Shown here: positions 1-64,000 of the stretch, in pieces
Layout: each line of letters opens with the position of its first letter
Position numbering within the stretch: position 1 is the first letter of the stretch
Assembly (NCBI GenBank): GCA_017399405.1
Contig: JAFQCT010000016.1
Span: 124,001-188,000, forward strand
Origin: Clostridia bacterium
Lineage (GTDB): Bacteria > Bacillota > Clostridia > Oscillospirales > Acutalibacteraceae
Direction: 5' to 3'
DNA: 64,000 nt
Program-made: the position numbers and the translations under genes
The notes under the pieces: model-generated
Seen by the model: the letters and a program-made list of their open reading frames with translations, nothing else
What the model was told of the DNA's origin: nothing
The model's database searches: none

Positions 1-1
1 A

Positions 2-229
2 CTTTCACATTCACCAACTCCTGAAGAAATTGTAATTTTTAATGAAGAACTTGATTTAATCAATGATTTTATTGAGAATAATCTTTCAAAGTCAGAAAAA
101 AAGGTGTTCAGACTCAACATCGCAGGCCTTTCATATTCTGAAATTGCAGATATTTTAGATTGTGATGAAAAATTTGTGGATAATGCACTTCAAAGAATTC
201 GCAGAAAACTCCGCAAATTAGATATATAA
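2..229 (+). CDS. sigH: RNA polymerase sigma-H factor, C-terminal end (partial)
   Basis: The gene enters from the left edge of the window, so only the last 75 residues are seen. They form a sigma-70 region 4 helix-turn-helix: a stretch reading SEKKVFRLNIAGLSYSEIA, followed by DNALQRIRRKL at the extreme C-terminus. That ending closely matches the DNALQRVKRKL ending of Bacillus SigH (Spo0H), the sigma factor of the transition to sporulation, better than the other sporulation sigmas I remember. Region 4 contacts the -35 element. The rest of the protein and its start lie outside the window. Another sigma-70 family member cannot be wholly excluded from this fragment. Confidence 0.82.
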   Translation, partial: LSHSPTPEEIVIFNEELDLINDFIENNLSKSEKKVFRLNIAGLSYSEIADILDCDEKFVDNALQRIRRKLRKLDI

Positions 230-318
230 ATACGCCCTTAACTCAAAGAGGAGCATTGTTTCAATGACTACGGTGCAATTCCGTATGGGGTAAAAATAAA
301 TTAAGCGAGGTACTAAAA

Positions 319-594
319 ATGTACGAAGACAAAACACTCACCTGTAAAAATTGTGGAAACGAGTTCGTTTTTACTGCAGGCGAACAGGAATTCTATGCAG
401 AGAAAGGACTTGTAAACGAGCCAAAGGTGTGTAAAGAGTGCCGTATTGCCCGTAAGAATGCTAACCGTGGCGAAAGAGTTTATCATACTGCTGTATGTGC
501 ATCTTGTGGTGGCGAGGCAAAGATTCCTTTTGAACCAAAAGATGATAGACCTGTTTATTGTAGCGATTGCTTTGCAAAAATGAAGGCTGAATAA
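319..594 (+). CDS. zinc-ribbon protein (probable zinc-ribbon domain family)
   Basis: A 91-residue cytoplasmic protein with two paired-cysteine modules. CKNCGNEF lies near residues 9-16 and is completed by CKEC at 38-41; CASCGGEAKI is near residue 60 and is completed by CSDC near 82. This is the layout of the small clostridial zinc-ribbon family that starts with an acidic residue pair and then TLTCK. The role is unknown; such proteins are thought to bind zinc and nucleic acid or protein. It starts 89 bases after sigH and ends in a strong terminator, so it may share the sigH transcript. A GCGAGG sequence 8-9 bases before the ATG is a usable ribosome binding site. Confidence 0.75.
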   Translation: MYEDKTLTCKNCGNEFVFTAGEQEFYAEKGLVNEPKVCKECRIARKNANRGERVYHTAVCASCGGEAKIPFEPKDDRPVYCSDCFAKMKAE

Positions 595-614
595 TTTTAT
601 ATTTCAAAAAAATT

Positions 615-649
615 AAGCACGGGACTTATTCAAAGTCTCGTGCTTTTTT
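615..649 (+). terminator. intrinsic terminator after the zinc-ribbon gene
   Basis: A 13-base-pair stem (AAGCACGGGACTT pairing with AAGTCTCGTGCTT, one G-U pair) encloses a five-base loop and runs directly into a T tract. It separates the zinc-ribbon gene from spoVAE. Confidence 0.9.
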
Positions 650-695
650 GTATATTCTTCTTTTCATTCGGCAAAATATTCTGGGAGGAAGAAAT

Positions 696-1049
696 ATGAT
701 TTTTTTGAAAGCCTTTTTAGTTGGTGGTCTAATTTGCGTGATAGGTCAGTTGCTTATTGACTGGACTAAACTTACACCTGCAAGAATTCTTGTTTCATTC
801 GTAGTAATTGGTGTAATACTTGGTGGATTAGGTGTTTATCAGCCATTGGTAGATTGGGCAGGTGCAGGTGCTACCGTGCCACTTACAGGGTTTGGAAATA
901 CATTAGTTCAAGGTACAAAAGAAGCACTTCGTAAAGATGGTGCGTTAGGAATAATAACAGGACCACTTTCATCAGCATCTGTGGGCATAACTGTTGCAAT
1001 GGTATGTGGACTCATAGTTGCGTTTATCACAAAGCCTAAATCAAAATAG
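696..1049 (+). CDS. spoVAE: stage V sporulation protein AE (SpoVAE/AEb)
   Basis: This 117-residue integral membrane protein has about three to four hydrophobic segments and the family signature PARILV, followed by a loop with GAGATVPLTGFG. It belongs to the SpoVA family, which forms the inner-membrane channel taking up dipicolinic acid into the developing spore and releasing it at germination. The length fits SpoVAE (about 116-120). The start was chosen at 696 because GGGAGG lies 8 bases upstream; an in-frame ATG at 648 has no such site and lies inside the preceding terminator. SpoVAE is usually encoded beside spoVAC and spoVAD; here it stands alone between a terminator and convergent genes. 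Confidence 0.9.
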   Translation: MIFLKAFLVGGLICVIGQLLIDWTKLTPARILVSFVVIGVILGGLGVYQPLVDWAGAGATVPLTGFGNTLVQGTKEALRKDGALGIITGPLSSASVGITVAMVCGLIVAFITKPKSK

Positions 1050-1058
1050 AAATAAAAA

Positions 1059-1084
1059 AGGACTGCTCATAACTGAACAGTCCT
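1059..1084 (-). terminator. intrinsic terminator of the small membrane protein gene
   Basis: A 7-base-pair perfect stem (AGGACTG/CAGTCCT), extendable across one mismatch, is followed on the minus strand by a run of T. It lies between spoVAE and the convergent gene at 1102-1281 and may stop transcription from both sides. Confidence 0.75.
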
Positions 1085-1101
1085 CACTTGTTATTAAAAT
1101 C

Positions 1102-1281
1102 TTATGCAACAGTTTCTGAAACAAATGAGTCGTCACAGCATGAGCAAGAAACATAATTTTCAGCATCATTACCAATAACAACTTTCTTACTGTCAACATA
1201 TTTCTTGATAAGAACATATGCAGCAACTGCAACAGCAGCAATACCAACAATAACAGCAATAACTTTTAAAGCCTTTTTCAT
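1102..1281 (-). CDS. small single-pass membrane protein with Cys-rich C-terminus
   Basis: A 59-residue protein not assigned to a family. Residues 1-5 are basic (MKKAL), residues 6-27 form one strongly hydrophobic helix rich in Val, Ala and Ile, then KKYVDSKK leads to a short acidic tail containing VSCSCCDDSF. Three cysteines within four residues suggest a metal site or disulfide exchange, but this is only inference. The start at 1281 has GGAGGA 7 bases upstream; an in-frame TTG five codons earlier overlaps that site and is rejected. The gene has a consensus promoter overlapped by a long palindrome and its own terminator, so it is a genuine transcription unit. Confidence 0.72.
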   Translation of the reverse strand: MKKALKVIAVIVGIAAVAVAAYVLIKKYVDSKKVVIGNDAENYVSCSCCDDSFVSETVA

Positions 1282-1301
1282 AATATTTTCCTCCAAGAAT
1301 T

Positions 1302-1337
1302 TTTTACTGAATATATTATATAAAATATTCAGTAAAA
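1302..1337. repeat. 13-bp perfect palindrome over the promoter (candidate operator)
   Basis: Two perfect inverted 13-base arms, TTTTACTGAATAT and ATATTCAGTAAAA, are separated by 10 bases. On the minus strand they cover the promoter spacer, the -10 box and the expected start of transcription of the gene at 1102-1281. Such placement is typical of an operator bound by a dimeric repressor. The RNA start would fall inside the far arm, so a transcript hairpin is less likely. The regulator is not identifiable from the sequence. Confidence 0.7.
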
Positions 1338-1343
1338 TGTCAA
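1315..1343 (-). promoter_or_regulatory. consensus sigma-A promoter for the small membrane protein
   Basis: On the minus strand TTGACA (1343-1338) and TATAAT (1320-1315) match the consensus perfectly at the ideal 17-base spacing. Confidence 0.88.
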
Positions 1344-1369
1344 CGCATATTTATTCAAAAAAAGAAAAA

Positions 1370-1393
1370 TGCCGAAGACTTTCGTCAACGGCA
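1370..1393 (-). terminator. intrinsic terminator of rpsT
   Basis: On the minus strand TGCCG pairs with CGGCA, a two-base internal loop follows, then GAC/GTC closes the tip. The minus-strand sequence then runs into a T-rich tract. Confidence 0.8.
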
Positions 1394-1405
1394 AAGAACT
1401 ACGCA

Positions 1406-1663
1406 TTAAGCCTTGTTAAGTTTTGTAACGAGAGCAGACTTTTTACGAGCTGCATTATTCTTATGAAGAAGACCTTTAGCAGCAGCCTGGTCGATTTTCT
1501 TAACAGCAACCTTTACAAGCTCTTCCTTATCAGCAGCATTTGTTTCAATAGCAACATTTGCCTTTTTGATAGCTGTTTTAAGAGCAGAGTTTGTTGACTT
1601 GTTACGCTGTGCCTTTGTCTTGTTAACGAGAACACGCTTTTTAGCTGATTTGATGTTTGGCAT
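1406..1663 (-). CDS. rpsT: 30S ribosomal protein S20
   Basis: An 85-residue, strongly basic, helical protein starting MPNIKSAKKRV, which is characteristic of S20. It binds 16S rRNA in the small subunit body and acts early in assembly. The length is normal. The start at 1663 is preceded by GGAGGTGT; the longer in-frame extension to 1720 has no support. It is transcribed divergently from gpr, the same rpsT/gpr-spoIIP arrangement known in Bacillus subtilis, so this is conserved synteny. Confidence 0.97.
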   Translation of the reverse strand: MPNIKSAKKRVLVNKTKAQRNKSTNSALKTAIKKANVAIETNAADKEELVKVAVKKIDQAAAKGLLHKNNAARKKSALVTKLNKA

Positions 1664-1698
1664 ATTCGTTACACCTCCTTCGTATTTTACAGATACAT

Positions 1699-1727
1699 AT
1701 GTTACCACGAAATAAAACAAAAATCAA
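1699..1727 (-). promoter_or_regulatory. probable sigma-A promoter of rpsT
   Basis: Minus-strand TTGATT (1727-1722) and TAACAT (1704-1699) are separated by 17 bases, 36 bases before the rpsT start codon. Confidence 0.6.
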
Positions 1728-1799
1728 GTTATTTTTTACAAAAATGACTATTATTTTTTCATTGGTACAATAATATTAAAGAAAATATGAGGTGATAGC

Positions 1800-2666
1800 G
1801 TGAATTGTAGAACAGATATAGCACTTGAGCGTCAAGAAATGTTAGCAGATACTGACCAAAAGGGTATTAAAGTAAGGCGTTGGGAGAAAGAAAAAGCACA
1901 AGTAACTGAAATAGAAATATTGAATGAGTACGGTGCAAATACCTTGCAAAAACCGATTGGCAGATATATTACTGTGGATTTGCCTGAGTTTTCTCACGAA
2001 AGTGAGTTGCTTGATGGAAGACTAACAGCATTAACCGAAACAATTAAGAACTTGTTACCGAGCAATGCTGAAAAAATACTTGTTGCAGGGTTAGGTAATG
2101 AGAATATAACCCCTGACGCGTTAGGCCCTTTATGTGCAAAAGGGATTTTCTCAACCCGACACATAAAAGGCGAAATTATTAAAGACTTAGGAATTAAAAA
2201 CCTTAAATCCGTATCTTCAATATCAACAGGAGTTTTAGGACAAACAGGTATTGAAACAGCAGAATACATTAAAGGAATAGTAGAACTTATTAAACCCGAT
2301 GCAGTAATTATTATTGATGCCTTGGCTTCCCGTCGTCTTTCAAGACTCGGTAAAACCGTGCAGCTTACTGATACCGGCATAACACCAGGTTCAGGTGTTG
2401 GGAATTTCAGAAAAACCATTGATAAAACAACTCTTGGCGTTTCCGTAATCTCATTAGGAGTCCCAACAGTAGTTGATGGTAATACAATAGTAAGTGACTT
2501 AACAGGAAATGAGAAGAAAAGCAACAATATTGATGCAAATAATATGATGGTTACTCCCCGTGAAATTGACACAATTATATCCCGTGCCGCTCGACTTTTA
2601 TCGTTAAGTATAAACTGTGCTTTACAACCTGAAATGAAGCCTGAAATGTTTCTTGCATTATCATAA
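1800..2666 (+). CDS. gpr: germination protease GPR
   Basis: This 288-residue protein is the aspartic-type peptidase that cleaves small acid-soluble spore proteins in the first minutes of germination. It begins with an N-terminal segment rich in Glu/Asp around residues 5-15 (TDIALE), the region removed when the zymogen matures. It contains the family block VAGLGNENITPDALGP near residue 95, the IDALASR motif near residue 175 and TPGSGVGN near 197. The start is a GTG preceded by GAGGTGAT. A substrate gene lies 8.6 kb away at 11266-11460. It is followed by spoIIP after 52 bases, the usual order. A forespore (sigma-G) promoter is expected but I could not define one confidently. Confidence 0.96.
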   Translation: MNCRTDIALERQEMLADTDQKGIKVRRWEKEKAQVTEIEILNEYGANTLQKPIGRYITVDLPEFSHESELLDGRLTALTETIKNLLPSNAEKILVAGLGNENITPDALGPLCAKGIFSTRHIKGEIIKDLGIKNLKSVSSISTGVLGQTGIETAEYIKGIVELIKPDAVIIIDALASRRLSRLGKTVQLTDTGITPGSGVGNFRKTIDKTTLGVSVISLGVPTVVDGNTIVSDLTGNEKKSNNIDANNMMVTPREIDTIISRAARLLSLSINCALQPEMKPEMFLALS

Positions 2667-2718
2667 AAATTTTTTCATCTGCATATCTTTTATAAGAATA
2701 TTGCAGAGGAATGATATT

Positions 2719-3846
2719 TTGAATAAAAGGACAAACTTACACGAAAAAATAGTTGAATATTTAATAAAATCAATAATTCCCGTTACCCTTGTATTTGCCT
2801 TGGTAATTGGTGGATTTGAATCCTCTCTCAATCGTATTTTGTCAGCAACGGTATATATGATTTGTCCCGAAAAAGTATTTGATTTTCTTAAAACTCAAGA
2901 ACAAAATAAAAATGGTACTGAAGAAATAAACAAAGAATCTATTAGGGCAGAGAATACAGAATCAGTAATTACATCTGCCAATATAAATTCAGTAATACCC
3001 AATGATATTCAAAAACTTGTTGTAGAAGCAGAAAAAAAGTATGCCAATTCCTCAAATGACGGAAAAATCATTTCCGCAGATTACAGTAAACAAAACGCAA
3101 CATCAGAGTATAACGGAATTTATCTGCGTAATACAACGCTAAATCACGAAATAAACATTGAAGAATATCTTAACAAACAAGTGCAAGCATTTATAACCGA
3201 AAATAAGCCTGCAGTATTGATTTATCACACCCACACATCTGAAACTTATGAGTTGTTGGATAGAGATTTCTACACTAATGAGCGTGATATAAGAAGTGAC
3301 AACGCCAAAGAGAATGTTGTGCGTGTAGGCGAAGAAATATGCAAAGTTTTAGAAGAAAATGGCTATAAAACAATCCACGATAAAACCGTGTATGACGAGA
3401 GTCTGAACGGTGCTTATGACCGTTCAAGAGAGAATATCAGTAAAATACTAAAAGATAACCCATCAATACAAATAGTTCTTGATGTTCATAGAGATTCAAT
3501 CTATCAAAAAGACAACTCAAAAATCAAAACAGTTACAGAAATTGATGGCAGAAAAGCTGCACAAATAATGCTGATAACCGGTTGCGAAGATGGTAATGTG
3601 ACTGGTTTCCCTAATTGGCAGAAAAACCTCACTTTTGCAGTAAATTTGCAAGAAAAATTAACAAGTGATAATAAAACATTAACAAGACCGCTTATGTTTT
3701 GCAGTCGAAAATACAATATGGATTTAGTCCCTTGTGCATTGTCAGTAGAAATCGGTACAGATGCAAATACATTAAGTGAAGCAGTATATTCAGCAGAGCT
3801 TTTTGCAAACTCATTAGCAAATTTTTTAGAGGAGTACAAAATATAA
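2719..3846 (+). CDS. spoIIP: stage II sporulation protein P
   Basis: The protein has 375 residues. It is the cell-wall amidase/endopeptidase of the SpoIID-SpoIIM-SpoIIP complex that thins septal peptidoglycan and drives engulfment of the forespore. One membrane segment lies near residues 17-40. A variable linker follows, then the catalytic domain from about residue 165. Visible motifs are YHTHTSETYE (zinc-site His and Glu), LDVHRD and the final SVEIGTDANTLSEA with its conserved Glu. The start is a TTG with AGAGGA 8 bases upstream; the ATG at 2653 would overlap gpr and lacks a site. The downstream small gene begins one base after the stop. Confidence 0.93.
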   Translation: MNKRTNLHEKIVEYLIKSIIPVTLVFALVIGGFESSLNRILSATVYMICPEKVFDFLKTQEQNKNGTEEINKESIRAENTESVITSANINSVIPNDIQKLVVEAEKKYANSSNDGKIISADYSKQNATSEYNGIYLRNTTLNHEINIEEYLNKQVQAFITENKPAVLIYHTHTSETYELLDRDFYTNERDIRSDNAKENVVRVGEEICKVLEENGYKTIHDKTVYDESLNGAYDRSRENISKILKDNPSIQIVLDVHRDSIYQKDNSKIKTVTEIDGRKAAQIMLITGCEDGNVTGFPNWQKNLTFAVNLQEKLTSDNKTLTRPLMFCSRKYNMDLVPCALSVEIGTDANTLSEAVYSAELFANSLANFLEEYKI

Positions 3847-3847
3847 A

Positions 3848-3973
3848 ATGACAGAAATAAAAAGAATATTAAAAAGTTATTTAATATCAGTAATAATAAC
3901 AGTTTTAACAACAATAATTTTTTGTGGTATTTTTATTGCTCAAAACAATACTGATAAAATGTTATTTGGGTGA
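3848..3973 (+). CDS. 41-residue membrane protein behind spoIIP
   Basis: A short reading frame that starts one base after the spoIIP stop codon. The product has a basic start (MTEIKRILKSY), one hydrophobic helix of about 20 residues (residues 12-31) and a short polar tail ending MLFG. A GAGGAG sequence lies inside the spoIIP end, about 14 bases before the ATG, which is far for a binding site; translational coupling is plausible. In Bacillus the gene after spoIIP is yqxA, a larger protein; no similarity is visible beyond position. I recognise no family. It may not be a gene. Confidence 0.5.
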   Translation: MTEIKRILKSYLISVIITVLTTIIFCGIFIAQNNTDKMLFG

Positions 3974-3979
3974 AAACAG

Positions 3980-4008
3980 TTGCATAAAAACTATTTGCGG
4001 TGTATAAT
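3980..4008 (+). promoter_or_regulatory. sigma-A promoter upstream of the YhaM-like gene
   Basis: TTGCAT and TATAAT are separated by exactly 17 bases. Transcription would start near 4015, which argues against translation starting at the ATG at 4023 and supports the start at 4065. Confidence 0.78.
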
Positions 4009-4064
4009 ATTTCATATAATATATGAAAGGTTGTACCCGCAATTTTTTTGTGGATTATAAATTT

Positions 4065-5030
4065 ATGAATTTTACTGATATTGGAAATAACGGACTTGTT
4101 GAAGGCTACGCAGTTATAAAACAATGTGAAGTTAAAACTGCAAAGAATGGCAACTCATATCTTGATTTGGTACTTGCAGATAAAGATGGCGAAATTTTTG
4201 CAAAATTATGGGATTATAACGAGTACTCTCACGGCAAATATGAAAATGATATGTTTGTAAAGGTGAGGGGTACAATTTCAAAATATAATGGTAACGACCA
4301 GTTCAGAATTGAAAGAATCCGTCCTGTTGTAGAAAGTGACGGGGTAAATGTTGCCGATTATGTAAAATCAGCTGATTATTCAGGCGAAGATATGCTTAAC
4401 TACCTTATGTCACTTGTAAATGGATTTAAGGATGAAGATTTGAAGAAAATTGTTACATATTTACTTGATAGTAACAAAGAGAAAATTTTGTATTTTCCTG
4501 CTGCGTTCCGTCTTCACCACGCAATCCGTTGTGGCCTTTTAATGCATACATCATCAATAGTAAAACTTTGCGAGTCAATTTGTAAAGTTTATCCGTTTGT
4601 CAATCGCGAACTTCTCATTTCAGGTGCAATTCTTCACGATATTGCAAAAACTGTTGAGTTTGATGTTCGTGAAACAGGTATCGCATCAGGTTATACTGTT
4701 GAAGGTAACCTTTTAGGTCATCTTGTAATGGGTGCAATGATGGTTAAAGAAGCAGGGCAAAAGTTAGGTATAGATAGTGAAAAATCAATGCTTTTACAAC
4801 ATATGATTTTGTCACATCATGGTGAGCCGGAATTTGGTGCGGCAGTAAGACCGTTATTCCTTGAAGCAGAGTTGCTTTCACAACTTGACTTGATGGACGC
4901 TCGCGTTTATGAGATTATGGACGCAGTAAGTAATGTTGAAAAAGGTGAATTCACAAACAGATTGTGGGCACTTGAAGATAGAAAATTTTATAAATACAAT
5001 GATGCAACTTTGAAAGTTGACATTTTGTAA
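4065..5030 (+). CDS. yhaM: YhaM-family 3'-5' exoribonuclease (OB fold + HD domain)
   Basis: This 321-residue protein has an N-terminal OB-fold nucleic-acid-binding domain (about residues 1-90, including SYLDLVLADKDGEIFAKLWD). The C-terminal HD hydrolase domain carries HHAIRCGLLMHT near residue 155 and GAILHDIAKT near 193, the metal-binding histidines and aspartate. Bacillus YhaM is a 3'-5' exonuclease acting on single-stranded RNA and DNA and shares this order. The start is uncertain: 4065 fits the family N-terminus and the promoter, but the ribosome binding site is weak (GTGGA). The next gene follows after 32 bases and is probably co-transcribed. Confidence 0.88.
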   Translation: MNFTDIGNNGLVEGYAVIKQCEVKTAKNGNSYLDLVLADKDGEIFAKLWDYNEYSHGKYENDMFVKVRGTISKYNGNDQFRIERIRPVVESDGVNVADYVKSADYSGEDMLNYLMSLVNGFKDEDLKKIVTYLLDSNKEKILYFPAAFRLHHAIRCGLLMHTSSIVKLCESICKVYPFVNRELLISGAILHDIAKTVEFDVRETGIASGYTVEGNLLGHLVMGAMMVKEAGQKLGIDSEKSMLLQHMILSHHGEPEFGAAVRPLFLEAELLSQLDLMDARVYEIMDAVSNVEKGEFTNRLWALEDRKFYKYNDATLKVDIL

Positions 5031-5062
5031 TAAATAGGGAATTAAAAAAGGGGATTAAAGTT

Positions 5063-6088
5063 ATGAGAAATCATTTTGTAGGTAAGCCCGTTGACCTTTT
5101 GAAGTGTGACGGTAGTCTTGTTGAACCGGGTTGGTCAACAAAACAAGTATGGAAATATGACAAAAATGCTATCAAGTCAAATGTTTTCAGAATTAAGGAA
5201 TGGGACTATTATCTTGTTTTAGCACAGGATTTTGGTGTTGCGTTCACAGTGTCAGATTTAGGCTTTGCAGGTCTTCATTCTGTGTCATTCCTTGATTTCA
5301 AAACACCAGCTGAAACAACAAAAAGCGAAATGCCATTTTTCACAATGGGCAAAACAAATATGCCTCCAACAAGTAGTGAGGGCGATGTTCGTTTTGAAAA
5401 CAAAAACCTTAAACTTGAATACATAAAAACTGAAGGTCAGCGTAGAATTGTTTGTACATACAAGAATTTCAAAGATGGCAAAGACTTTAAGTGTGATATT
5501 TCACTTGACCAGCCAGATATGGATTCAATGGTTATTACAATTCCTTGGAAGAAAAATAAGAGATGTTTCTACTACAATCAAAAAATCAATTGTATGCGAG
5601 CATCAGGTTGGGTAACTGTTGGCGATGAAAAGTATGAGTTTAATCCTGCAACTGATTTTGGTACTCTTGACTGGGGTCGTGGTGTATGGACTTATGATAA
5701 TACTTGGTTCTGGGGTTCAGGTAACTGTGATTTAGACGGTCACGCATTCGGTTTCAATATTGGTTACGGTTTTGGCGATAACTCAGCCGCAACAGAAAAT
5801 GTTCTTTTCTATGATGGTGTAGCACATAAACTTGACGACATTTATTTCAATATGCCTGAGAATGGTAGTTATACAGACCCTTGGACATTCTCATCATCTG
5901 ATGGCAGATTTGAAATGGACTTTGTTCCGATTATTGACCGTAGTGCATTTATCGACTTCAAAGCAATTATTTCTGACCAGCATCAGGTATTCGGTAGAAT
6001 GAGTGGTAAAGCTATTCTTGATGATGGTACAGTTCTTGAAATCAAAGATATGCTTATGTTCGCAGAAAAAGTACATAACAGATATTAA
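5063..6088 (+). CDS. DUF2804 domain protein
   Basis: A 341-residue soluble protein of the DUF2804 family, recognised by the start MRNHFVGKPVDLL, the block FGTLDWGRGVWTYDNTW near residue 205 and the aromatic, glycine-rich region FGFNIGYGFGDNSAATEN. The whole protein looks beta-rich. The molecular function of the family is unknown to me; some members resemble lipocalin-like or glycoside-binding folds, but I do not rely on that. A GGGG-rich ribosome binding site precedes the ATG. It follows the YhaM-like gene and ends in a hairpin. Confidence 0.8.
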   Translation: MRNHFVGKPVDLLKCDGSLVEPGWSTKQVWKYDKNAIKSNVFRIKEWDYYLVLAQDFGVAFTVSDLGFAGLHSVSFLDFKTPAETTKSEMPFFTMGKTNMPPTSSEGDVRFENKNLKLEYIKTEGQRRIVCTYKNFKDGKDFKCDISLDQPDMDSMVITIPWKKNKRCFYYNQKINCMRASGWVTVGDEKYEFNPATDFGTLDWGRGVWTYDNTWFWGSGNCDLDGHAFGFNIGYGFGDNSAATENVLFYDGVAHKLDDIYFNMPENGSYTDPWTFSSSDGRFEMDFVPIIDRSAFIDFKAIISDQHQVFGRMSGKAILDDGTVLEIKDMLMFAEKVHNRY

Positions 6089-6095
6089 ATAGCAA

Positions 6096-6120
6096 AAGGC
6101 GAGGGTAAAAACCTCGCCTT
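6096..6120 (+). terminator. hairpin terminator after the DUF2804 gene
   Basis: A perfect 9-base-pair stem (AAGGCGAGG/CCTCGCCTT) with a seven-base loop. The downstream sequence is only moderately T-rich, so termination may be partial. Confidence 0.65.
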
Positions 6121-6193
6121 AAACAATTCTTAATAATTTAACTTCTTTAATCTTAAAACTATTTTTATTACAATACCGTTGGAGGTTGAAAGT

Positions 6194-6889
6194 ATGTATA
6201 ATATTCTTGTTTGTGATGATGAAAAAGATATTGTCAACGCACTTGATATTTATCTTAAATCAGAGGGGTACAACACAATTCTTGCCTACAACGGTAACGA
6301 GGCAATTGAAAAGGTGAAAACGGAAGATATTCATTTAGCACTTCTTGACATTATGATGCCCGTATTAGATGGTATTACTGCTATGGTGAAAATCCGTGAA
6401 ATCAGTAATATTCCCGTTATTCTTTTAACAGCAAAAAGTGAAGATACCGATAAGATTTTAGGCCTTAATGTTGGTGCAGATGACTATATTACAAAACCTT
6501 TTAATCCCGTTGAAGTTATGGCAAGAGTCAAGTCGCAACTTCGCCGATATATGATGCTTGGCGGTGGCAAAACCAATGAGCAGTCAATAGTAATCGGTAC
6601 ATTAGAACTTGACGATACTGCTAAAAAAGTAACTGTTGACGGTGAGAAAGTATCTCTCACACCAAAAGAATATGAAATACTGTATCTTTTAATGCAAAAC
6701 GCAGGTAAAGTCTTTTCACCCAAAGAAATCTATCTAAAAGTGTGGAAAGATAACCCCTACGGAGCAGAAAGTACAGTTGCAGTACATATAAGACACCTTC
6801 GTGAAAAAATCGAAATTAACCCTGCCGAACCACGCTATTTGAAAGTAGTTTGGGGACAAGGTTATAAAATCGAAAGAGGTGTTAAGTAA
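6194..6889 (+). CDS. OmpR/PhoB-family response regulator
   Basis: A 231-residue DNA-binding response regulator. The receiver domain spans residues 1-115, with the acidic pocket CDDEKD at the N-terminus, phosphoacceptor Asp52 in LLDIMMPVLDG, Thr in LLTAKS and Lys in DYITKPF. The C-terminal winged helix (about 130-228) has LTPKEYEILYLL and VAVHIRHLREKIE, with GQGYK at the end. The start at 6194 has GGAGG 9 bases upstream. The histidine kinase gene overlaps the stop by one base, so the two form a pair. Target genes are unknown; the closest feel is the VanR-like group common in Clostridia. Confidence 0.94.
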   Translation: MYNILVCDDEKDIVNALDIYLKSEGYNTILAYNGNEAIEKVKTEDIHLALLDIMMPVLDGITAMVKIREISNIPVILLTAKSEDTDKILGLNVGADDYITKPFNPVEVMARVKSQLRRYMMLGGGKTNEQSIVIGTLELDDTAKKVTVDGEKVSLTPKEYEILYLLMQNAGKVFSPKEIYLKVWKDNPYGAESTVAVHIRHLREKIEINPAEPRYLKVVWGQGYKIERGVK

Positions 6890-8982
6890 TGAAAAATAAC
6901 TTTGTGGTAAAGTGCATAGCAGTTGTATTGTTTGCTGTTATGCTCACAACTGCACTTCTGTCAGGTGCGTGTTTGATTTTTGGTTTCGGCTCAGGTGCAT
7001 TTACTGAAAGTGCAAATTGGGATGAAATGAAGAACTCTTTATATAGTGGTCTTACTTGGCGACCAATGTCAGAGATTTACGATAGTGTAGAGCACTACGA
7101 AAAATACGGAAGATACTATGGTAATGATGTTTTATATCACAACTTGTCAGAAAACTTGATGGTTGAAATTAAAGATGATAGTGGCAAAATCATTTATTCA
7201 AATATTGATGAATCGAATATGAGTACTGTGTTCAATAAGCAGGATTACACATTTTCAGTGCTTAAAGAAGAATATCGTAATTCTGAAAATGACCCTAATT
7301 ATGATAATTACTCTAATTATGAAGATGAAGGTATTTTGCACGAAACTTCAGTTTATGATTCTCAGGTTGACCGATATGAAGATAAAACCTATACAATAAC
7401 AATTTGCGTTAAAGAAAATCTTGTTAAAAAAGATGCTTTTTACTATGTCGGCGAACTTTTTGATGCTATTGCAGGTAAACAAATACTGTTCTTTATCTAT
7501 ACAATTCTTTCGTTAGTTGTAGCAGTTGTATTGTTAGTTTTCCTTATGTGTTCTGCAGGACATAAAGCAGATTTTGAAGGAATTTATATATCTAAATTCG
7601 ATAAATTTCCAATAGATATTTTAATTGCTATCTGGGTAGGGCTTACATGGCTTCTTATTTGGGGAGTTGTATCGTTTATAGATTTAGCTTTTTATCAAAT
7701 GGTAACATACAATTATGACCCTACATTGTGGTCAATTGTGCCATTCCTTGCAATACTTTTAGTGTTAGCTGTAGTGCTTGATGCAATACTTCTTGCAATT
7801 CTTTTAATGACAAGTGCAGCACGCTTCAAAACTGAAACATATATTAAATCAAGTTTGATTTATATCGTGCTCAGTTTTGCTTTTAGAATACTCAAAAAAG
7901 TGCTTGTATTTACATTCAAAGTACTCAAAAAGGGTAGTGGTGCAATTTTAAGATTTTGCAAGAGAACACTTCATTTAATCTGGAGTTTTCTTCGTTCCAT
8001 TCCTCTTGTATGGAAAACTGTTGTTTCAGTAATCGCATTTATGTTCATAGAATTCATTATACTTGCACTTGATTGGGGTGAGTGGTGGCCTGCTGCTTGG
8101 ATTTTCAACGGTATTCTTTGTGCAGGAATAATTGCAGTTGCAATTTTACTTAAACGAATAAAAAAAGGTACAGAAGAAATTGCAAAAGGTAATCTTTATA
8201 AGAAAATAAATACAAAATATATGTTCCTTGATATAAAAGACCACGCTATAAATATAAATAATATCAATGATGGTATTGCAAAAGCAGTTGAAGAAAGAAT
8301 GAAATCAGAACGCTTCAAAACAGAGCTTATCACCAATGTTTCACACGACATTAAAACTCCGCTTACTTCAATAATTAACTATGTTGATTTACTTGAAAAA
8401 GAAGAAATCGAAAACGAAACCGCAAAAGAGTATATAGGCGTATTATCTCGTCAATCTGCAAGACTAAAAAAACTTATTGAAGACTTGCTTGAAGCCTCAA
8501 AGGCATCAACAGGTAATATAAATGTAAATCTTACACAACTTGAACTTGGTATTTTGCTTTCACAAGCACTTGGCGAGTATGACGAAAAGTTCTCAAAGAG
8601 TAATTTGCAGGTTATACTTAACAAAACTGACGATTTGTTACTTGTAATGGCAGATAATCGTCATATATGGCGAGTTTTTGATAATATTCTCAACAACATT
8701 GCAAAGTATGCTCAGCCAAACACCCGCGTTTATATCGATGCAAAACGAAATGGCAAAATGGCAGAAATCAGCTTCCGTAACATTTCAAAAGACCCACTTA
8801 ATATTTCAGGTGATGAACTTATGGAACGCTTTGTCCGTGGTGACAGTTCACGAAATACCGAAGGTAGTGGATTAGGGCTTTCAATAGCAAAATCCCTTAC
8901 CGAAGTTCAAAAAGGTAAACTCGATATTCAAATTGACGGTGACCTTTTCAAAGTCCAATTATCATTCCCATTAAGCGAATAG
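6889..8982 (+). CDS. sensor histidine kinase with multiple membrane segments
   Basis: The protein has 697 residues. A first membrane helix (about 8-30) is followed by an extracytoplasmic domain of about 160 acidic, Tyr/Asn-rich residues. Further hydrophobic segments lie near 200-222, 240-263, 280-305, 325-345, 384-402 and 408-426, then a HAMP-like linker. The kinase core has phosphoacceptor His486 in NVSHDIKTPLTS, an N box (WRVFDNILNNIAKYA) and a G box (EGSGLGLSIAKS). All catalytic motifs are intact. It probably phosphorylates the upstream regulator. The middle membrane region is longer than in standard two-helix kinases; the signal is unknown. Confidence 0.93.
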   Translation: MKNNFVVKCIAVVLFAVMLTTALLSGACLIFGFGSGAFTESANWDEMKNSLYSGLTWRPMSEIYDSVEHYEKYGRYYGNDVLYHNLSENLMVEIKDDSGKIIYSNIDESNMSTVFNKQDYTFSVLKEEYRNSENDPNYDNYSNYEDEGILHETSVYDSQVDRYEDKTYTITICVKENLVKKDAFYYVGELFDAIAGKQILFFIYTILSLVVAVVLLVFLMCSAGHKADFEGIYISKFDKFPIDILIAIWVGLTWLLIWGVVSFIDLAFYQMVTYNYDPTLWSIVPFLAILLVLAVVLDAILLAILLMTSAARFKTETYIKSSLIYIVLSFAFRILKKVLVFTFKVLKKGSGAILRFCKRTLHLIWSFLRSIPLVWKTVVSVIAFMFIEFIILALDWGEWWPAAWIFNGILCAGIIAVAILLKRIKKGTEEIAKGNLYKKINTKYMFLDIKDHAININNINDGIAKAVEERMKSERFKTELITNVSHDIKTPLTSIINYVDLLEKEEIENETAKEYIGVLSRQSARLKKLIEDLLEASKASTGNINVNLTQLELGILLSQALGEYDEKFSKSNLQVILNKTDDLLLVMADNRHIWRVFDNILNNIAKYAQPNTRVYIDAKRNGKMAEISFRNISKDPLNISGDELMERFVRGDSSRNTEGSGLGLSIAKSLTEVQKGKLDIQIDGDLFKVQLSFPLSE

Positions 8983-8996
8983 ACAATATAGGTAGT

Positions 8997-9024
8997 TGTC
9001 ATTCTGAGCGTAGCGAAGAATCTC
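8997..9024. repeat. REP-like interspersed palindromic element
   Basis: The short element carries ATTCTGAGCGTAGCGAAGAAT, an imperfect palindrome with ATTCT/AGAAT arms, flanked by TGTC and CTC. From memory, near-identical sequences with this core occur as dispersed intergenic repeats in many unrelated bacterial genomes. Only one copy is seen in this window. It lies between the kinase gene and the shared terminator. The copy number in the genome cannot be judged here. Confidence 0.6.
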
Positions 9025-9032
9025 AAAAAATC

Positions 9033-9066
9033 AACGCACTCAACTATAATCTGTTGGGTGCGTTTT
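9033..9066. terminator. bidirectional terminator between the kinase and YjbR-like genes
   Basis: A 12-base-pair stem (AACGCACTCAAC/GTTGGGTGCGTT, one G-U pair) has T-rich sequence on both strands and lies between convergent genes. Confidence 0.85.
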
Positions 9067-9067
9067 A

Positions 9068-9439
9068 CTATTCTTCATTCAATTTTTTCTGCAAATACTT
9101 TGGCAATTTTCCAACAACAACCGAATAACTATGGTCAATCATTTCAAATATTATTTCATCAGGAACTGACCCATCTAACGGAAATGTATTGAAATAAGGT
9201 TGTTGAACAGGCGGGCAATGATAACCTCTTACAACAATATCGGGGAATATTTGCCTATAAAACTGACCTGTCATAGCATCACATTTTAAGGTAATTATAT
9301 CTTTACCTTTTAATTGAAAAAATTGTGCAAAAATTTTGTTTTCAACTTTGATTATTTCAGAATCGGGACCGAATGGATGGTCGACATAAGCACCATTTTT
9401 ATCAAGGCAATACTCGATTAGTTCTTGTGGAGTTTTCAT
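9068..9439 (-). CDS. MmcQ/YjbR-family protein
   Basis: This 123-residue protein of the MmcQ/YjbR family shows the N-terminal block YCLDKNGAYVDHPFGPD, the KxxxKxF-like strand KVENKIFAQFF and the ending YLQKKL. The family has a CyaY-like/double-wing fold; some members are annotated as DNA-binding, but the role is not established. Its ATG overlaps the stop of trmL in an ATGA junction, so the two genes are co-transcribed on the minus strand. Confidence 0.85.
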   Translation of the reverse strand: MKTPQELIEYCLDKNGAYVDHPFGPDSEIIKVENKIFAQFFQLKGKDIITLKCDAMTGQFYRQIFPDIVVRGYHCPPVQQPYFNTFPLDGSVPDEIIFEMIDHSYSVVVGKLPKYLQKKLNEE

Positions 9440-9942
9440 TGTTGGTCGCTCCAGTTATAATTTCTCAATTCTCCACTTTCAAGCAGTTGTGGGTAATCCC
9501 ATTGTCTTAATGTTTCATAAACTCCAATCGCAACTGCATTTGAAAGATTAAGACTTCTTGCCTCGTCAATCATTGGTATCCTCACACATCTTTCAGCATT
9601 CTCAAAAAGCAGTTTTTCAGGAAGTCCTGCAGTTTCTTTGCCAAATACAAGATATGTATTATCAGGGTATTTTACATCAGAATGTCTTTTCTGTGCCTTT
9701 GTTGAAAAATAGAAAAAGTTTCCACCCTGATTTTTTGCAAAAAATTCCTCAAGAGAATCATAATAGGTAATATCAAGTAAATACCAGTAATCAAGTCCCG
9801 CTCTTTTAAGTTTTTTGTCATCAGGAGTAAATCCCATTTTACCAACAAGATGAAGTCTTGCACCTGTTGCAGCACAAGTTCTTGCTACATTACCTGTATT
9901 TTGTGGAATTTCAGGCTCAACCATTACAATATTAAGTGTCAT
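9436..9942 (-). CDS. trmL: tRNA (cytidine/uridine-34-2'-O)-methyltransferase TrmL
   Basis: A 168-residue SPOUT (trefoil-knot) methyltransferase that methylates the ribose of the wobble nucleotide of certain leucine tRNAs. Family motifs are VEPEIPQNTGNVARTCAATG at the N-terminus, YLVFGKETAGLPE in the middle and IPMIDEARSLNLSNAVAI near the C-terminus, which form the S-adenosylmethionine-binding knot. Length is typical. The start at 9942 has AAGGTGAT close upstream; an upstream in-frame GTG overlaps that site. Confidence 0.94.
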   Translation of the reverse strand: MTLNIVMVEPEIPQNTGNVARTCAATGARLHLVGKMGFTPDDKKLKRAGLDYWYLLDITYYDSLEEFFAKNQGGNFFYFSTKAQKRHSDVKYPDNTYLVFGKETAGLPEKLLFENAERCVRIPMIDEARSLNLSNAVAIGVYETLRQWDYPQLLESGELRNYNWSDQQ

Positions 9943-9963
9943 ACATATCACCTTAAAATTTAA

Positions 9964-9993
9964 TTTCTAAAATTATAATAACATTTTTAGAAA
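9964..9993. promoter_or_regulatory. AT-rich inverted repeat over the trmL promoter
   Basis: TTTCTAAAA and TTTTAGAAA form a perfect 9-base inverted repeat with a 12-base spacer, just upstream of trmL. It contains the probable minus-strand -10 region (TATTAT/TATAAT) with TTGAAA upstream at about 16-19 bases. Such AT-rich palindromes can arise by chance. Confidence 0.4.
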
Positions 9994-10045
9994 CAATTTC
10001 AAAGTGATTTTATTAATTTTTTTATTTCTTTTTCAAAAAATATTG

Positions 10046-10078
10046 TTGCTCACAAAAAATGATTTATGAGCAATTTTT
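10046..10078 (+). terminator. terminator-like hairpin in the leader of the 59-residue protein gene
   Basis: TTGCTCA and TGAGCAA form a perfect 7-base stem with a 14-base loop, followed directly by five T. It lies 19 bases before the start codon of the next gene, where it could attenuate transcription, but no competing antiterminator stem is obvious. Confidence 0.4.
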
Positions 10079-10096
10079 ATAAAAGGAGGAAGAAAA

Positions 10097-10276
10097 ATGG
10101 ATAACAAAAATGTAGCAAAAGCAATAGGTGCAGGTATGCTTGCAGGTACAGCAGCTATGGCTGTAACAGGCTCAATGACAAACAAGACAACTAAAAAGAA
10201 GATGAAGAAAACTGCAAAAAAGGCTATGGATACAGTTAACAATGTAGTTGACAATGTGAATAAAATGATGAACTAA
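10097..10276 (+). CDS. small protein, 59 residues, hydrophobic N-half and basic helix
   Basis: An unassigned 59-residue protein. The first half is small-residue-rich (VAKAIGAGMLAGTAAMAVTGS), suggesting a membrane-inserting or glycine-zipper helix. The second half is a lysine-rich helix with KKKMKKTAKKAMDTVNNVV. The pattern resembles YtxH-like or CsbD-like small stress proteins but is too short for a firm call. A strong AAAGGAGGA ribosome binding site lies 8 bases before the ATG, which makes it a convincing gene. The deacetylase gene begins 10 bases after its stop and lacks a good site of its own, so coupling is likely. Confidence 0.7.
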   Translation: MDNKNVAKAIGAGMLAGTAAMAVTGSMTNKTTKKKMKKTAKKAMDTVNNVVDNVNKMMN

Positions 10277-10286
10277 GTGAGTCAAT

Positions 10287-11171
10287 ATGAAATATTTTAT
10301 TAAAATAATTTGTCTTACTTTGTGTCTTACAATGCTTACTTCTTGTAAGCGAATGACTATTCCACAATATGAAACAATAACAGAAAGCACAACCGAAATT
10401 ACAACTGAAGAGCAGACAAAATCACCTGAAACAACCGTAACCCCTGAACCTATGGCAGAAAAAGTGTTTTCAACCAAAAAAATTGCCCACAGTTATGGTG
10501 TTGCAAAAAATGGTGTAGCAAATGAGATTTCAATAAATGCTCAAAAGTTTTTTGAAACCAACGGATTTAACGCATTTTGTCTTGATACAAAATCAAAAGA
10601 AAAAGTATTATATTTAACTTTCGATTGTGGCTATGAAAATGGCTATACTTCAAAAATCCTTGATACTCTTAAAGAGAAAAATGTAAATGCAGCCTTTTTC
10701 TGCACTTTGCCACAAGTCAAAGAAAATCCTGACCTTATAAGAAGAATGATTGACGAAGGTCATATTGTAGGTAACCATTCAGTAACTCATCCGTCTTTTG
10801 CAGAAATTAGTATAGAACAGATGACACAAGAAGTTAAAGGTATGGAAGAATATTTGCAAAAAAACTTTAACTATAGCGAGCCGTATTTTAGATTTCCAAA
10901 AGGTGAGTATAGTGAGGTAGCATTAAATCAACTTAATAAATTAGGTTATACCTGTGTTTTTTGGTCATCTGCTTATGCGGATTGGGATTTGAATAATCAA
11001 AAGGGCAAAGATTATGCTTATGAAAAAGTGATTTCACGACTTCATCCGGGGTCTGTAATACTTTTGCATTCAGTTTCACCCGATAACGCAAACGCTTTAC
11101 CTGAAATAATTGACGAGGCAAGACGACAAGGATATAAATTTGTGTCATTAAGAGATTATCAACAAAATTAG
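10287..11171 (+). CDS. pdaA: PdaA-like polysaccharide deacetylase, probable lipoprotein
   Basis: A 294-residue NodB-homology deacetylase. The N-terminus is a lipoprotein-like signal with a lipobox at LTSC (Cys20), then a Thr-rich linker to about residue 55. The catalytic domain has TFDCGYENGYT (family motif with Asp), NHSVTHPSF (metal-binding His pair), FRFPKGEYS and LHPGSVILLHSVS. The GYENGYT and WDLNNQKGKDYA blocks match PdaA, which de-N-acetylates muramic acid to build the muramic-delta-lactam of spore cortex. The next gene is a spore protein, consistent with that role. The normal TFDDG is TFDCG here; in PdaA the second position is also not Asp. Confidence 0.85.
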   Translation: MKYFIKIICLTLCLTMLTSCKRMTIPQYETITESTTEITTEEQTKSPETTVTPEPMAEKVFSTKKIAHSYGVAKNGVANEISINAQKFFETNGFNAFCLDTKSKEKVLYLTFDCGYENGYTSKILDTLKEKNVNAAFFCTLPQVKENPDLIRRMIDEGHIVGNHSVTHPSFAEISIEQMTQEVKGMEEYLQKNFNYSEPYFRFPKGEYSEVALNQLNKLGYTCVFWSSAYADWDLNNQKGKDYAYEKVISRLHPGSVILLHSVSPDNANALPEIIDEARRQGYKFVSLRDYQQN

Positions 11172-11265
11172 CAAAAATTTTCAATAATAATATACAGAAT
11201 AAAGTCAAAAATACTACTGCAAACGCAATTGATATAAAAAATTAATTGATAAGGGGTGTATTCAG

Positions 11266-11460
11266 ATGTCAAGAGGTAATAAGAATGTAGTACCAGAAGC
11301 TCGTGAAGCTCTTAACCGTTTCAAGATGGAAGCTGCTTCTGAAGTAGGCGTAAATCTTAAACAGGGCTACAACGGTGACCTTACTTCAAAGCAGGCAGGT
11401 TCTGTTGGCGGTCAGATGGTTAAAAAGATGATTAAGTCATACGAAGAAAATATGAAATAA
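11266..11460 (+). CDS. alpha/beta-type small acid-soluble spore protein
   Basis: The protein has 64 residues and binds and protects spore DNA. Family features are ALNRFKMEAASEVG, which contains the GPR cleavage site, and the C-terminal helix LTSKQAGSVGGQMVKKMIKSYE. It is the expected substrate of the protease encoded at 1800-2666. An AAGGGGTGT ribosome binding site precedes the ATG and a strong terminator follows. A sigma-G promoter is expected but not clearly readable in the 94-base gap upstream. Confidence 0.96.
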   Translation: MSRGNKNVVPEAREALNRFKMEAASEVGVNLKQGYNGDLTSKQAGSVGGQMVKKMIKSYEENMK

Positions 11461-11478
11461 CCTAACTTCTGAATTAAA

Positions 11479-11514
11479 AGAGCCCGACGGGAATACCTGT
11501 CGGGTTCTGTTTTT
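11479..11514 (+). terminator. strong intrinsic terminator after the SASP gene
   Basis: A 13-base-pair GC-rich stem with two G-U pairs and an AATA loop, followed by GTTTTT. Confidence 0.92.
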
Positions 11515-11551
11515 AACTGAAAAATAAATTGAAAAAATATTCAAAAAACTA

Positions 11552-11580
11552 TTGGAAAATCTGACATTATGATATATAAT
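11552..11580 (+). promoter_or_regulatory. sigma-A promoter of the hprK operon
   Basis: TTGGAA and TATAAT are separated by 17 bases, 38 bases before the hprK start. Confidence 0.78.
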
Positions 11581-11617
11581 ATATTAAATATTATCATTAT
11601 AAGGGGAGGTAGGCGTT

Positions 11618-12586
11618 TTGGCTTCAAAATATTCAGTTTCTTTAGAGAAAATCATTAACGAATTTGGCCTTGAAACAATATATTTACCTTGTGATGCGTC
11701 TGAACTTTCAATTACTTCTCAAGAGGTTAACAGACCCGGTCTTTTACTTGCAGGTAATGATAAATACTTCGACCCTGCAAGAGTACAGTATCTTGGTTTT
11801 TCAGAGTTCGAGTTTGTAAAATCATTTACAAAAGAAGAACAACTTGAATGTATGGACAGACTTTTCAGTAAACAACCATCAGTTGTAATTATTACAAGAA
11901 GTATGGAACCGCTTGACGGTATGGTTGAGGCAGCACAAAAATATAAAGTTCCTATTTTAAGAACTGCCGAAGCAACATCTGCAAGTATGTCAACGCTCAT
12001 CTACTTCCTTGGAACAGCACTTGCTCCTCGCATTACCCGTCACGGTGTGCTTGTTGAAGTTTATGGTGAAGGTGTTTTGATTGTTGGTGACAGTGGTGTT
12101 GGTAAAAGCGAAACTGCAATAGAACTTATTAAACGCGGTCACCGTCTTATTGCTGATGATGCAGTTGAAATCAGAAAAGCCTCTGCAAAAACTCTTGTAG
12201 GCTCTGCACCTGATAACATTCGTCATTTTATTGAACTTCGAGGAATAGGAATTATTAACGCTCGTCGTATTTTTGGTATGGGTGCTGTTAAACTTACTGA
12301 AAAAATCAATATGGTTATTCAACTTGAACCTTGGGATAGTACAAAGGTATATGACCGTATGGGGCTTGATAATGAATACATAACTATTATGGATGTTAAA
12401 ATCCCATTAACAGTTGTTCCCGTTAAACCTGGTCGAAATCTTGCAGTTATTATTGAGTGTGCTGCAATGAATAACAGACAAAAGAAAATGGGCTATAACG
12501 CGGCTCGTGAGCTTCTTCATCATCTCGGTATGGATGAGGGCTATGAGCCAAAAGCAAAAGAAATAGATATCTGGCAGAATTATTGA
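11618..12586 (+). CDS. hprK: HPr kinase/phosphorylase
   Basis: A 322-residue bifunctional enzyme that phosphorylates Ser46 of HPr and removes the phosphate, controlling carbon catabolite repression and sugar transport. The N-terminal domain (about 1-130) is followed by the catalytic P-loop GDSGVGKS at residues 157-164, the DDAVEIRK segment and the signature ELRGIGIINARR near 208. The start is a TTG preceded by GGGGAGGT. It leads a tightly spaced run of nine genes, and hprK next to murB-rapZ-whiA is a common clostridial arrangement. Confidence 0.97.
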   Translation: MASKYSVSLEKIINEFGLETIYLPCDASELSITSQEVNRPGLLLAGNDKYFDPARVQYLGFSEFEFVKSFTKEEQLECMDRLFSKQPSVVIITRSMEPLDGMVEAAQKYKVPILRTAEATSASMSTLIYFLGTALAPRITRHGVLVEVYGEGVLIVGDSGVGKSETAIELIKRGHRLIADDAVEIRKASAKTLVGSAPDNIRHFIELRGIGIINARRIFGMGAVKLTEKINMVIQLEPWDSTKVYDRMGLDNEYITIMDVKIPLTVVPVKPGRNLAVIIECAAMNNRQKKMGYNAARELLHHLGMDEGYEPKAKEIDIWQNY

Positions 12587-12604
12587 TTGAGAGAGGGTAT
12601 TTGA

Positions 12605-13510
12605 GTGTATAACGAAATCGCATTATTTGCTGAAAAATGTGGTGCAACGGTTATTAAAGACGCACCTATGAAAAAATATACAAGTTTCAGATGTGGCGGT
12701 AATGCAAGTGTTCTCGTTATACCTAATTCAGTTGATTGCCTTAAACAAATAATTGATTTTTGCAATTCAAAAAGTATTAAACCTTTGATTATCGGTAATG
12801 GCTCTAATCTTTTGGTTACTGATAATGGCATTAACGGTGTTGTTATAAAAATTGGTTCAGATATTTCAAAAATTGAACTTTTAGACGAAACAACAATTCG
12901 TTGTGAAGCGGGTGCTTCCCTTAAATCTCTTTGTATGTTTGCTCTTGAAAACTCACTATCAGGCCTTGAATTTGCTTATGGTATTCCGGGAACTCTTGGC
13001 GGTGCGGTTTATATGAATGCAGGTGCTTATGGGGGAGAAATGAAAGATGTTCTTATTTCTACTACTCATATTGATTCAAATGGTGACTTCGGTGAGTTGA
13101 CACAAGAAAATCTTAATTTAATATATCGTGGCAGTGCTTATACGGATAATGATTATATAATAGTTTCAGCAGTTATGAAACTTAAAAAGGCTGACAAAAA
13201 AGATATAAAAGAGGCTATGGATGATAAACTTCAAAGAAGAAAAGATAAACAACCTCTTGAATACGGTAGTGCAGGTAGCACTTTCAAACGCCCGACAGGG
13301 TATTTTGCAGGTGCGTTAATTGAACAAAGCGGACTTAAAGGCTATACGGTAGGCGGTGCACAAGTCAGCGAAAAACACGCAGGATTTGTAATCAATAAAA
13401 ACAACGCAACATCAACTGATGTAATAAATCTTATCCGTGATGTGCAAAGAATCGTGTATGAAAAACACGGTGTAATGCTTGAAACAGAAGTTAAAATTAT
13501 AGGGGAGTGA
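12605..13510 (+). CDS. murB: UDP-N-acetylenolpyruvoylglucosamine reductase
   Basis: A 301-residue FAD enzyme that reduces UDP-GlcNAc-enolpyruvate to UDP-MurNAc, the second committed step of peptidoglycan synthesis. Visible are the FAD-binding start KKYTSFRCGG, IIGNGSNLLV, the SGLEFAYGIPGTLGGAVYMNAGAYG block and the C-terminal GSTFKRP motif with the catalytic Ser and the final Glu region. Type II MurB length. The start is GTG with GAGAGAGGG upstream. The next gene follows after 6 bases. Confidence 0.97.
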   Translation: MYNEIALFAEKCGATVIKDAPMKKYTSFRCGGNASVLVIPNSVDCLKQIIDFCNSKSIKPLIIGNGSNLLVTDNGINGVVIKIGSDISKIELLDETTIRCEAGASLKSLCMFALENSLSGLEFAYGIPGTLGGAVYMNAGAYGGEMKDVLISTTHIDSNGDFGELTQENLNLIYRGSAYTDNDYIIVSAVMKLKKADKKDIKEAMDDKLQRRKDKQPLEYGSAGSTFKRPTGYFAGALIEQSGLKGYTVGGAQVSEKHAGFVINKNNATSTDVINLIRDVQRIVYEKHGVMLETEVKIIGE

Positions 13511-13516
13511 GTTAAA

Positions 13517-14377
13517 ATGCAACTTGTCATTGTAACAGGTATGTCTGGTGCAGGTAAATCAAGAGTTATTGACAATCTTGAAGATATCGGATTTTTCTGC
13601 GTTGATAATATGACACCTAAACTTATCCCTACATTTGTGCAACTTCTCAAGGATTCCGCCGAAGTGCGTGAAAAAGTTGCAATAGTTGCTGATATTCGTC
13701 TTGGCGGTTCATTTTCTCACTTATTTAATGCAATCGAAGAACTTAAAAAAATGGATTGCAATTACAAAATCTTGTTTATAGATGCAGATAATGAAGTTAT
13801 TTTAAGACGATATCAGGAAACTCGTAGAAAACATCCGTTACTTAATTACGATGACTCTCACAGTTTGCAAGAGATTATTGTAAAAGAGCGTGAAATACTT
13901 AAAAAGGCAAGAGATATTGCAGATTATGTCATTGATACATCTTTGATTTCAACAAGCCAGTTAAAAGAAAGAGTATCAAAGCTGTTTGTCGATGATATTT
14001 CATCAACATTAAAGGTCAATGTTGTATCATTTGGCTTTAAGTATGGTGCACCAAAAGATTCCGATTTGGTTTTTGATGTACGCTGTTTGCCAAATCCGTT
14101 TTATGTTCCAGAATTGAAACATCACACTGGTCTTGAAGCACCTGTGCGTGATTATGTTATGAGTTTTAGAGAGGCACAGGATTTAGAACCAAAACTTCTT
14201 GACCTTATAAACTATTTAGTTCCTCTTTACAGAACAGAGGGTAAAAGTCAGGTGACAATTTCTGTAGGTTGCACAGGCGGTAAACACCGTTCAGTTGTTT
14301 TTGCAGAAATTATTTATAATTCTATTAAAGAAAAAGGATTTAATGTTTCGGTTTATCATAGAGATATTACAAGATAA
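13517..14377 (+). CDS. rapZ: RapZ/YvcJ nucleotide-binding protein
   Basis: A 286-residue P-loop protein with GMSGAGKS at residues 8-15 and a C-terminal domain containing VSFGFKYGAP, FDVRCLPNP and SVGCTGGKHRSV. Escherichia coli RapZ is an adapter for RNase E and glucosamine-6-phosphate sensing; Gram-positive YvcJ binds and hydrolyses GTP/ATP and affects competence, so the role here is inferred. It lies between murB and whiA. Confidence 0.95.
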   Translation: MQLVIVTGMSGAGKSRVIDNLEDIGFFCVDNMTPKLIPTFVQLLKDSAEVREKVAIVADIRLGGSFSHLFNAIEELKKMDCNYKILFIDADNEVILRRYQETRRKHPLLNYDDSHSLQEIIVKEREILKKARDIADYVIDTSLISTSQLKERVSKLFVDDISSTLKVNVVSFGFKYGAPKDSDLVFDVRCLPNPFYVPELKHHTGLEAPVRDYVMSFREAQDLEPKLLDLINYLVPLYRTEGKSQVTISVGCTGGKHRSVVFAEIIYNSIKEKGFNVSVYHRDITR

Positions 14378-14389
14378 AGGGTTTTTAAT

Positions 14390-15292
14390 ATGTCTTTTTC
14401 AGCAAATGTAAAAAATGAAATATTAAGTGCAGAACTTGAAAACGATTGTTGCCGTCACGCTTTTGCATACGGAATGATGCTTTTTTCAAGAGCGTTTTCG
14501 TCTTATGATATGTCTATTCTTACAGAAAACAGCGGAGTTGCTGAAAAATACCTTGAGTTGACAAAATCTGTTTGTGGTGTAACACCACAACTTATTAAAA
14601 CAGAGGCAGGCAAATTCAAAGTTGAGGTTACAAGCAAAGATGAACGCCTAAAGGTGCTTGAAACCTTTGGTTATGATAAAAAAAGTGGAGCGTTAAGGCT
14701 TAATTGGAGTAATTTTTCTGACGAATGTTGCAAAACTGCATTTCTTCAAGGTGTGTTTCTTACTTGCGGTACAATAAATGACCCTAATAAAAATTATCAT
14801 ATGGAGTTTGTTGTGCCATATCTTAATTTAAGTCGTGACCTAAAATTATTTATAAATGATTATGACCAGTTATCCGTTGAGCCTAAAAGTATTGTAAGAA
14901 ACTCAAACCATGTTATTTATTTCAAAGATAGTGAAGCTATTGAAGATTTGCTGACAGTTATGGGGGCAGTAAATTCTTCTCTTGAAATTATGGGCGTTAA
15001 AATGTATAAAGATATGCGTAATAATGTCAATCGAAAACTTAATTTTGAAAATGCAAATTTTGATAAAACAATTGACGCATCTTCAAAACAGATTGACGCT
15101 ATTTTACATATAAAAAAGACAGTAGGGCTTTCATATTTGTCTGATGACCTTCGTGAAGTCGCAGAGTTGAGAATTGAAAATCCCGATATGTCTTTGCGTG
15201 AACTTGGTAGTCTTTTAAGTGTGCCGATTTCTCGTTCAGGTGTAAATCACAGACTTGCAAAAATTTGCAGTATTGCTAAACAGATAAAATAG
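14390..15292 (+). CDS. whiA: sporulation/cell-division regulator WhiA
   Basis: A 300-residue DNA-binding protein with an N-terminal LAGLIDADG-like domain that has lost catalysis. It shows LENDCCRHAFAYGM near residue 15, AFLQGVFLTCGTINDP near 118 and YHMEFV. The C-terminal helix-turn-helix has LREVAELRIENPDMSLRELG and HRLAKI. It influences division and chromosome segregation in Bacillus and sporulation in Streptomyces. The gluconeogenesis factor gene yvcK (glmR), usually between rapZ and whiA, is absent: the gap is only 12 bases. Confidence 0.96.
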   Translation: MSFSANVKNEILSAELENDCCRHAFAYGMMLFSRAFSSYDMSILTENSGVAEKYLELTKSVCGVTPQLIKTEAGKFKVEVTSKDERLKVLETFGYDKKSGALRLNWSNFSDECCKTAFLQGVFLTCGTINDPNKNYHMEFVVPYLNLSRDLKLFINDYDQLSVEPKSIVRNSNHVIYFKDSEAIEDLLTVMGAVNSSLEIMGVKMYKDMRNNVNRKLNFENANFDKTIDASSKQIDAILHIKKTVGLSYLSDDLREVAELRIENPDMSLRELGSLLSVPISRSGVNHRLAKICSIAKQIK

Positions 15293-15318
15293 TTACAGGA
15301 TTTTTAAGGGTGATAAAG

Positions 15319-15912
15319 ATGAGAAAAGCAGAAGATTTTTTAATTTCATTTGAAACATCAGAATATGCAGAAAAAGATGGGAAAAAGTCATGGCGATTTG
15401 TCTATGATTGGCTTGATTCCTTGATTTATGCAATTATTCTTATCCTTATTATATTTGCGTTCTTTTTCAGAGTTGTAGGTGTAAATGGTGATTCAATGAA
15501 TCCTACACTTGAAAGTGGTGATTGGCTTACAGTCAGTGCAGTTACAAGTGAAGTTGAAACAGGTGATATTGTAGTTATTACACAACCCAATTCGCTTAAC
15601 GAACCACTTATTAAACGCGTGATTGCAAAGGGTGGCGATACAATCAATATTGACTTTATTGAGGGTGTAGTTACTGTTAATGGCATAACTTTATATGAAC
15701 CATATATTGCTGAAACAACTGAAGTTATGGGCGATTATGTTTATCCGTTAGAAATTCCTGAAGGCTATATTTTTGTAATGGGTGACAATAGAAATGAGTC
15801 TCTTGACAGCCGTTTCAGAACGATTGGTCTTATTGATGAACGCTATGTTTTGGGCGTTGCAAATGCACGAATTTTCCCTTTTGGTGATTGGAATATAAAT
15901 GATGAAAAATAA
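15319..15912 (+). CDS. lepB: signal peptidase I (first of two)
   Basis: A 197-residue type I signal peptidase anchored by one membrane helix (about residues 33-52). It removes signal peptides from exported proteins on the outer face of the membrane. The catalytic dyad is Ser59 in NGDSMNPTL and Lys99 in PLIKRVIAKGGD; GDNRNESLDSR is the conserved box E. The start at 15319 has AAGGGTGAT upstream; a GTG three codons earlier is part of that site. It overlaps the next, paralogous gene by 14 bases. Confidence 0.95.
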   Translation: MRKAEDFLISFETSEYAEKDGKKSWRFVYDWLDSLIYAIILILIIFAFFFRVVGVNGDSMNPTLESGDWLTVSAVTSEVETGDIVVITQPNSLNEPLIKRVIAKGGDTINIDFIEGVVTVNGITLYEPYIAETTEVMGDYVYPLEIPEGYIFVMGDNRNESLDSRFRTIGLIDERYVLGVANARIFPFGDWNINDEK

Positions 15913-16456
15913 AAACAAAAAACTTGAAACAATTTACGAAATAGCATCTATATTACTGACTGCTGTGTTGGCAGTCGGTATTATATTTACATTCTTTTTT
16001 AAGGTGTCAATTGTTTCGGGTGAGTCAATGGAAAATACATTGCAAAACGGTGATAATTTGTTAATTACTTCAATTACTCCTGAAATAAATCAGGGCGATG
16101 TGGTTGTTGTTTCTCAACCAAACGGTTACGAAAAAGTGCTTATTAAAAGAGTAATTGCAGTTGGCGGTCAAACAGTTTCTTTTGACAGTAAAACAGGCAA
16201 AACAATAATAAACGGAAAAATTATTGATGAGCCATATACCAAAGAAAAAGCTGATTACACTTATGGTATGACAAAAACCTATTATGTACCTGAAGGCAAA
16301 ATTTTTGTAATGGGTGATAACCGTAACAATTCAGCAGATAGTCGTGATGTGGCGGTTGGAATGATTGATGAAGATTATGTTATGGGTAAAGTTATATATA
16401 GAATAGGCGATACCGAATTGTTCAATTCAGAGTTAAAGGAGTCTCAAAATGGCTGA
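15899..16456 (+). CDS. lepB: signal peptidase I (second of two)
   Basis: The 185-residue paralogue of the preceding gene. One membrane helix (about 15-37), Ser43 in SGESMENTL, Lys83 in VLIKRVIAVGGQ and GDNRNNSADSR are intact, so both copies should be active. The start lies inside the upstream gene, and rbgA overlaps its end by 8 bases. The different substrate-binding regions may give different specificities; tandem copies are common in Gram-positive bacteria. Confidence 0.94.
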   Translation: MMKNKNKKLETIYEIASILLTAVLAVGIIFTFFFKVSIVSGESMENTLQNGDNLLITSITPEINQGDVVVVSQPNGYEKVLIKRVIAVGGQTVSFDSKTGKTIINGKIIDEPYTKEKADYTYGMTKTYYVPEGKIFVMGDNRNNSADSRDVAVGMIDEDYVMGKVIYRIGDTELFNSELKESQNG

Positions 16457-17315
16457 TAATCAAAAACAGATTGTTCAATGGTTTCCGGGTCATATGGCAA
16501 AAACCCGTCGCCTTATAAAAGAAAGTTTATCTATTGTTGATGGTGTTACAGAAATTATTGATGCAAGAATACCGTATAGCAGTTCTAACCCTGAATTGGA
16601 AGAACTAATCAATAATAAACCTCGTATTGTGTTGCTAAATAAATGCGATTTGGCAGATAAAGTAACTACAAATCAATGGGTTGAATACTACAAGAAAAAA
16701 GGTGTAAAAGCAATTCCTGTTGATTGCAGAACAGGAAAAGGACTCAATAATTATATTGTTGCAGTTCGTGAAGTGCTTAAAGATGTCATAAAAAAGAATG
16801 AAGACAGGGGAATGCCGGGTAAAGCGTTACGCATTATGGTGGTGGGCATACCTAATACAGGCAAATCGTCATTTATCAACAGAATGGCGGGTGCTGCAAA
16901 GGCAAAAGTTGCCGATAAAGCTGGTGTTACAAGATACAATCAATGGTTTGCAATCGGTAATGGTATTGAACTTCTTGACACTCCGGGTGTTTTATGGCCT
17001 AAATTTGATGACCCTCAGGTAGGGGATAGACTTGCATTTATAGGTTCAGTAAAAGACGAAATTCTTGATGCCGAAACTCTTGCAATAAGACTTTTAGAGG
17101 TAATGAAAAACGATTACCCTGAAAGACTTGCAGAAAGATATAAAATTGCAGATTTTACCAATAAAGAGGCTTGGGAAGTTCTCGAAATGATTGGTAAAAA
17201 ACGCGGTATGATGATAAAAGGCGGAGAAATTGATTACGAGCGTGCATCTGTTATGTTGCTTGACGAATATCGTGGTGGTAAACTCGGTACAATTTCTCTT
17301 GAAAAACCGGAGTAA
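16449..17315 (+). CDS. rbgA: ribosome biogenesis GTPase RbgA (YlqF)
   Basis: A 288-residue circularly permuted GTPase: the G4 motif NKCD comes first (about residue 62), then the P-loop GIPNTGKSS near 131 and the G3 motif DTPG near 178. It starts with a QWFPGHMAK sequence typical of the family. It acts late in 50S subunit assembly. An AAAGGAG ribosome binding site lies within the upstream gene. In Bacillus it is also next to rnhB, so the order rbgA-rnhB is conserved. Confidence 0.97.
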   Translation: MADNQKQIVQWFPGHMAKTRRLIKESLSIVDGVTEIIDARIPYSSSNPELEELINNKPRIVLLNKCDLADKVTTNQWVEYYKKKGVKAIPVDCRTGKGLNNYIVAVREVLKDVIKKNEDRGMPGKALRIMVVGIPNTGKSSFINRMAGAAKAKVADKAGVTRYNQWFAIGNGIELLDTPGVLWPKFDDPQVGDRLAFIGSVKDEILDAETLAIRLLEVMKNDYPERLAERYKIADFTNKEAWEVLEMIGKKRGMMIKGGEIDYERASVMLLDEYRGGKLGTISLEKPE

Positions 17316-17318
17316 GAT

Positions 17319-17924
17319 ATGGATTATTTATACGAAGAAAATGCCATAAAGGCAGGTTACAAAGTTGTTTGCGGTATTGATGAAGCAGGTCGTGGACCGT
17401 TAGCGGGTCCTGTTCACGCTGCAGCGGTAATTTTACCATTAGGTCTTGAAATTGAAGGACTTAACGACTCTAAAAAGTTAAGTGAGAAAAAGCGTGAACA
17501 ACTTTTTGATATAATCTGTGAAAAGGCTATTGACTATTCAATAGGTGTTGCAACTGAAAAAGAGATTGATGAAATCAATATTCTTAATGCAACATTTCTT
17601 GCAATGCACAGAGCAGTTGAGGGCTTAAAAACAAGACCTGATTATGCTTTGGTTGATGGTAACCAATACCCTAAAATCCCTTTTGTAACTGAAGAAACAG
17701 TTGTAAAAGGTGACGCTAAAAGTATGTCAATTGCGGCTGCGTCAATTCTTGCAAAAGTCAGTCGTGACCGTTTTATGCTCCAACAAACAAAAGAATATCC
17801 ACAATATGAATTTGAAAAGCATAAGGGTTACGGTACAAAACTTCACTACGAAAAAATCCGCGAATTTGGTCCGTCACCAATACATAGAATGTCATTTCTT
17901 AAAAAGTTTTACGGTGAAAAATAA
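17319..17924 (+). CDS. rnhB: ribonuclease HII
   Basis: A 201-residue RNase HII that cuts the RNA strand of RNA-DNA hybrids and removes misincorporated ribonucleotides. The catalytic acidic cluster is visible in CGIDEAGRGPLAGP (Asp and Glu), in VDGN and in KGDAKSMSIAAASILAK. HKGYGTKLHYE and GPSPIHR complete the C-terminal family pattern. Three bases separate it from rbgA, and its stop overlaps the start of yraN by one base. Confidence 0.97.
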   Translation: MDYLYEENAIKAGYKVVCGIDEAGRGPLAGPVHAAAVILPLGLEIEGLNDSKKLSEKKREQLFDIICEKAIDYSIGVATEKEIDEINILNATFLAMHRAVEGLKTRPDYALVDGNQYPKIPFVTEETVVKGDAKSMSIAAASILAKVSRDRFMLQQTKEYPQYEFEKHKGYGTKLHYEKIREFGPSPIHRMSFLKKFYGEK

Positions 17925-18288
17925 TGAATTCAAATCTGTTAGGTGATTATGGTGAAATTATCGCGTCAAGATATCTTCGTAAGCACGGATATTTTATTGT
18001 TTCTGCTAACTATTCTTGCAGATTAGGAGAAATAGATTTAATTGCTGAAGACAAAAAGTATATCTGTTTTGTTGAAGTGAAAACGCGAAGTGAGAATATG
18101 AAATATGCACCATCTGATGCAGTTGATATTATAAAACGCACCAAAATTATTGCGTCTTCCCACTCTTTCTGAAAGATTACAAGTTAGAAAGGCAACCCAG
18201 ATATGACATTATTGAAGTGTATTTTGAAAATGATGAGCCGGTTAGGCTTAATCATATTGAAAACGCTTTTGATTCAAATGCAAAGTAA
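17924..18288 (+). pseudogene. yraN: YraN/UPF0102 endonuclease-like gene with a frameshift
   Basis: The first 82 codons encode a normal UPF0102 start: GDYGEIIASRYLRKHGY, then the nuclease-like core LGEIDLIAEDKKYICFVEVKTRS, before a stop at 18170-18172. Another frame continues at once with LKDYKLERQPRYDIIEVYF and ends at 18288. That is the expected C-terminal half of the same family. One extra T in the CTCTTTCTG stretch (about 18163-18171) would restore a 121-residue protein, the usual length. The gene may be a recent pseudogene or a base-calling or assembly error; nothing else in it is damaged. It is the last gene of the hprK run. Confidence 0.88.
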
Positions 18289-18291
18289 TTG

Positions 18292-18320
18292 TTGAAAAAC
18301 AATTTTTTATATGATAAAAT
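18292..18320 (+). promoter_or_regulatory. probable sigma-A promoter of thrC
   Basis: TTGAAA and TAAAAT are separated by 17 bases, beginning just after the yraN stop codon. Confidence 0.6.
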
Positions 18321-18344
18321 ACCACACGAAAAGGATGTGTTACT

Positions 18345-19838
18345 ATGTTTTATACAAGTACAAGAGATAAGTCTGTAAAAGTTACAGCGGCAGAAGCTAT
18401 TGCAAAAGGAATTTCGTCAGAGGGTGGACTTTTTGTTCCAACTGAAATTCCACAGATTTCTCTTCAGTTTATTGAAAAACTCGTACCAATGAGTTATATT
18501 GACAGAGCAAAAGAAGTTTTAAGACTTTATCTTACTGATTTTACTGAAGATGAACTTTCAATGTGTGTTGAAGGTGCTTACAAAGCAGGTAAGTTCAGTT
18601 CAGAAAAGGTAGCACCACTTTACAAACTTTCTGACACAGCAAATGTGCTTGAATTGTGGAGAGGTCCTACTTGTGCATTCAAGGATATGGCACTTCAACT
18701 TCTTCCATATCTTCTTACAGTTTCAGCAAATAAGACAGTTAAAGATACTGAAATCGTAATTCTTGTTGCAACTTCTGGTGATACTGGTAAGGCAGCTCTT
18801 GAAGGTTTTGCAGATGTTCCAAACACAAAAATTCTTGTTTTCTATCCTGTTGATGGCGTTAGCCCAATGCAGAAACTTCAAATGACTACTCAGGAAGGCT
18901 CAAATGTAAGTGTTTGTGCTATTGAGGGTAACTTTGACGATGCACAGTCAGGTGTTAAAAAAATCTTTACAGATAAAGATATTGAAAAGAAATTCAAAGA
19001 AAACGGACTTGCATTTTCGTCTGCAAACTCAATTAACTGGGGCCGTCTTGTACCACAGATTGTTTACTATGTATCAGCATATTGCGATATGCTTCAGAAC
19101 GGTGAACTTAAAAATGGCGAAGAAATGAATGTTGTTGTTCCAACAGGTAACTTTGGTAACATTCTTGCTGCTTATTATGCAAAACGAATGGGTGTGCCGG
19201 TAAAAACACTTATTTGTGCGTCAAATGCTAATAATGTTCTTACTGATTTCCTTACAACTGGTACTTATGATAAAAACAGAAACTTCTACTGCACAACTTC
19301 ACCATCAATGGACATTCTTATTTCAAGTAACCTTGAAAGACTTCTTTTCCACCTTTGTGGTGAGAATGATGTTCAGGTAGCAGATTGGATGAAATCTCTT
19401 ACAACTGATGGTAAATATACAGTTTCAGCAGAAGTCGCAGATAAAGTGAAATCACTCTTTGCAGCAGGTTGTTGTGATGACGCTGAAACAAAGGCAACAA
19501 TCGGTAAAGTGTTCAAAGATAAAGATTATCTTTGCGACACTCATACTGCTGTTGCAGTTAAGGTTTATGATGATTATGTAGAGGCTACAGGTGATAAAAC
19601 ACCTACAGTTATTGCTTCAACTGCAAACCCATATAAGTTCTCAGCAAGTGTTTTGGCTGCCATCACAGACGAAATCAAGGCGGATAACGAGTTTGATATG
19701 GTTGACGAGTTGTTCTCTAAATCAAATGAGCCTGTTCCACCACAACTTGCTACTCTTAAAGGCAAAACACCGCGATTTACAGGTGTTGCAAAGAAAGAAA
19801 ATATGAAACAAGTTGTATTTGATATGTTAGGTATATAA
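18345..19838 (+). CDS. thrC: threonine synthase
   Basis: A 497-residue PLP enzyme converting O-phosphohomoserine to threonine. It is the long, class II-like form starting MFYTSTRDKSVKVTAAEAI. The Schiff-base lysine is Lys113 in GPTCAFKDMALQ, with ATSGDTGKAALEGF and the glycine-rich PTGNFGNILAAYYAKRMG binding the cofactor phosphate. It has its own promoter and terminator and no other threonine gene beside it. An AAAGGATGTG ribosome binding site precedes the ATG. Confidence 0.97.
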   Translation: MFYTSTRDKSVKVTAAEAIAKGISSEGGLFVPTEIPQISLQFIEKLVPMSYIDRAKEVLRLYLTDFTEDELSMCVEGAYKAGKFSSEKVAPLYKLSDTANVLELWRGPTCAFKDMALQLLPYLLTVSANKTVKDTEIVILVATSGDTGKAALEGFADVPNTKILVFYPVDGVSPMQKLQMTTQEGSNVSVCAIEGNFDDAQSGVKKIFTDKDIEKKFKENGLAFSSANSINWGRLVPQIVYYVSAYCDMLQNGELKNGEEMNVVVPTGNFGNILAAYYAKRMGVPVKTLICASNANNVLTDFLTTGTYDKNRNFYCTTSPSMDILISSNLERLLFHLCGENDVQVADWMKSLTTDGKYTVSAEVADKVKSLFAAGCCDDAETKATIGKVFKDKDYLCDTHTAVAVKVYDDYVEATGDKTPTVIASTANPYKFSASVLAAITDEIKADNEFDMVDELFSKSNEPVPPQLATLKGKTPRFTGVAKKENMKQVVFDMLGI

Positions 19839-19857
19839 CACTAACTGTAAATAACTA

Positions 19858-19889
19858 ATGCGGAAGCTGTTTTTGCTTAGCTTCCGCAT
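19858..19889 (+). terminator. hairpin terminator after thrC
   Basis: A perfect 11-base-pair stem (ATGCGGAAGCT/AGCTTCCGCAT) with a ten-base T-rich loop. It lies between thrC and the convergent DUF1540 gene and may serve both. Confidence 0.75.
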
Positions 19890-19900
19890 TTGAATTTGAA

Positions 19901-20065
19901 CTATTCTACATCTCTTGTATTAAGTTTGAAAGTTGCACATCTTGTGTCATCACAAGAACAAGCACTGTGTGTACCTACCTTGATACCGTCTGCTGTGCAG
20001 TTCATATGACCGTCATTGAAAATACAATGACAAGCGTCACAAGTGATATTTCTATTCTTATCCAT
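19901..20065 (-). CDS. DUF1540 domain, Cys-rich small protein
   Basis: A 54-residue protein with eight cysteines arranged as in DUF1540: ITCDACHCIFND near the N-terminus, MNCTADGIKVG in the middle and SACSCDDTRCATF near the end. These are thought to be small metal-binding proteins of Clostridia and Bacilli with unknown function. A GGAGGAAG ribosome binding site lies 6 bases before the ATG on the minus strand. Confidence 0.85.
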   Translation of the reverse strand: MDKNRNITCDACHCIFNDGHMNCTADGIKVGTHSACSCDDTRCATFKLNTRDVE

Positions 20066-20133
20066 TTTTATCTTCCTCCTTTCATTTTTATTTTTTGAAA
20101 GTAAAGTTTATTTATTCATAGGAGATTTTGTTT

Positions 20134-20823
20134 ATGTCTGTTTACGCTATCGGCGATACTCATTTGTCTTTTTCAGTAGATAAGCCCATGGATATTTTCA
20201 AGGGCTGGGATGACTATGCCCAAAGACTTGAAAACAACTGGCAACGCTTAATAACAAATGAAGATACAGTCATAATAAACGGAGATATTTCTTGGGCTAT
20301 GGGATTAGAACAAGCTGAAAAAGACCTCCAGTTTCTCAATAATCTTAACGGTACAAAAATCATTTCAAAAGGTAATCACGATTATTGGTGGAATACTATT
20401 ACAAAAATGGAAAATTTTTGTAAAGAAAAGGGGTTTGATACCATAAAATTCCTGCATAATAATGCCTATAAAGTAGGGGAGATTGCAATAGCAGGTACTC
20501 GTGGTTGGTTTTTTGATGCCGAAAAAGATAATGTTGATAAAGTAATGGCTCGTGAGTGTGCAAGACTTCAGCGTTCAATTGATGAGGCGAGAAAACTTGG
20601 TGGGGAAGTAGTTGTGTTTTTGCACTATCCACCTGTCAGCACAGTTAAAGTGTGTGAGCCTATTATGAATGTGCTTAAAGAAAACGATATTAAAAGATGC
20701 TATTACGGACATCTTCATGGTGGAGCAATTAACGGGGCAGTAAACGAAGTTTATGAGGGTATTAAATTTCAACTTGTTTCTGCTGATTATCTTCAGTTTT
20801 GTCCGTTATTTATAAATAAATGA
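20134..20823 (+). CDS. metallophosphoesterase
   Basis: A 229-residue calcineurin-like phosphoesterase. The five metal-binding motifs are visible in order: GDTH at the N-terminus, NGDISWAMG near residue 50, KGNHDYWW near 80, LHYPP near 165 and GHLHGG near 193. The substrate is unknown. The start at 20134 has GGAG at a better distance than an in-frame TTG two codons earlier. The block YAIGDTHLS is typical of the clostridial group that sits alone in genomes. Confidence 0.9.
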   Translation: MSVYAIGDTHLSFSVDKPMDIFKGWDDYAQRLENNWQRLITNEDTVIINGDISWAMGLEQAEKDLQFLNNLNGTKIISKGNHDYWWNTITKMENFCKEKGFDTIKFLHNNAYKVGEIAIAGTRGWFFDAEKDNVDKVMARECARLQRSIDEARKLGGEVVVFLHYPPVSTVKVCEPIMNVLKENDIKRCYYGHLHGGAINGAVNEVYEGIKFQLVSADYLQFCPLFINK

Positions 20824-20884
20824 TAAAAATCGTCAAAATCATTATTATTTTACTTGATTTTTGCAGAAAAACTTTTGGAAAATC

Positions 20885-20913
20885 TTGTATTTAATTTTAA
20901 TGTGTGATATAAT
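20885..20913 (+). promoter_or_regulatory. sigma-A promoter of tig
   Basis: TTGTAT and a perfect TATAAT are separated by 17 bases. The leader is about 45 bases long. Confidence 0.78.
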
Positions 20914-20963
20914 ATCGTGAATATTGCGGAAAGCAAACAATAATATTCGGGAGGAATATTTTA

Positions 20964-22394
20964 ATGTTAAAGTCAACAAACAATGTAGAAAAGAATGTCT
21001 ACGAACTTGAAATCACAATTGATGGTGCAACATTTGAGGCTGCTGTTCAGAAAGCATACCTTAAAGTAAGAAAAGATATCACTATCAACGGTTTCAGAAA
21101 AGGTAAGGCTCCAAGAGCTTTCATTGAAAAAATTTATGGTGAAGGTGTTTTCTATGAAGATGCACTTGAACTCGTTTATCCAGAAGCAGTAAGCGAAGCA
21201 ATTATCGAGTCAAAACTTGAAGTTGTAGGTTCACCTTATGACCTCGAAGTTCCTGAAATCTCAAAAGATGGCGTTGTTCTTAAACTCAAGGTTGCAGTTA
21301 AGCCTGAAGTTGAACTCGGTAAGTATAAGGGACTTAAAGCAACAAGACCTTCATGCAAGGTTTCTGCTGATGAAGTAAAAGCTGAACTTGCAAAAATGCA
21401 AGAACAGAACTCAAGAATGATTAGCGTTGATAACAGAGCAGTTAAGAAGAATGATACAGCAGTTATCGATTTCGAAGGCTTTGTTGATGGCGTTGCATTT
21501 GATGGTGGTAAAGCAGAAATGTATGAACTCGTTATTGGTAGCGGTTCATTTATCCCAGGTTTTGAAGACCAGATTATCGGTCATAAAGTTGGCGAAGAAT
21601 TTGATGTAAATGTTACATTCCCAGCAGAATATCAGGAAAACCTTGCATCAAAAGATGCTGTATTCAAGATTAAACTTCACGAAATCAAAGTTAAAGAACT
21701 TCCAGCACTTGATGATGAATTCGTTAAAGATGTTAGTGAGTTTGATACACTTGATGAACTTAAGAAGAGTGTTAAGAAACAGCTTGAAGATGCTAAAAAA
21801 GCAGATGCTGACAGCAAGATTGCAAACGACCTTCTTGAAGAAGTTGTTAAGGGTATGAAAGTTGATGTTCCTGCAGTTATGGTTGAAGCTGAAATTGATA
21901 ACATTGTTGATAACTTCAATTACAGACTTCAGTCACAGGGTCTTGACCTTAACACATACCTTTCATATACAGGTATGGAAATGTCTGCTTTCCGCGATGG
22001 TTATAAAGAAAATGCTGAAGCACAGGTAAAACTCAGCCTTGCACTTGAAGCAATCATTAAGGCAGAAGGCATTGAAGCAACTGAAGATGAAATCAATGCA
22101 GAATATGACAACCTTGCAAAGATGTATGCTATGGATGTTGATGCTGTTAAGAAAGCAATTCCTGAAGAATCTCTTGCAAGTGACATTAAGTCAAAGAAAG
22201 CAATTGATTTCGTAAAAGATAATGCTACAATTACTGACGAAAAGGCTACAAAGAAGACAGCTGAAAAGAAAGAAACTGCAGAAAAAGCACCTGCAAAGAA
22301 AACAGCAACAAAGAAGAAGGCTGACGATACAGAAAAAGCAGAAAAGAAACCTGCAGCTAAAAAAACAACAAAGAAAAAGGCTGATGCTGAATAA
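20964..22394 (+). CDS. tig: trigger factor with a Lys/Ala-rich C-terminal tail
   Basis: The protein has 476 residues. It is the ribosome-bound chaperone and peptidyl-prolyl isomerase. The N-terminal ribosome-binding domain has the signature GFRKGKAPRAFIEK near residue 40; the FKBP-type domain (about 150-240) has DFEGFVDGVAFDGG and GSGSFIPGFEDQIIG; a helical chaperone domain follows. Usual family length is about 430. Here the last 50 residues are a low-complexity tail of repeated KKTA, AEK and PAKK units resembling histone H1. Upstream of clpP-clpX, the common order. GGGAGG precedes the ATG. Confidence 0.97.
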   Translation: MLKSTNNVEKNVYELEITIDGATFEAAVQKAYLKVRKDITINGFRKGKAPRAFIEKIYGEGVFYEDALELVYPEAVSEAIIESKLEVVGSPYDLEVPEISKDGVVLKLKVAVKPEVELGKYKGLKATRPSCKVSADEVKAELAKMQEQNSRMISVDNRAVKKNDTAVIDFEGFVDGVAFDGGKAEMYELVIGSGSFIPGFEDQIIGHKVGEEFDVNVTFPAEYQENLASKDAVFKIKLHEIKVKELPALDDEFVKDVSEFDTLDELKKSVKKQLEDAKKADADSKIANDLLEEVVKGMKVDVPAVMVEAEIDNIVDNFNYRLQSQGLDLNTYLSYTGMEMSAFRDGYKENAEAQVKLSLALEAIIKAEGIEATEDEINAEYDNLAKMYAMDVDAVKKAIPEESLASDIKSKKAIDFVKDNATITDEKATKKTAEKKETAEKAPAKKTATKKKADDTEKAEKKPAAKKTTKKKADAE

Positions 22395-22426
22395 TCAGTC
22401 ATAAAATTTATATGTATAAGTATTGA

Positions 22427-22457
22427 AGAATTGTCCAATAATTTAGGGGACAATTCT
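22427..22457 (+). terminator. hairpin between tig and clpP (partial terminator)
   Basis: A perfect 10-base-pair stem (AGAATTGTCC/GGACAATTCT). Only two T follow directly, so it may be a leaky terminator or an RNA-stability element between tig and clpP. Confidence 0.55.
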
Positions 22458-22492
22458 TTAATGCTATTCAAGTATATAGGAGGTTATATATT

Positions 22493-23074
22493 ATGGCACT
22501 TGTACCATATGTTGTTGAACAGACAAACAGAGGGGAAAGACAGTACGATATTTTTTCAAGACTTCTCAATGATAGAATTATCGTTTTGTCTGATGAGGTT
22601 AATGATGCAACTGCATCTTTAGTTGTTGCACAGTTACTTTATCTTGAGGGACAGGATAGCGAAAAAGATATAAGCCTTTACATTAACAGCCCTGGCGGTT
22701 CAGTTTCTGCAGGACTTGCAATCTATGATACTATGCAGTATATCAAATGTGATGTATCTACAATTTGTATGGGTATGGCTGCAAGTATGGGTGCATTCCT
22801 TTTATCATCAGGTGCAAAGGGTAAAAGATTTGCTCTTCCAAATAGCGAAATTATGATTCATCAGCCATTAGGCGGTGCTCAGGGTCAGGCAAGTGACATT
22901 AAAATTGCGGCTGAGCATATTCTCAGAACTCGTGAAAAACTCAACAAAATCCTTGCTGAAAATACAGGCAAACCAATTGAACAGATTGCTCTTGATACTG
23001 AGCGTGACAATTGGCTTTCTGCACAAGAAGCAATGGATTATGGTATTGTAGATAAGGTTTTCTACAAGAGATAA
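22493..23074 (+). CDS. clpP: ATP-dependent Clp protease proteolytic subunit
   Basis: A 193-residue serine protease that forms the tetradecameric Clp chamber. The catalytic triad is visible: Ser98 in [14 protein letters not shown], His in IMIHQPLGG near residue 123 and Asp in DTERDNW near 172. Length is standard. AGGAGGTT lies 8 bases before the ATG. The gene clpX follows after 11 bases. Confidence 0.98.
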
Positions 23075-23085
23075 GGAGTTAGTTT

Positions 23086-24399
23086 ATGTCAAGAGAAAAC
23101 GAAAAAGAAAGAAATGTAAGATGTTCTTTCTGCGGTAAAACTCAAGAACAAGTTGAAAAACTTATTGCAGGCCCAGGTGTTTATATCTGTGATGAGTGTA
23201 TTGAACTTTGTATGGGTATTATCGGCGAAAATGATGTAAATCCTAACAGAAATACAGGTAAAAGAGTAAAACTTGAAGAAAAAGTTCTTCCAAAACCTCA
23301 CGAAATTAAAGCAGCCCTTGACGAATATGTTGTTGGTCAAGACGCTGCAAAAAAAGTGTTAAGTGTTTCTGTTTATAACCATTATAAAAGAATCTATCAC
23401 AATGCTGACAATGGCGTTGAAATCCAAAAAAGTAATGTTGTGCTTTTAGGACCTACAGGTGTCGGTAAAACAGTACTTGCACAAACACTTGCTAAAATTA
23501 TTGATGTTCCTTTTGCAATTGCAGATGCTACAACACTTACTGAAGCTGGTTATGTTGGCGAAGATGTTGAAAACATTCTTTTAAGACTTATTCAGGCTGC
23601 TGATTATGATATTGAAAAAGCAGAACGCGGAATAATCTATGTTGATGAAATTGATAAGATTGCTCGTAAGAGTGAAAATCCATCAATTACTCGTGATGTA
23701 AGTGGTGAGGGTGTTCAACAGGCACTTCTCAAAATCCTTGAAGGTACAGTTGCAAATGTACCTCCGCAAGGTGGCCGTAAACATCCACAACAGGAGTTTA
23801 TTCAGATTGATACATCAAACATTCTCTTTATCTGTGGCGGTGCTTTTGACGGAATTGAAAAGATTGTTGAAAAGCGTACAGGTAATTCAGCACTCGGTTT
23901 TGGTGCTGAAATAAAGAATAAAGCAGAGTTCTTGCTTGAAGATATCTATTCTAAAGTAATAGCACAAGATTTAGTGAAGTTCGGTCTAATTCCTGAACTT
24001 GTTGGTCGTGTTCCTGTTATAACCGCTTTACAGCAACTTTCAAAAGAAGATTTAATAAAAATCCTTTCAGAGCCTAAAAACGCTCTTCTAAAGCAGTTTA
24101 AGGCACTTTTCAATATGGATAGTGTTGAACTTGAGTTTACTGATGATGCACTTGTTGCAATTGCAGAAAAAACTCTTGAAAAGAAAACAGGTGCTCGTGG
24201 ACTTCGCGGTATTATGGAGGGTGTGCTTATGCCTATTATGTATGACACACCGTCTGAACACACAATCGCAAAGGTTATTATTACTCGCGAATGTGTAGTA
24301 GATGGTGCAGAACCTGAAATTATTCGTGACGAGAACAGAAAGCCTAATGTACTCACTTCTAAAAATTTAGTGAAAAAAGGTTCAAAAAAAGCAATATAA
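23086..24399 (+). CDS. clpX: ATP-dependent Clp protease ATP-binding subunit ClpX
   Basis: The protein has 437 residues. It unfolds substrates and feeds them to ClpP. The N-terminal zinc-binding domain has CSFCGKTQ and CDECIELC. The AAA+ core carries the Walker A box GPTGVGKT near residue 127, Walker [11 protein letters not shown], sensor GARGLRG and the IGF-type ClpP-docking loop, here LGFGAE. It is co-transcribed with clpP and ends before a terminator. Confidence 0.98.
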
Positions 24400-24405
24400 T
24401 AAATC

Positions 24406-24431
24406 AAGCCACAGTTTAGTTACTGTGGCTT
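24406..24431 (+). terminator. intrinsic terminator after clpX
   Basis: A perfect 10-base-pair stem (AAGCCACAGT/ACTGTGGCTT) with a six-base loop; the following sequence is only moderately T-rich. Confidence 0.75.
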
Positions 24432-24450
24432 ATTTGCGTTAAGGTGAAAT

Positions 24451-25341
24451 ATGAAAACAAAGGCAAAATCAACATTTTTATTATTTTTAACAGCAATTAT
24501 ATGGGGCTTTGCATTCGTTGCACAAAGGGTAGGTGCCGAATTCGTTGGTGCATTTACTTTTAATGGAATAAGATTTTTACTTGGTTCGTTATCGTTGATT
24601 CCCGTAATTTTAATGTTCGAGCGTGAAAAGTTTGACAAATCTAAGTTTCTTAAAACTCTTATACCAAGCCTTCTTGCTGGTACGATATTGTTTATAGCGT
24701 CAACACTTCAACAATTAGGTGTAGAGTGGACAGGCAGTGCAGGTAAAGCAGGATTTTTAACAGGTCTTTACATAGTACTTGTTCCTGTAATAAGATTTTT
24801 TATGGGTAAGAAAACAAGTATCTTTACTTTTTTTGGTGCAATATTTGCACTTGTGGGACTTTTCTTCCTTTGTATGACTGGCAATGAATTTAGTTTTGGA
24901 AAAGGCGATATTGTCCTTATAATCGGTGCTTTTTTCTGGGCAGCACATATCCTTGTTGTTGATGAATATGTTAACAATATAAGCCCGTTAAAGTTCAGTA
25001 TGATGCAGTTTTTTGTGTGTGGCCTTTTAAGCGTAATATGTGCATTATGTACTGAAACTATTGAACTTTCAGCAATTAAGAGTGCTGGCATTCCAATACT
25101 TTATGGTGGTCTTATGTCGGTTGGTGTTGCATATACTTGCCAGATTTTAGGTCAAAAAGATGCAGACCCAACTTTTGCATCAATTGTCTTCTCAACAGAA
25201 TCGGTTTTCAGTGCAATAGGTGGTGCAATTATTCTTAATGAGATTATGAGTGGCAGAGGTTATATTGGTTGTGCACTTATATTTATTGGTATCGTTTTAT
25301 CTCAATTGAATATTGACTCATTTCGCAAAAAAGCTAAATGA
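24451..25341 (+). CDS. EamA/DMT-family transporter
   Basis: A 296-residue integral membrane protein with ten predicted helices in two EamA repeats. The first begins LTAIIWGFAFVAQRVGAEFVG, and the second near residue 150 (VLIIGAFFWAAHILVVDEYV). Drug/metabolite transporter family members export or import small metabolites; the substrate cannot be read from sequence. An AAGGTGA ribosome binding site lies 5-6 bases before the ATG. It stands alone between two terminators or promoters. Confidence 0.9.
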   Translation: MKTKAKSTFLLFLTAIIWGFAFVAQRVGAEFVGAFTFNGIRFLLGSLSLIPVILMFEREKFDKSKFLKTLIPSLLAGTILFIASTLQQLGVEWTGSAGKAGFLTGLYIVLVPVIRFFMGKKTSIFTFFGAIFALVGLFFLCMTGNEFSFGKGDIVLIIGAFFWAAHILVVDEYVNNISPLKFSMMQFFVCGLLSVICALCTETIELSAIKSAGIPILYGGLMSVGVAYTCQILGQKDADPTFASIVFSTESVFSAIGGAIILNEIMSGRGYIGCALIFIGIVLSQLNIDSFRKKAK

Positions 25342-25384
25342 TAGTGCAAAAAATGACACTTTAATTACAGTTTATCTCATTTCA

Positions 25385-25413
25385 TTGACAAAAATGCAAC
25401 TATACAGTAGTAT
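25385..25413 (+). promoter_or_regulatory. sigma-A promoter of the sugar transferase gene
   Basis: A perfect TTGACA and TAGTAT are separated by 17 bases. Confidence 0.72.
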
Positions 25414-25453
25414 TATCGTGTAATAAAGTTTTGAATCCTTTTTGGAGGAATAT

Positions 25454-26824
25454 ATGAATATATTATATAAATTTCAAAGAACAGTTGTTTTTATATTAAA
25501 ATCAACTATGTATGTTTGCTTGATTGCAACATTTTTCTTGATTTTTGGAACTGAATATGAGTGGATTGTTCATCTTTCAAGAACAACAGGTGTTACTTTT
25601 GTTACATTCTGTGTAGTTGAAGCCGCACTTGTGTCTGTTTACGGTGGCTACGCTATAGGCAGACTTAAAAGTAAACCAATAGTTATTTCGTTGGCACTTG
25701 CAACTTTTGTAACTGATTTTGTTACACATTTACAATTGTGTATTATGAATGTTAATGAGAATAACAATCCTCATTTCGTATATGAATCACCACACTTACT
25801 TTTACTTGTAATGCTTATTCAAGGTGTATTGATTATCTTCTTCACATATTTTGGCAATTATGTTTATTTTACAATCAATCCGCCTGAAAAATGTTGCGTA
25901 ATCACAAGTTCAGAAGAATCACTTAACAATATTATGCCTAAAATCAGACGCTATAAAAAGCAGTATGATGTGGTGCATATGATTCATTACACATCTAAAA
26001 ATGTCTTTGATATTATAAATGATTGTAATACCGTGTTCCTTTACGATATTCCTGCTACTGAGAAAACATTGTTGAATGAATACTGTTATGCAAGAAATAA
26101 GAATATTTATTTCAATTTTGAAATGAATGATGTTGTCATGCTTGGTGCAAGACCTGCAGTTCTTGATGATAAACCGTTAGTTTCAGCAGTTGTTCGCGAT
26201 TTGACTTTTGAACAACGCTTTGTAAAGAGACTTATGGACATTGTAATTTCAGGTGTGGGACTTGTCGTATGTGGTCCGCTTATGCTTATTTGTGCGGCTA
26301 TGATTAAGGCTGAAGACGGTGGTAGCGTATTTTTCAGACAGTTGCGTGCAACAAAAGGCGGCGAACTTTTCAATGTATATAAATTCCGTACAATGAAAGA
26401 AGAAAACGCCGAAAATCGCTCGGTTACATCTGATGATGACAGAATAACAAAAATCGGTAAATATTTAAGAAAATTCCGTATTGATGAATTGCCTCAACTT
26501 ATCAATATTTTCAAGGGCGAAATGAGTGTTGTTGGTCCTCGTCCCGAAATGGTTGAGAATGTTGATAAATATACGGCTGAATTGCCTGAATTCTCTTATA
26601 GATTAAGAGTTAAAGGTGGTCTTACAGGTTATGCACAGATTGCAGGTAAGTATAACACTTCGCCTAAAGATAAACTTGTTCTTGACCTTATGTATATTGA
26701 AAAATATAGTTTGTGGCTTGACTTCAAACTTATTATGCAGACAGTTACTGTGTTACTCAGAGCAGGTGACAGTACAAAAGCATTTTCAAAACAAAAGAAT
26801 AAATATCATTTTACTGAAAAATAA
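25454..26824 (+). CDS. polyprenyl-phosphate sugar-1-phosphate transferase
   Basis: A 456-residue member of the bacterial sugar transferase family (WbaP/CpsE/EpsL type) that transfers a hexose-1-phosphate to undecaprenyl phosphate and starts synthesis of an exopolysaccharide or glycan. The N-terminal 135 residues hold four membrane helices, a CoA-binding-like middle domain follows, then another hydrophobic segment (about 255-280) and the catalytic domain with VYKFRTMK, KFRIDELPQL and MSVVGPRPEM. No glycosyltransferases or polymerase genes are adjacent. The start at 25454 has GGAGG upstream. Confidence 0.93.
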   Translation: MNILYKFQRTVVFILKSTMYVCLIATFFLIFGTEYEWIVHLSRTTGVTFVTFCVVEAALVSVYGGYAIGRLKSKPIVISLALATFVTDFVTHLQLCIMNVNENNNPHFVYESPHLLLLVMLIQGVLIIFFTYFGNYVYFTINPPEKCCVITSSEESLNNIMPKIRRYKKQYDVVHMIHYTSKNVFDIINDCNTVFLYDIPATEKTLLNEYCYARNKNIYFNFEMNDVVMLGARPAVLDDKPLVSAVVRDLTFEQRFVKRLMDIVISGVGLVVCGPLMLICAAMIKAEDGGSVFFRQLRATKGGELFNVYKFRTMKEENAENRSVTSDDDRITKIGKYLRKFRIDELPQLINIFKGEMSVVGPRPEMVENVDKYTAELPEFSYRLRVKGGLTGYAQIAGKYNTSPKDKLVLDLMYIEKYSLWLDFKLIMQTVTVLLRAGDSTKAFSKQKNKYHFTEK

Positions 26825-26850
26825 GGACTTTTTAAGTCCTTATTTTTTTT
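26820..26850 (+). terminator. intrinsic terminator after the sugar transferase gene
   Basis: A perfect 11-base-pair stem (AATAAGGACTT/AAGTCCTTATT) with a three-base loop and a run of eight T. It overlaps the stop codon. Confidence 0.9.
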
Positions 26851-26858
26851 CATTATTA

Positions 26859-26887
26859 TTGTTTATGTTTATTTTTTGTGTTATACT
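26859..26887 (+). promoter_or_regulatory. sigma-A promoter of the LCP-like/transglutaminase pair
   Basis: TTGTTT and TATACT are separated by 17 bases, about 31 bases before the start codon. Confidence 0.6.
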
Positions 26888-26917
26888 ATCCATAATATTG
26901 ATTAAATTGGTGTAAAA

Positions 26918-27766
26918 ATGAAAAATAAAGAATTATTTTCTGAAAATAAAATAAAAAAATCAACAATTAAATATTTTATAATATCTTTTTCTGTATTTAT
27001 TGTCATACTAGCTGTGTCTTCTGTTGTATTGTTTATGCACTCACTTGATTATGATATCTCAAATCTTGTTGACAGCTCATCAACTACAACTACTGCGCCT
27101 GTTGATGAAAATCTTTCAAATGTTTATTCTGTAAATGACCTTAAAGGAAAATCTGACCTTCTTTTTATAATTGAGAATATTGACGGTATTGATTTCATTT
27201 GCGCCGTTTCAACAGATTTTGATAATAAATCAATGCGTGTTATGTGCGTTGACGGTAGTGAAAATCTGTCATATGAAGATAAAACATTGAAATTCAGCAG
27301 TATTTATTCTGAAGACGATGTTCCGGGTGTGAAAAAAGCACTTGTAGATAATTATGGAATTGAAACCGGAAAATACATTATTCTTGACCATGACGGACTA
27401 AAAGATTTGTTATCATTGTTTGATGGATTTTCTGTTAATGTTATAGAAAATGTGAACTATAAATCTCACGACTTTAATTTAACATTATCGTCAGGTGTTC
27501 AGGAACTTTCTCCTGATATGACATATAAATATTTGCAGATTAGTGAAAATAAAATCCGTGAAAGTATCATTTGCGATATAATTAAATCAGTACTTGTTGC
27601 TGATTATGTTGAAGAATCCGAGAAATTGTTTACTTCATTTGTTAATTTGTGCGAAACAGATATTTCAGTTATTGATTATTCTGAAACAGTTGATAGATTG
27701 TCTGCATATTGTTATGCAGATGACAAATTTTATCCCGAAATATATAAAAAAGGTGATAAATCGTGA
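26918..27766 (+). CDS. divergent LytR-CpsA-Psr-like membrane protein
   Basis: The protein has 282 residues. One N-terminal membrane helix (about 19-43) and a Ser/Thr-rich linker precede an extracytoplasmic domain. Its GVKKALVDNYGIETGKYIILDHDGLKDLL and FDGFSVNV segments (given here as family landmarks) resemble the core of LCP ligases that attach glycans to peptidoglycan. The usual SIPRDT loop is replaced by a sequence reading MCVDGSE, and the C-terminal Arg-rich RxxxRQ motif is not found. The protein is thus probably catalytically altered, or the resemblance is only structural. The next gene overlaps its stop by four bases. Confidence 0.55.
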   Translation: MKNKELFSENKIKKSTIKYFIISFSVFIVILAVSSVVLFMHSLDYDISNLVDSSSTTTTAPVDENLSNVYSVNDLKGKSDLLFIIENIDGIDFICAVSTDFDNKSMRVMCVDGSENLSYEDKTLKFSSIYSEDDVPGVKKALVDNYGIETGKYIILDHDGLKDLLSLFDGFSVNVIENVNYKSHDFNLTLSSGVQELSPDMTYKYLQISENKIRESIICDIIKSVLVADYVEESEKLFTSFVNLCETDISVIDYSETVDRLSAYCYADDKFYPEIYKKGDKS

Positions 27767-28935
27767 AAAGATTTATAGCAATAATTGTTGCAGTTTTATG
27801 CCTTGCAATGTTGTCTTTTGTATTTAGTGATTTTGTAGTAAATTTTGAAAAAAGTACATTAGAAAACGCACTTGAAAAAGATAAATACACTGAAAAAGAA
27901 TATAAAGAGTTTCAAAATGGGCTTGATGATAAGCGTTTTTATTATTACAACACTCTTACTGACTCACAAAAAGACTCATATATAACTCTTTATTATTCGG
28001 CACTCGATTTTGACGAGTCCTGTAAAGTGGAAATCGCCGAAGAAGACTTGTCATTAGTAATTGATGCAATTATGTATGATAATTCGGAAATATTCTGGTT
28101 AACAGGCAATTGTAATTACTATGTCAATGAAGGTTATATTGATGTTGTTCAGGAATACAGATATACTGAAGAGGAAGCAAAACAGATTTCTGAAAAGCTT
28201 GAAGACAAAGTTGATGAAATTATTGCAGAAATGCCTGATTATCAAACAGATTTTGAAAAAGAGTTGTATCTTCACGATTATGTGTGTGATAACACAGTTT
28301 ATGATGAAACAACAATGGAAACTACAGGCCATACTGCACACAGTTCGTTGCTTGATGGCAGAACAGTATGCGAAGGTTATGCCCGTGCAGTACAATTGTT
28401 ACTTGATGAGGTAGGAATTGAAAACCACTTAATAATAGGCGAAGCATCTGACGATAGCGGTAGTGACCTTCATATGTGGAATATTGTTAAAATTGATGGC
28501 TATTATTATCATCTCGACCCTACATGGAATGATGGTGCTTTTACAGATGCACAAGGCTATTTTTACTTTAATGTGCCTGATACATATATAATGCGTACAC
28601 ATTCAGATTTCAATATTCAAAATACAGGTTGTTCATATAATAATGCCAATTATTTCGAGAGAATGAACACTTATGTTAAAACATTTACAGGGTTTGCAAA
28701 TTTGACAGATGCGGCGGCAGGTGTATTGGCAACAGGTGAAAATGTAGTTGAATTTGTATTTGAGAATAAAAGCGATTACAAAAGAGCACTTAATGAATTG
28801 CAGAATAATACAAAGTTTTTCAGTTTTGTAGAACAGTCTGTAAGAAAAAGTGGCAGAAAGCTATTAAAAGATAGTGTATTTTATAATACTGCTGATGTAT
28901 ATTATTATTTAAGTATTGAGTTCAAAGAAGGTTGA
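27763..28935 (+). CDS. exported transglutaminase-like protein
   Basis: A 390-residue protein with an N-terminal signal anchor (about 3-25) and a transglutaminase-like (papain-fold) domain. The triad is visible: Cys203 in [11 protein letters not shown], His237 in DLHMWNIV and Asp252 in HLDPTWNDG. Such secreted domains act as peptidases or as cross-linking enzymes on surface proteins. The start is GTG within a GTGA overlap, with AAAGGTGAT upstream. Pairing with the LCP-like protein suggests a shared role at the cell wall, an inference from position only. Confidence 0.88.
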
Positions 28936-28940
28936 TATAT

Positions 28941-29504
28941 ATGGATAAACAAAGAATTGAAAAGGCTTTTCGCGAAATATTGTTAGCAATAGGTGAGGAC
29001 CCTGACCGCGAAGGATTACAGGAAACTCCCAAACGAGTTGCAAATATGTATGAAGAAATCTTTTCAGGACTTAACGAAGACCCTGCAAAGCATCTTAAAA
29101 TGTTCCGTGAAGGACAAAGTGATGAAATCGTAATAGTGCGTGATATTCCTATGTACTCAATGTGCGAGCATCATTTTTTACCATTTGTAGGTAAAGCACA
29201 TATTGCGTATATTCCTAATGATGAAGGACTTGTTATAGGACTTTCTAAACTTGCAAGAATTGTAAACTCTTATGCTCGTCGTCCTCAACTTCAGGAGCGT
29301 TTAACAGCACAAATTGCAGATTTTATTCAGGATTCTATGAATCCAAAAGGCGTTGCAGTTGTTGTTGAAGCAGAACATCTGTGTATGACAATGCGTGGTA
29401 TAAGAGCAGCTGGTTCAAAAACACAAACATCAGCACTTAGAGGTTCAATGAGAAAGGACGCAAGAACAAGAGCCGAAGTTATGACTCTTTTAGGAATAAA
29501 ATGA
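28941..29504 (+). CDS. folE: GTP cyclohydrolase I
   Basis: A 187-residue enzyme that converts GTP to 7,8-dihydroneopterin triphosphate, the first step of folate synthesis. Zinc ligands and active-site residues lie in [20 protein letters not shown] and in [10 protein letters not shown]. The start at 28941 has AAGG upstream; three earlier in-frame codons are unsupported. It leads folE-folP-folB-folK, whose genes overlap or nearly touch. Confidence 0.97.
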
Positions 29505-30328
29505 TTTTTAGTGGAAAAGATTTTAGTTTTGAATTAGGTAAAAAAACCTATGTTATGGGAATTCTTAATGTTACAAAAGATTCCTTTGCAGATGGTGGAA
29601 AATATAATACACCCGATAAAGCAAAAGAACATACAAAAGAAATGCTTTTGCAGGGTGCAGATATTATTGATATTGGTGCTCAATCAACAAGACCCGGCAG
29701 TATTCTTATGTCGGCTGAGGAAGAATTAAATATTATAAAACAATATCTTCCTTATCTCGCAAATGAGTTTGATTGTGTATTTTCTGTTGATACTTTTTAT
29801 CCTCAGGTTGCTGAATATGCTCTGAACAATGGTGCGTCAATAATCAATGATGTCAGCGGGACATTCAATGCAGATATGGCAGAACTTGTATTAAAATATG
29901 ATTGTGGTTGGATTATCACTCATACAGGTAATAGTGATGCTGAAACCGTGCCTGATTATAAGACAAGCGTAACCGAAGATATAATATCTTTTTTTGATGA
30001 AACTCTTGAAAAATGTGCTAAACTAAAAATACCACATAACAGAATTATGCTTGATGTGGGTATCGGTTTTGGAAAAAACTACGAGCAAAATATAGAAGTA
30101 ATTAAAAATATCAATAAAATCAGGCGTAATAATGTTGCGTTATTAACTGCTTTATCTCTCAAAAGAGTGGTTGGTACTGCAACTAATACTGAAAAAGATG
30201 ATAGATTATATGGCACAATTTCTGCAAACGCATTAGCTATTGCAGGTGGCACAGATTTTATTCGAGTTCATAATGTAAAAGAAAATGTTTTAGGTGCTAA
30301 AATGGTTGATGCAGTAGTGAGGGGTTAA
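29501..30328 (+). CDS. folP: dihydropteroate synthase
   Basis: A 275-residue TIM-barrel enzyme joining pterin pyrophosphate and p-aminobenzoate; it is the sulfonamide target. Motifs are [18 protein letters not shown] at the N-terminus, [11 protein letters not shown] near residue 65 and [10 protein letters not shown] near 185. It overlaps folE by four bases and folB follows after one base. Confidence 0.96.
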
Positions 30329-30329
30329 T

Positions 30330-30692
30330 ATGGATAAGGTTATAGTTAAAGATTTAGAACTTTTTTGTTATCACGGGGTAAACCCAGAAGAAAAAGAAGA
30401 TGGTCAGATTTTTGTTTTTGATATTGAAGCAGGTGTTGATTTATCAAAACCTTGTGTGACCGACAATGTTGATGATACAGTAAGTTATGCAAAAATTATT
30501 AAAACTGTCCGTAGAGTTGCCCAAAGCGAGAAAAACGATTTAATTGAGCGTGTTGCACAGAGAGTTGCAGATGAGTTATTCAGTGAATTTGAAAAAATAG
30601 AAACTCTTAAAATTGCATTGAAAAAGCCTCAAGCACCAATTAAAGCAGATTTTAATTATGTTGCTGTAGAAATTGAAAGGGTAAGACAATGA
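30330..30692 (+). CDS. folB: dihydroneopterin aldolase
   Basis: A 120-residue aldolase producing 6-hydroxymethyl-dihydropterin. The family start DLELFCYHGVNPEEKEDGQ and the block DTVSYAKIIKTV are present; the C-terminus ends in VAVEIER as expected. It overlaps folK by four bases. Confidence 0.95.
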   Translation: MDKVIVKDLELFCYHGVNPEEKEDGQIFVFDIEAGVDLSKPCVTDNVDDTVSYAKIIKTVRRVAQSEKNDLIERVAQRVADELFSEFEKIETLKIALKKPQAPIKADFNYVAVEIERVRQ

Positions 30693-31186
30693 TTGCATAT
30701 TTAGGAATAGGCACAAATATTGGTGACCGTTTACAAAACTTAATTGATGCAGTTGAATCTTTGAATTTGTTACCGTTAACGAAAGTTGTTGAAGTTTCAA
30801 ATGTTTATGAAACTAAACCTGTCGGCTTCGCTGACCAGAGTGATTTTCTCAATATTGTGGTTTGTGTTTCAACTGAACTGACAGCCCACAATCTTCTTGG
30901 TGCAGCACTTGGCATTGAAGCAGGAATGGGTAGAGTGCGTACCATTAAAAATGGACCACGAATTATTGATATTGACTTGCTTATGTATGGTAATGAGGAG
31001 TATGATACAAAAACTCTTATTTTACCACATCCAAGAATGTTTGAACGCAATTTTGTTCTTAAACCGCTACTTGATTTAGATTTAGAAAAATCTTACTATT
31101 CAAAAGAAAGACTTGAAAAACTTCTCACCGATGATGGTGTAAGTTTTTATTGTGATAATCAATGCTTTATTACTGATGAAATATAA
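30689..31186 (+). CDS. folK: HPPK, 2-amino-4-hydroxy-6-hydroxymethyldihydropteridine pyrophosphokinase
   Basis: The protein has 165 residues and supplies the activated pterin for FolP. Recognised by YLGIGTNIGDRLQNL at the N-terminus, NVYETKPVG and the motif GPRIIDIDLLMYGN with metal-binding Asp residues. It closes the folate operon; a complete pathway would also need folC and pabABC, not seen here. Confidence 0.96.
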   Translation: MIAYLGIGTNIGDRLQNLIDAVESLNLLPLTKVVEVSNVYETKPVGFADQSDFLNIVVCVSTELTAHNLLGAALGIEAGMGRVRTIKNGPRIIDIDLLMYGNEEYDTKTLILPHPRMFERNFVLKPLLDLDLEKSYYSKERLEKLLTDDGVSFYCDNQCFITDEI

Positions 31187-31195
31187 TGGTGATTT

Positions 31196-32074
31196 ATGAC
31201 TTACATAATTATGGACCTTGAGTGGAATAACTCTTATATGAAATCCACCCAAAAATTTATTAACGAAATTATTGAAATAGGTGCTGTTAAACTTGATGAA
31301 CAGTTGAATGAGATTGATATTTTTTCAGAACTTATAAAGCCTGTTGTTTCAAGAAAACTTCGCTCAAGAATTAAAAACTTAACACATATTACTAATGATG
31401 ATATTAAATCGGGTAAACCGTTTTCAAAAGTAATAAGCGAATTTGAAAAATGGGTAGGGGAAGATGCAGTATTTCTCACTTGGGGTGATACTGACATAAG
31501 AACTTTACTTTCAAATATTAAAACTTTTCTCAAAAAAGATGATATTACTTTTTTAAGAAAGTATGCAGATTTGCAAAGATATTGTCAATGCTTTATAAAT
31601 ATGGAGAATATTCAGCAGGCTGGTCTTTCTTATGCCGCCCAATGCCTTCAGATTGACGCAGAAAAGTTTCCGCATCACCGAGCATTAGATGATAGCCTTT
31701 TAAGTGCAGAATGCTTTAAGAAGACATTTAATGCAGAAAAACTTAAAGGGTTTATCAAAGAATGCAACGAAGATTTTTATGCTCGTCTTGCATTTCATCC
31801 TTATGTTATTAAACATAAGGATGACCCGTTGATAGATAAAAACATTTTTAACTGCTATTGTGACATTTGTGGTGGTAAAGTAAAAACAATAAAGAAATGG
31901 AAATTTAGCAATCAGTCATTCAGAGGAATTTTCTTCTGTGAAAATTGCAATCGTGAATTCAGGGTGAGTTTGCGAATCAAAAAGTTTTATGATTATATTG
32001 ATATTAAACGAAATTATACTGAAATAATCCGCACAGACGAAAAGTTGGAACAAAAGCCACAAGAAAATACATAA
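31196..32074 (+). CDS. DEDDh 3'-5' exonuclease with a C-terminal zinc ribbon
   Basis: A 292-residue protein with an exonuclease domain (about 1-185) of the DnaQ/ERI type. Motif ExoI is DLEWN, ExoII includes the TWGDTDIRTLL region, and ExoIII is HHRALDDSL. The C-terminal part (about 215-270) holds CDICGG and CENCNREF, a four-cysteine zinc ribbon. The substrate (DNA or RNA) is unknown. It starts 9 bases after folK and may be read from the folate operon, though function does not suggest a link. Confidence 0.85.
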   Translation: MTYIIMDLEWNNSYMKSTQKFINEIIEIGAVKLDEQLNEIDIFSELIKPVVSRKLRSRIKNLTHITNDDIKSGKPFSKVISEFEKWVGEDAVFLTWGDTDIRTLLSNIKTFLKKDDITFLRKYADLQRYCQCFINMENIQQAGLSYAAQCLQIDAEKFPHHRALDDSLLSAECFKKTFNAEKLKGFIKECNEDFYARLAFHPYVIKHKDDPLIDKNIFNCYCDICGGKVKTIKKWKFSNQSFRGIFFCENCNREFRVSLRIKKFYDYIDIKRNYTEIIRTDEKLEQKPQENT

Positions 32075-32078
32075 AAAT

Positions 32079-32105
32079 AAGACCTACTCGTTTTGAGTAG
32101 GTCTT
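32079..32105. terminator. bidirectional terminator between the exonuclease and serA
   Basis: A perfect 11-base-pair stem (AAGACCTACTC/GAGTAGGTCTT) between convergent genes; the minus strand continues with a T-rich tract. Confidence 0.85.
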
Positions 32106-32120
32106 AATGTTTGCTTTGAC

Positions 32121-33284
32121 TTATTTGATTACGCGAATTCTTATAATACCATTAATCTTTTTAAGTGCATTGATTGCTTCTGCAGAAGCTTCTGTATCAG
32201 AATCAATAACAGTATAAGCGTATTCGCCCTTTGACTTGTTAACCATATTATCAATATTAACATCTTCGTTTGCAAGTCCTGATGTAATTTTGCTTACAAT
32301 ACCTGAAATGTTTTTGTGCATTATTGTAATACGATGCTTTTCAGAAGGTGCAAGATTTACAGCGGGGTAGTTAACAGAATTTATAATACTACCATTTTCA
32401 AGAAAATCAGCAACTTGTTCTACTGCCATTACTGCACAGTTGTCTTCAGATTCAGGTGTTGATGCACCAAGGTGAGGAATTGCAATAACGCCTGTAGCAC
32501 CGATAACTGCATCATTAGGGAAGTCAGTAACATAAGAAGCAACTTTACCGTTTTCAAGAGCTGCGATAATGCTTTCAGTATCTACAAGCTCACCACGAGC
32601 AAAGTTAAGAATTCTAACTTCATCTTTCATTGTAGCAATAGTATCAGCATTGATAAGACCGCGAGTACCGTCATTAAGTGGAACATGAAGTGTTATATAG
32701 TCGCTTTCAGTGTAGATAGTATTAAGATTGTCAGTAAGTTTTACATGGTGATTTAGTGTAATACTCTGTGCAACTGAAAGGTATGGGTCGTAACCGATTA
32801 CATTCATACCAAGTGCTGCTGCAGCGTTAGCAACAAGAATACCAATAGCACCAAGACCGATTACACCAAGAGTTTTACCTTTGATTTCAGGACCTGCAAA
32901 AGCACTTTTGCCTTTTTCAACATCTTTTGGAACGGTATCACCATTACCTTTAAGTGTTTTAGCCCACTCAATAGCAGGAATAACCTTTCTTGATGAAAGA
33001 AAAAGACCTGTAAGTACAAGCTCTTTAACAGCGTTAGCATTAGCACCTGGTGTGTTGAAAACTACAATACCAGCTTCACTGCATCTGTCAATTGGAATAT
33101 TGTTAACACCTGCACCTGCACGAGCAATAGCAAGTGTATTTGCTTCAAATTCCATATCGTGCATTGATGCTGAACGAACAAGAATTGCATCAGGGTTTGC
33201 CATTTCTGTTGCACAAGTGTATTGGTTACTGAATCGGCAAAGACCTGTTTCTGAAATTTTATTAAGTGTAAGAATATTATACAT
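32121..33284 (-). CDS. serA: D-3-phosphoglycerate dehydrogenase
   Basis: A 387-residue enzyme catalysing the first step of serine synthesis. The NAD-binding Rossmann motif is LGVIGLGAIGILVANAA near residue 140, the catalytic Arg is in ILNFARGELVD and the His is in IPHLGASTPES. A C-terminal ACT domain (about 315-387) likely binds serine. It follows serC by 12 bases on the minus strand. Confidence 0.96.
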   Translation of the reverse strand: MYNILTLNKISETGLCRFSNQYTCATEMANPDAILVRSASMHDMEFEANTLAIARAGAGVNNIPIDRCSEAGIVVFNTPGANANAVKELVLTGLFLSSRKVIPAIEWAKTLKGNGDTVPKDVEKGKSAFAGPEIKGKTLGVIGLGAIGILVANAAAALGMNVIGYDPYLSVAQSITLNHHVKLTDNLNTIYTESDYITLHVPLNDGTRGLINADTIATMKDEVRILNFARGELVDTESIIAALENGKVASYVTDFPNDAVIGATGVIAIPHLGASTPESEDNCAVMAVEQVADFLENGSIINSVNYPAVNLAPSEKHRITIMHKNISGIVSKITSGLANEDVNIDNMVNKSKGEYAYTVIDSDTEASAEAINALKKINGIIRIRVIK

Positions 33285-33296
33285 ATTTAGTTCTCC

Positions 33297-34379
33297 TTAT
33301 GAATTTGCTTTTTCAAATTCTGTCATAAATTCTACAAGCTTTTCTACACCTTCAACAGGCATTGCGTTGTAGATTGATGCTCTCATACCGCCAACTGAAC
33401 GGTGACCTTTAAGATTGACAAATCCTGCTTCAGTTGCTTCTTTAATGAACTTTGCATTGAGTTCTTCACTATCTGTAACAAAAGGAACATTCATAAGTGA
33501 ACGGTCTTCTGCTACAACTGTGCCTTTGAACATCTTGCTGTTATCAAGAAAATCATAAAGAATTTTTGCTTTCTTTTCGTTTCTCTCTTTAATAGCTTCA
33601 AGTCCACCCATTTCCTTAAGCCATTCAAGAACGAGTTTGCAGATATAAATTGTATAGCAAGGTGGTGTATTGTAAAGAGAATCATTATCAGCCATAATCT
33701 GATAGTTAAGCATTGTTGGTGTAATATCTCTTGCGTTGCCGAGCATATCTTCACGGATAATACAGATTGTAAGACCAGCAGGTGCAACATTCTTTTGTGC
33801 ACCACCATACACCATTGCAAACTTTGAAACATCAATTGGTTCTGAAAGGAAACATGATGAAATATCAGCAATAAGTGGAACATCGCCTGTGTCAGGTAAT
33901 TCGTGATAAACTGTACCGTAAATTGTATTGTTCATACAAATATAGAAGTAGTCAGCATCTTTTGTGAATTCGTTTTTATCAAGTTTAGGAATGTATGAGA
34001 ATGTTTTGTCAGCTGAAGATGCAACTGCTTTACATTCACCATATTTCTGTGCTTCTTGATATGCTTTTTTAGCCCACTGACCTGTGATTACAAAGTCAGC
34101 TTTACCGTTTTTGTTCATAAAGTTGAGTGGAATAGCAGCAAACTGCGTTGAAGCACCACCCTGTAAGAATAATACCTTATAATTATCAGGAATATTCATA
34201 AGTTCGCGAAGAAGCTGTTCAGCACCTTTAATGATTGAGTCGTAAACCTTTGAACGGTGGCTCATTTCCATAACTGATTGACCGCTGCCTTCATAATCAA
34301 GCATTTCTGCTGCCGCTTTCTTTAATACTTCCTCAGGTAACATTGATGGACCTGCTGAAAAATTATAAACTCTTGCCAT
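33297..34379 (-). CDS. serC: phosphoserine aminotransferase
   Basis: A 360-residue PLP enzyme for the second step of serine synthesis. It begins VYNFSAGPSMLPEEVL. The lysine that carries PLP is Lys196 in YGGAQKNVAPAGL, and KGHRSVGGMRASIYNAMP near the end is the substrate-binding block. The start at 34379 has GGAGG upstream. serB is not adjacent. Confidence 0.97.
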   Translation of the reverse strand: MARVYNFSAGPSMLPEEVLKKAAAEMLDYEGSGQSVMEMSHRSKVYDSIIKGAEQLLRELMNIPDNYKVLFLQGGASTQFAAIPLNFMNKNGKADFVITGQWAKKAYQEAQKYGECKAVASSADKTFSYIPKLDKNEFTKDADYFYICMNNTIYGTVYHELPDTGDVPLIADISSCFLSEPIDVSKFAMVYGGAQKNVAPAGLTICIIREDMLGNARDITPTMLNYQIMADNDSLYNTPPCYTIYICKLVLEWLKEMGGLEAIKERNEKKAKILYDFLDNSKMFKGTVVAEDRSLMNVPFVTDSEELNAKFIKEATEAGFVNLKGHRSVGGMRASIYNAMPVEGVEKLVEFMTEFEKANS

Positions 34380-34443
34380 TTGTATAACCTCCAAAATGTG
34401 CTTTTTATTACTATATTATGTTAAAAAAATAAACATTGACGGA

Positions 34444-34473
34444 ATTATAGCAAAAAACTATCTTAAAAGTCAA
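34444..34473 (-). promoter_or_regulatory. sigma-A promoter of serC-serA
   Basis: Minus-strand TTGACT (34473-34468) and TATAAT (34449-34444) are separated by 18 bases, giving a leader of about 58 bases. Confidence 0.72.
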
Positions 34474-34593
34474 TAGATGGTTAAGAATTTAACAAATTTT
34501 TTTGAAAAAAGTTACGATTTTGAATAAAACTTGTGAATAATTTTAACAATCTTGCTAAATTTTAATAAAAATCTAAAAATTTCACCTTTATTC

Positions 34594-34622
34594 TTGCAGT
34601 AAATACTATTTTATTATATAAT
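34594..34622 (+). promoter_or_regulatory. sigma-A promoter of lon
   Basis: TTGCAG and TATAAT are separated by 17 bases. No CIRCE or CtsR-type repeat is visible near it. Confidence 0.78.
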
Positions 34623-34654
34623 ATAATTTCAAAATAGGAGTGATATGTTCAAAA

Positions 34655-37006
34655 ATGGAAAACACTAAAAACTTATTTAATGAATTTAATGAAAAATCCT
34701 TTTCATTGCCTATGGTGGCATTAAGAGGACTTGTAATATTTCCTGAAATGACATTACATTTTGATGTGGGCAGACAAAAGTCAATTCGTGCTGTAAGAAC
34801 AGCAATGGAGAAAAAGACTAATATATTCCTTGCAACTCAGATGGATATGGAATGTGACGACCCTCGTTATGATGACATTTATAATTCAGGTGTTGTATGC
34901 GAAATCAAGCAGGTTATGAAACTTCCTGGTACTGATACACTTCGTGTTGTAGTGTATGGTCTTTATCGTGCTGAACTTTTACACATAAATTCTATGAATC
35001 CTCATCTTTCTGCAATTGTCAGAAGAATAGAAACTGAAGAAGTTTCAGCAGATGATAAAAAGTATGAAGAAGCACTTGTTCGTAAGCTTGTAAGCATTTT
35101 TGAAGATTATGCATACTTTATTCCAAAACTTCCACCAGATATTGTTGTAGGTGTTTCTGTGCGAAAAGAAGCAGCAGAAATTACTGACTATATACTTTCA
35201 AACATTCCTCTTGAATATGCGGTTAAGCAAGCATTGCTTGAAGAACTTAATCCTTTGAAGAGGGCAGAAAGTCTTTGCCTTATTCTGACCCGTGAAATTG
35301 AACTTTTATCTATTGAAGAAGAAATCAATCAGAAAGTTCAAGAACAAATGGAAGAAAATCAGCGTGAGTATTATCTTCGTGAACAGATTAAAGCAATATC
35401 AGAAGAACTAAACGAAGGTGACGGTGCAATTTCTGAAGCAGAAGATTATAAAGAAAAAATCCGTGCAATTGGATTTACAGAAGAAATTGAACGCAAACTC
35501 TTAAAAGAGTGTGACCGTCTTATGAAAATGCAGTCATCCAGCCCTGAATCAGCAGTTGTAAGAAATTATCTTGATAAAATTGTTTCGTTACCTTGGGGTT
35601 ATTGCACAGAAGAAAATCTTGATATTGAGCACGCTGAAAAAGTTCTTGACGAAGACCATTATGGACTTCAAGATGTAAAAGAGAGAATTATTGAATTTTT
35701 AGCAGTTCGTAAAATTAACCCTGATGTTAAAGGACAAATTATTTGTCTTGCAGGACCTCCGGGTGTTGGTAAAACATCAATTGCTCGTTCTTTGGCTGCC
35801 GCTATGGGCAGAACTTATTCACGAATTTCACTTGGCGGTGTTCGTGATGAGGCTGATATTCGAGGACACCGAAAAACATATATCGGCTCAATGCCCGGCA
35901 GAATTATTGAGGCAATTGAAAATGCAAAAAGTTCAAATCCTTTGATTTTGCTTGATGAAGTCGATAAACTTGGTTCTGACCATCGTGGTGACCCGTCATC
36001 AGCACTTTTAGAAGTTCTTGATGCAGAGCAGAACAGCACATTTACTGACCATTATCTTGAAATCCCTTATGATTTAAGTAAGGTTATGTTTATAACTACT
36101 GCAAATGATAAGAGCAGAATTCCTGCACCACTTCTTGATAGAATGGAAATCATTGACATTCCTGGTTATACATACGAAGAAAAATTCCAGATTGCCAAAA
36201 AGCATCTTGTTCCAAAACAGATAAAAGCAAACGGACTTAAAAAATCTTATGTAAAATTTACTGATAAAGCACTCAAAACTATTATCAGTGGTTACACTAA
36301 AGAAGCAGGTGTGCGTGTACTTGAAAGAACAATTGCGAAAGTATTACGCAAAATTGCAGTTGAGTATGCAAAAGGTTTTGATGGCAAAATTACTGTGAAA
36401 GATACTGATTTAGAAAACTATATTGGTGCAGTAAAATACAAACCTGACGAAAAGTCAAAAGTTAATCAGATTGGTGTTGTAAATGGTCTTGCTTACACAT
36501 CTGTTGGCGGTACAATGCTTACAGTTGAAGTTGCTGTAATGGACGGTACAGGCAAAATTGAACTTACAGGCTCACTTGGTGATGTTATTAAAGAATCTGC
36601 TAAAGCGGCAGTAAGTTATATAAGAGCAAATGCTGATAAATACAGAATAGACAAAGAGTTTTATCAGAATAACGATATTCATATTCACTTCCCGGAGGGT
36701 GCAGTGCCAAAAGACGGTCCATCAGCAGGTGTTACAATCTTTACAGCACTTGTTTCAGCACTTTCAGGTTGTAAAGTAAAAGCAGATGTTGCAATGACAG
36801 GTGAAATTACTATTACAGGTAGAGTTTTACCAATTGGTGGACTTCGTGAGAAAACAATGGCAGCTTATGTTGAGGGTATTAAAACCGTTGTTATTCCTGA
36901 AGCAAATCGTAGTGATTTAGATAAGGTTGACGAGAAAGTTAAAGAGAAAATCAATTTTGTATTCGCATCAACAGGTGATGATGTGCTTAAAGTTGCACTT
37001 GTTTAA
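34655..37006 (+). CDS. lon: ATP-dependent protease Lon
   Basis: A 783-residue AAA+ protease degrading misfolded and regulatory proteins. The N-terminal LON domain (about 15-205) is followed by a coiled coil, the Walker A box GPPGVGKTS near residue 365, Walker B LLDEVDK and the peptidase domain with catalytic Ser690 in PKDGPSAGVT and Lys733 in GLREKTMAA. The spacing of 43 residues matches the family. The ATG at 34655 is preferred; AGGAGTGAT lies 11 bases upstream, while the GTG at 34640 is inside that site. Order lon-engB is conserved with Bacillus. Confidence 0.97.
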   Translation: MENTKNLFNEFNEKSFSLPMVALRGLVIFPEMTLHFDVGRQKSIRAVRTAMEKKTNIFLATQMDMECDDPRYDDIYNSGVVCEIKQVMKLPGTDTLRVVVYGLYRAELLHINSMNPHLSAIVRRIETEEVSADDKKYEEALVRKLVSIFEDYAYFIPKLPPDIVVGVSVRKEAAEITDYILSNIPLEYAVKQALLEELNPLKRAESLCLILTREIELLSIEEEINQKVQEQMEENQREYYLREQIKAISEELNEGDGAISEAEDYKEKIRAIGFTEEIERKLLKECDRLMKMQSSSPESAVVRNYLDKIVSLPWGYCTEENLDIEHAEKVLDEDHYGLQDVKERIIEFLAVRKINPDVKGQIICLAGPPGVGKTSIARSLAAAMGRTYSRISLGGVRDEADIRGHRKTYIGSMPGRIIEAIENAKSSNPLILLDEVDKLGSDHRGDPSSALLEVLDAEQNSTFTDHYLEIPYDLSKVMFITTANDKSRIPAPLLDRMEIIDIPGYTYEEKFQIAKKHLVPKQIKANGLKKSYVKFTDKALKTIISGYTKEAGVRVLERTIAKVLRKIAVEYAKGFDGKITVKDTDLENYIGAVKYKPDEKSKVNQIGVVNGLAYTSVGGTMLTVEVAVMDGTGKIELTGSLGDVIKESAKAAVSYIRANADKYRIDKEFYQNNDIHIHFPEGAVPKDGPSAGVTIFTALVSALSGCKVKADVAMTGEITITGRVLPIGGLREKTMAAYVEGIKTVVIPEANRSDLDKVDEKVKEKINFVFASTGDDVLKVALV

Positions 37007-37017
37007 GAGAGGTAATT

Positions 37018-37605
37018 ATGAGATACGATAAAGCAGAATTTAAGGCGGCATACGGTACATTCGGTCAGTTGCCCCCAAGTGATTTGCCTGAAATTGCTTT
37101 TGCAGGTCGTTCAAATGTAGGTAAGAGTTCGTTACTTAACAAACTTTTCGGACGGAAAAATCTTGCAAGAGTAAGTTCAGTACCGGGTAAAACAATCACA
37201 ATAAACTTTTATCAGGTTGATGAGTATAACTTTGTTGATTTACCGGGTTATGGTTATGCCAAGGTTGCAAAAACTGAAAAAGACCGTTGGGCAGAAATGA
37301 TGGAGGGTTATTTTAACTCTGACCGCAATATAAAACTTGTTGTTCAACTTGTTGATATGCGTCATCCACCAACAAAAGACGATATTATGATGATGGAGTT
37401 TTTACAGGCAACAGGATATGAGTTTATTGTTGTTATGACAAAAGCTGATAAACTAAAAAAGAAAAAAGATTATAATGAACGCATTGAAAAATCAAAGCAA
37501 GAAATGAGTTTTGTTCCTGAAGAAAGAATTATTCCATTCTCATCAGAAACAGGTGCAGGACTTGACATAGTTAAAAAATATATTGAAGAATATTTAGGAG
37601 AATAA
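37018..37605 (+). CDS. engB: ribosome biogenesis GTP-binding protein EngB (YsxC)
   Basis: A 195-residue GTPase required for 50S assembly. The G1 motif is GRSNVGKSSLLN near residue 30, G3 DLPGYGYAK near 74 and G4 TKADKL near 141. It begins 11 bases after lon and lysA follows after 3 bases. Confidence 0.97.
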   Translation: MRYDKAEFKAAYGTFGQLPPSDLPEIAFAGRSNVGKSSLLNKLFGRKNLARVSSVPGKTITINFYQVDEYNFVDLPGYGYAKVAKTEKDRWAEMMEGYFNSDRNIKLVVQLVDMRHPPTKDDIMMMEFLQATGYEFIVVMTKADKLKKKKDYNERIEKSKQEMSFVPEERIIPFSSETGAGLDIVKKYIEEYLGE

Positions 37606-37608
37606 AAA

Positions 37609-38880
37609 ATGAGCAAAACACCATTTACTACTAAAGAAAAACTTGAAGAGATTGCAAAAGTGTATCCAACTCCATTTCATCTTTATGATGAAGCAGGAAT
37701 TCGCAAAAATGCAGAAAATCTTAAAAAAGCATTTGCTTGGAATAAAGGTTTCAAAGAATATTTTGCAGTAAAGGCTACTCCAAATCCATTCCTTATCAAT
37801 ATTTTAAGAGAATATGGATGTGGTTGCGATTGTTCATCAATAACTGAACTTATGCTTTCAAAGGCAATCGGTGCAGTAGGTGACGACATTATGTTCTCAT
37901 CAAACGATACACCACCGGCAGAGTTTAAGTATGCTGATGATTTAGGTGCAATTATTAACCTTGACGATATTACTCATATCGATATTCTTGAAAAGACTTT
38001 AGGTTATCTTCCAAAGAAGCTTTCTTGTCGTTACAATCCGGGCGGATATTTCTCAATCGCAAACAATATTATGGACAACCCAGGTGATGCAAAATACGGT
38101 ATGACAACTGAACAACTCTTTGAAGCATTCAAGATTATGAAATCAAAGGGTGTTGAGGAGTTTGGTATTCACGCATTCCTTGCAAGTAACACAGTTACAA
38201 ACGAATATTATCCAACACTTGCAAAAACTCTTTTTGAAGTTGCAGTAAAACTTAAAGAAGAAACAGGTGCTCATATTAAGTTTATCAACCTTTCAGGCGG
38301 TATCGGTATTCCTTATCGTCCTGACCAAGAGGGTAACGACATCTTTGAAATCGGTAAAGGTGTTGAAAAGGTATATAACGAAGTTCTTGTTCCTGCAGGA
38401 ATGGATGATGTTGCAATTTATACAGAACTTGGTAGATTTATGTTAGCGCCTTACGGTGCACTTGTAACTCGTGCAATCAATGAAAAGCATACTCATAAAG
38501 AGTATATCGGTGTTGATGCTTGTGCAGTTAACCTTATGCGTCCTGCAATTTACGGTGCATATCACCATATTACAGTTATGGGTAAAGAAAATGAGCCTTG
38601 TGACCAAAAATATGATGTTACAGGTTCACTTTGTGAAAATAACGATAAGTTTGCTATTGATAGAATGTTGCCAAAAATCCAGATGGGTGACTTGCTCTTT
38701 ATTCATGATACAGGTGCTCATGGATTTGCTATGGGTTATAACTATAACGGTAAACTCAAATCAGCCGAGATTCTCCTTAAAGAAGACGGAAGTTTTGATT
38801 TGATTCGTCGTGCAGAAACTCCTGCAGACTATTTCGCAACATTCGATTGTTTTGATTTCTACAAAAAAGTTACTGAATAA
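37609..38880 (+). CDS. lysA: diaminopimelate decarboxylase
   Basis: A 423-residue PLP enzyme with an alanine-racemase-like barrel. It decarboxylates meso-diaminopimelate to lysine. Lys55 in YFAVKATPNP carries PLP; the glycine-rich LSGGIGIPY near residue 227 holds its phosphate; EPCD-like and GDLLFIHDTGAHGFAMGYNYN segments complete the active site. Length and start are typical. A related decarboxylase for another amino acid is possible but less likely. Confidence 0.88.
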   Translation: MSKTPFTTKEKLEEIAKVYPTPFHLYDEAGIRKNAENLKKAFAWNKGFKEYFAVKATPNPFLINILREYGCGCDCSSITELMLSKAIGAVGDDIMFSSNDTPPAEFKYADDLGAIINLDDITHIDILEKTLGYLPKKLSCRYNPGGYFSIANNIMDNPGDAKYGMTTEQLFEAFKIMKSKGVEEFGIHAFLASNTVTNEYYPTLAKTLFEVAVKLKEETGAHIKFINLSGGIGIPYRPDQEGNDIFEIGKGVEKVYNEVLVPAGMDDVAIYTELGRFMLAPYGALVTRAINEKHTHKEYIGVDACAVNLMRPAIYGAYHHITVMGKENEPCDQKYDVTGSLCENNDKFAIDRMLPKIQMGDLLFIHDTGAHGFAMGYNYNGKLKSAEILLKEDGSFDLIRRAETPADYFATFDCFDFYKKVTE

Positions 38881-38893
38881 TTGAGGTAAAATT

Positions 38894-41800
38894 ATGTCTT
38901 TCGTTCACTTACATGTGCATACTGAATACAGCTTATTAGACGGTGTATCCCGTCTTAATAGGCTTTGTTCTGTTGCGAAAGAACGAGGACAAAATGCAAT
39001 AGCAATTACTGACCACGGTAATTTGTTTGGTGCAGTTGATTTTTATAAAGAAGCAAAAAAAGCGGGAATTAAGCCAATTATCGGTTGTGAAGTATATGTT
39101 GCTTCCCGTTCAAGATTTGACAAAGTTCACGGTGTTGACTCAACTCGTCATCATCTTGTTTTGCTTTGTAAAAATGAGACAGGTTATAAAAATCTTACAA
39201 AACTTGTGTCTTCTGCTTGGGTTGACGGATTTTATACTAAACCTCGAATTGACCGTGAGTTGTTAGAAAAACATCACGAAGGGTTAGTGTGCCTTTCAGC
39301 TTGTCTTGCCGGTGAAATTCCCAAACTCATTGTAAATGGTGAATATATTAAGGCAAAAGAAACAGCCATTTGGTATTCAAATCTTTTCGGTAAAGATAAC
39401 TATTATCTTGAAATGCAAGACCATTCATTATCTGAACAGTTAAAGGTTAATGAGGGATTAGTGCGTCTTTCACAAGAAACGGGTATCCCGCTTGTTGCAA
39501 CAAACGATGTTCATTATATTGACCGTGCAGATGCTAAAGTGCAAAAAGTACTTATCTGTATTGCTACTAATCATACTGTTGATGAAGAATCTGCACTTGA
39601 GTTTGAGACAGATGAGTTTTATCTTAAAACTGAGGCAGAAATGCGTCAAAAATTTGGCTATGTTGAAGATGCAATTCAGAATACTCAAAAAATTGCAGAT
39701 ATGTGTAATTTTGATTTTGAGTTTGGCAATACAAAACTTCCTAATTTCCAAGTGCCTGATGGTATTACTCACTATGATTATCTTCGTGAAAAATCATATA
39801 AAGGATTAAAAGAAAAATACGGTGAAAATCCCGATAAGCTGTATATTGACCGCCTTGAATACGAACTTTCAGTTATTGAAAGTATGGGTTATGTTGACTA
39901 TTTTCTTATTGTTTCTGATTTTATTCAATACGCAAAAGATAATGGTATTCCAGTAGGCCCGGGTCGTGGCTCGGGTGCAGGTAGTATTTGTGCTTATTGT
40001 ACAGACATTACAAATGTTGACCCTATTAAATATAACCTTATTTTTGAGCGTTTCTTAAATCCTGAGCGTGTCAGTATGCCTGATATTGATGTGGATTTCT
40101 GTTATGAAAGACGACAAGAAGTAATAGACTATGTTGTCAATAAATATGGTGCAGACCATGTAGCACAGATTGTAACTTTTGGTACAATGGCGGCCCGTGC
40201 TGCAATTCGTGATGTGGGCAGGGCATTGGGAATGTCTTATGCAACTGTAGATAGTGTTGCAAAGAAAATCCCAAGAGCATTGGGTATTACTATTGAAAAA
40301 GCACTTAAAGAAAGTGAAGAGTTAAAACTTTTATATGATAGTGATGATAAAGTAAAAGAACTTATTGATACTTCAATGAGTGTTGAAGGTATGCCTCGTC
40401 ACGCGTCAACTCACGCTGCAGGTATTGTTATTACTGACCGTCCCGTTAGCGATTATGTACCACTTGCAACAAATGATGAATCAGTTGTTACACAGTTTAC
40501 AATGACAACTATTGAAGAATTAGGGCTTCTCAAAATGGACTTCCTTGGTCTTCGTACATTAACGGTTATCAATGACTGTGTGAAAATGGTACAGCGTAAA
40601 AATCCCGATTTTAATATTGAACAAATCGATTTTAACGACCAAAATGTGTATTCATTATTCACAAGTGGTAAAACTGACGGTGTGTTTCAATGTGAATCAA
40701 GTGGAATGAGAAGCGTATTTATGCGTCTTAAACCTACAAATATTGAAGATATTATTGCGGTTATTTCTCTTTACCGACCAGGTCCTATGGACTCAATTGA
40801 TTCATATATACAAAACAGACATAATCCTGATAATATTCGTTACAAAACACCAATGCTTAAAGGAATTCTTGATGTTACTTACGGTTGTATGGTTTATCAA
40901 GAACAAGTTATGCAGATTTTCCGTTCACTTGCGGGATATTCACTGGGGCGTGCTGATATTGTTCGTCGTGCAATGTCAAAGAAAAAACATAAGGTCCTTG
41001 AAGATGAGCGTGCATTTTTCTGTGACGGTTGTGCAAAAAATGGAATTTCTAATGAAGTTGCAAATGAGATTTTTGATGATATGTCATCATTTGCATCATA
41101 CGCTTTTAACAAATCCCACGCTGCCGCATATGCTGTTGTAGCGTACAGAACTGCATATCTTAAATATTACTATCCAAGCGAGTTTATGGCAGCACTTCTT
41201 ACAAGTGTGCTTGATAACTCTGATAAAGTTGCGGGATATATTGACGATTGCAAACGAAATGGTATAAAAATTCTTCCGCCAAATGTAAATTTCAGTTTCA
41301 AACATTTTACAGTTGCAAATGACAACAAAAAGTCAATAATGTTTGGACTTTTAGCAATCAAAAATCTTGGTCATGATTTTATTGATACAATAATTGGTGA
41401 GCGTGCGAAAAACGGAGAATTTACTTCATTCTATTCGTTCTGTAAGCGTGTGCACGGTAAAGGCTTTAATCGTCGTTCAGTTGAAAGTCTTATTAAAAGC
41501 GGTGCATTAGACGGATTGGGTAGTAATCGTAATGAAATGCTTATAAATCTACCGTTTATTATTGATGAACTTGATGATGACCGCAGACGGAATGTTCAAG
41601 GGCAAATCGGATTTTTCGATATGATTAACGAGGGCGTAAGTTCTGAATATGTGATGAAACCAACAGCTGAGTTCAGGACAAAAGAACTACTTATGATGGA
41701 AAAAGAAACAACAGGGCTTTATATTTCATCACATCCAATGGAGCAATATGCAGATTTATCCGATGAACTTAAATGCGATAAAATTGGAAATATTATAAAT

Positions 41801-42328
41801 GCAGAAAGTGATTTTAACTCGCCTTATGTTGATACTGCATCTGTTAAAATTATGGGCATAATAAGTAGTATCACGCGAAAGCAAACTAAAAAAGGCGAAA
41901 GTATGGCATTTATAAATATTGAAGATGTTGGCGGAACAATTGAAGTTATTGTATTCCCAAAACTTCTTGCAAAATATATGAATAAAATAAATAACGGTGT
42001 TGCAGTAGTTGTTGGTGGCAGACTTACAATGCGTGAAGAAGAAAATCCTAAAATTATACTTGATTTTCTTGAAACTGCCGATAATGCTAAAGACAATCGT
42101 TCTAAAAAGCACGGTTTATTTATAAGGGTTGAAAATAACCAATCTGCTATATATCAGACTTGCCTTGATATAATAAACAATAAGGCAACTGTTGGTGAAG
42201 TTCCGCTGTATTTCTATTTTGCATCTACAAAGCAGTATTTCCCATGTAAAAAGATTGCAATTAACGATAATCTTATAACAGAACTTAAAGGAATAGCAGG
42301 GGAACATAATGTTATTTTTCAAAAATGA
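38894..42328 (+). CDS. dnaE: DNA polymerase III subunit alpha (DnaE)
   Basis: The protein has 1144 residues, a C-family replicative polymerase. The N-terminal PHP domain begins VHLHVHTEYSLLDG; the palm has the catalytic aspartates in PDIDVDFC near residue 395 and GRGSGAGSICAYC just before; the finger region, tandem HhH motif (FNRRSVESLIKSGALDG near 860) and OB domain (about 975-1055, with GGTIEVIVF) follow. It starts 13 bases after lysA. PolC is not in the window. Confidence 0.97.
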   Translation: MSFVHLHVHTEYSLLDGVSRLNRLCSVAKERGQNAIAITDHGNLFGAVDFYKEAKKAGIKPIIGCEVYVASRSRFDKVHGVDSTRHHLVLLCKNETGYKNLTKLVSSAWVDGFYTKPRIDRELLEKHHEGLVCLSACLAGEIPKLIVNGEYIKAKETAIWYSNLFGKDNYYLEMQDHSLSEQLKVNEGLVRLSQETGIPLVATNDVHYIDRADAKVQKVLICIATNHTVDEESALEFETDEFYLKTEAEMRQKFGYVEDAIQNTQKIADMCNFDFEFGNTKLPNFQVPDGITHYDYLREKSYKGLKEKYGENPDKLYIDRLEYELSVIESMGYVDYFLIVSDFIQYAKDNGIPVGPGRGSGAGSICAYCTDITNVDPIKYNLIFERFLNPERVSMPDIDVDFCYERRQEVIDYVVNKYGADHVAQIVTFGTMAARAAIRDVGRALGMSYATVDSVAKKIPRALGITIEKALKESEELKLLYDSDDKVKELIDTSMSVEGMPRHASTHAAGIVITDRPVSDYVPLATNDESVVTQFTMTTIEELGLLKMDFLGLRTLTVINDCVKMVQRKNPDFNIEQIDFNDQNVYSLFTSGKTDGVFQCESSGMRSVFMRLKPTNIEDIIAVISLYRPGPMDSIDSYIQNRHNPDNIRYKTPMLKGILDVTYGCMVYQEQVMQIFRSLAGYSLGRADIVRRAMSKKKHKVLEDERAFFCDGCAKNGISNEVANEIFDDMSSFASYAFNKSHAAAYAVVAYRTAYLKYYYPSEFMAALLTSVLDNSDKVAGYIDDCKRNGIKILPPNVNFSFKHFTVANDNKKSIMFGLLAIKNLGHDFIDTIIGERAKNGEFTSFYSFCKRVHGKGFNRRSVESLIKSGALDGLGSNRNEMLINLPFIIDELDDDRRRNVQGQIGFFDMINEGVSSEYVMKPTAEFRTKELLMMEKETTGLYISSHPMEQYADLSDELKCDKIGNIINAESDFNSPYVDTASVKIMGIISSITRKQTKKGESMAFINIEDVGGTIEVIVFPKLLAKYMNKINNGVAVVVGGRLTMREEENPKIILDFLETADNAKDNRSKKHGLFIRVENNQSAIYQTCLDIINNKATVGEVPLYFYFASTKQYFPCKKIAINDNLITELKGIAGEHNVIFQK

Positions 42329-42336
42329 TTATTAAC

Positions 42337-42365
42337 TTGCTTTTTGTGGTTTAATATGGTATTAT
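42337..42365 (+). promoter_or_regulatory. sigma-A promoter of pfkA
   Basis: TTGCTT and TATTAT are separated by 17 bases, about 50 bases before the start codon. Confidence 0.7.
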
Positions 42366-42415
42366 ATACACTCAATGTGGTAATATTTAGCAAAAAATAT
42401 AAAGGGTGATAAAAA

Positions 42416-43378
42416 ATGAAGACAATAGGTGTTTTAACAAGCGGTGGCGACGCTCCAGGTATGAACGCTGCGGTTCGTGCGGTTGTTCGTGCAGGTTGCG
42501 AAAACGGTTTCAGAGTAATGGGTATCAGAAGAGGCTATAATGGTCTTATGCAGGGTGATATGTTTGAAATGAATCTTCGTTCGGTTTCAAATATTATTAA
42601 CCGTGGTGGTACTGTTCTTTATTCTGCAAGAAGCCCCGAATTCAAAACTGAAGAAGGACTTCAGAAAGCACTTAAAGTTGCAAAAGATGTTAATATGGAA
42701 GGTATTGTTGTAATCGGTGGTGACGGTTCATTCCGTGGTGCTCGTGATTTGTCACTTCGTGGTGTTAACTGCGTTGGTATTCCTGGCACAATCGATAACG
42801 ATATTGCTTGTAGTGATTATACAATCGGTTATGATACAGCAATGAATACAGTTCTTGAAATGGTTGACAGACTTCGTGATACTTCTGAGTCACACGACCG
42901 TTGTTCAGTTGTTGAGGTTATGGGTAGACGCGCAGGTTATATTGCACTTAATGCAGGTATTGCTTGCGGTGCAACTTCAATCCTTATTCCTGAAGTTGAA
43001 TATGACTTTCAGCGTGATGTTATTGACAGAATGAAGAGAACTCAGAAAACAGGTAAGAGACACTTCATTATTCTTGTTGCTGAGGGTATTGGTGGCGTTG
43101 AAGAAATGGCAAAGCGTATTCAGGCTGAAACAGGTGTTGAAACCCGTGCTACAATCCTTGGTCATGTTCAGCGTGGTGGTCATCCAACAGTACGCGATAG
43201 AGTTACAGCATCTCTTATGGGTTACAAAGCAGTTGAACTTCTTAAAGAAGGCATCGGCAACAGAGTTCTTGCTATGAATAAAGATGAAATTGTTGACTAT
43301 GATATTTTTGAAGCACTCAATATGAAGAAATCTCTTAATATTGAAGATTATAAAATTGCTCACGAAATTTCTATCTAA
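42416..43378 (+). CDS. pfkA: ATP-dependent 6-phosphofructokinase
   Basis: A 320-residue glycolytic kinase converting fructose-6-phosphate to the 1,6-bisphosphate. It begins IGVLTSGGDAPGMNAAVRAV. The active site has GGDGSFRGA, with Gly at the position that is Asp in pyrophosphate-dependent enzymes, then PGTIDNDI and VEVMGRRAGYIAL. HVQRGGHPT near the end binds the substrate. AAAGGGTGAT lies 7 bases before the ATG. Confidence 0.97.
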   Translation: MKTIGVLTSGGDAPGMNAAVRAVVRAGCENGFRVMGIRRGYNGLMQGDMFEMNLRSVSNIINRGGTVLYSARSPEFKTEEGLQKALKVAKDVNMEGIVVIGGDGSFRGARDLSLRGVNCVGIPGTIDNDIACSDYTIGYDTAMNTVLEMVDRLRDTSESHDRCSVVEVMGRRAGYIALNAGIACGATSILIPEVEYDFQRDVIDRMKRTQKTGKRHFIILVAEGIGGVEEMAKRIQAETGVETRATILGHVQRGGHPTVRDRVTASLMGYKAVELLKEGIGNRVLAMNKDEIVDYDIFEALNMKKSLNIEDYKIAHEISI

Positions 43379-43381
43379 GTT

Positions 43382-43873
43382 ATGGCAAATATTATACTTA
43401 TTGGTATGCCCGGTTGTGGCAAGAGTACAGTCGGTGTAATTCTTGCAAAAACATTGGGTATAGGTTTTGTTGATACTGATTTGATTATTCAGCAACGGGA
43501 AAACAGATTGTTGCAGAATATAATTGATACTGATGGTATTGACTATTTTCTCAACTGTGAAGCTGATGCAGTTAAGTCTCTTGATTGCGACAATTGTGTA
43601 GTTGCAACAGGTGGTAGTGTTGTTTATCGTGAAGATGCAATCAAACATCTAAAGAAAAACGGTAAAATATTTTTTCTTGATGTGCCACTGGATGAAATAA
43701 AAAAGCGTCTAAACAATATCAGCACTCGCGGTATTGCCGCACAAAAGAATGACTCAATTGATGATATTTATAATGAGCGTGTTGATTTATATAATAAATA
43801 TGCTGATATCATTATAAAAACTGACGGTGAGTCTGTAGAGAAAACAGTTGAAAAAATTTGTAAATTTTTCTAA
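43382..43873 (+). CDS. aroK: shikimate kinase
   Basis: A 163-residue P-loop kinase of the shikimate pathway. Visible are GMPGCGKSTVG at residues 8-18, DTDLIIQ near 33 and the substrate block ATGGSVVYRE, plus Arg in the lid (LNNISTRGIA). It begins 3 bases after pfkA, so the pair shares a transcript, without an obvious functional link. Confidence 0.92.
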   Translation: MANIILIGMPGCGKSTVGVILAKTLGIGFVDTDLIIQQRENRLLQNIIDTDGIDYFLNCEADAVKSLDCDNCVVATGGSVVYREDAIKHLKKNGKIFFLDVPLDEIKKRLNNISTRGIAAQKNDSIDDIYNERVDLYNKYADIIIKTDGESVEKTVEKICKFF

Positions 43874-43880
43874 AAATTAT

Positions 43881-43926
43881 AGCCTTGTAGTGAAATGAAA
43901 ATTTCACCGCAAGGCTTATTTTTTAC
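43881..43926 (+). terminator. intrinsic terminator after aroK
   Basis: AGCCTTG pairs with CAAGGCT and TGAAAT with ATTTCA in one long stem with a small mismatch, followed by TATTTTTT. Confidence 0.88.
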
Positions 43927-43961
43927 CTCAAATATTGTGCTTTTTTTGTGACAAATTATTA

Positions 43962-43980
43962 GTGCGACAAAAAGTCGTAC
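43962..43980 (+). promoter_or_regulatory. hairpin directly before the spoIVB ribosome binding site
   Basis: GTGCGAC and GTCGTAC form a seven-base-pair stem (one G-U) with a five-base A loop. It ends one base before GGAGGTGAG of spoIVB and could stabilise the messenger or tune translation. Confidence 0.4.
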
Positions 43981-43992
43981 GGAGGTGAGAAA

Positions 43993-45231
43993 TTGCGTAA
44001 TTTTATTAAGTTTTTATCAGTTTTAGGTGCAGTGGTGTGTACTTTCATTTTTGTGCTGATTTATTTTGCTCAAACCACAATACCTGAAAAAGTAACAATA
44101 GTTGAAAAAACAAGTTATAATATGCCAAAAATTTTTGGATTTGATTTGTTTAATATAAGTTCTAAAATTAATCTTGATGTTTTAAGAAATAATAATGAAA
44201 TTATAGAGCAAGAAGCAGAAATTGAACTTTTGAATATTATTCCCGTAAAAAATATTCAAATTACAAATTCAAAACGAAAATATTTAGTGCCTGGCGGAGA
44301 GATTTTTGGTATAAAACTATATACCGATGGTGTAATTATAGTAGATACTGATGTGGTTGAAACAACCACAGGTACAGTAAATCCTGCCGAAAAATCAGGA
44401 CTTATGATTGGTGATATTATTAAGAAAATTGATGGAGTACAAATAGAGTCAACAAAGCACCTTACAAAAGTTCTTGAAAAAAGTCAAGGCAATGAAATGG
44501 TAATAACGGTAGTTCGTAATAATAAAGAAATAAATTTAATGTTCAAAACTTATAAAGACAGTATAAGCGGAAAATATAAAGCGGGACTTTGGGTGCGTGA
44601 CAGTACTGCCGGACTTGGTACGGTAACTTTTTATAATCCTGAAAACAGTTCCTTTGCAGGGTTAGGACACCCTATTTATGATGTTGATACTGAAGATATA
44701 ATGCCAATGAAGAATGGCGAAATGGCAGAAGCATCAATAAAGGGACTTTATAAAAGTTCAAATGGTGCAGTAGGTGAGTTGTGTGGTGTTCTATCAGGTA
44801 GAAGTAAAGGTACACTTTGCCTTAACTGTGATGAGGGCATTTATGGGTTTACAATTTGCAGAAAAACTGAAACTGTACCGTTGGCTGTAAAACAAGAAAT
44901 AGTTGAAGGCGATGCACAAATAATCTGTACTATTGATAATTCGGGACCACAGTATTTTGATGTGAAAATAATTAAAATTTATTCAAATTCCACAGCAGTT
45001 AATAAAGATATGATAGTTAAAATAACAGATAATGAGTTGCTAAATAAAACAGGTGGCATAGTACAGGGCATGAGCGGTACACCAATAATCCAAAACGGTA
45101 TGCTTGTAGGTGCAATAACACATGTGTTTGTAAATGAGCCAACGCAAGGTTACGCAATTTTTGCAGAAAGAATGTATGAAACCTCTGTTAGTCGGGAAAT
45201 GCAGAAATATGAACAACTCAAAGCATCCTGA
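43993..45231 (+). CDS. spoIVB: SpoIVB serine peptidase
   Basis: The protein has 412 residues. It is the forespore-secreted S55 peptidase that triggers pro-sigma-K processing. One membrane segment lies at about 5-27. The PDZ domain (about 110-190) contains AEKSGLMIGDIIKKIDG. The peptidase domain has His226 in GLGHPI and Ser361 in QGMSGTPI, matching the known catalytic pair. The start is TTG preceded by GGAGGTGA. In most spore formers spo0A follows spoIVB; here a terminator follows instead. BofA, in the pathway it controls, is encoded at 57718-57981. Confidence 0.95.
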   Translation: MRNFIKFLSVLGAVVCTFIFVLIYFAQTTIPEKVTIVEKTSYNMPKIFGFDLFNISSKINLDVLRNNNEIIEQEAEIELLNIIPVKNIQITNSKRKYLVPGGEIFGIKLYTDGVIIVDTDVVETTTGTVNPAEKSGLMIGDIIKKIDGVQIESTKHLTKVLEKSQGNEMVITVVRNNKEINLMFKTYKDSISGKYKAGLWVRDSTAGLGTVTFYNPENSSFAGLGHPIYDVDTEDIMPMKNGEMAEASIKGLYKSSNGAVGELCGVLSGRSKGTLCLNCDEGIYGFTICRKTETVPLAVKQEIVEGDAQIICTIDNSGPQYFDVKIIKIYSNSTAVNKDMIVKITDNELLNKTGGIVQGMSGTPIIQNGMLVGAITHVFVNEPTQGYAIFAERMYETSVSREMQKYEQLKAS

Positions 45232-45243
45232 CAGAAAGAAAAG

Positions 45244-45277
45244 GGTGGAGTCCTTGTGGACTCCACCTGAAATTTTT
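45244..45277 (+). terminator. intrinsic terminator after spoIVB
   Basis: A perfect 10-base-pair GC-rich stem (GGTGGAGTCC/GGACTCCACC) with a TTGT loop, then a T-rich tract. It lies between convergent genes and may serve both. Confidence 0.88.
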
Positions 45278-45282
45278 ATTAT

Positions 45283-46638
45283 TTAGTTTTTCAAACTCTG
45301 TAATGGTGCAGGGATACGACCACCACGGTTGATAAATTTAGCAGGGGAGGCTGTGTTTAATTTCATTACAGGTCCGTAGCCTAAAAGTCCACCGAAGTTA
45401 AGTGTGTCCCCAATATCTTTACCAATCGCAGGAATAAGTCTTACAGCAGTTGTCTTTGAGTTTACCATACCAATTGCAGCTTCGTCAGCAATAATACCTG
45501 AAAGAACTTCTGCTGTTGTGTCTCCAGGTACAATAATCATATCAAGACCAACAGAGCAAACACAAGTCATAGCCTCAAGTTTTTCGATTGTCAACGCACC
45601 ACTTGTAGCCGCCGCAATCATACCTGCGTCTTCTGAAACAGGAATAAATGCACCTGAAAGTCCACCAACATGTGAAGATGCCATTACGCCACCTTTTTTA
45701 ACAGCGTCATTAAGAAGTGCAAGGCAAGCAGTTGTACCATGAGCACCACATTGTTCAAGTCCCATTTCTTCAAGAATATAAGCCACAGAATCGCCTATAG
45801 CAGGAGTTGGGGCAAGTGAGAGGTCAACTATACCAAATGGTACATCAAGGCGTTTAGAGGCCTCACAAGCCACAAGTTGACCCATTCTTGTAATCTTGAA
45901 TGCAGTACGCTTAACCATATCTGCAACTTCTGTAATATTAGCATCAGGAATCTTTGAAATTGCTGAACGCACAACGCCGGGACCTGATACACCAACATTG
46001 ATTACACAGTCGGGTTCACCAACACCGTGGAATGCACCAGCCATAAATGGATTATCTTCAGGAGCGTTACAGAATACAACAAGTTTAGCAGGGCCAATAC
46101 AACCCTTATTTGCTGTAACTTCTGCAGATTCTTTAATAATCTGTCCCATCATTTTAACTGCATCCATATTGATACCCGCTTTTGTTGAGCCGATATTTAC
46201 AGATGAGCAAATGTGTTCAGTTACATCAAGTGCTTCAGGAATACTACGGATAAGTGCTTCATCACCGGCTGCAAAACCTTTTTGCACAAGGGCAGAGTAA
46301 CCACCAATAAAGTTTACTCCAACAGTTTGTGCTACTCTTTCAAGAGTTTTAGCATAAAGTACAGGGTCGCCTTTACCAGATGCTAAAATCATTGAAATAG
46401 GTGTAACTGAAATTCGTTTATTGATAATTGGAATACCGTATTCCTTTTCAATATCTTCACCTGTTTTAACAAGGTGTTCAGCTTTTTTTGTCATTTTCTC
46501 ATAAATCTTGTCACAAGTTGATTTTGCGTCACCTGTGCAACAATCAAGCAGAGAAATACCCATTGTGATTGTTCTTATGTCAAGATTTTCATCTTGAATC
46601 ATATTGATTGTTTCAAGTATATCGTGTGTATTTATCAT
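45283..46638 (-). CDS. UPF0210 (PFL-like, DUF711) family protein
   Basis: A 451-residue protein of UPF0210. Recognised by the start DILETINMI, the NRGGRIPAP ending and glycine-rich blocks such as [20 protein letters not shown] and [19 protein letters not shown]. The family is related in structure to glycyl radical/pyruvate-formate-lyase folds but lacks an established activity. It almost always follows a gene for a short ACT protein, as here (gap of 12 bases). Confidence 0.93.
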
Positions 46639-46650
46639 TTTAACACCTAC

Positions 46651-46920
46651 TTATATTCTATGCATTGAATTAAAGATATCTTCGTGCATAACATGAATTG
46701 AAAGTGCCATTTCGTTACCGATTGCAGTAACTTTGTCAGAAAACTCTGTAAATGGAACATTTGCTTTTTCAAAGTCAACAAGCATAATCATACAAAACAT
46801 ATCTTGTAAAATTGACTGTGAAACCTCAATAACATTAACGCCATTTTCAGCACAAACGCCTGAAATCTTGGCAAGAATACCAACCATATCTTTACCTACT
46901 ACAGTAATAATACCTCTCAT
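46651..46920 (-). CDS. ACT domain protein (UPF0237)
   Basis: An 89-residue stand-alone ACT domain starting IITVVGKDMVGILAKISGVC. ACT domains bind amino acids or related small ligands and regulate partner enzymes. Its partner is very probably the UPF0210 protein encoded next. GGAGGTAA precedes the ATG on the minus strand. Confidence 0.93.
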   Translation of the reverse strand: MRGIITVVGKDMVGILAKISGVCAENGVNVIEVSQSILQDMFCMIMLVDFEKANVPFTEFSDKVTAIGNEMALSIHVMHEDIFNSMHRI

Positions 46921-47001
46921 ATAAAATTACCTCCAAAATGTATTGATAATAGTTTAACATAAAATTTCTTTCTTGTGAATATCAATATTTTTCAAAATTT
47001 G

Positions 47002-47031
47002 TTGAAAAATATGTTAGATTTATAGTAAAAT
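47002..47031 (+). promoter_or_regulatory. probable sigma-A promoter of the PHP phosphatase gene
   Basis: TTGAAA and TAAAAT are separated by 18 bases, 31 bases before the start codon. Confidence 0.5.
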
Positions 47032-47061
47032 AAACACATAAACTATAGAAGGTGTGTTCCT

Positions 47062-47886
47062 ATGTATAAAAATATTGTCGATTTGCATGTTCATACAGAT
47101 AACTCTTTTGATGGTAATCACTCTGCAACATTCTTTTGTGAAAAGGCAGAAATGATGGATTTGCGAGCAGTTGCTTTTACCGACCATTGTGAAGTTGACC
47201 AGTATCGTGGCGATGATAATTATGAAAAAAGAATGTTTCAGGCATTTTTTGAAGTGTCAAAAGTTCGGTCAGCTTTCCGTGGTAAACTTTTAATCCTTAA
47301 CGGTATTGAATTAGGACAACCTGCTTACGACATTCCAACCGCAAATGAAATTGTATGTAGATATGATTATGACCATGTGTTAGGCTCAGTTCATAATCTG
47401 CGTGGCGGGGAAGATTTTTATTTTATGAAAAATCTTTTAATGAATGATGCCAATAAACTCTTAAAACAGTATTTTGATGAAATTATTGAAATGCTTAAAT
47501 GGGGTAAGTTTGATGTTCTTGCACATTTAACATATCCGTTAAGATATTTTTACTCCCAATCAAATCTTGATATAGATTTGAATAACTACAAAAAACAGAT
47601 TGATGAAATACTTTTAATGACTGCAAAAAGTGATAAAGCACTTGAAATCAATACAGCAGGGTTACGCCAACCAATAAACAAACTTTCGCCTGAAGTTGAC
47701 ATTGTAAAACGCTTTAAGGAACTTGGCGGTAAATATGTTTCAGTTGGCTCTGACGCTCATTATGCCGAACATCTTGCCTGTGATATTGATATGGCATATA
47801 ACTGTGCACTTGAAGCAGGGTTTGACAGTATAACATTTTTCCAAAAACATACTCCAATGCAAATGAAAATTGAAATGGGGGCCTAA
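47062..47886 (+). CDS. hisK: PHP-family histidinol-phosphatase-like protein
   Basis: A 274-residue PHP phosphoesterase. The metal-binding residues appear in DLHVHTDNSFDG, FTDHCEVD, LGSVHN, LAHLTYP and GSDAHYAEHLACD. This pattern is that of HisK-type histidinol phosphatases, but other PHP phosphatases look alike and no histidine genes are near. It begins a run with ispE, two bases away. Confidence 0.75.
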   Translation: MYKNIVDLHVHTDNSFDGNHSATFFCEKAEMMDLRAVAFTDHCEVDQYRGDDNYEKRMFQAFFEVSKVRSAFRGKLLILNGIELGQPAYDIPTANEIVCRYDYDHVLGSVHNLRGGEDFYFMKNLLMNDANKLLKQYFDEIIEMLKWGKFDVLAHLTYPLRYFYSQSNLDIDLNNYKKQIDEILLMTAKSDKALEINTAGLRQPINKLSPEVDIVKRFKELGGKYVSVGSDAHYAEHLACDIDMAYNCALEAGFDSITFFQKHTPMQMKIEMGA

Positions 47887-47888
47887 AT

Positions 47889-48752
47889 ATGAAAGTAAAA
47901 GTTGCGGCAAAAATCAATTTAATGCTTGATATTCTTAAGAGACTTGATAACGGCTATCATTCACTTTTTATGATTATGCAGTCAGTTGATTTGTATGATA
48001 CCGTTTCAGTTGAAAAGAATAATGAAAACAAAATCATAATTAAGTGTAATACTGATGGTGTTCCTTGTAACGAGAAAAATATTGCTTATAAATGTGCAAA
48101 TGCATTTTTTGATGCTTGCAATATTAAAGAACAAGCTATAACAATTGAAATTGAGAAGAATATTCCAATGGCGGCAGGAACAGCAGGTGGAAGTGCCGAT
48201 GGTGCAGGTGTGCTTTACTGCCTTAACAAAATTTTTAACACAAACCTTTCAACAACACAACTTGCAGAAATTGGTGCAAAAGTTGGTGCTGATATTCCAT
48301 TCAGCCTTACAGGTGGTACTGCAATTGCACTTAATACAGGTAATGTAATTGCACCTGTTAAAGATTTGCCTGAATGTTATATAGTACTTTGTAAGCCCGA
48401 CCAAGATGTTTCAACTCCTGAGGCTTATGCACAATTTGATGCACTGTCCCGTGTTCGTCATCTCGACCGTGTGGCTATGATTGAAGCGGTTGCAAGCGGA
48501 GATTATGAAAATGTTTGTACTTATTGTGGTAATGTGTTTGAACAGGCAGTTGAAGTACCAAAAAGACCTCATATTAAGGGAGTTATGAGAAAATGTGGTG
48601 CAGATGCTTGTTGTATGAGTGGTAGCGGACCAACTGTTTTTGGCTTATTCAGTGAGAAAGAAAAAGCAGAAGACTGCTATAACAAACTTTCAAAGAAATA
48701 TGATAGTGTTTATCTTTGCAAGCCTGCAAATAAGGGAGTTATCGAAATATAA
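47889..48752 (+). CDS. ispE: 4-diphosphocytidyl-2-C-methyl-D-erythritol kinase
   Basis: A 287-residue GHMP kinase of the MEP isoprenoid pathway. Motif I is VAAKINLMLDILKRLDNGYH, the glycine-rich ATP loop is PMAAGTAGGSADGAGVL near residue 95, and the last motif is MSGSGPTVFGLF. The usual GLGGGS loop is GTAGGS here, as in many Firmicutes. AATATG follows the upstream stop with GGGGCC as a weak ribosome binding site; translational coupling is likely. Confidence 0.95.
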   Translation: MKVKVAAKINLMLDILKRLDNGYHSLFMIMQSVDLYDTVSVEKNNENKIIIKCNTDGVPCNEKNIAYKCANAFFDACNIKEQAITIEIEKNIPMAAGTAGGSADGAGVLYCLNKIFNTNLSTTQLAEIGAKVGADIPFSLTGGTAIALNTGNVIAPVKDLPECYIVLCKPDQDVSTPEAYAQFDALSRVRHLDRVAMIEAVASGDYENVCTYCGNVFEQAVEVPKRPHIKGVMRKCGADACCMSGSGPTVFGLFSEKEKAEDCYNKLSKKYDSVYLCKPANKGVIEI

Positions 48753-48772
48753 ATAATAATGGGGGATTATTT

Positions 48773-50173
48773 ATGAAAAAATACGATGTATTGGTGGTAG
48801 GTGCATCAACAACAGGTTGTTGGTTTGCCTATAAAATGGCTGAACAAGGCTTTAATGTTCTTGTAATTGAAAAAAATCAACCAGATGATGTTTCAAGGGA
48901 ATATGATGTTTTTCACATGGGTGAAAAAGATATGATTAAATTCGACCTTTTTATTCCCGAAGAAGGTGACCCATTACGCGAATTCTGTTTTGCACATTCA
49001 ACAATGGTTTCTCCTTATGGTAATCATCCTAAGGCTTGTGCAGAGGAACCTGTAATTGGCTTACATAAACATGATTATATTATGGCGATGGCTGACCGTG
49101 CTAAAAAAGTAGGTGCAGAAATCATTTATGGTGCATCATTTGCAGATTTTATATATGAAAATGATAAAATTGTAGGTGCTACATATAAAACTGTAGATGG
49201 CGAAAAGAAAGCCTATGCACGAATTGTTGCTGATTGTTCAGGTATTCCTGCAGTTGCCCGTACAAAACTTCCTGACGATTCAGTTGTAGGTAACTTCAAA
49301 CTTACAAATAAAGATATTCTTTATGTTGTTCTTTATTATGCAGAATATCTTAAAAATGACTTTAATCCTCGTGATTTAGATGGTTTCTTTATGCAATATA
49401 AATCATGGTCTGCACCATCAGATAATCCTAATGGTGCTATTCTTGGCATTGGTGCATTTTATGGTTATGATTATGCTGAAGAAATCTTCAAAGAAGACTT
49501 TATGAAAAATGTCAGCTTCCCTGAATACAAAGTTGAGCGTGTAGAAAAGGGTATGACACCTTACCACACATCAGTTTATTCACTTGTTGATGACGGATTT
49601 ATAGCGTTAGGTGATGCTGCTTGTCATACAAAACCAACTTGTGGTGAGGGGTGTACTTCTTCACTTGTTGCAGGCGAAATCGCAGTTGAAGTCATCTCAA
49701 ATCTTCTTAAATCAGATAATTATCTTACAAAAGAGAGAATGTGGAGTATAAACAAGCGTTATATGACTGCACAAGGCAAAGATTTTGACTCAATGCGACC
49801 GATTCTTATGGCTGTAATTTCAATGGATTATGATGAGGCTGAATATCTTTTTGCTAATGATATTATTTTCAGTGAGAAAATCCTTGGCGGAATGGATACA
49901 GGTCTTAATCTTTCAGGCAAAGATATTTCAAACATCGTAAAAGGTGTGGCAAAGGGCATAGCAAAAGGGAAAATTAAACCTTCAACTATTGGTAAGTTGC
50001 TCAAAGGTCTTGGACTTGGCGAAAAAGTTGGTAAGCTTTATGATAATTACCCTGAACAATATGAAGATTTCCAAGAATGGAAAGCAAAAGCAGATAAATT
50101 ATGGGCAGAAATCGGTCCTGTTGCTGATACTTGTGACCCTGAAATCCTTAAAAAATTAGGATATGAGAAATAA
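48773..50173 (+). CDS. FAD-dependent oxidoreductase (geranylgeranyl-reductase-like)
   Basis: A 466-residue flavoprotein with a Rossmann start VLVVGASTTGCWFAYKMAEQ and the second FAD motif FIALGDAACHTKPTCGEG near residue 275. This arrangement resembles the geranylgeranyl reductase/FixC group, which reduce isoprenoid double bonds or carry electrons. It lies after ispE, so action on isoprenoids is possible but unproven. A C-terminal domain of about 100 residues is rich in Lys and Gly. GGGGG precedes the ATG. Confidence 0.8.
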   Translation: MKKYDVLVVGASTTGCWFAYKMAEQGFNVLVIEKNQPDDVSREYDVFHMGEKDMIKFDLFIPEEGDPLREFCFAHSTMVSPYGNHPKACAEEPVIGLHKHDYIMAMADRAKKVGAEIIYGASFADFIYENDKIVGATYKTVDGEKKAYARIVADCSGIPAVARTKLPDDSVVGNFKLTNKDILYVVLYYAEYLKNDFNPRDLDGFFMQYKSWSAPSDNPNGAILGIGAFYGYDYAEEIFKEDFMKNVSFPEYKVERVEKGMTPYHTSVYSLVDDGFIALGDAACHTKPTCGEGCTSSLVAGEIAVEVISNLLKSDNYLTKERMWSINKRYMTAQGKDFDSMRPILMAVISMDYDEAEYLFANDIIFSEKILGGMDTGLNLSGKDISNIVKGVAKGIAKGKIKPSTIGKLLKGLGLGEKVGKLYDNYPEQYEDFQEWKAKADKLWAEIGPVADTCDPEILKKLGYEK

Positions 50174-50187
50174 TTAGGAGAATAGTA

Positions 50188-51651
50188 ATGAAAAAAGGCA
50201 TCCAAAAAGTAATTGACAAGGTTACTGATAAAATCAATACTAAATATGAGCCTTTTATAGATGTGTTTAACAAATCACTTCAACAGTATTGTGCAAAGAA
50301 TTCTATTGAATTTGTGCCTATTTTAATGGATGAAGCAGATTACTTAACAACTATTGAATTTCCAAAATTTAAGTTGCACCTTACATTTGATGTTGGCAGT
50401 TCAACGGGATACAGATTTATGGAGGGTACTCTTGAAGAAATGACTTCAGGATTTGTTGACCATAATAATCTTCTTACAAGGTTTGAGTTTGACTTTTCTG
50501 AATTGTTATTTTCTCCTTATGATATTCATAATGTAATCCGCTCAAATGACTTTTGTACTCTTGATTTTCATAGAATTTCTACACCTGATGATGTCGGCGA
50601 TTGCTTGCAGATTATTCTTGGATTTGTTGATAAAAATCTTATTGCAATAAATGGTTTAGCAGACAATCAACAATTGCAGAAAGAACTTACCGATAATTAT
50701 TTTGCCGATGTTGTTGCGTTAAAGAAAAAAGCAAAATTAAATGAGTTTGAAACTGATATTGAGTCTGCTATGGACTCTCACGAAACAGAACTTTATTGTC
50801 AGACCCGCCTTGAAAACGGTATTGATAAATATGTTCGTACGGGAAATAGTAAGGAACTTTGGTTTAGTTATTACAAGTATTCAAAGAAAAACAAACTCAT
50901 ACTTTTCGAAAAACGATATGTGGATTATCTTTTTGAAAATGATTTTCCCGAACCTGACAAGCAAATTTCAGATAATAGAAAATCTTTTGAGAGAGACAGA
51001 ATTGAATTTGTTGTTTCTTGCGTGGCTTCGTTTATTGTTGCATTTATATTATTGATTGCTGGTGTAACTCTAATAGATAAGATTGTGTATTCTTTATTTT
51101 ATAGTGACCAATTCTATGTAGCAGCCTTTGGCGAAGGTATTTTTATAGGAACTCTTTTATTATCATTAGTTGTCTTAATCTGGTCAATAGTTTGCAGAAT
51201 TAGACCTAATATCGCAAAAGCGTGGTTTAAGATGGGTGATGAGAAAAGAAAAAAATACATAAATATTGCAACGGTTTTAAGTGTTGTTGTATTAGTTATA
51301 AGTGTGTTTGGATTTGGATTTTCAGAAAAGACTACAATGGTTACTACTGATGCTTATGGCGTGTATTATAATGGGAAAAAAGTGGGCACAGAATTTACTC
51401 TTGAATTTGCTCATCTTCAGGGTTATGAAACATATGAACAAGGCAATACAATATTTGAACCTTATGATGATTATATAGTAATTCTTAATGGAGATTATGA
51501 AAACTATGTTTATTGTGATGGCTTGCTGAATGATGATGGCAGTGTCAATACAGAAGTTTTGAACTATATAAAGGGTAGTGGTTGCCCAGTTAAAACATAC
51601 CGAACGCTTGACGATTATTGTAAAGTACACAATATAAATATTGATGAATAA
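50188..51651 (+). CDS. membrane protein of unknown function, 487 residues
   Basis: I do not recognise a family. Residues 1-270 are soluble, acidic and helical. Three hydrophobic segments follow, at about 275-300, 312-335 and 355-375. After the last one, residues 380-487 form a probable extracytoplasmic domain rich in Tyr, Asn and Asp (for example GVYYNGKKVGTEFTLE). The gene starts 14 bases after the flavoprotein gene with TTAGGAG upstream and ends in a strong terminator. The large N-terminal part may be cytoplasmic. Confidence 0.7.
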   Translation: MKKGIQKVIDKVTDKINTKYEPFIDVFNKSLQQYCAKNSIEFVPILMDEADYLTTIEFPKFKLHLTFDVGSSTGYRFMEGTLEEMTSGFVDHNNLLTRFEFDFSELLFSPYDIHNVIRSNDFCTLDFHRISTPDDVGDCLQIILGFVDKNLIAINGLADNQQLQKELTDNYFADVVALKKKAKLNEFETDIESAMDSHETELYCQTRLENGIDKYVRTGNSKELWFSYYKYSKKNKLILFEKRYVDYLFENDFPEPDKQISDNRKSFERDRIEFVVSCVASFIVAFILLIAGVTLIDKIVYSLFYSDQFYVAAFGEGIFIGTLLLSLVVLIWSIVCRIRPNIAKAWFKMGDEKRKKYINIATVLSVVVLVISVFGFGFSEKTTMVTTDAYGVYYNGKKVGTEFTLEFAHLQGYETYEQGNTIFEPYDDYIVILNGDYENYVYCDGLLNDDGSVNTEVLNYIKGSGCPVKTYRTLDDYCKVHNINIDE

Positions 51652-51654
51652 AAA

Positions 51655-51690
51655 AGTACGGACTGATTCAACAATCAGTCCGTGCTTTTA
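51655..51690. terminator. bidirectional terminator between the membrane protein and the minus-strand operon
   Basis: A 14-base-pair stem (AGTACGGACTGATT with one wobble partner) and a CAAC loop, T-rich on the plus strand. The minus strand has TTTTT after the stem as well. Confidence 0.9.
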
Positions 51691-51696
51691 TTGTAT

Positions 51697-52392
51697 TCAC
51701 TTTTTTGTATTTTTCAAATGCAACTCTTTAAGTCCGTCAACTTCGTCACATATTTCTTTTAGATTACAAGTTGAACAGTCAAACATAACATTGTCAAAAA
51801 TATGATTTAATGCCGATGTTGTTTGACTAATCTTTTTTGCAATAGAATTTAACTTTTCAAAGTCATTAAAATCCGTTACAAAGTAGATTTCAGCACTTTT
51901 AACATTAGTGAAATTAAGATATTCTTGTAAAAGCGTGTTTCCGTATTCTGTAAAACTAACACCTGACTTTATTGCATTCTTACTTACCCTTATTTGCTCT
52001 CGCATATTAAGTGCAGACGCTCTTGTCATAAATCCATCAACTGACAAATGATATCTCAATGCTTCTAACTCTTTAATTTTATTAAAAGTATCTTGTTCAT
52101 TTTCAAAATCTTCAACTTGAACAAATACAAACTTACCAAAAGGGGAGTCAGCCTTGATTTCATTAAGGTCAGGACCTTGTAAGTAAACTGTGTTTGAAAA
52201 TGCCATATCACTTGTTACTGCAAGACTGCTGACACAAGGTTTATTGTTCCCACCAAGTTCAAATGCTGTATCCGATAAGAAAATTACAGAGTTTCTATCA
52301 CTTGTATTAAGTGATTTATTACTCTTGTTCAAAACTTTTGCATCAATTAAACTATTTTTAATTTCATTGATAAGGTTATTATATAATCTCAT
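51697..52392 (-). CDS. stand-alone acetyl-CoA synthase middle-domain-like protein
   Basis: The protein has 231 residues. From memory of the Moorella acetyl-CoA synthase sequence, several blocks align in order with its second (A2) domain: FELGGN with VEMGGN, GPDLNEI with GPDIDQI, PFGKFVFVQV with PLGILVDIYG, IRVSKNAIKSGVSFTEYG with LRVSKDAVAKGFRFKNYG, and MFDCSTC with FYSCVLC. Cys206, Cys209 and Cys215 fall where the first ligands of the A-cluster cubane lie. The protein then stops, so the catalytic domain with its CGC motif is missing. It is the last gene of the operon and its ATG overlaps the preceding stop. Role unknown; the A2 domain of the full enzyme faces the corrinoid methyl donor. Confidence 0.68.
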   Translation of the reverse strand: MRLYNNLINEIKNSLIDAKVLNKSNKSLNTSDRNSVIFLSDTAFELGGNNKPCVSSLAVTSDMAFSNTVYLQGPDLNEIKADSPFGKFVFVQVEDFENEQDTFNKIKELEALRYHLSVDGFMTRASALNMREQIRVSKNAIKSGVSFTEYGNTLLQEYLNFTNVKSAEIYFVTDFNDFEKLNSIAKKISQTTSALNHIFDNVMFDCSTCNLKEICDEVDGLKELHLKNTKK

Positions 52393-52547
52393 TATAATTT
52401 CTTATCTCTTTTCATTTTGTCATAGTGTTTTTGCAACCAATCATAAATAACTCTTACAAGCTTCATATCAAGGTTAAACCAGTAAATTGCAAAAGTTACA
52501 AGGAAAAATGCAAGAATAACACCAAGAATTATAAATAAAACTTCCAT
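52392..52547 (-). CDS. 51-residue membrane protein in the reductase operon
   Basis: A short gene with GGAGAAC 6 bases before its ATG. It begins one base after the activator gene ends and overlaps the next start in a TAATG junction. The product has one hydrophobic helix (about residues 3-24) and an amphipathic basic C-terminus with WLQKHYDKMKRDKK. Position inside a coupled operon argues that it is real. It could anchor one of the soluble proteins to the membrane. No family recognised. Confidence 0.68.
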   Translation of the reverse strand: MEVLFIILGVILAFFLVTFAIYWFNLDMKLVRVIYDWLQKHYDKMKRDKKL

Positions 52548-52548
52548 T

Positions 52549-53349
52549 TTAGTTCTCCTTTGCTAATCCCTTTTGACGAGCGTATTCGGCAGCACCTAAA
52601 GCACCCATAAGCTGTGGGTCAGTTTTTAACTCAACAACATTGATTTTGAGCACTTTTTCAATTGCCTTTTTAAGTCCGTCGTTTTTAGCACAACCACCAG
52701 TAAGAGTGATGCTATCAACTGCACCTGCTTTTTTAGCCATAACAAAGCAACGCTTTGCAACAGCTAACTGAATACCTGCTGCGATTTCATCCATAGGTTT
52801 GCCTTCACCAACAAGTGAAATAACTTCACTTTCTGCAAAAACTGTACACTGTGCGGTAATCGGAATAGTATTCTTTGCATTAAGTGAAAGTTTTGAAAAC
52901 TCAGGCAATGTCATTTCAAAAGCATTAGCCATAGCTTCATAAAATCGTCCTGTACCTGCAGCACACTTGTCATTCATAGCAAAGTTTTTAACAGTACCGT
53001 CTGTGTCAATAGAAATACCTTTAACATCCTGACCGCCAATGTCAATAATTGCTTTAACTTCAGGATTTGTAACATGTACACCCATAGCATGACAACTGAT
53101 TTCAGAAATGTTTTCGTCAGCAAAAGGAACTTTATTTCGTCCGTAACCGGTACCAATAAGATAAGAAAGTTCTTTTGCTGAATTAAGTCCTTCAACTTGT
53201 GCAACTGCGTCATCTAACGCAATTTCAGCACTTTGAACAGGGTTGATTTTACTTCTATTTGTAACATTGGCAACCATATTGCCATTTTCATCAAGGATAA
53301 CACATTTAGTGTAGGTAGAACCTACATCACAACCACCAAAATATTTCAT
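52549..53349 (-). CDS. 2-hydroxyacyl-CoA dehydratase activator-type ATPase (HgdC family)
   Basis: A 266-residue BadF/BadG/BcrA/BcrD-type ATPase of the ASKHA fold. The phosphate motif is DVGSTYTK at the N-terminus, a second is DIGGQDVK near residue 103. Cys129 in NDKCAAGTGRF and Cys168 in AQCTVFAESEV correspond in position to the two cysteines of HgdC that hold one [4Fe-4S] cluster between two subunits. Such proteins use ATP to push a single electron at very low potential into a partner. The partner is presumably encoded by the next two upstream genes. Confidence 0.92.
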   Translation of the reverse strand: MKYFGGCDVGSTYTKCVILDENGNMVANVTNRSKINPVQSAEIALDDAVAQVEGLNSAKELSYLIGTGYGRNKVPFADENISEISCHAMGVHVTNPEVKAIIDIGGQDVKGISIDTDGTVKNFAMNDKCAAGTGRFYEAMANAFEMTLPEFSKLSLNAKNTIPITAQCTVFAESEVISLVGEGKPMDEIAAGIQLAVAKRCFVMAKKAGAVDSITLTGGCAKNDGLKKAIEKVLKINVVELKTDPQLMGALGAAEYARQKGLAKEN

Positions 53350-53367
53350 ATATAAATCTCCTTTATA

Positions 53368-54897
53368 TTACCAAGCTAAATCGTCTTCAAAATCTACAAG
53401 AGATGGGTCAACAGGCTCTTCTTGTAAAACGGTTTGCATATATTTGTTAATCTGGTCACGCATTTCTCGTCTTGAAATAGTGCGTGGGTCCATAAGGTCT
53501 TGTTTAACCCAGATAAAGTTTACATTTTTCTCTCTTGCCTGGTCATCAAAAATACCGGTAAGACCATCCATACCCTTGCAAGAAATCTGGTCATACATAA
53601 TAACTGTATCAGCGTTGTATTCATCAACAATTCTCCAAAGCTCGTCAACAACATTTTGATAACCACCCTTGGTGTGCTTTCTCATAATTGAACGCTGATA
53701 AGTTTTAGCAAGGTCTTTAAGTGCTTGTTCTTTATCGTCTGTGTTAATTGGGAGATATGAAATCATTGTTTCCATATCCATAACAACATTTACGCCCCAA
53801 CAGTTTTCAAGCCAGTTTGCAAGGCTTGTATAGTAGTTAGCAGGGCAAGACCATACAACCGCTCTGTGACGCATTTCCTTTGATACAGGAGTTTTCTTTT
53901 CGTATGCTTTCATCATAATCTTATTAACTTTTTTGTCAACCTTAAGGAATTTCTCATTTGAACCACCTGAAAGGTTGAAATAGAAAATTCTGTAAAGCCA
54001 GAAGCAAGCACCTGTCATCTGTGGATAATCAGTTCTGTTAATATCCCACTTTTGAAGTTCGTATTCAAGTTGCTCATTATACATTTTCATTCCGTTGAAG
54101 AATGCGTCCCAATCAAACTTTTCACCAGTTTGTTTTTCAATGAATTCAATAAGTGACTTGATTTCATCAACACCGTATTCTTGAACATCTTCTCCGTTAT
54201 AACGAAGTGGAACACCGAAACAATGTGTAGGTAACTGAAGTCGTCTGTCAAGGAAAGAAGAGTTCATAATTGAACCATCACAAGGCATATTAGTTCCAAT
54301 CATACAACAACCCATTTTTGGATAGTCATCTTCAATTGCAACACCTGCTTCAGCACTTGGAAGAGGACATACATCAGCAGGAACACCAAAACTTTCAGTA
54401 ACTTCAAGATAAGGTGGTGTAATCTGTTGGTCAACCATTGAAGATAAGAAAATAGGTAATGTCTGTAAAGGCATTGGCTGAAGATTTGGGAATCCTAAAA
54501 ATACTTCGTTGGGAACAATCTCATCAGTAAGAACAATTTTCTTTGAGAGCTTGTTGTTAGGATTTATTTTCTCATCAGCACGGAAAGAAATATTGATAAG
54601 CTTTGTTGTGTGCTTAACAATCATATTGTAGTGAAGATGAGCGATTCTAAGTTGTGGACCACGAAGACCTGCTACATGTCTGTCAACAAAAGACGGAGCA
54701 GAAAGATAAGAAGCCATCCAACGATAACGCCATAAGCCTTTTACTGTAGAAACAGGAGCTTTAAGCACCATTTTAATCATATCTTTCCAAGTAATCAACC
54801 AACGGTAGTAGTCATACATTGTGTCTTTAAGACCACGCCATTCTCTGTGCTTTAATATGGCAGTATGTTCTTTGTAAAGTTTACCGTAATTAGCCAT
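53368..54897 (-). CDS. 2-hydroxyacyl-CoA dehydratase-like subunit, 509 residues
   Basis: A member of the HgdB/BcrB/double-cubane superfamily. It is longer than a normal subunit (about 380-430) because of an N-terminal extension of about 120 basic and aromatic residues. The candidate cluster ligands are Cys177 in ADVCPLPSAEAG, Cys206 in MPCDGS and Cys440 in YDQISCKGMDG, the usual three-cysteine pattern. The start at 54897 has GGAGGG upstream and overlaps the upstream gene by 8 bases; a longer in-frame extension lies in that gene. Substrate unknown; no CoA-transferase is adjacent. Confidence 0.85.
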   Translation of the reverse strand: MANYGKLYKEHTAILKHREWRGLKDTMYDYYRWLITWKDMIKMVLKAPVSTVKGLWRYRWMASYLSAPSFVDRHVAGLRGPQLRIAHLHYNMIVKHTTKLINISFRADEKINPNNKLSKKIVLTDEIVPNEVFLGFPNLQPMPLQTLPIFLSSMVDQQITPPYLEVTESFGVPADVCPLPSAEAGVAIEDDYPKMGCCMIGTNMPCDGSIMNSSFLDRRLQLPTHCFGVPLRYNGEDVQEYGVDEIKSLIEFIEKQTGEKFDWDAFFNGMKMYNEQLEYELQKWDINRTDYPQMTGACFWLYRIFYFNLSGGSNEKFLKVDKKVNKIMMKAYEKKTPVSKEMRHRAVVWSCPANYYTSLANWLENCWGVNVVMDMETMISYLPINTDDKEQALKDLAKTYQRSIMRKHTKGGYQNVVDELWRIVDEYNADTVIMYDQISCKGMDGLTGIFDDQAREKNVNFIWVKQDLMDPRTISRREMRDQINKYMQTVLQEEPVDPSLVDFEDDLAW

Positions 54898-56095
54898 TAT
54901 TCTTTCCCTCCTTTGCTTTTTGAATCTTTTTAATCTCAAGACTTTCAACAAAAGCTTGAACTCGAGTTCGGAGTTGTCCTGATGCAGATGCAGTGTACTG
55001 TCTGTCAACTGCAGCGGTAGGCACACCATAATCGCCACTCATAACATAAGAGGCGAGAGCACGCTCATAACCCCAATATTCGCAGAATTTAAGTTGTTCA
55101 TACATAACGCCATCTGCTTTGTATTCGTCAACAAGATATTTTACATAATCGCGTCTTTCTTGAACTTTTTCGTGACTCATATATCTTGGGCATTGGCTTG
55201 TCTTCATATAGTGAAGTGCAATTTGAGTGAGGACATCTTCATCATCATTGAGTATGATTTCTTCACGACCAGGAAGTGAGCCGAAACAGAAACGGTCAGC
55301 AACAACCAATGCACCACTGTCTTCAATAAGTTTTGTAAAGTCAGGGTCGTCCATTTCAGAGCCTACCACAACGATTTTTGCACGGTAATTCTTTTTAGCA
55401 TCAGGTTCCCTTGTCTTTAATTCTTCTGCAGTTTCACGAAGTTTATCAAGAATTAAATATTTAGGGCAGCAATATGTAGCAAGACAAAGCACATGGAATT
55501 CGTAGCCTGTAATTCTTGGACTTTCTTCTTTTCTGTATTCGCCGATTTCGGTAATAAGACGACAGATTTCATTGTGTTCTTCAACTGCTTTTCTTATAGC
55601 CTCATCACTTGTATCAATACCATAAACTTCATGAAGTTTATCAAGTACCTTGAGTTTTAATTGCTTTGTATAGTGCTTAACTGTGTGTTGCTCAATTTTG
55701 AATGGAGCATCAACAAAACTAACAAAAAACTTGTCATTAGGAACAAGTTTAAGCAACTCAAAATGCTCATAGCAACGGTTCATTTCTGAACAGGTTTCAG
55801 AGCCGATAAGAGCAGATAAGAAATTGTATCCACCCTCAATACCACGCTCAAGAAGTGCCTTTGAATAACCACAAAGGAATGAACTCATATAATAAGTTGC
55901 AATATCCATTGAGCCTGTACGCGGTGCACGAAGTCTTACAGAAAAGCAATTGTCAAGATTTAATAAAACCTCAGGAATATGATAGCAAGTATAAGCAATA
56001 GCCAACTTACCATCGTTTGTTGCTTGTTTTACAAGGTCATTGTTTGCTTCTTGTAACAAGTTTTCAAAATAGATTAAATGTTTTAAGTCTTTCAT
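54890..56095 (-). CDS. 2-hydroxyacyl-CoA dehydratase-like subunit, 401 residues
   Basis: The second subunit of the pair. Candidate iron-sulfur ligands are Cys75 in SSFLCGYSKALLE, Cys102 in GSETCSEMNR and Cys338 in YEQLKFCEYWGYE, a spacing like that of the 2-hydroxyisocaproyl-CoA dehydratase subunit HadB (84, 117, 346, from memory). The upstream gene cooC overlaps its start by one base. The two subunits probably form a heterodimer with one cubane each, or a double-cubane centre as in DCCP of Carboxydothermus. Confidence 0.85.
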   Translation of the reverse strand: MKDLKHLIYFENLLQEANNDLVKQATNDGKLAIAYTCYHIPEVLLNLDNCFSVRLRAPRTGSMDIATYYMSSFLCGYSKALLERGIEGGYNFLSALIGSETCSEMNRCYEHFELLKLVPNDKFFVSFVDAPFKIEQHTVKHYTKQLKLKVLDKLHEVYGIDTSDEAIRKAVEEHNEICRLITEIGEYRKEESPRITGYEFHVLCLATYCCPKYLILDKLRETAEELKTREPDAKKNYRAKIVVVGSEMDDPDFTKLIEDSGALVVADRFCFGSLPGREEIILNDDEDVLTQIALHYMKTSQCPRYMSHEKVQERRDYVKYLVDEYKADGVMYEQLKFCEYWGYERALASYVMSGDYGVPTAAVDRQYTASASGQLRTRVQAFVESLEIKKIQKAKEGKNNG

Positions 56096-56859
56096 TATAT
56101 AACCCCAATCTCACAAAGAGCTTTTTTTACACCTTTAACTACATTTGATTCAGGTGGAAGATTAAAAATATTTTCACCCTTAATGTCAAATACAGATAAG
56201 TTTTTATCATCTTCAATATAGCTAAGTATTGGAATACCATTTGTGTTAATATAGTCTTTAAGTGACTCATCAGCCATACGGTTAATAATTACACCAATTT
56301 TTTCATACATAACAAGTTCGTCAGCAACATTTTTGATTGTATTTATAACCTGACAACCTTTTTTACTTGGGTCGGTAATAAGTAGCAGGTGAGTGACCTT
56401 CTCCATAACTCTGCGGTTAATTTGTTCAATGCCCGCTTCACCATCAATAACAACATAATCAAACTCGTTTGAAAGAATTGAAATTACTTCTTTTAAGTAT
56501 GAGTTTATTTTACAGTAACAGCCTGCAGTTTCAGGTCTGCCAACTGCAATAAATGAGTATCCATCAGTTTCAATGAGTGCATCAAAAATTCTATATTTTG
56601 CTTCACCTAAAAGTTCAATAGCAGTTCTTGTGTCACCCTCGTCAACTGATGCAATAATCTCTTTTCTTATGTCATCAATAGTCATTTTAACATCAATGCC
56701 TAACGCTGTTGAAAGACCAACTGCAGGGTCAGCATCAATAGCTAAAATTTTCTTGTCAGGATACTTTTCTACAAGACACCTGACAATTGTTGCAGAAAGT
56801 GATGTTTTGCCAACTCCACCTTTACCTGCAACCGCAAGAATAGTTGCTTTCTTTTCCAT
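56095..56859 (-). CDS. cooC: CooC-like nickel-insertion ATPase
   Basis: A 254-residue SIMIBI-class P-loop ATPase (deviant Walker A box GKGGVGKTS at residues 12-20, with the signature lysine at 13, and DADPAVGLSTALG near 43). It has the CxC motif, Cys114 and Cys116 in AGCYCKIN, which in CooC1 of Carboxydothermus binds nickel at 112/114. This separates it from MinD/ParA and from NifH. CooC loads nickel into CO dehydrogenase and its relatives into acetyl-CoA synthase; no such full-length target is in the window. It overlaps the next gene by one base. Confidence 0.85.
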   Translation of the reverse strand: MEKKATILAVAGKGGVGKTSLSATIVRCLVEKYPDKKILAIDADPAVGLSTALGIDVKMTIDDIRKEIIASVDEGDTRTAIELLGEAKYRIFDALIETDGYSFIAVGRPETAGCYCKINSYLKEVISILSNEFDYVVIDGEAGIEQINRRVMEKVTHLLLITDPSKKGCQVINTIKNVADELVMYEKIGVIINRMADESLKDYINTNGIPILSYIEDDKNLSVFDIKGENIFNLPPESNVVKGVKKALCEIGVI

Positions 56860-56868
56860 TTTATCACC

Positions 56869-57519
56869 TTATTTGATTGCTTTTGGCATATTCCATTTGA
56901 ATGCCATAGCAAGAACTCTTAAAATAAATGTTACTGCCAAACCTAAAATCATAGCAAAACTGTCTTCAAGCCCAATACTTTCACTGTAAATGTACAACAA
57001 ATAATATGTTGAAGCTCCCGCAATAGCCGCTATTGCATAAATTCGTTTAACCAATACAAACGGAGTTGAATTCGTAAGCACATCACGAAGCATACCACCG
57101 CAAATACAGGTGATTGCACCACAAGTAATACTGATTAAAGCATTATCTTCATATCCTTGTTCAAATGCAACCTTTACGCCCATAACTGCGAAAATACCAA
57201 GACCTAATGCGTCAAAAATATCGTTTATGTGTTCAATTCGTGTTTCATTCTGCAAATATGTATTGCTAAACTTTCTTGCAAAAAGAAAAACAATAACTGA
57301 AACGATTGTTGAAAGTAAAAGGTATTCTTTTGAGTTGAAAAATGCAGGTGGTGTAAAACTGAAAATAACATCGCGTGTAAGACCGCCACCAAGAGTAGTG
57401 ATTATGGCAAGAAGAATAACACCAAAAAGGTCAGTTTTTCTTCTAATTGCCACCATTGCACCTGAAACCGAAAATGCAACAACACCAATTGACTCAATAA
57501 TTGTATAGAATAATTCCAT
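56869..57519 (-). CDS. UPF0126/TRIC-like membrane protein
   Basis: A 216-residue integral membrane protein with two repeats of about 85 residues (first with GVILLAIITTLGGGLTRDV, second with ITCGAITCICGGMLRDVL). This is the UPF0126 (glycine-transporter-like, TRIC channel) family with a GGGxxRD turn in each repeat. Members are thought to be cation or amino-acid channels. It is 9 bases before cooC on the minus strand and probably heads the operon. GGAGAT precedes the ATG. Confidence 0.88.
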   Translation of the reverse strand: MELFYTIIESIGVVAFSVSGAMVAIRRKTDLFGVILLAIITTLGGGLTRDVIFSFTPPAFFNSKEYLLLSTIVSVIVFLFARKFSNTYLQNETRIEHINDIFDALGLGIFAVMGVKVAFEQGYEDNALISITCGAITCICGGMLRDVLTNSTPFVLVKRIYAIAAIAGASTYYLLYIYSESIGLEDSFAMILGLAVTFILRVLAMAFKWNMPKAIK

Positions 57520-57550
57520 TGTGTATCTCCTAAAAAAATTACTTATTTAT

Positions 57551-57579
57551 AGTATATAGACACATTGTTATAATTTTAA
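57551..57579 (-). promoter_or_regulatory. probable sigma-A promoter of the 57.5-51.7 kb operon
   Basis: Minus-strand TTAAAA (57579-57574) and TATACT (57556-57551) at 17-base spacing, 31 bases before the UPF0126 start codon. The -35 box is weak. Confidence 0.5.
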
Positions 57580-57620
57580 CACGAAAGAATGAAATAGTAA
57601 AGCGAAAAACAAAAAATAAA

Positions 57621-57645
57621 GCCACAAATTAAAATAATTTGTAGC
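57621..57645 (-). terminator. intrinsic terminator of bofA
   Basis: On the minus strand GCTACAAATT pairs with AATTTGTGGC (one G-U pair) around a five-base loop, then a long T-rich tract follows. Confidence 0.8.
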
Positions 57646-57717
57646 AATATGATTTATGTATATCCAATATTTGTGTAATGAAATGCTTTTTAATTTATAG
57701 TATGATTGTATTGTATC

Positions 57718-57981
57718 TCAACTCATAAAAATATCGCATAATAAAAGCATTATTACCCCCGTAATTCCGCCGATTGATGAAATGCCTAAAGTCCACGCAT
57801 TCACAGGGATATGCACAGTAATATATTTACCTATAAGGTTTACAGCAAATATAGCACAAATTCCTTGTAAAGCAGTAAATAAAAGTGCTGTGAAAAATCT
57901 TTTTGATTTGAAATATGCAATAAAAATTACAACAAGGTATATGGCAAGAAAAATGCCAAGCAGAATTTTACCCGAATTCAT
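57718..57981 (-). CDS. bofA: BofA-family protein (pro-sigma-K processing inhibitor-like)
   Basis: An 87-residue membrane protein with two to three hydrophobic segments and the family ending IPVNAWTLGISSIGGITGVIML, like Bacillus BofA. BofA restrains the SpoIVFB protease until SpoIVB signals; spoIVB is encoded at 43993-45231. The start at 57981 has GGAGG 6 bases upstream; a longer form to 58011 is unsupported. No spoIVFAB genes are visible in the window. Confidence 0.8.
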   Translation of the reverse strand: MNSGKILLGIFLAIYLVVIFIAYFKSKRFFTALLFTALQGICAIFAVNLIGKYITVHIPVNAWTLGISSIGGITGVIMLLLCDIFMS

Positions 57982-58088
57982 TTTAAGCCTCCAAAAAAAA
58001 GTATTGGACATATTATTTTTATTATTTTAATGCTTAAATTATACCTTGTAACATACAATAAATTAGTAAAATATATGGAGTGAATAAT

Positions 58089-58256
58089 ATGACCGAAACA
58101 AAAACTACTTATGAACAGTTTTGCACACATCAAGGCAAAAATATAGTTATGGAACTGATTATGTATTCTGATGGTACAAGAAAAATAAGGTGTACTAATT
58201 GTAAGTGTCCTCATAACAATATAGATTGTCAGAACAAGTTAATAAAAAATAATTAA
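58089..58256 (+). CDS. small Cys-rich protein, 55 residues
   Basis: A short gene with GGAGTG 7 bases before its ATG. The product has CTH near residue 12 and a CTNCKCPHNNIDC motif near 35-47, five cysteines and two histidines in all, suggesting a small zinc ribbon or other metal site. Not assigned to a family. It lies between bofA and a new promoter, with no clear terminator of its own. Confidence 0.62.
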   Translation: MTETKTTYEQFCTHQGKNIVMELIMYSDGTRKIRCTNCKCPHNNIDCQNKLIKNN

Positions 58257-58264
58257 AATCTTTA

Positions 58265-58293
58265 TTGACCGATTGAGAAAAAAACAGTATAAT
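58265..58293 (+). promoter_or_regulatory. sigma-A promoter of the 58343 gene
   Basis: TTGACC and a perfect TATAAT are separated by 17 bases; the -35 box starts 9 bases after the previous stop. Confidence 0.82.
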
Positions 58294-58342
58294 ATGATAA
58301 ATATGAATTATAACTAAAATTTTTATATAGCGGTGATTTTTA

Positions 58343-59011
58343 ATGCAGAAAATTGTTGATTCGGTTTACGATATCATCGCATTCTCAAACGGTATCATTT
58401 TTACAAAGAAAAGAGTCCTTGAAAATGGCTCTGTCAAGGTTAATTTTTACGGATACGATATAAAAAGAATGCAAAAAACTCCGGTTACAAAAAGTGTTTA
58501 TCTTTTGAATAAATACGGTCCGGAATACAAAAAAATAGCAGAACAGTTGGGTGATTATGTTTCTTGCGATGCTGATATTTTCCCGTCAAAACAAGTCGTA
58601 GTAGTTTACCCAAGCGGAGAAACAGGCTTGTTTTCGCCTGATGGTAATATGATATGGTCAAGTGACTTATCATATCAGGGGGCTGAAATTAACGGTGTAG
58701 TTTGCGACGGCAGACAAATTTGGAGTGTAGTTCCTCAGAATAACTGCGTGGTGAGTTACTCAATTTCGCATAAAAAGTTTAGTATGCGAATTGGTTCAAA
58801 AGACTCAACTTCATTTAATAACCCTGTGTCAATCTCAAAGTATGATAACGAACTTTTTATCTGTAATAAAGGTTCAAATAAAGTTAGAACAATAAATCTT
58901 AACGACTATTCGGTAAACGATTTCAGAATTTTTGACGAGCCGGTATATAAATACCTTCGTTCTTGCGGAAAAGAAATCGTATTACTTGAATCAGGCGTGT
59001 ATGTATTATAA
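58343..59011 (+). CDS. uncharacterised protein, probable beta-propeller-like
   Basis: A 222-residue soluble protein without signal peptide or membrane helix. It is rich in short beta-strand repeats of the sort seen in propellers (GLFSPDGNMIWSSD, GVVCDGRQIWSVV, YDNELFICNKGSNKVRTI), each about 45-50 residues apart. I do not recognise the family. It begins 30 bases after a consensus promoter region and a DUF1292 gene follows after 12 bases, so the two are co-transcribed. Confidence 0.65.
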   Translation: MQKIVDSVYDIIAFSNGIIFTKKRVLENGSVKVNFYGYDIKRMQKTPVTKSVYLLNKYGPEYKKIAEQLGDYVSCDADIFPSKQVVVVYPSGETGLFSPDGNMIWSSDLSYQGAEINGVVCDGRQIWSVVPQNNCVVSYSISHKKFSMRIGSKDSTSFNNPVSISKYDNELFICNKGSNKVRTINLNDYSVNDFRIFDEPVYKYLRSCGKEIVLLESGVYVL

Positions 59012-59023
59012 AGGAGAATAAAA

Positions 59024-59323
59024 ATGAGTGAAGAATTTAATCCTGATTTAGTGTCAGTTATTGATGAAAACGGTGTTGAACATGTTTTTGAAGAACTTGA
59101 CAGAATTGAAACAGATACAGCAAAATATGTAGCACTTCTTCCCGTATATGATGAAGCTGAAGAAATCCTTGACGATGATGGCGAACTTATTATTCTCAAG
59201 GTTTGTGAAGAAGATGGCGAAACATATCTTGAGCCAATCGAAGACGATAACGAATTCAATGAAATTGGCAAGATTTTTGAAGAGCGTCTTTCTGAATTGT
59301 TTGAGTTTAACGAGGAAGAATAA
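59024..59323 (+). CDS. DUF1292 protein (YrzB-like)
   Basis: A 99-residue acidic protein of the DUF1292 family: VSVIDENGVEHVFEELDRIE at the N-terminus, then YVALLPV and the EEILDDDGELIILKV block. Members are conserved in Firmicutes and are often next to yrrK-mltG-like genes; the function is unknown. AAGGAGAAT precedes the ATG. It lies directly before the probable 6S RNA. Confidence 0.9.
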   Translation: MSEEFNPDLVSVIDENGVEHVFEELDRIETDTAKYVALLPVYDEAEEILDDDGELIILKVCEEDGETYLEPIEDDNEFNEIGKIFEERLSELFEFNEEE

Positions 59324-59339
59324 AACTATTAAAAACTAA

Positions 59340-59563
59340 ACACACCCTGCGAAGCACGACAACTGCAAATGATATTAACCCAACACACTATAAAAGGGAG
59401 CTTGTACTCGGTTCATTGGGAGCAGACCTCCCGTCAATGACGGACGAAGGGAGCACAGATATGAAACGGAAAGCACCCACCTGCATTAACACGCAGGTTA
59501 GTATTCATTGCAACCGACTTTGCGGGGGCCGTAACAGATACTGCATGTATCTGTTATTTTTTT
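59340..59563 (+). ncRNA. ssrS: probable 6S RNA
   Basis: A structured, non-coding segment of about 190 bases. CCCTGCGAAG (59345-59354) and CTTTGCGGGG (59518-59527) form a 10-base-pair closing stem with only G-U exceptions, and inner hairpins include ACCTGC/GCAGGT (59489-59508) and a CTCCC/GGGAG arm near 59440. A strong terminator follows. Length, closing stem and the motif AAGCACCCACCTGC match my memory of clostridial 6S RNA, which binds the housekeeping polymerase as a promoter mimic. A covariance search would be decisive. The reading frame through it belongs to a false extension of spoIIR. Confidence 0.72.
59533..59563 (+). terminator. intrinsic terminator of the probable 6S RNA
   Basis: A perfect 9-base-pair stem (AACAGATAC/GTATCTGTT) with a five-base loop and seven T. 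Confidence 0.92.
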
Positions 59564-59613
59564 GTATAAATTTTGAAATGTGTTCCAATAATTCACTTGT
59601 AAGGAGTGAATTT

Positions 59614-60216
59614 ATGAAAAAAACTATATTTAGAATTGAAATTTCATTATTGATTGCTTTGATTATATGTGGTGTACTTAATATCAATGCTTTTTCACAA
59701 CAATGTGAAAGTATAAGGGGAAAAATGTTGAGAATGCATGTGATTGCAAATTCAGATAGTGAAGAGGACCAACAATTAAAACTAAAAGTCCGTGATGCAG
59801 TGTTGTTAGCAGGTGAAAAAGTGTTTGATGGTAGTATAACAGCAACAGAAGCAAAAGAGAAAATTACCCCATATATTGATTATCTTGAAAATACAGCACT
59901 TGAAACAATTAAAAATGAAGGCTTTGATTATAATGTGAAAATTACAGTGGAAAAAGAGTATTTTAATACACGCACTTATGAGAACAGCGTTACACTACCT
60001 GCAGGTTATTATACTGCTGTAAAAGTGATAATAGGTGAGGGCAAAGGACAAAATTGGTGGTGCGTAATGTTTCCGCCAATGTGCTTGCCTACAGTGGTTG
60101 CAGAATGTGAAATATCAGATGTTTTAACGGATGATGAAACAGAAATTGTAACTGAAACCGATAAATACAAGTTTAGATTTAAGATAGTTGAGATTTTAGA
60201 AGAAATATTTAATTAA
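59614..60216 (+). CDS. spoIIR: stage II sporulation protein R
   Basis: A 200-residue secreted signalling protein, made in the forespore under sigma-F, that activates SpoIIGA to process pro-sigma-E in the mother cell. An N-terminal signal/anchor (about 7-26) precedes LRMHVIANSDSEEDQQLKLKVRD, the family hallmark, and NWWCVMFPPMC near residue 148. The start at 59614 has AAGGAG 8 bases upstream; the longer frame reaching into the 6S RNA is false. Confidence 0.96.
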   Translation: MKKTIFRIEISLLIALIICGVLNINAFSQQCESIRGKMLRMHVIANSDSEEDQQLKLKVRDAVLLAGEKVFDGSITATEAKEKITPYIDYLENTALETIKNEGFDYNVKITVEKEYFNTRTYENSVTLPAGYYTAVKVIIGEGKGQNWWCVMFPPMCLPTVVAECEISDVLTDDETEIVTETDKYKFRFKIVEILEEIFN

Positions 60217-60225
60217 AAATAACTC

Positions 60226-60255
60226 TTTACAAATGGCATTTCTTTTTGGTAATAT
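60226..60255 (+). promoter_or_regulatory. possible sigma-A promoter of the GDPD gene
   Basis: TTTACA and TAATAT are separated by 18 bases. A second weaker combination, TTGACT near 60271, cannot be excluded. Confidence 0.4.
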
Positions 60256-60318
60256 ATGTTTGTAGAAATTTGACTTAATTTTTTTACGATATATTTTTGC
60301 TCTAAGGAGTTGGAATTT

Positions 60319-61062
60319 ATGCCACTTGTATTAGCACATAGAGGTGCCAATAAAGTTGCACCTCAGAATACTATACCTGCTTTTATAAAAGCACTTGAAT
60401 TTAATGCGGACGGAATTGAAACCGATGTTCATTTGTCAAAAGACGGTGAGATTGTAATTTGTCATAACTATACTGTTGATGAAACATCAAACGGTAAAGG
60501 TTTTATTGATGAATTAACGCTCGCTGAACTTAAAGCAATGGACTTCGGTTCTTATTTTAATAAGGATTTTGCAGGGGTAAGTTTGCCTACATTATCTGAA
60601 CTTTTAGATGTTGTTAGAAAAATGAAACTTATCAATATTGAAATCAAACCACCAAAGAAAGATAACGACCTTGTTAAAAAAGTGGTTGAAGAAATCAATA
60701 AATACGGAATTATAGAAAATTCTATTGTGTCTTGCTTTGACCCAGAATGCATAAGATTGGTTAAAGAGATTGACAAAAATGTAAAAACTGCACTTCTTTA
60801 TGAAAATGACGAATTAGGCAATGAAATTATGACATTCGGTGTTGCAAAATATTGTAAACAGTTGAATGTTGATGCAGCCCATCCTCATAGAAAGCTTATA
60901 AAAGAAAATGAAGTTATTGAACTACATAATCTTGGTATGGCAGTAAATCCTTGGACAGTTAATCTTGAAGAAGATATTATAAGGTTAACTGAATGGGGTT
61001 GTGATGCCTTGATTTCAGATGTTCCAGATTATTGCAGAAAAGTGTTGGAGGGTATAAAATGA
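60319..61062 (+). CDS. ugpQ: glycerophosphodiester phosphodiesterase
   Basis: A 247-residue GDPD with a TIM-barrel fold that hydrolyses glycerophosphodiesters to glycerol-3-phosphate and an alcohol. Motifs are AHRGANKVAPQNT (catalytic His7 and Arg8), GIETDVHLSKDGEIVICH and NIEIKPP. It has no signal peptide, so it is cytoplasmic. The start at 60319 has GGAG upstream. Its stop overlaps the next start (ATGA). Confidence 0.93.
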   Translation: MPLVLAHRGANKVAPQNTIPAFIKALEFNADGIETDVHLSKDGEIVICHNYTVDETSNGKGFIDELTLAELKAMDFGSYFNKDFAGVSLPTLSELLDVVRKMKLINIEIKPPKKDNDLVKKVVEEINKYGIIENSIVSCFDPECIRLVKEIDKNVKTALLYENDELGNEIMTFGVAKYCKQLNVDAAHPHRKLIKENEVIELHNLGMAVNPWTVNLEEDIIRLTEWGCDALISDVPDYCRKVLEGIK

Positions 61063-62642
61063 GCAAACCAAAGTATAGCATCATTCCTAAACCACAAAAA
61101 TACACCGTGAATGATGGTACATATACAGTTACGCAAGATACAGCGGTGCTTTGTATTCCTGAATTTATTAAGGCCGGTAAATATCTTTCAGGCTTTCTTA
61201 AAACCAAAACTGACGCAAATAATGGTGCGATTAAGTTTAATAAAGATGCATCTCTTAAAAGCGAAGCATATAAATTAAAAATCACAACAGAAGGCATTAC
61301 TGTTTCAGCATCTGATGAAAATGGTGCATTTTATGGTGCGGTAACTCTTAAAATTATGCTTATGCAGGCTAAAAGTGCAGATGGTGTAGCTGTGCTTAAT
61401 TGCTGTGATATTTATGACTATCCAAAGTTCGCATATCGTGGTGGTATGATGGATGAAGCACGCCATTTCTTTGGCATAGATGCTGTTAAGAAGACTCTCG
61501 ATAATATGGCACTTCTTAAACTTAATAAATTCCATTGGCATCTCTGCGATGACCAAGGTTACAGAATTGAAAGTGAAGAGTTTCCACTACTTAATGAAAT
61601 CAGCAGTAAAAGAAAATATGAACTTTTGGGTGGTGCTGAAATTTTAAGCAAGATTCCGGGACTTCAAAAGGGTGGAGATGAATATTTCCATTATTACAAA
61701 AAGGATGAAATCCGTGAAATTGTTGAATATGCAAAGAATTTGTGTATTGATATAATTCCTGAAATTGATTTACCTGGTCACACGGTTGCTATTCTTGCTG
61801 CGTACCCGGAACTTTCTTGTTTAAAAGGTGAATATGAAGTATTCTGTGAAAATGGTATTACAAAAGATATTCTTTGTGCAGGTCAGGAAGAAACTTACGA
61901 ATTTGTTGAAAAACTTTTGACTGAAGTTTGCGAATTGTTCCCATATAAGTATTTCCATATGGGTGGCGATGAAGCTTCAAAAGGTCATAAAATTTGGGAA
62001 AAAGATTGTCCTGTATGTCAACAGAAAATGAAAGAACTTGGTATTGAAACCGGTAAGGATTTACAAGCCTATTTTAATAACAGAGTTAATGAAATGCTCA
62101 AAAAACTTGGTAAAACAAGTATTGAGTGGAATGATGGTATATATGATAGTACCGCAACTGATATAATAGGTCATTACTGGATTTATCGCTCACCGGCTTG
62201 GATAAAAAAAGAAAACGACAAGAGAAAGTTTATTGTTTCACCTTGTCCAACATTGTATTTTGATTATTCTCATTCAGTCGTGCCACTTAAAAAAGTATAT
62301 AACTCCAATGTTGTAAAATCGGGCTTTGTTAATGAAAAGAATGTGCTTGGCGTTGAGTTTGAATCATGGGCAGAATGGATTGACGCTTTTGATGTATGGG
62401 AGTTTTCTGTGTACCCAAGAATTTTTGCATTTGCAGAGGGAGCATGGACAGAGGATAAATTCAAGCACTATAAAGACTTCTATAAACGCCTTAATTTCTT
62501 TAAAATGTATATGCGTTCAAAGAACATAAACTATTCAAGAATTGAAAAGAAAGTTTGGTTCAGGGTTAAAAACAAATCAGTTTTTCATCTTGGTAATCGT
62601 GGTAACGAATTCAAATATAATGAAGAGTTGAAAAAGTTATAA
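61059..62642 (+). CDS. GH20 beta-hexosaminidase
   Basis: A 527-residue glycoside hydrolase family 20 enzyme releasing terminal N-acetylhexosamines. An N-terminal GH20b-like domain (about 1-125) precedes the barrel, with HWHLCDDQGYRIESEEFP near 165 and the catalytic pair Asp304-Glu305 in HMGGDEASKG. There is no signal peptide, so it likely acts on imported oligosaccharides such as chitobiose, mucin or muropeptide fragments. It overlaps the GDPD gene by four bases with GGAGGG upstream. Confidence 0.93.
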   Translation: MSKPKYSIIPKPQKYTVNDGTYTVTQDTAVLCIPEFIKAGKYLSGFLKTKTDANNGAIKFNKDASLKSEAYKLKITTEGITVSASDENGAFYGAVTLKIMLMQAKSADGVAVLNCCDIYDYPKFAYRGGMMDEARHFFGIDAVKKTLDNMALLKLNKFHWHLCDDQGYRIESEEFPLLNEISSKRKYELLGGAEILSKIPGLQKGGDEYFHYYKKDEIREIVEYAKNLCIDIIPEIDLPGHTVAILAAYPELSCLKGEYEVFCENGITKDILCAGQEETYEFVEKLLTEVCELFPYKYFHMGGDEASKGHKIWEKDCPVCQQKMKELGIETGKDLQAYFNNRVNEMLKKLGKTSIEWNDGIYDSTATDIIGHYWIYRSPAWIKKENDKRKFIVSPCPTLYFDYSHSVVPLKKVYNSNVVKSGFVNEKNVLGVEFESWAEWIDAFDVWEFSVYPRIFAFAEGAWTEDKFKHYKDFYKRLNFFKMYMRSKNINYSRIEKKVWFRVKNKSVFHLGNRGNEFKYNEELKKL

Positions 62643-62655
62643 TAGGAGAAGGCAA

Positions 62656-64000
62656 ATGACATTTACTAATTTATTATCATTTTTTGCAGGTATAGGTTTG
62701 TTTCTCTATGGCATTAGTGCAATGGGTGAAGGTCTTGAATACGCTGCAGGCTCAAAAATGAAAAAGATTTTAGGAGCACTTACAAAGAATAAATTTTTAG
62801 CGGTTCTGATGGGTACCATTGTAACAGCCCTTATTCAGAGTTCTTCGGCAACAACAGTTATGGTTGTCGGCTTCGTAAATGCGGGACTTATGACCCTCGC
62901 ACAAGCTGTAGGCGTTATTATGGGTGCTAATATTGGTACAACTGTAACTAGCGTGCTTATTGCAATGGATTTAAGTATGATTGCACCGGTTGCTTTGTTT
63001 GTTGGTGTTTTTGTAATGCTCTTTGTAAAGAAGGATTTTATAAAGCATATAGCACAGACTATTGCCGGTTTTGGTATGCTCTTCTGGGGCTTGGACACAA
63101 TGTCAGTGGCAATGGAGCCATTAAGAGATTCGGAAGTTTTTGTTTACTTTATGACAAATTACAGTAACCCTCTTGTAGGAATTCTTATTGGTCTTGTGCT
63201 TACTGCTGTAATTCAGAGCTCATCTGCTAGTATTGGTATTTTACAGGCTCTTGCTGTTCAAGGACTTGTTCCTATTGAGTTTGCAGTTTATATACTTTTA
63301 GGTCAGAACATTGGTACTTGTGTTACTGCACTACTTTCAGCAGCTGGTTCTAAAACTAATTCAAAAAGAACTGCTGTTATGCACCTTCTATTTAATGTAT
63401 TGGGTACAGTTATATTCTTGCTCATTACTGCATTTACACCATATACAACACTGCTTGGAAAATTAAGTGACAATGTGTCTGTTCAAATTTCTGTAGCTCA
63501 TATTATTTTTAATGTTGTAAGTACAATAATCCTATTTCCATTTGCAAATTGGATTATTAAAATGGCGTGTATTATTGTACCTGATAAAGAACCTGAAGAT
63601 TCAAAACTTGAGTTTAAGTTTTATGATACGCATCTTCTCAGTACACCACCTGTTGCGGTTGAGCAAATCGGTAAAGAAGTTGTACGAATGGCTTATCTTG
63701 CCCGCGACAACTTTAATAGAGCAGCAATTGCACTGATTAATAATGATACTTCTAAACGCGAAAAGGTTGAGTCTGTAGAAGAAGTTATCAATTTCTTGAA
63801 TCATGGTATTACAAAAAATCTCGTAAAAATAAATGCTCTTGATTTGGACTATTCAGATGCAAAATATATTGGTCGTCTTTTCCATGTAGTAAACGATATT
63901 GAGCGTATCGGCGACCATGCGGTGAACTTGAGTGAAGCAACAACTGTTCGTAATAGTGAAAAACTTGCGATATCTGAAGATGCTGTTGCAGAACTTGAAA
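62656..64000 (+). CDS. Na/Pi cotransporter family protein (partial)
   Basis: The gene runs off the right edge. The visible 448 residues hold two Na/Pi-cotransporter repeats with the QSSSA motif (ALIQSSSATTVMVVG near residue 60 and AVIQSSSASIGIL near 190), about eight membrane helices and, from about residue 340, the beginning of a cytoplasmic PhoU-like helical domain (DIERIGDHAVNLSE). Members transport phosphate or other anions with sodium. GGAGAAGG precedes the ATG. Confidence 0.92.
   Translation, partial: MTFTNLLSFFAGIGLFLYGISAMGEGLEYAAGSKMKKILGALTKNKFLAVLMGTIVTALIQSSSATTVMVVGFVNAGLMTLAQAVGVIMGANIGTTVTSVLIAMDLSMIAPVALFVGVFVMLFVKKDFIKHIAQTIAGFGMLFWGLDTMSVAMEPLRDSEVFVYFMTNYSNPLVGILIGLVLTAVIQSSSASIGILQALAVQGLVPIEFAVYILLGQNIGTCVTALLSAAGSKTNSKRTAVMHLLFNVLGTVIFLLITAFTPYTTLLGKLSDNVSVQISVAHIIFNVVSTIILFPFANWIIKMACIIVPDKEPEDSKLEFKFYDTHLLSTPPVAVEQIGKEVVRMAYLARDNFNRAAIALINNDTSKREKVESVEEVINFLNHGITKNLVKINALDLDYSDAKYIGRLFHVVNDIERIGDHAVNLSEATTVRNSEKLAISEDAVAELE

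What the first reader, a model, noticed from the sequence alone, without database searches (positions are those of the whole stretch)
51697..57519. Operon joining a CooC-like nickel ATPase, an ATP-driven dehydratase-type reductase and an acetyl-CoA synthase fragment
Seven minus-strand genes are spaced at most 18 bases apart and mostly overlap. They encode a UPF0126 membrane protein, CooC (CxC intact), two HgdA/B-type subunits (three candidate cluster cysteines each), an HgdC-type activator (Cys129, Cys168), a 51-residue membrane protein and an acetyl-CoA synthase A2-like protein. None of the expected companions is present: no CO dehydrogenase, complete acetyl-CoA synthase, CoA transferase, electron-transfer flavoprotein or amino-acid pathway. 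Established: HgdC-type proteins inject low-potential electrons with ATP, and CooC loads nickel. Inference: this is an uncharacterised ATP-dependent reductase or activase whose metal centre needs CooC. A corrinoid or nickel protein is a plausible target, because the A2 domain of the full enzyme faces the corrinoid donor.
Basis: partly seen in the sequence, partly recalled or inferred. Interest (0 to 1): 0.88.

Follow-up and report, generated by a model that had tools for sequence, protein, structure and literature searches.

The report
ATP-driven reductase with nickel-type helpers
A block of six genes, found in the same order in many gut and rumen bacteria, appears to build an ATP-powered metal enzyme that borrows parts from three separate textbook systems; we found no description of it in the papers we could search, and what it reduces is unknown.

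The parts
51697..52392 (-). ACS-middle-domain-like protein, 231 aa (here 'ACS2L'); residues about 27-199 have the ACS/CdhC middle-domain fold; C-terminal DCxxCxLKxICDEV (C206, C209, C215)
52392..52547 (-). 51-aa protein with one hydrophobic stretch (by eye); likely membrane tether
   Evidence: No Pfam, NCBIfam or PHROG family. A similar small ORF stands between activase and ACS2L in 45 of the 60 complete loci and before CooC in two more (orders); one also follows HgdBA in L172 and L187
52549..53349 (-). ASKHA activase (archerase) with C129 and C168 for the intersubunit [4Fe-4S]
53368..54897 (-). HgdA/BzdO-side HGD-D subunit, 509 aa, with about 155 extra N-terminal residues; C177, C206, C440 plus C198 and C366
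   Evidence: PF06050 158.5 bits, scored on the longer frame; aligned with BzdO, MbdO and the dehydratase alpha chain; C177, C198, C206, C366 64/64, C440 63/63; C198 and C366 columns have no cysteine in five other alpha-side proteins, though three of these have one 3-4 residues from the C198 column
54890..56095 (-). HgdB/BzdN-side HGD-D subunit, 401 aa, with all six double-cubane cysteine positions: C37, C75, C102, C270, C302, C338
   Evidence: PF06050 314.4 bits; pairs with BzdN Cys36/73/100/263/293/327 in the alignment, ligand list from PMC11971306; 68 or 69 of 69
56095..56859 (-). CooC-type P-loop ATPase with CxC (C114, C116)
   Evidence: Best solved relative CooC 3kje_A, E 1.1e-14, CYC motif aligned; CxC 65 and 66 of 66
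56869..57519 (-). UPF0126 / Gly_transporter membrane protein; probably co-transcribed here but not part of the conserved cassette
   Evidence: PF03458; seen with the cassette only in L029 and L030 of 80 loci
51652..51689 (.). two-way intrinsic-terminator-like hairpin closing the operon
   Evidence: 17-pair stem on + and 11-pair on - with T tails; a consensus match

Best explanation
The cassette makes a membrane-tethered, ATP-driven reductase of the benzoyl-CoA reductase / double-cubane protein kind. Electrons pass from a ferredoxin-like donor to the activase [4Fe-4S], are driven by ATP into an [8Fe-9S] double cubane in the HgdB-like subunit, and go on to a [4Fe-4S]-type site in the HgdA-like subunit, which in this clade has two additional invariant cysteines. 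The CooC-type ATPase and the ACS-middle-domain-like protein (ACS2L) form a dedicated metal-handling pair: ACS2L holds a metal or Fe-S cluster on its CxxCx5C tail, CooC loads it (probably nickel), and the pair builds, completes or reactivates the HgdA-side centre, one set serving several HgdBA pairs in a cell. The enzyme most likely saturates a conjugated C=C or aryl substrate, in some hosts with a flavin/Fe-S ene-reductase (Old Yellow type or IsrA type). Shown: gene order, co-occurrence, folds, cysteine positions, copy numbers. Inferred: cluster types, nickel, electron path, membrane tether, substrate.
For: CooC, HgdB, HgdA, activase and ACS2L together in 60 of 80 loci, 53 of the 57 with at least 6 kb upstream. 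Complete in 6 of the 7 genomes with a short ACS2L found by profile, not by the motif scan, in a class sample of 391; the seventh is cut by its contig end. In 5 of 5 genomes whose locus is split or cut, a close HgdB (57-80% identity) is encoded elsewhere. Six double-cubane cysteine positions kept; a HadC-like control lacks two, a DCCP control keeps all six. ACS2L fold and tail position. 18 of 80 loci show two HgdA and/or HgdB genes; 17 of these have one CooC, one activase and one ACS2L in the DNA fetched. CooC adjoins ACS2L even without HgdAB next to them (L073, L075). Operon-mates: OYE starts within 1 kb in 10 of 65 loci with 2.5 kb downstream; IsrA-like genes lie within or convergent to the cassette or HgdBA in six genomes (L078, L080, L100, L136, L186, L187). 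IsrA-like frames of 850 aa or more in 28 of 54 cassette hosts, one with an internal stop; in the class sample in 4 of 7 genomes with and 28 of 384 without the cassette (at most 5 candidates scored per genome; Fisher p 0.001, not corrected for kinship).
Against: No metal, cluster or activity was measured. The window's own genome has no IsrA-like match and its neighbours give no substrate; 26 of 54 hosts lack a long IsrA-like frame. A second CooC+ACS2L set stands beside a second HgdBA pair in L098, which fits a stoichiometric subunit better than a shared factor. A CooC-type ATPase also lies in another HGD-D cluster without ACS2L (L173), so CooC need not act on ACS2L. BzdO His131 has no counterpart at or next to C206. 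The C198 column may be an alignment shift: three outside proteins have a cysteine 3-4 residues off. Most loci have no OYE or IsrA neighbour. The invariant lysine of the tail was a seed effect: L134-L138 do not keep it.
Confidence: 0.42

Rival explanations
1. ACS2L is a catalytic or electron-exit subunit, not a maturation factor: CooC builds a nickel-Fe-S site on its CxxCx5C tail, the HgdAB/activase unit reduces that site at very low potential, and ACS2L acts on the substrate.
For: ACS2L starts its cysteine motif near where the ACS A-cluster cysteines begin; CooC and ACS2L adjoin as a minimal unit in L073, L075 and a second copy in L098; AcsF, a CooC relative (recalled), loads nickel into ACS (title of a reference of PMC10134865 seen).
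Against: It lacks the Cx2Cx8C A-cluster spacing and the whole ACS C-terminal domain; one ACS2L goes with two HgdBA pairs in 17 of 18 multi-pair loci, unlike a stoichiometric subunit.
Confidence: 0.25
2. The cassette is a reactivase: the HgdAB/activase unit injects electrons into the metal site of a separate partner (IsrA-type or OYE-type oxidoreductase, or another nickel protein).
For: IsrA-like genes in one operon-like run with HgdBA (L187) or with the whole cassette (L078, L100, L136), and convergent in L080 and L186; HypA follows IsrA in L136 (PF01155) and, by eye, in L078.
Against: The window's genome and 25 more of 54 hosts have no long IsrA-like frame yet keep the cassette; OYE is a close downstream neighbour in 10 of 65 loci.
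Confidence: 0.15
3. An ordinary 2-hydroxyacyl-CoA dehydratase of amino-acid fermentation with chance neighbours.
For: HGD-D and activase families are shared with dehydratases.
Against: Set conserved in 53 of 57 loci; separate 15-row clade, support 100/100, away from the HadC-like and DCCP rows; C37 and C270 kept, absent in the HadC-like control; the dehydratase models of NCBIfam score far below cut-off (90 of 700 bits).
Confidence: 0.06
4. A corrinoid or CoFeSP-directed system or displaced CODH/ACS part.
For: [quoted passage not shown] G184, G594 and Blautia parvula carry ACS or CODH besides the cassette.
Against: CODH over cut-off in 2 of 50 host genomes plus one partial match; convincing CoFeSP in 1 of 50; none of either in the window's genome.
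Confidence: 0.04

Closest known systems
Class I benzoyl-CoA reductase, Bzd/Mbd type (BzdNO-PQ, MbdONQP)
   Same: Double-cubane cysteine set in the BzdN-side subunit, three cysteines matching the BzdO-side site, activase closest to MbdQ among solved structures
   Different: One activase gene not two, about 155 extra N-terminal residues and two extra cysteines on the BzdO side, no His131 counterpart, CooC and ACS2L added, no aromatic pathway genes in the neighbourhood
Double-cubane cluster protein and its reductase (DCCP/DCCP-R; NF040772)
   Same: Six cysteine positions, single activase gene; best NCBIfam model for the HgdB-like subunit
   Different: 135.7 bits against a cut-off of 350; two different subunits; separate clade; the one DCCP locus examined had no CooC or ACS2L (L177)
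Acetyl-CoA synthase / CdhC middle domain
   Different: No CODH-binding or A-cluster domain; CxxCx5C tail instead
CooC / AcsF nickel ATPases
   Same: P-loop ATPase with CxC, best solved relative CooC
   Different: No CODH or full ACS beside it, and none found in the window's genome
IsrA (putative isoprene reductase) operons with HypA/HypB
   Same: An IsrA homologue, twice with HypA, joins the cassette in some hosts; both kinds of cluster pair an Fe-S reductase with nickel-type chaperones
   Different: HGD-D, activase, CooC and ACS2L are not among the IsrA neighbours named in the sections and passages read (PMC10134865; its supplementary tables were not seen)

Membership tests
Acetyl-CoA synthase (ACS/CdhC) | Middle-domain fold | tested here: met
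Acetyl-CoA synthase (ACS/CdhC) | A-cluster Cx2Cx8C motif and C-terminal catalytic domain | tested here: not met
   20 of 21 ACS ORFs extracted have Cx2Cx8C (the other, L004, is cut by its contig); ACS2L has Cx2Cx5C and ends at 231
Class I benzoyl-CoA reductase | Six cysteines of the [8Fe-9S] cluster | tested here: met
   All six BzdN positions kept in 68 or 69 of 69; the cluster itself was not tested
Class I benzoyl-CoA reductase | Catalytic-subunit His131 next to the cluster | tested here: not met
   G208/S209 at that place, allowing one position of alignment error
Class I benzoyl-CoA reductase | Two different activase subunits; curated Bzd/Bcr models | tested here: not met
   One activase gene in the operon; all Bzd/Bcr models below cut-off
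Double-cubane cluster protein (NF040772) | Curated score 350 | tested here: not met
   135.7 and 54.2 bits
2-hydroxyacyl-CoA dehydratase | Groups with dehydratase subunits | tested here: not met
   Separate 15-row clade, 100/100; the dehydratase references are one HadBC-like pair at 457 and 519 bits, itself below the equivalog cut-offs 700 and 750
CooC nickel ATPase | P-loop ATPase with CxC | tested here: met
CooC nickel ATPase | Binds and delivers nickel | not testable with these tools
   needs protein
Archerase activase | ASKHA-type activase with two cluster cysteines per subunit | tested here: met
   TIGR00241 over cut-off; C129, C168 kept; the cluster was not tested
IsrA clade 9 (for the neighbour in L078, L080, L100) | About 900 aa with two CxC pairs near 180 and 254, Fer4 near 289 and 848, PF14691 and PF07992 | tested here: met
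   L100: CxC at 185-187 and 259-261, Fer4 288-310 and 838-859, PF14691, PF07992; these cysteines are invariant in the three against PMC10134865 section 9. L136, L186 and L187 by similarity only (834-858 bits). No tree with IsrA itself was made

The most novel reading that the evidence does not exclude
The HgdA-like subunit, with its two extra invariant cysteines, carries a nickel-containing iron-sulfur cluster assembled by CooC on the ACS-like scaffold, making this the first ATP-driven double-cubane enzyme with a nickel active site: a fourth way, beside nitrogenase, benzoyl-CoA reductase and CODH/ACS, to do very low potential chemistry, used by gut and rumen bacteria to saturate conjugated hydrocarbons or acids.
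Probability: 0.2. Interest if true: 0.92.

Novelty: new variant of a known kind. Interest (0 to 1): 0.72.

Why it matters
It joins three textbook low-potential metal systems (double cubane, archerase, ACS/CooC) in one conserved unit of rumen and gut Clostridia, Butyrivibrio among them. If the CooC/ACS-like pair matures or reactivates the reductase, it gives a first handle on how unusual Fe-S clusters of this family are made, which to my knowledge is an open question (recalled). The link to IsrA-like and Old Yellow type reductases points to anaerobic hydrogenation of unsaturated compounds; a tie to rumen fat biohydrogenation is a lead only. Several hosts are isolates (Butyrivibrio strains, Blautia parvula; titles), so it can be tested.

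Tried and rejected
UPF0126 as a partner: rejected, seen in 2 of 80 loci. Displaced CODH/ACS and corrinoid target. CdhD: 22 of 50 genomes match and 8 pass the cut-off, but only G327 does so at length (263.9 bits); the other 21 are 18-31 bits inside frames of 772-911 aa, which I read as methionine synthase without checking. CODH: 6 of 50 match at E 0.001, 2 over cut-off, one partial at 257 bits, three weak. The 876-residue own-genome hit to the IsrA-like query is, by its translation, a different protein, and the IsrA N-terminal profile has no match there. First ACS2L model from three sequences was poor (pLDDT 56) and was replaced by a 59-sequence one. The hhalign alignment ends at residue 184, so the tail cysteines are set beside the A cluster by position only. 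NiFe hydrogenase: no match in own genome. Other HGD-D loci as controls: L174-L177 show no CooC or ACS2L; L171 has a HgdBA pair of this clade alone and L172 one with a one-helix protein; L173 has CooC but no ACS2L. Rumen fat-biohydrogenation search: listing and abstract starts only, no gene set seen. Searches for the gene set or its parts in the held library listed no paper whose title or abstract start describes it; I read passages of PMC10134865, PMC10418091, PMC7306483, PMC11971306, PMC12289521, PMC7478625 and PMC11574389, and sections 8 and 9 of the first. Most subscription papers and bioRxiv were not searchable. PHROG hit to the ACS2L tail (E 2.6e-4) was not followed.

Dropped or chosen before counting: one search counted 84 ACS2L rows after leaving out L016 and L026 as duplicates; L025 and L094 have equal contig length and equal scores and are probably one genome. 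One search used only hits above set scores and lengths (69, 64, 74 and 66 rows) and dropped L094. Searches examined 50 genomes (47 of the 80 scan loci plus three), 54 (46 of 80 plus eight), picked by me by locus length and spread, so they are not a random sample. Searches scored at most 7 and 5 candidates per genome. The genome scan kept the best 80 of 101 and used K[EA][IV]CD[EQ]V[ED] as one of two seeds, so K212 and C215 conservation there is partly built in; C206 and C209 are not. The five loci found by profile (L134-L138) keep Cx2Cx5C but not the lysine. Copy counts cover only the DNA fetched.
Full report
What is there. The seven minus-strand ORFs exist as described. Pfam and NCBIfam name them UPF0126/Gly_transporter, a P-loop ATPase of the MinD/ParA kind, two HGD-D proteins, an acyl-CoA dehydratase activase, a 51-residue protein without family, and a CdhC (PF03598) match. 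The CooC assignment rests on the best solved relative, CooC 3kje, with the CYC motif aligned. A two-way terminator-like hairpin follows the last gene.

A conserved cassette. A scan of genome contigs (one genome for each of 84,980 species) with three ACS-like proteins kept 80 loci of 101 relatives. With the window proteins as queries, 60 of the 80 hold CooC, HgdB, HgdA, activase and ACS2L together; of 57 loci with at least 6 kb upstream, 53 do. The four exceptions are L051, L058, L066 and L073; L075 is cut by its contig. In all five genomes a close HgdB homologue (57-80% identity) is encoded elsewhere; in L051 and L066 a further HgdBA pair also stands upstream in the same locus. I read the surroundings of the HgdB in four of the five: HgdB-HgdA-activase-helix (L186, L188), HgdB-HgdA-helix (L187) and HgdB-HgdA (L189). 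To avoid the bias of the motif-based scan I searched 391 genomes of the class by profile: 7 have the short protein (177-323 bits) and 4 match inside longer frames (537-719 aa). The cassette is complete in 6 of the 7 (window, G223, G360, G202, G343, G184) and cut by the contig end in G007. Named hosts include Butyrivibrio, Blautia parvula, Mogibacterium and Lachnospiraceae MAGs and one spirochaete MAG. A deeper variant in another lineage of the phylum (G594) has CooC, ACS2L, two activases and two HGD-D subunits beside acyl-CoA dehydrogenase-like genes.

Not CODH/ACS. The window's genome (97.5% complete) has no other CdhC match, no CODH and no CdhD match. Among 50 host genomes 2 have CODH over cut-off and one a partial match; one has a convincing corrinoid protein. 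G184 and G594 do carry full-length ACS as well, so the two can coexist.

The reductase. In the phmmer alignment with BzdN the HgdB-like C37, C75, C102, C270, C302 and C338 pair with Cys36, 73, 100, 263, 293 and 327, the [8Fe-9S] ligands listed in PMC11971306 (passages read). They are kept in 68 or 69 of 69 relatives. A HadC-like control (L156) lacks the first and fourth; a DCCP above its curated cut-off (L141) has all six. The HgdA-like subunit aligns with the BzdO/MbdO/dehydratase-alpha side, with C177, C206 and C440 at the cluster positions. C198 and C366 are invariant in 64 rows and absent from those columns in five other alpha-side proteins; three of the five have a cysteine 3-4 residues from the C198 column, so C366 is the safer of the two. 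The BzdO acid/base His131 has no counterpart. The tree puts the HgdB rows in a 15-row clade with support 100/100, apart from the HadC-like and DCCP rows; long branches make the deeper order unsure. The window's genome has only this one HGD-D pair.

How it may work. In 18 of 80 loci two HgdA and/or HgdB genes stand in the fetched DNA, and in 17 of these there is one CooC, one activase and one ACS2L; HgdBA pairs of this clade also stand apart from these genes on other contigs (L171, L172). That favours CooC and ACS2L as shared factors, like the activase, over stoichiometric subunits, and I therefore prefer a metal-handling role; L098, with two CooC and two ACS2L, points the other way. Nickel is inferred from the CooC and ACS kinship only.

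Partners. An Old Yellow type enzyme (best NCBIfam models bilirubin reductase long form and BaiCD, both below cut-off) starts within 1 kb downstream in 10 of 65 loci with enough DNA; the like family lies within about 9 kb in 15 of 81 loci. A homologue of IsrA, the putative isoprene reductase for which nickel was proposed (PMC10134865: abstract, sections 8 and 9 and passages read), is the next gene in L078, L100 and L136, convergent in L080 and L186, and directly before HgdBA on one strand in L187. IsrA-like frames of 850 aa or more occur in 28 of 54 cassette hosts, one of them with an internal stop. In the class sample 4 of 7 cassette genomes against 28 of 384 others have one (at most 5 candidates scored per genome; Fisher p 0.001; two of the four are in one genus). 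The window's genome has none. This suggests C=C reduction but does not name the substrate.

Verdict. A real and conserved system, not described in the papers that I could search: a new variant of the ATP-driven double-cubane reductases.

Noticed in passing
window 59341-59532 (+): 6S RNA (RF00013, 61.1 bits) near the region.
   Followed up: no
L173 (6267-12973 region): A second kind of HGD-D cluster with a CooC-type ATPase (CxC as GCFC), two activases and, by eye, an AMP-ligase and a thiolase, without the ACS-like protein.
   Followed up: partly
L025 3454-6336 and L068, L070, L086, L090, L094, L101, L102: A second, divergent HgdB-HgdA pair with its own one-helix-like ORF next to the cassette, facing away.
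   Followed up: partly
L187 5317-11200: IsrA-like gene directly followed by HgdB, HgdA and a one-helix protein on one strand (15-base gap): a direct link between IsrA homologues and HGD-D reductases.
   Followed up: partly
L138 8596-19231: Deep variant: CooC, ACS-like protein, two activases, two HGD-D subunits, a 594-aa protein without family and two acyl-CoA dehydrogenase-like genes.
   Followed up: partly
window 51697-51790 (ACS-like residues 200-230): The CxxCx5C tail weakly matches a small PHROG family of unknown function, phrog_22748 (E 2.6e-4).
   Followed up: no
window 48773-51651 (+): Convergent FAD protein like digeranylgeranylglycerophospholipid reductase (below cut-off) and a 487-aa protein without family; neither was found in the DNA of the 80 loci.
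   Followed up: partly
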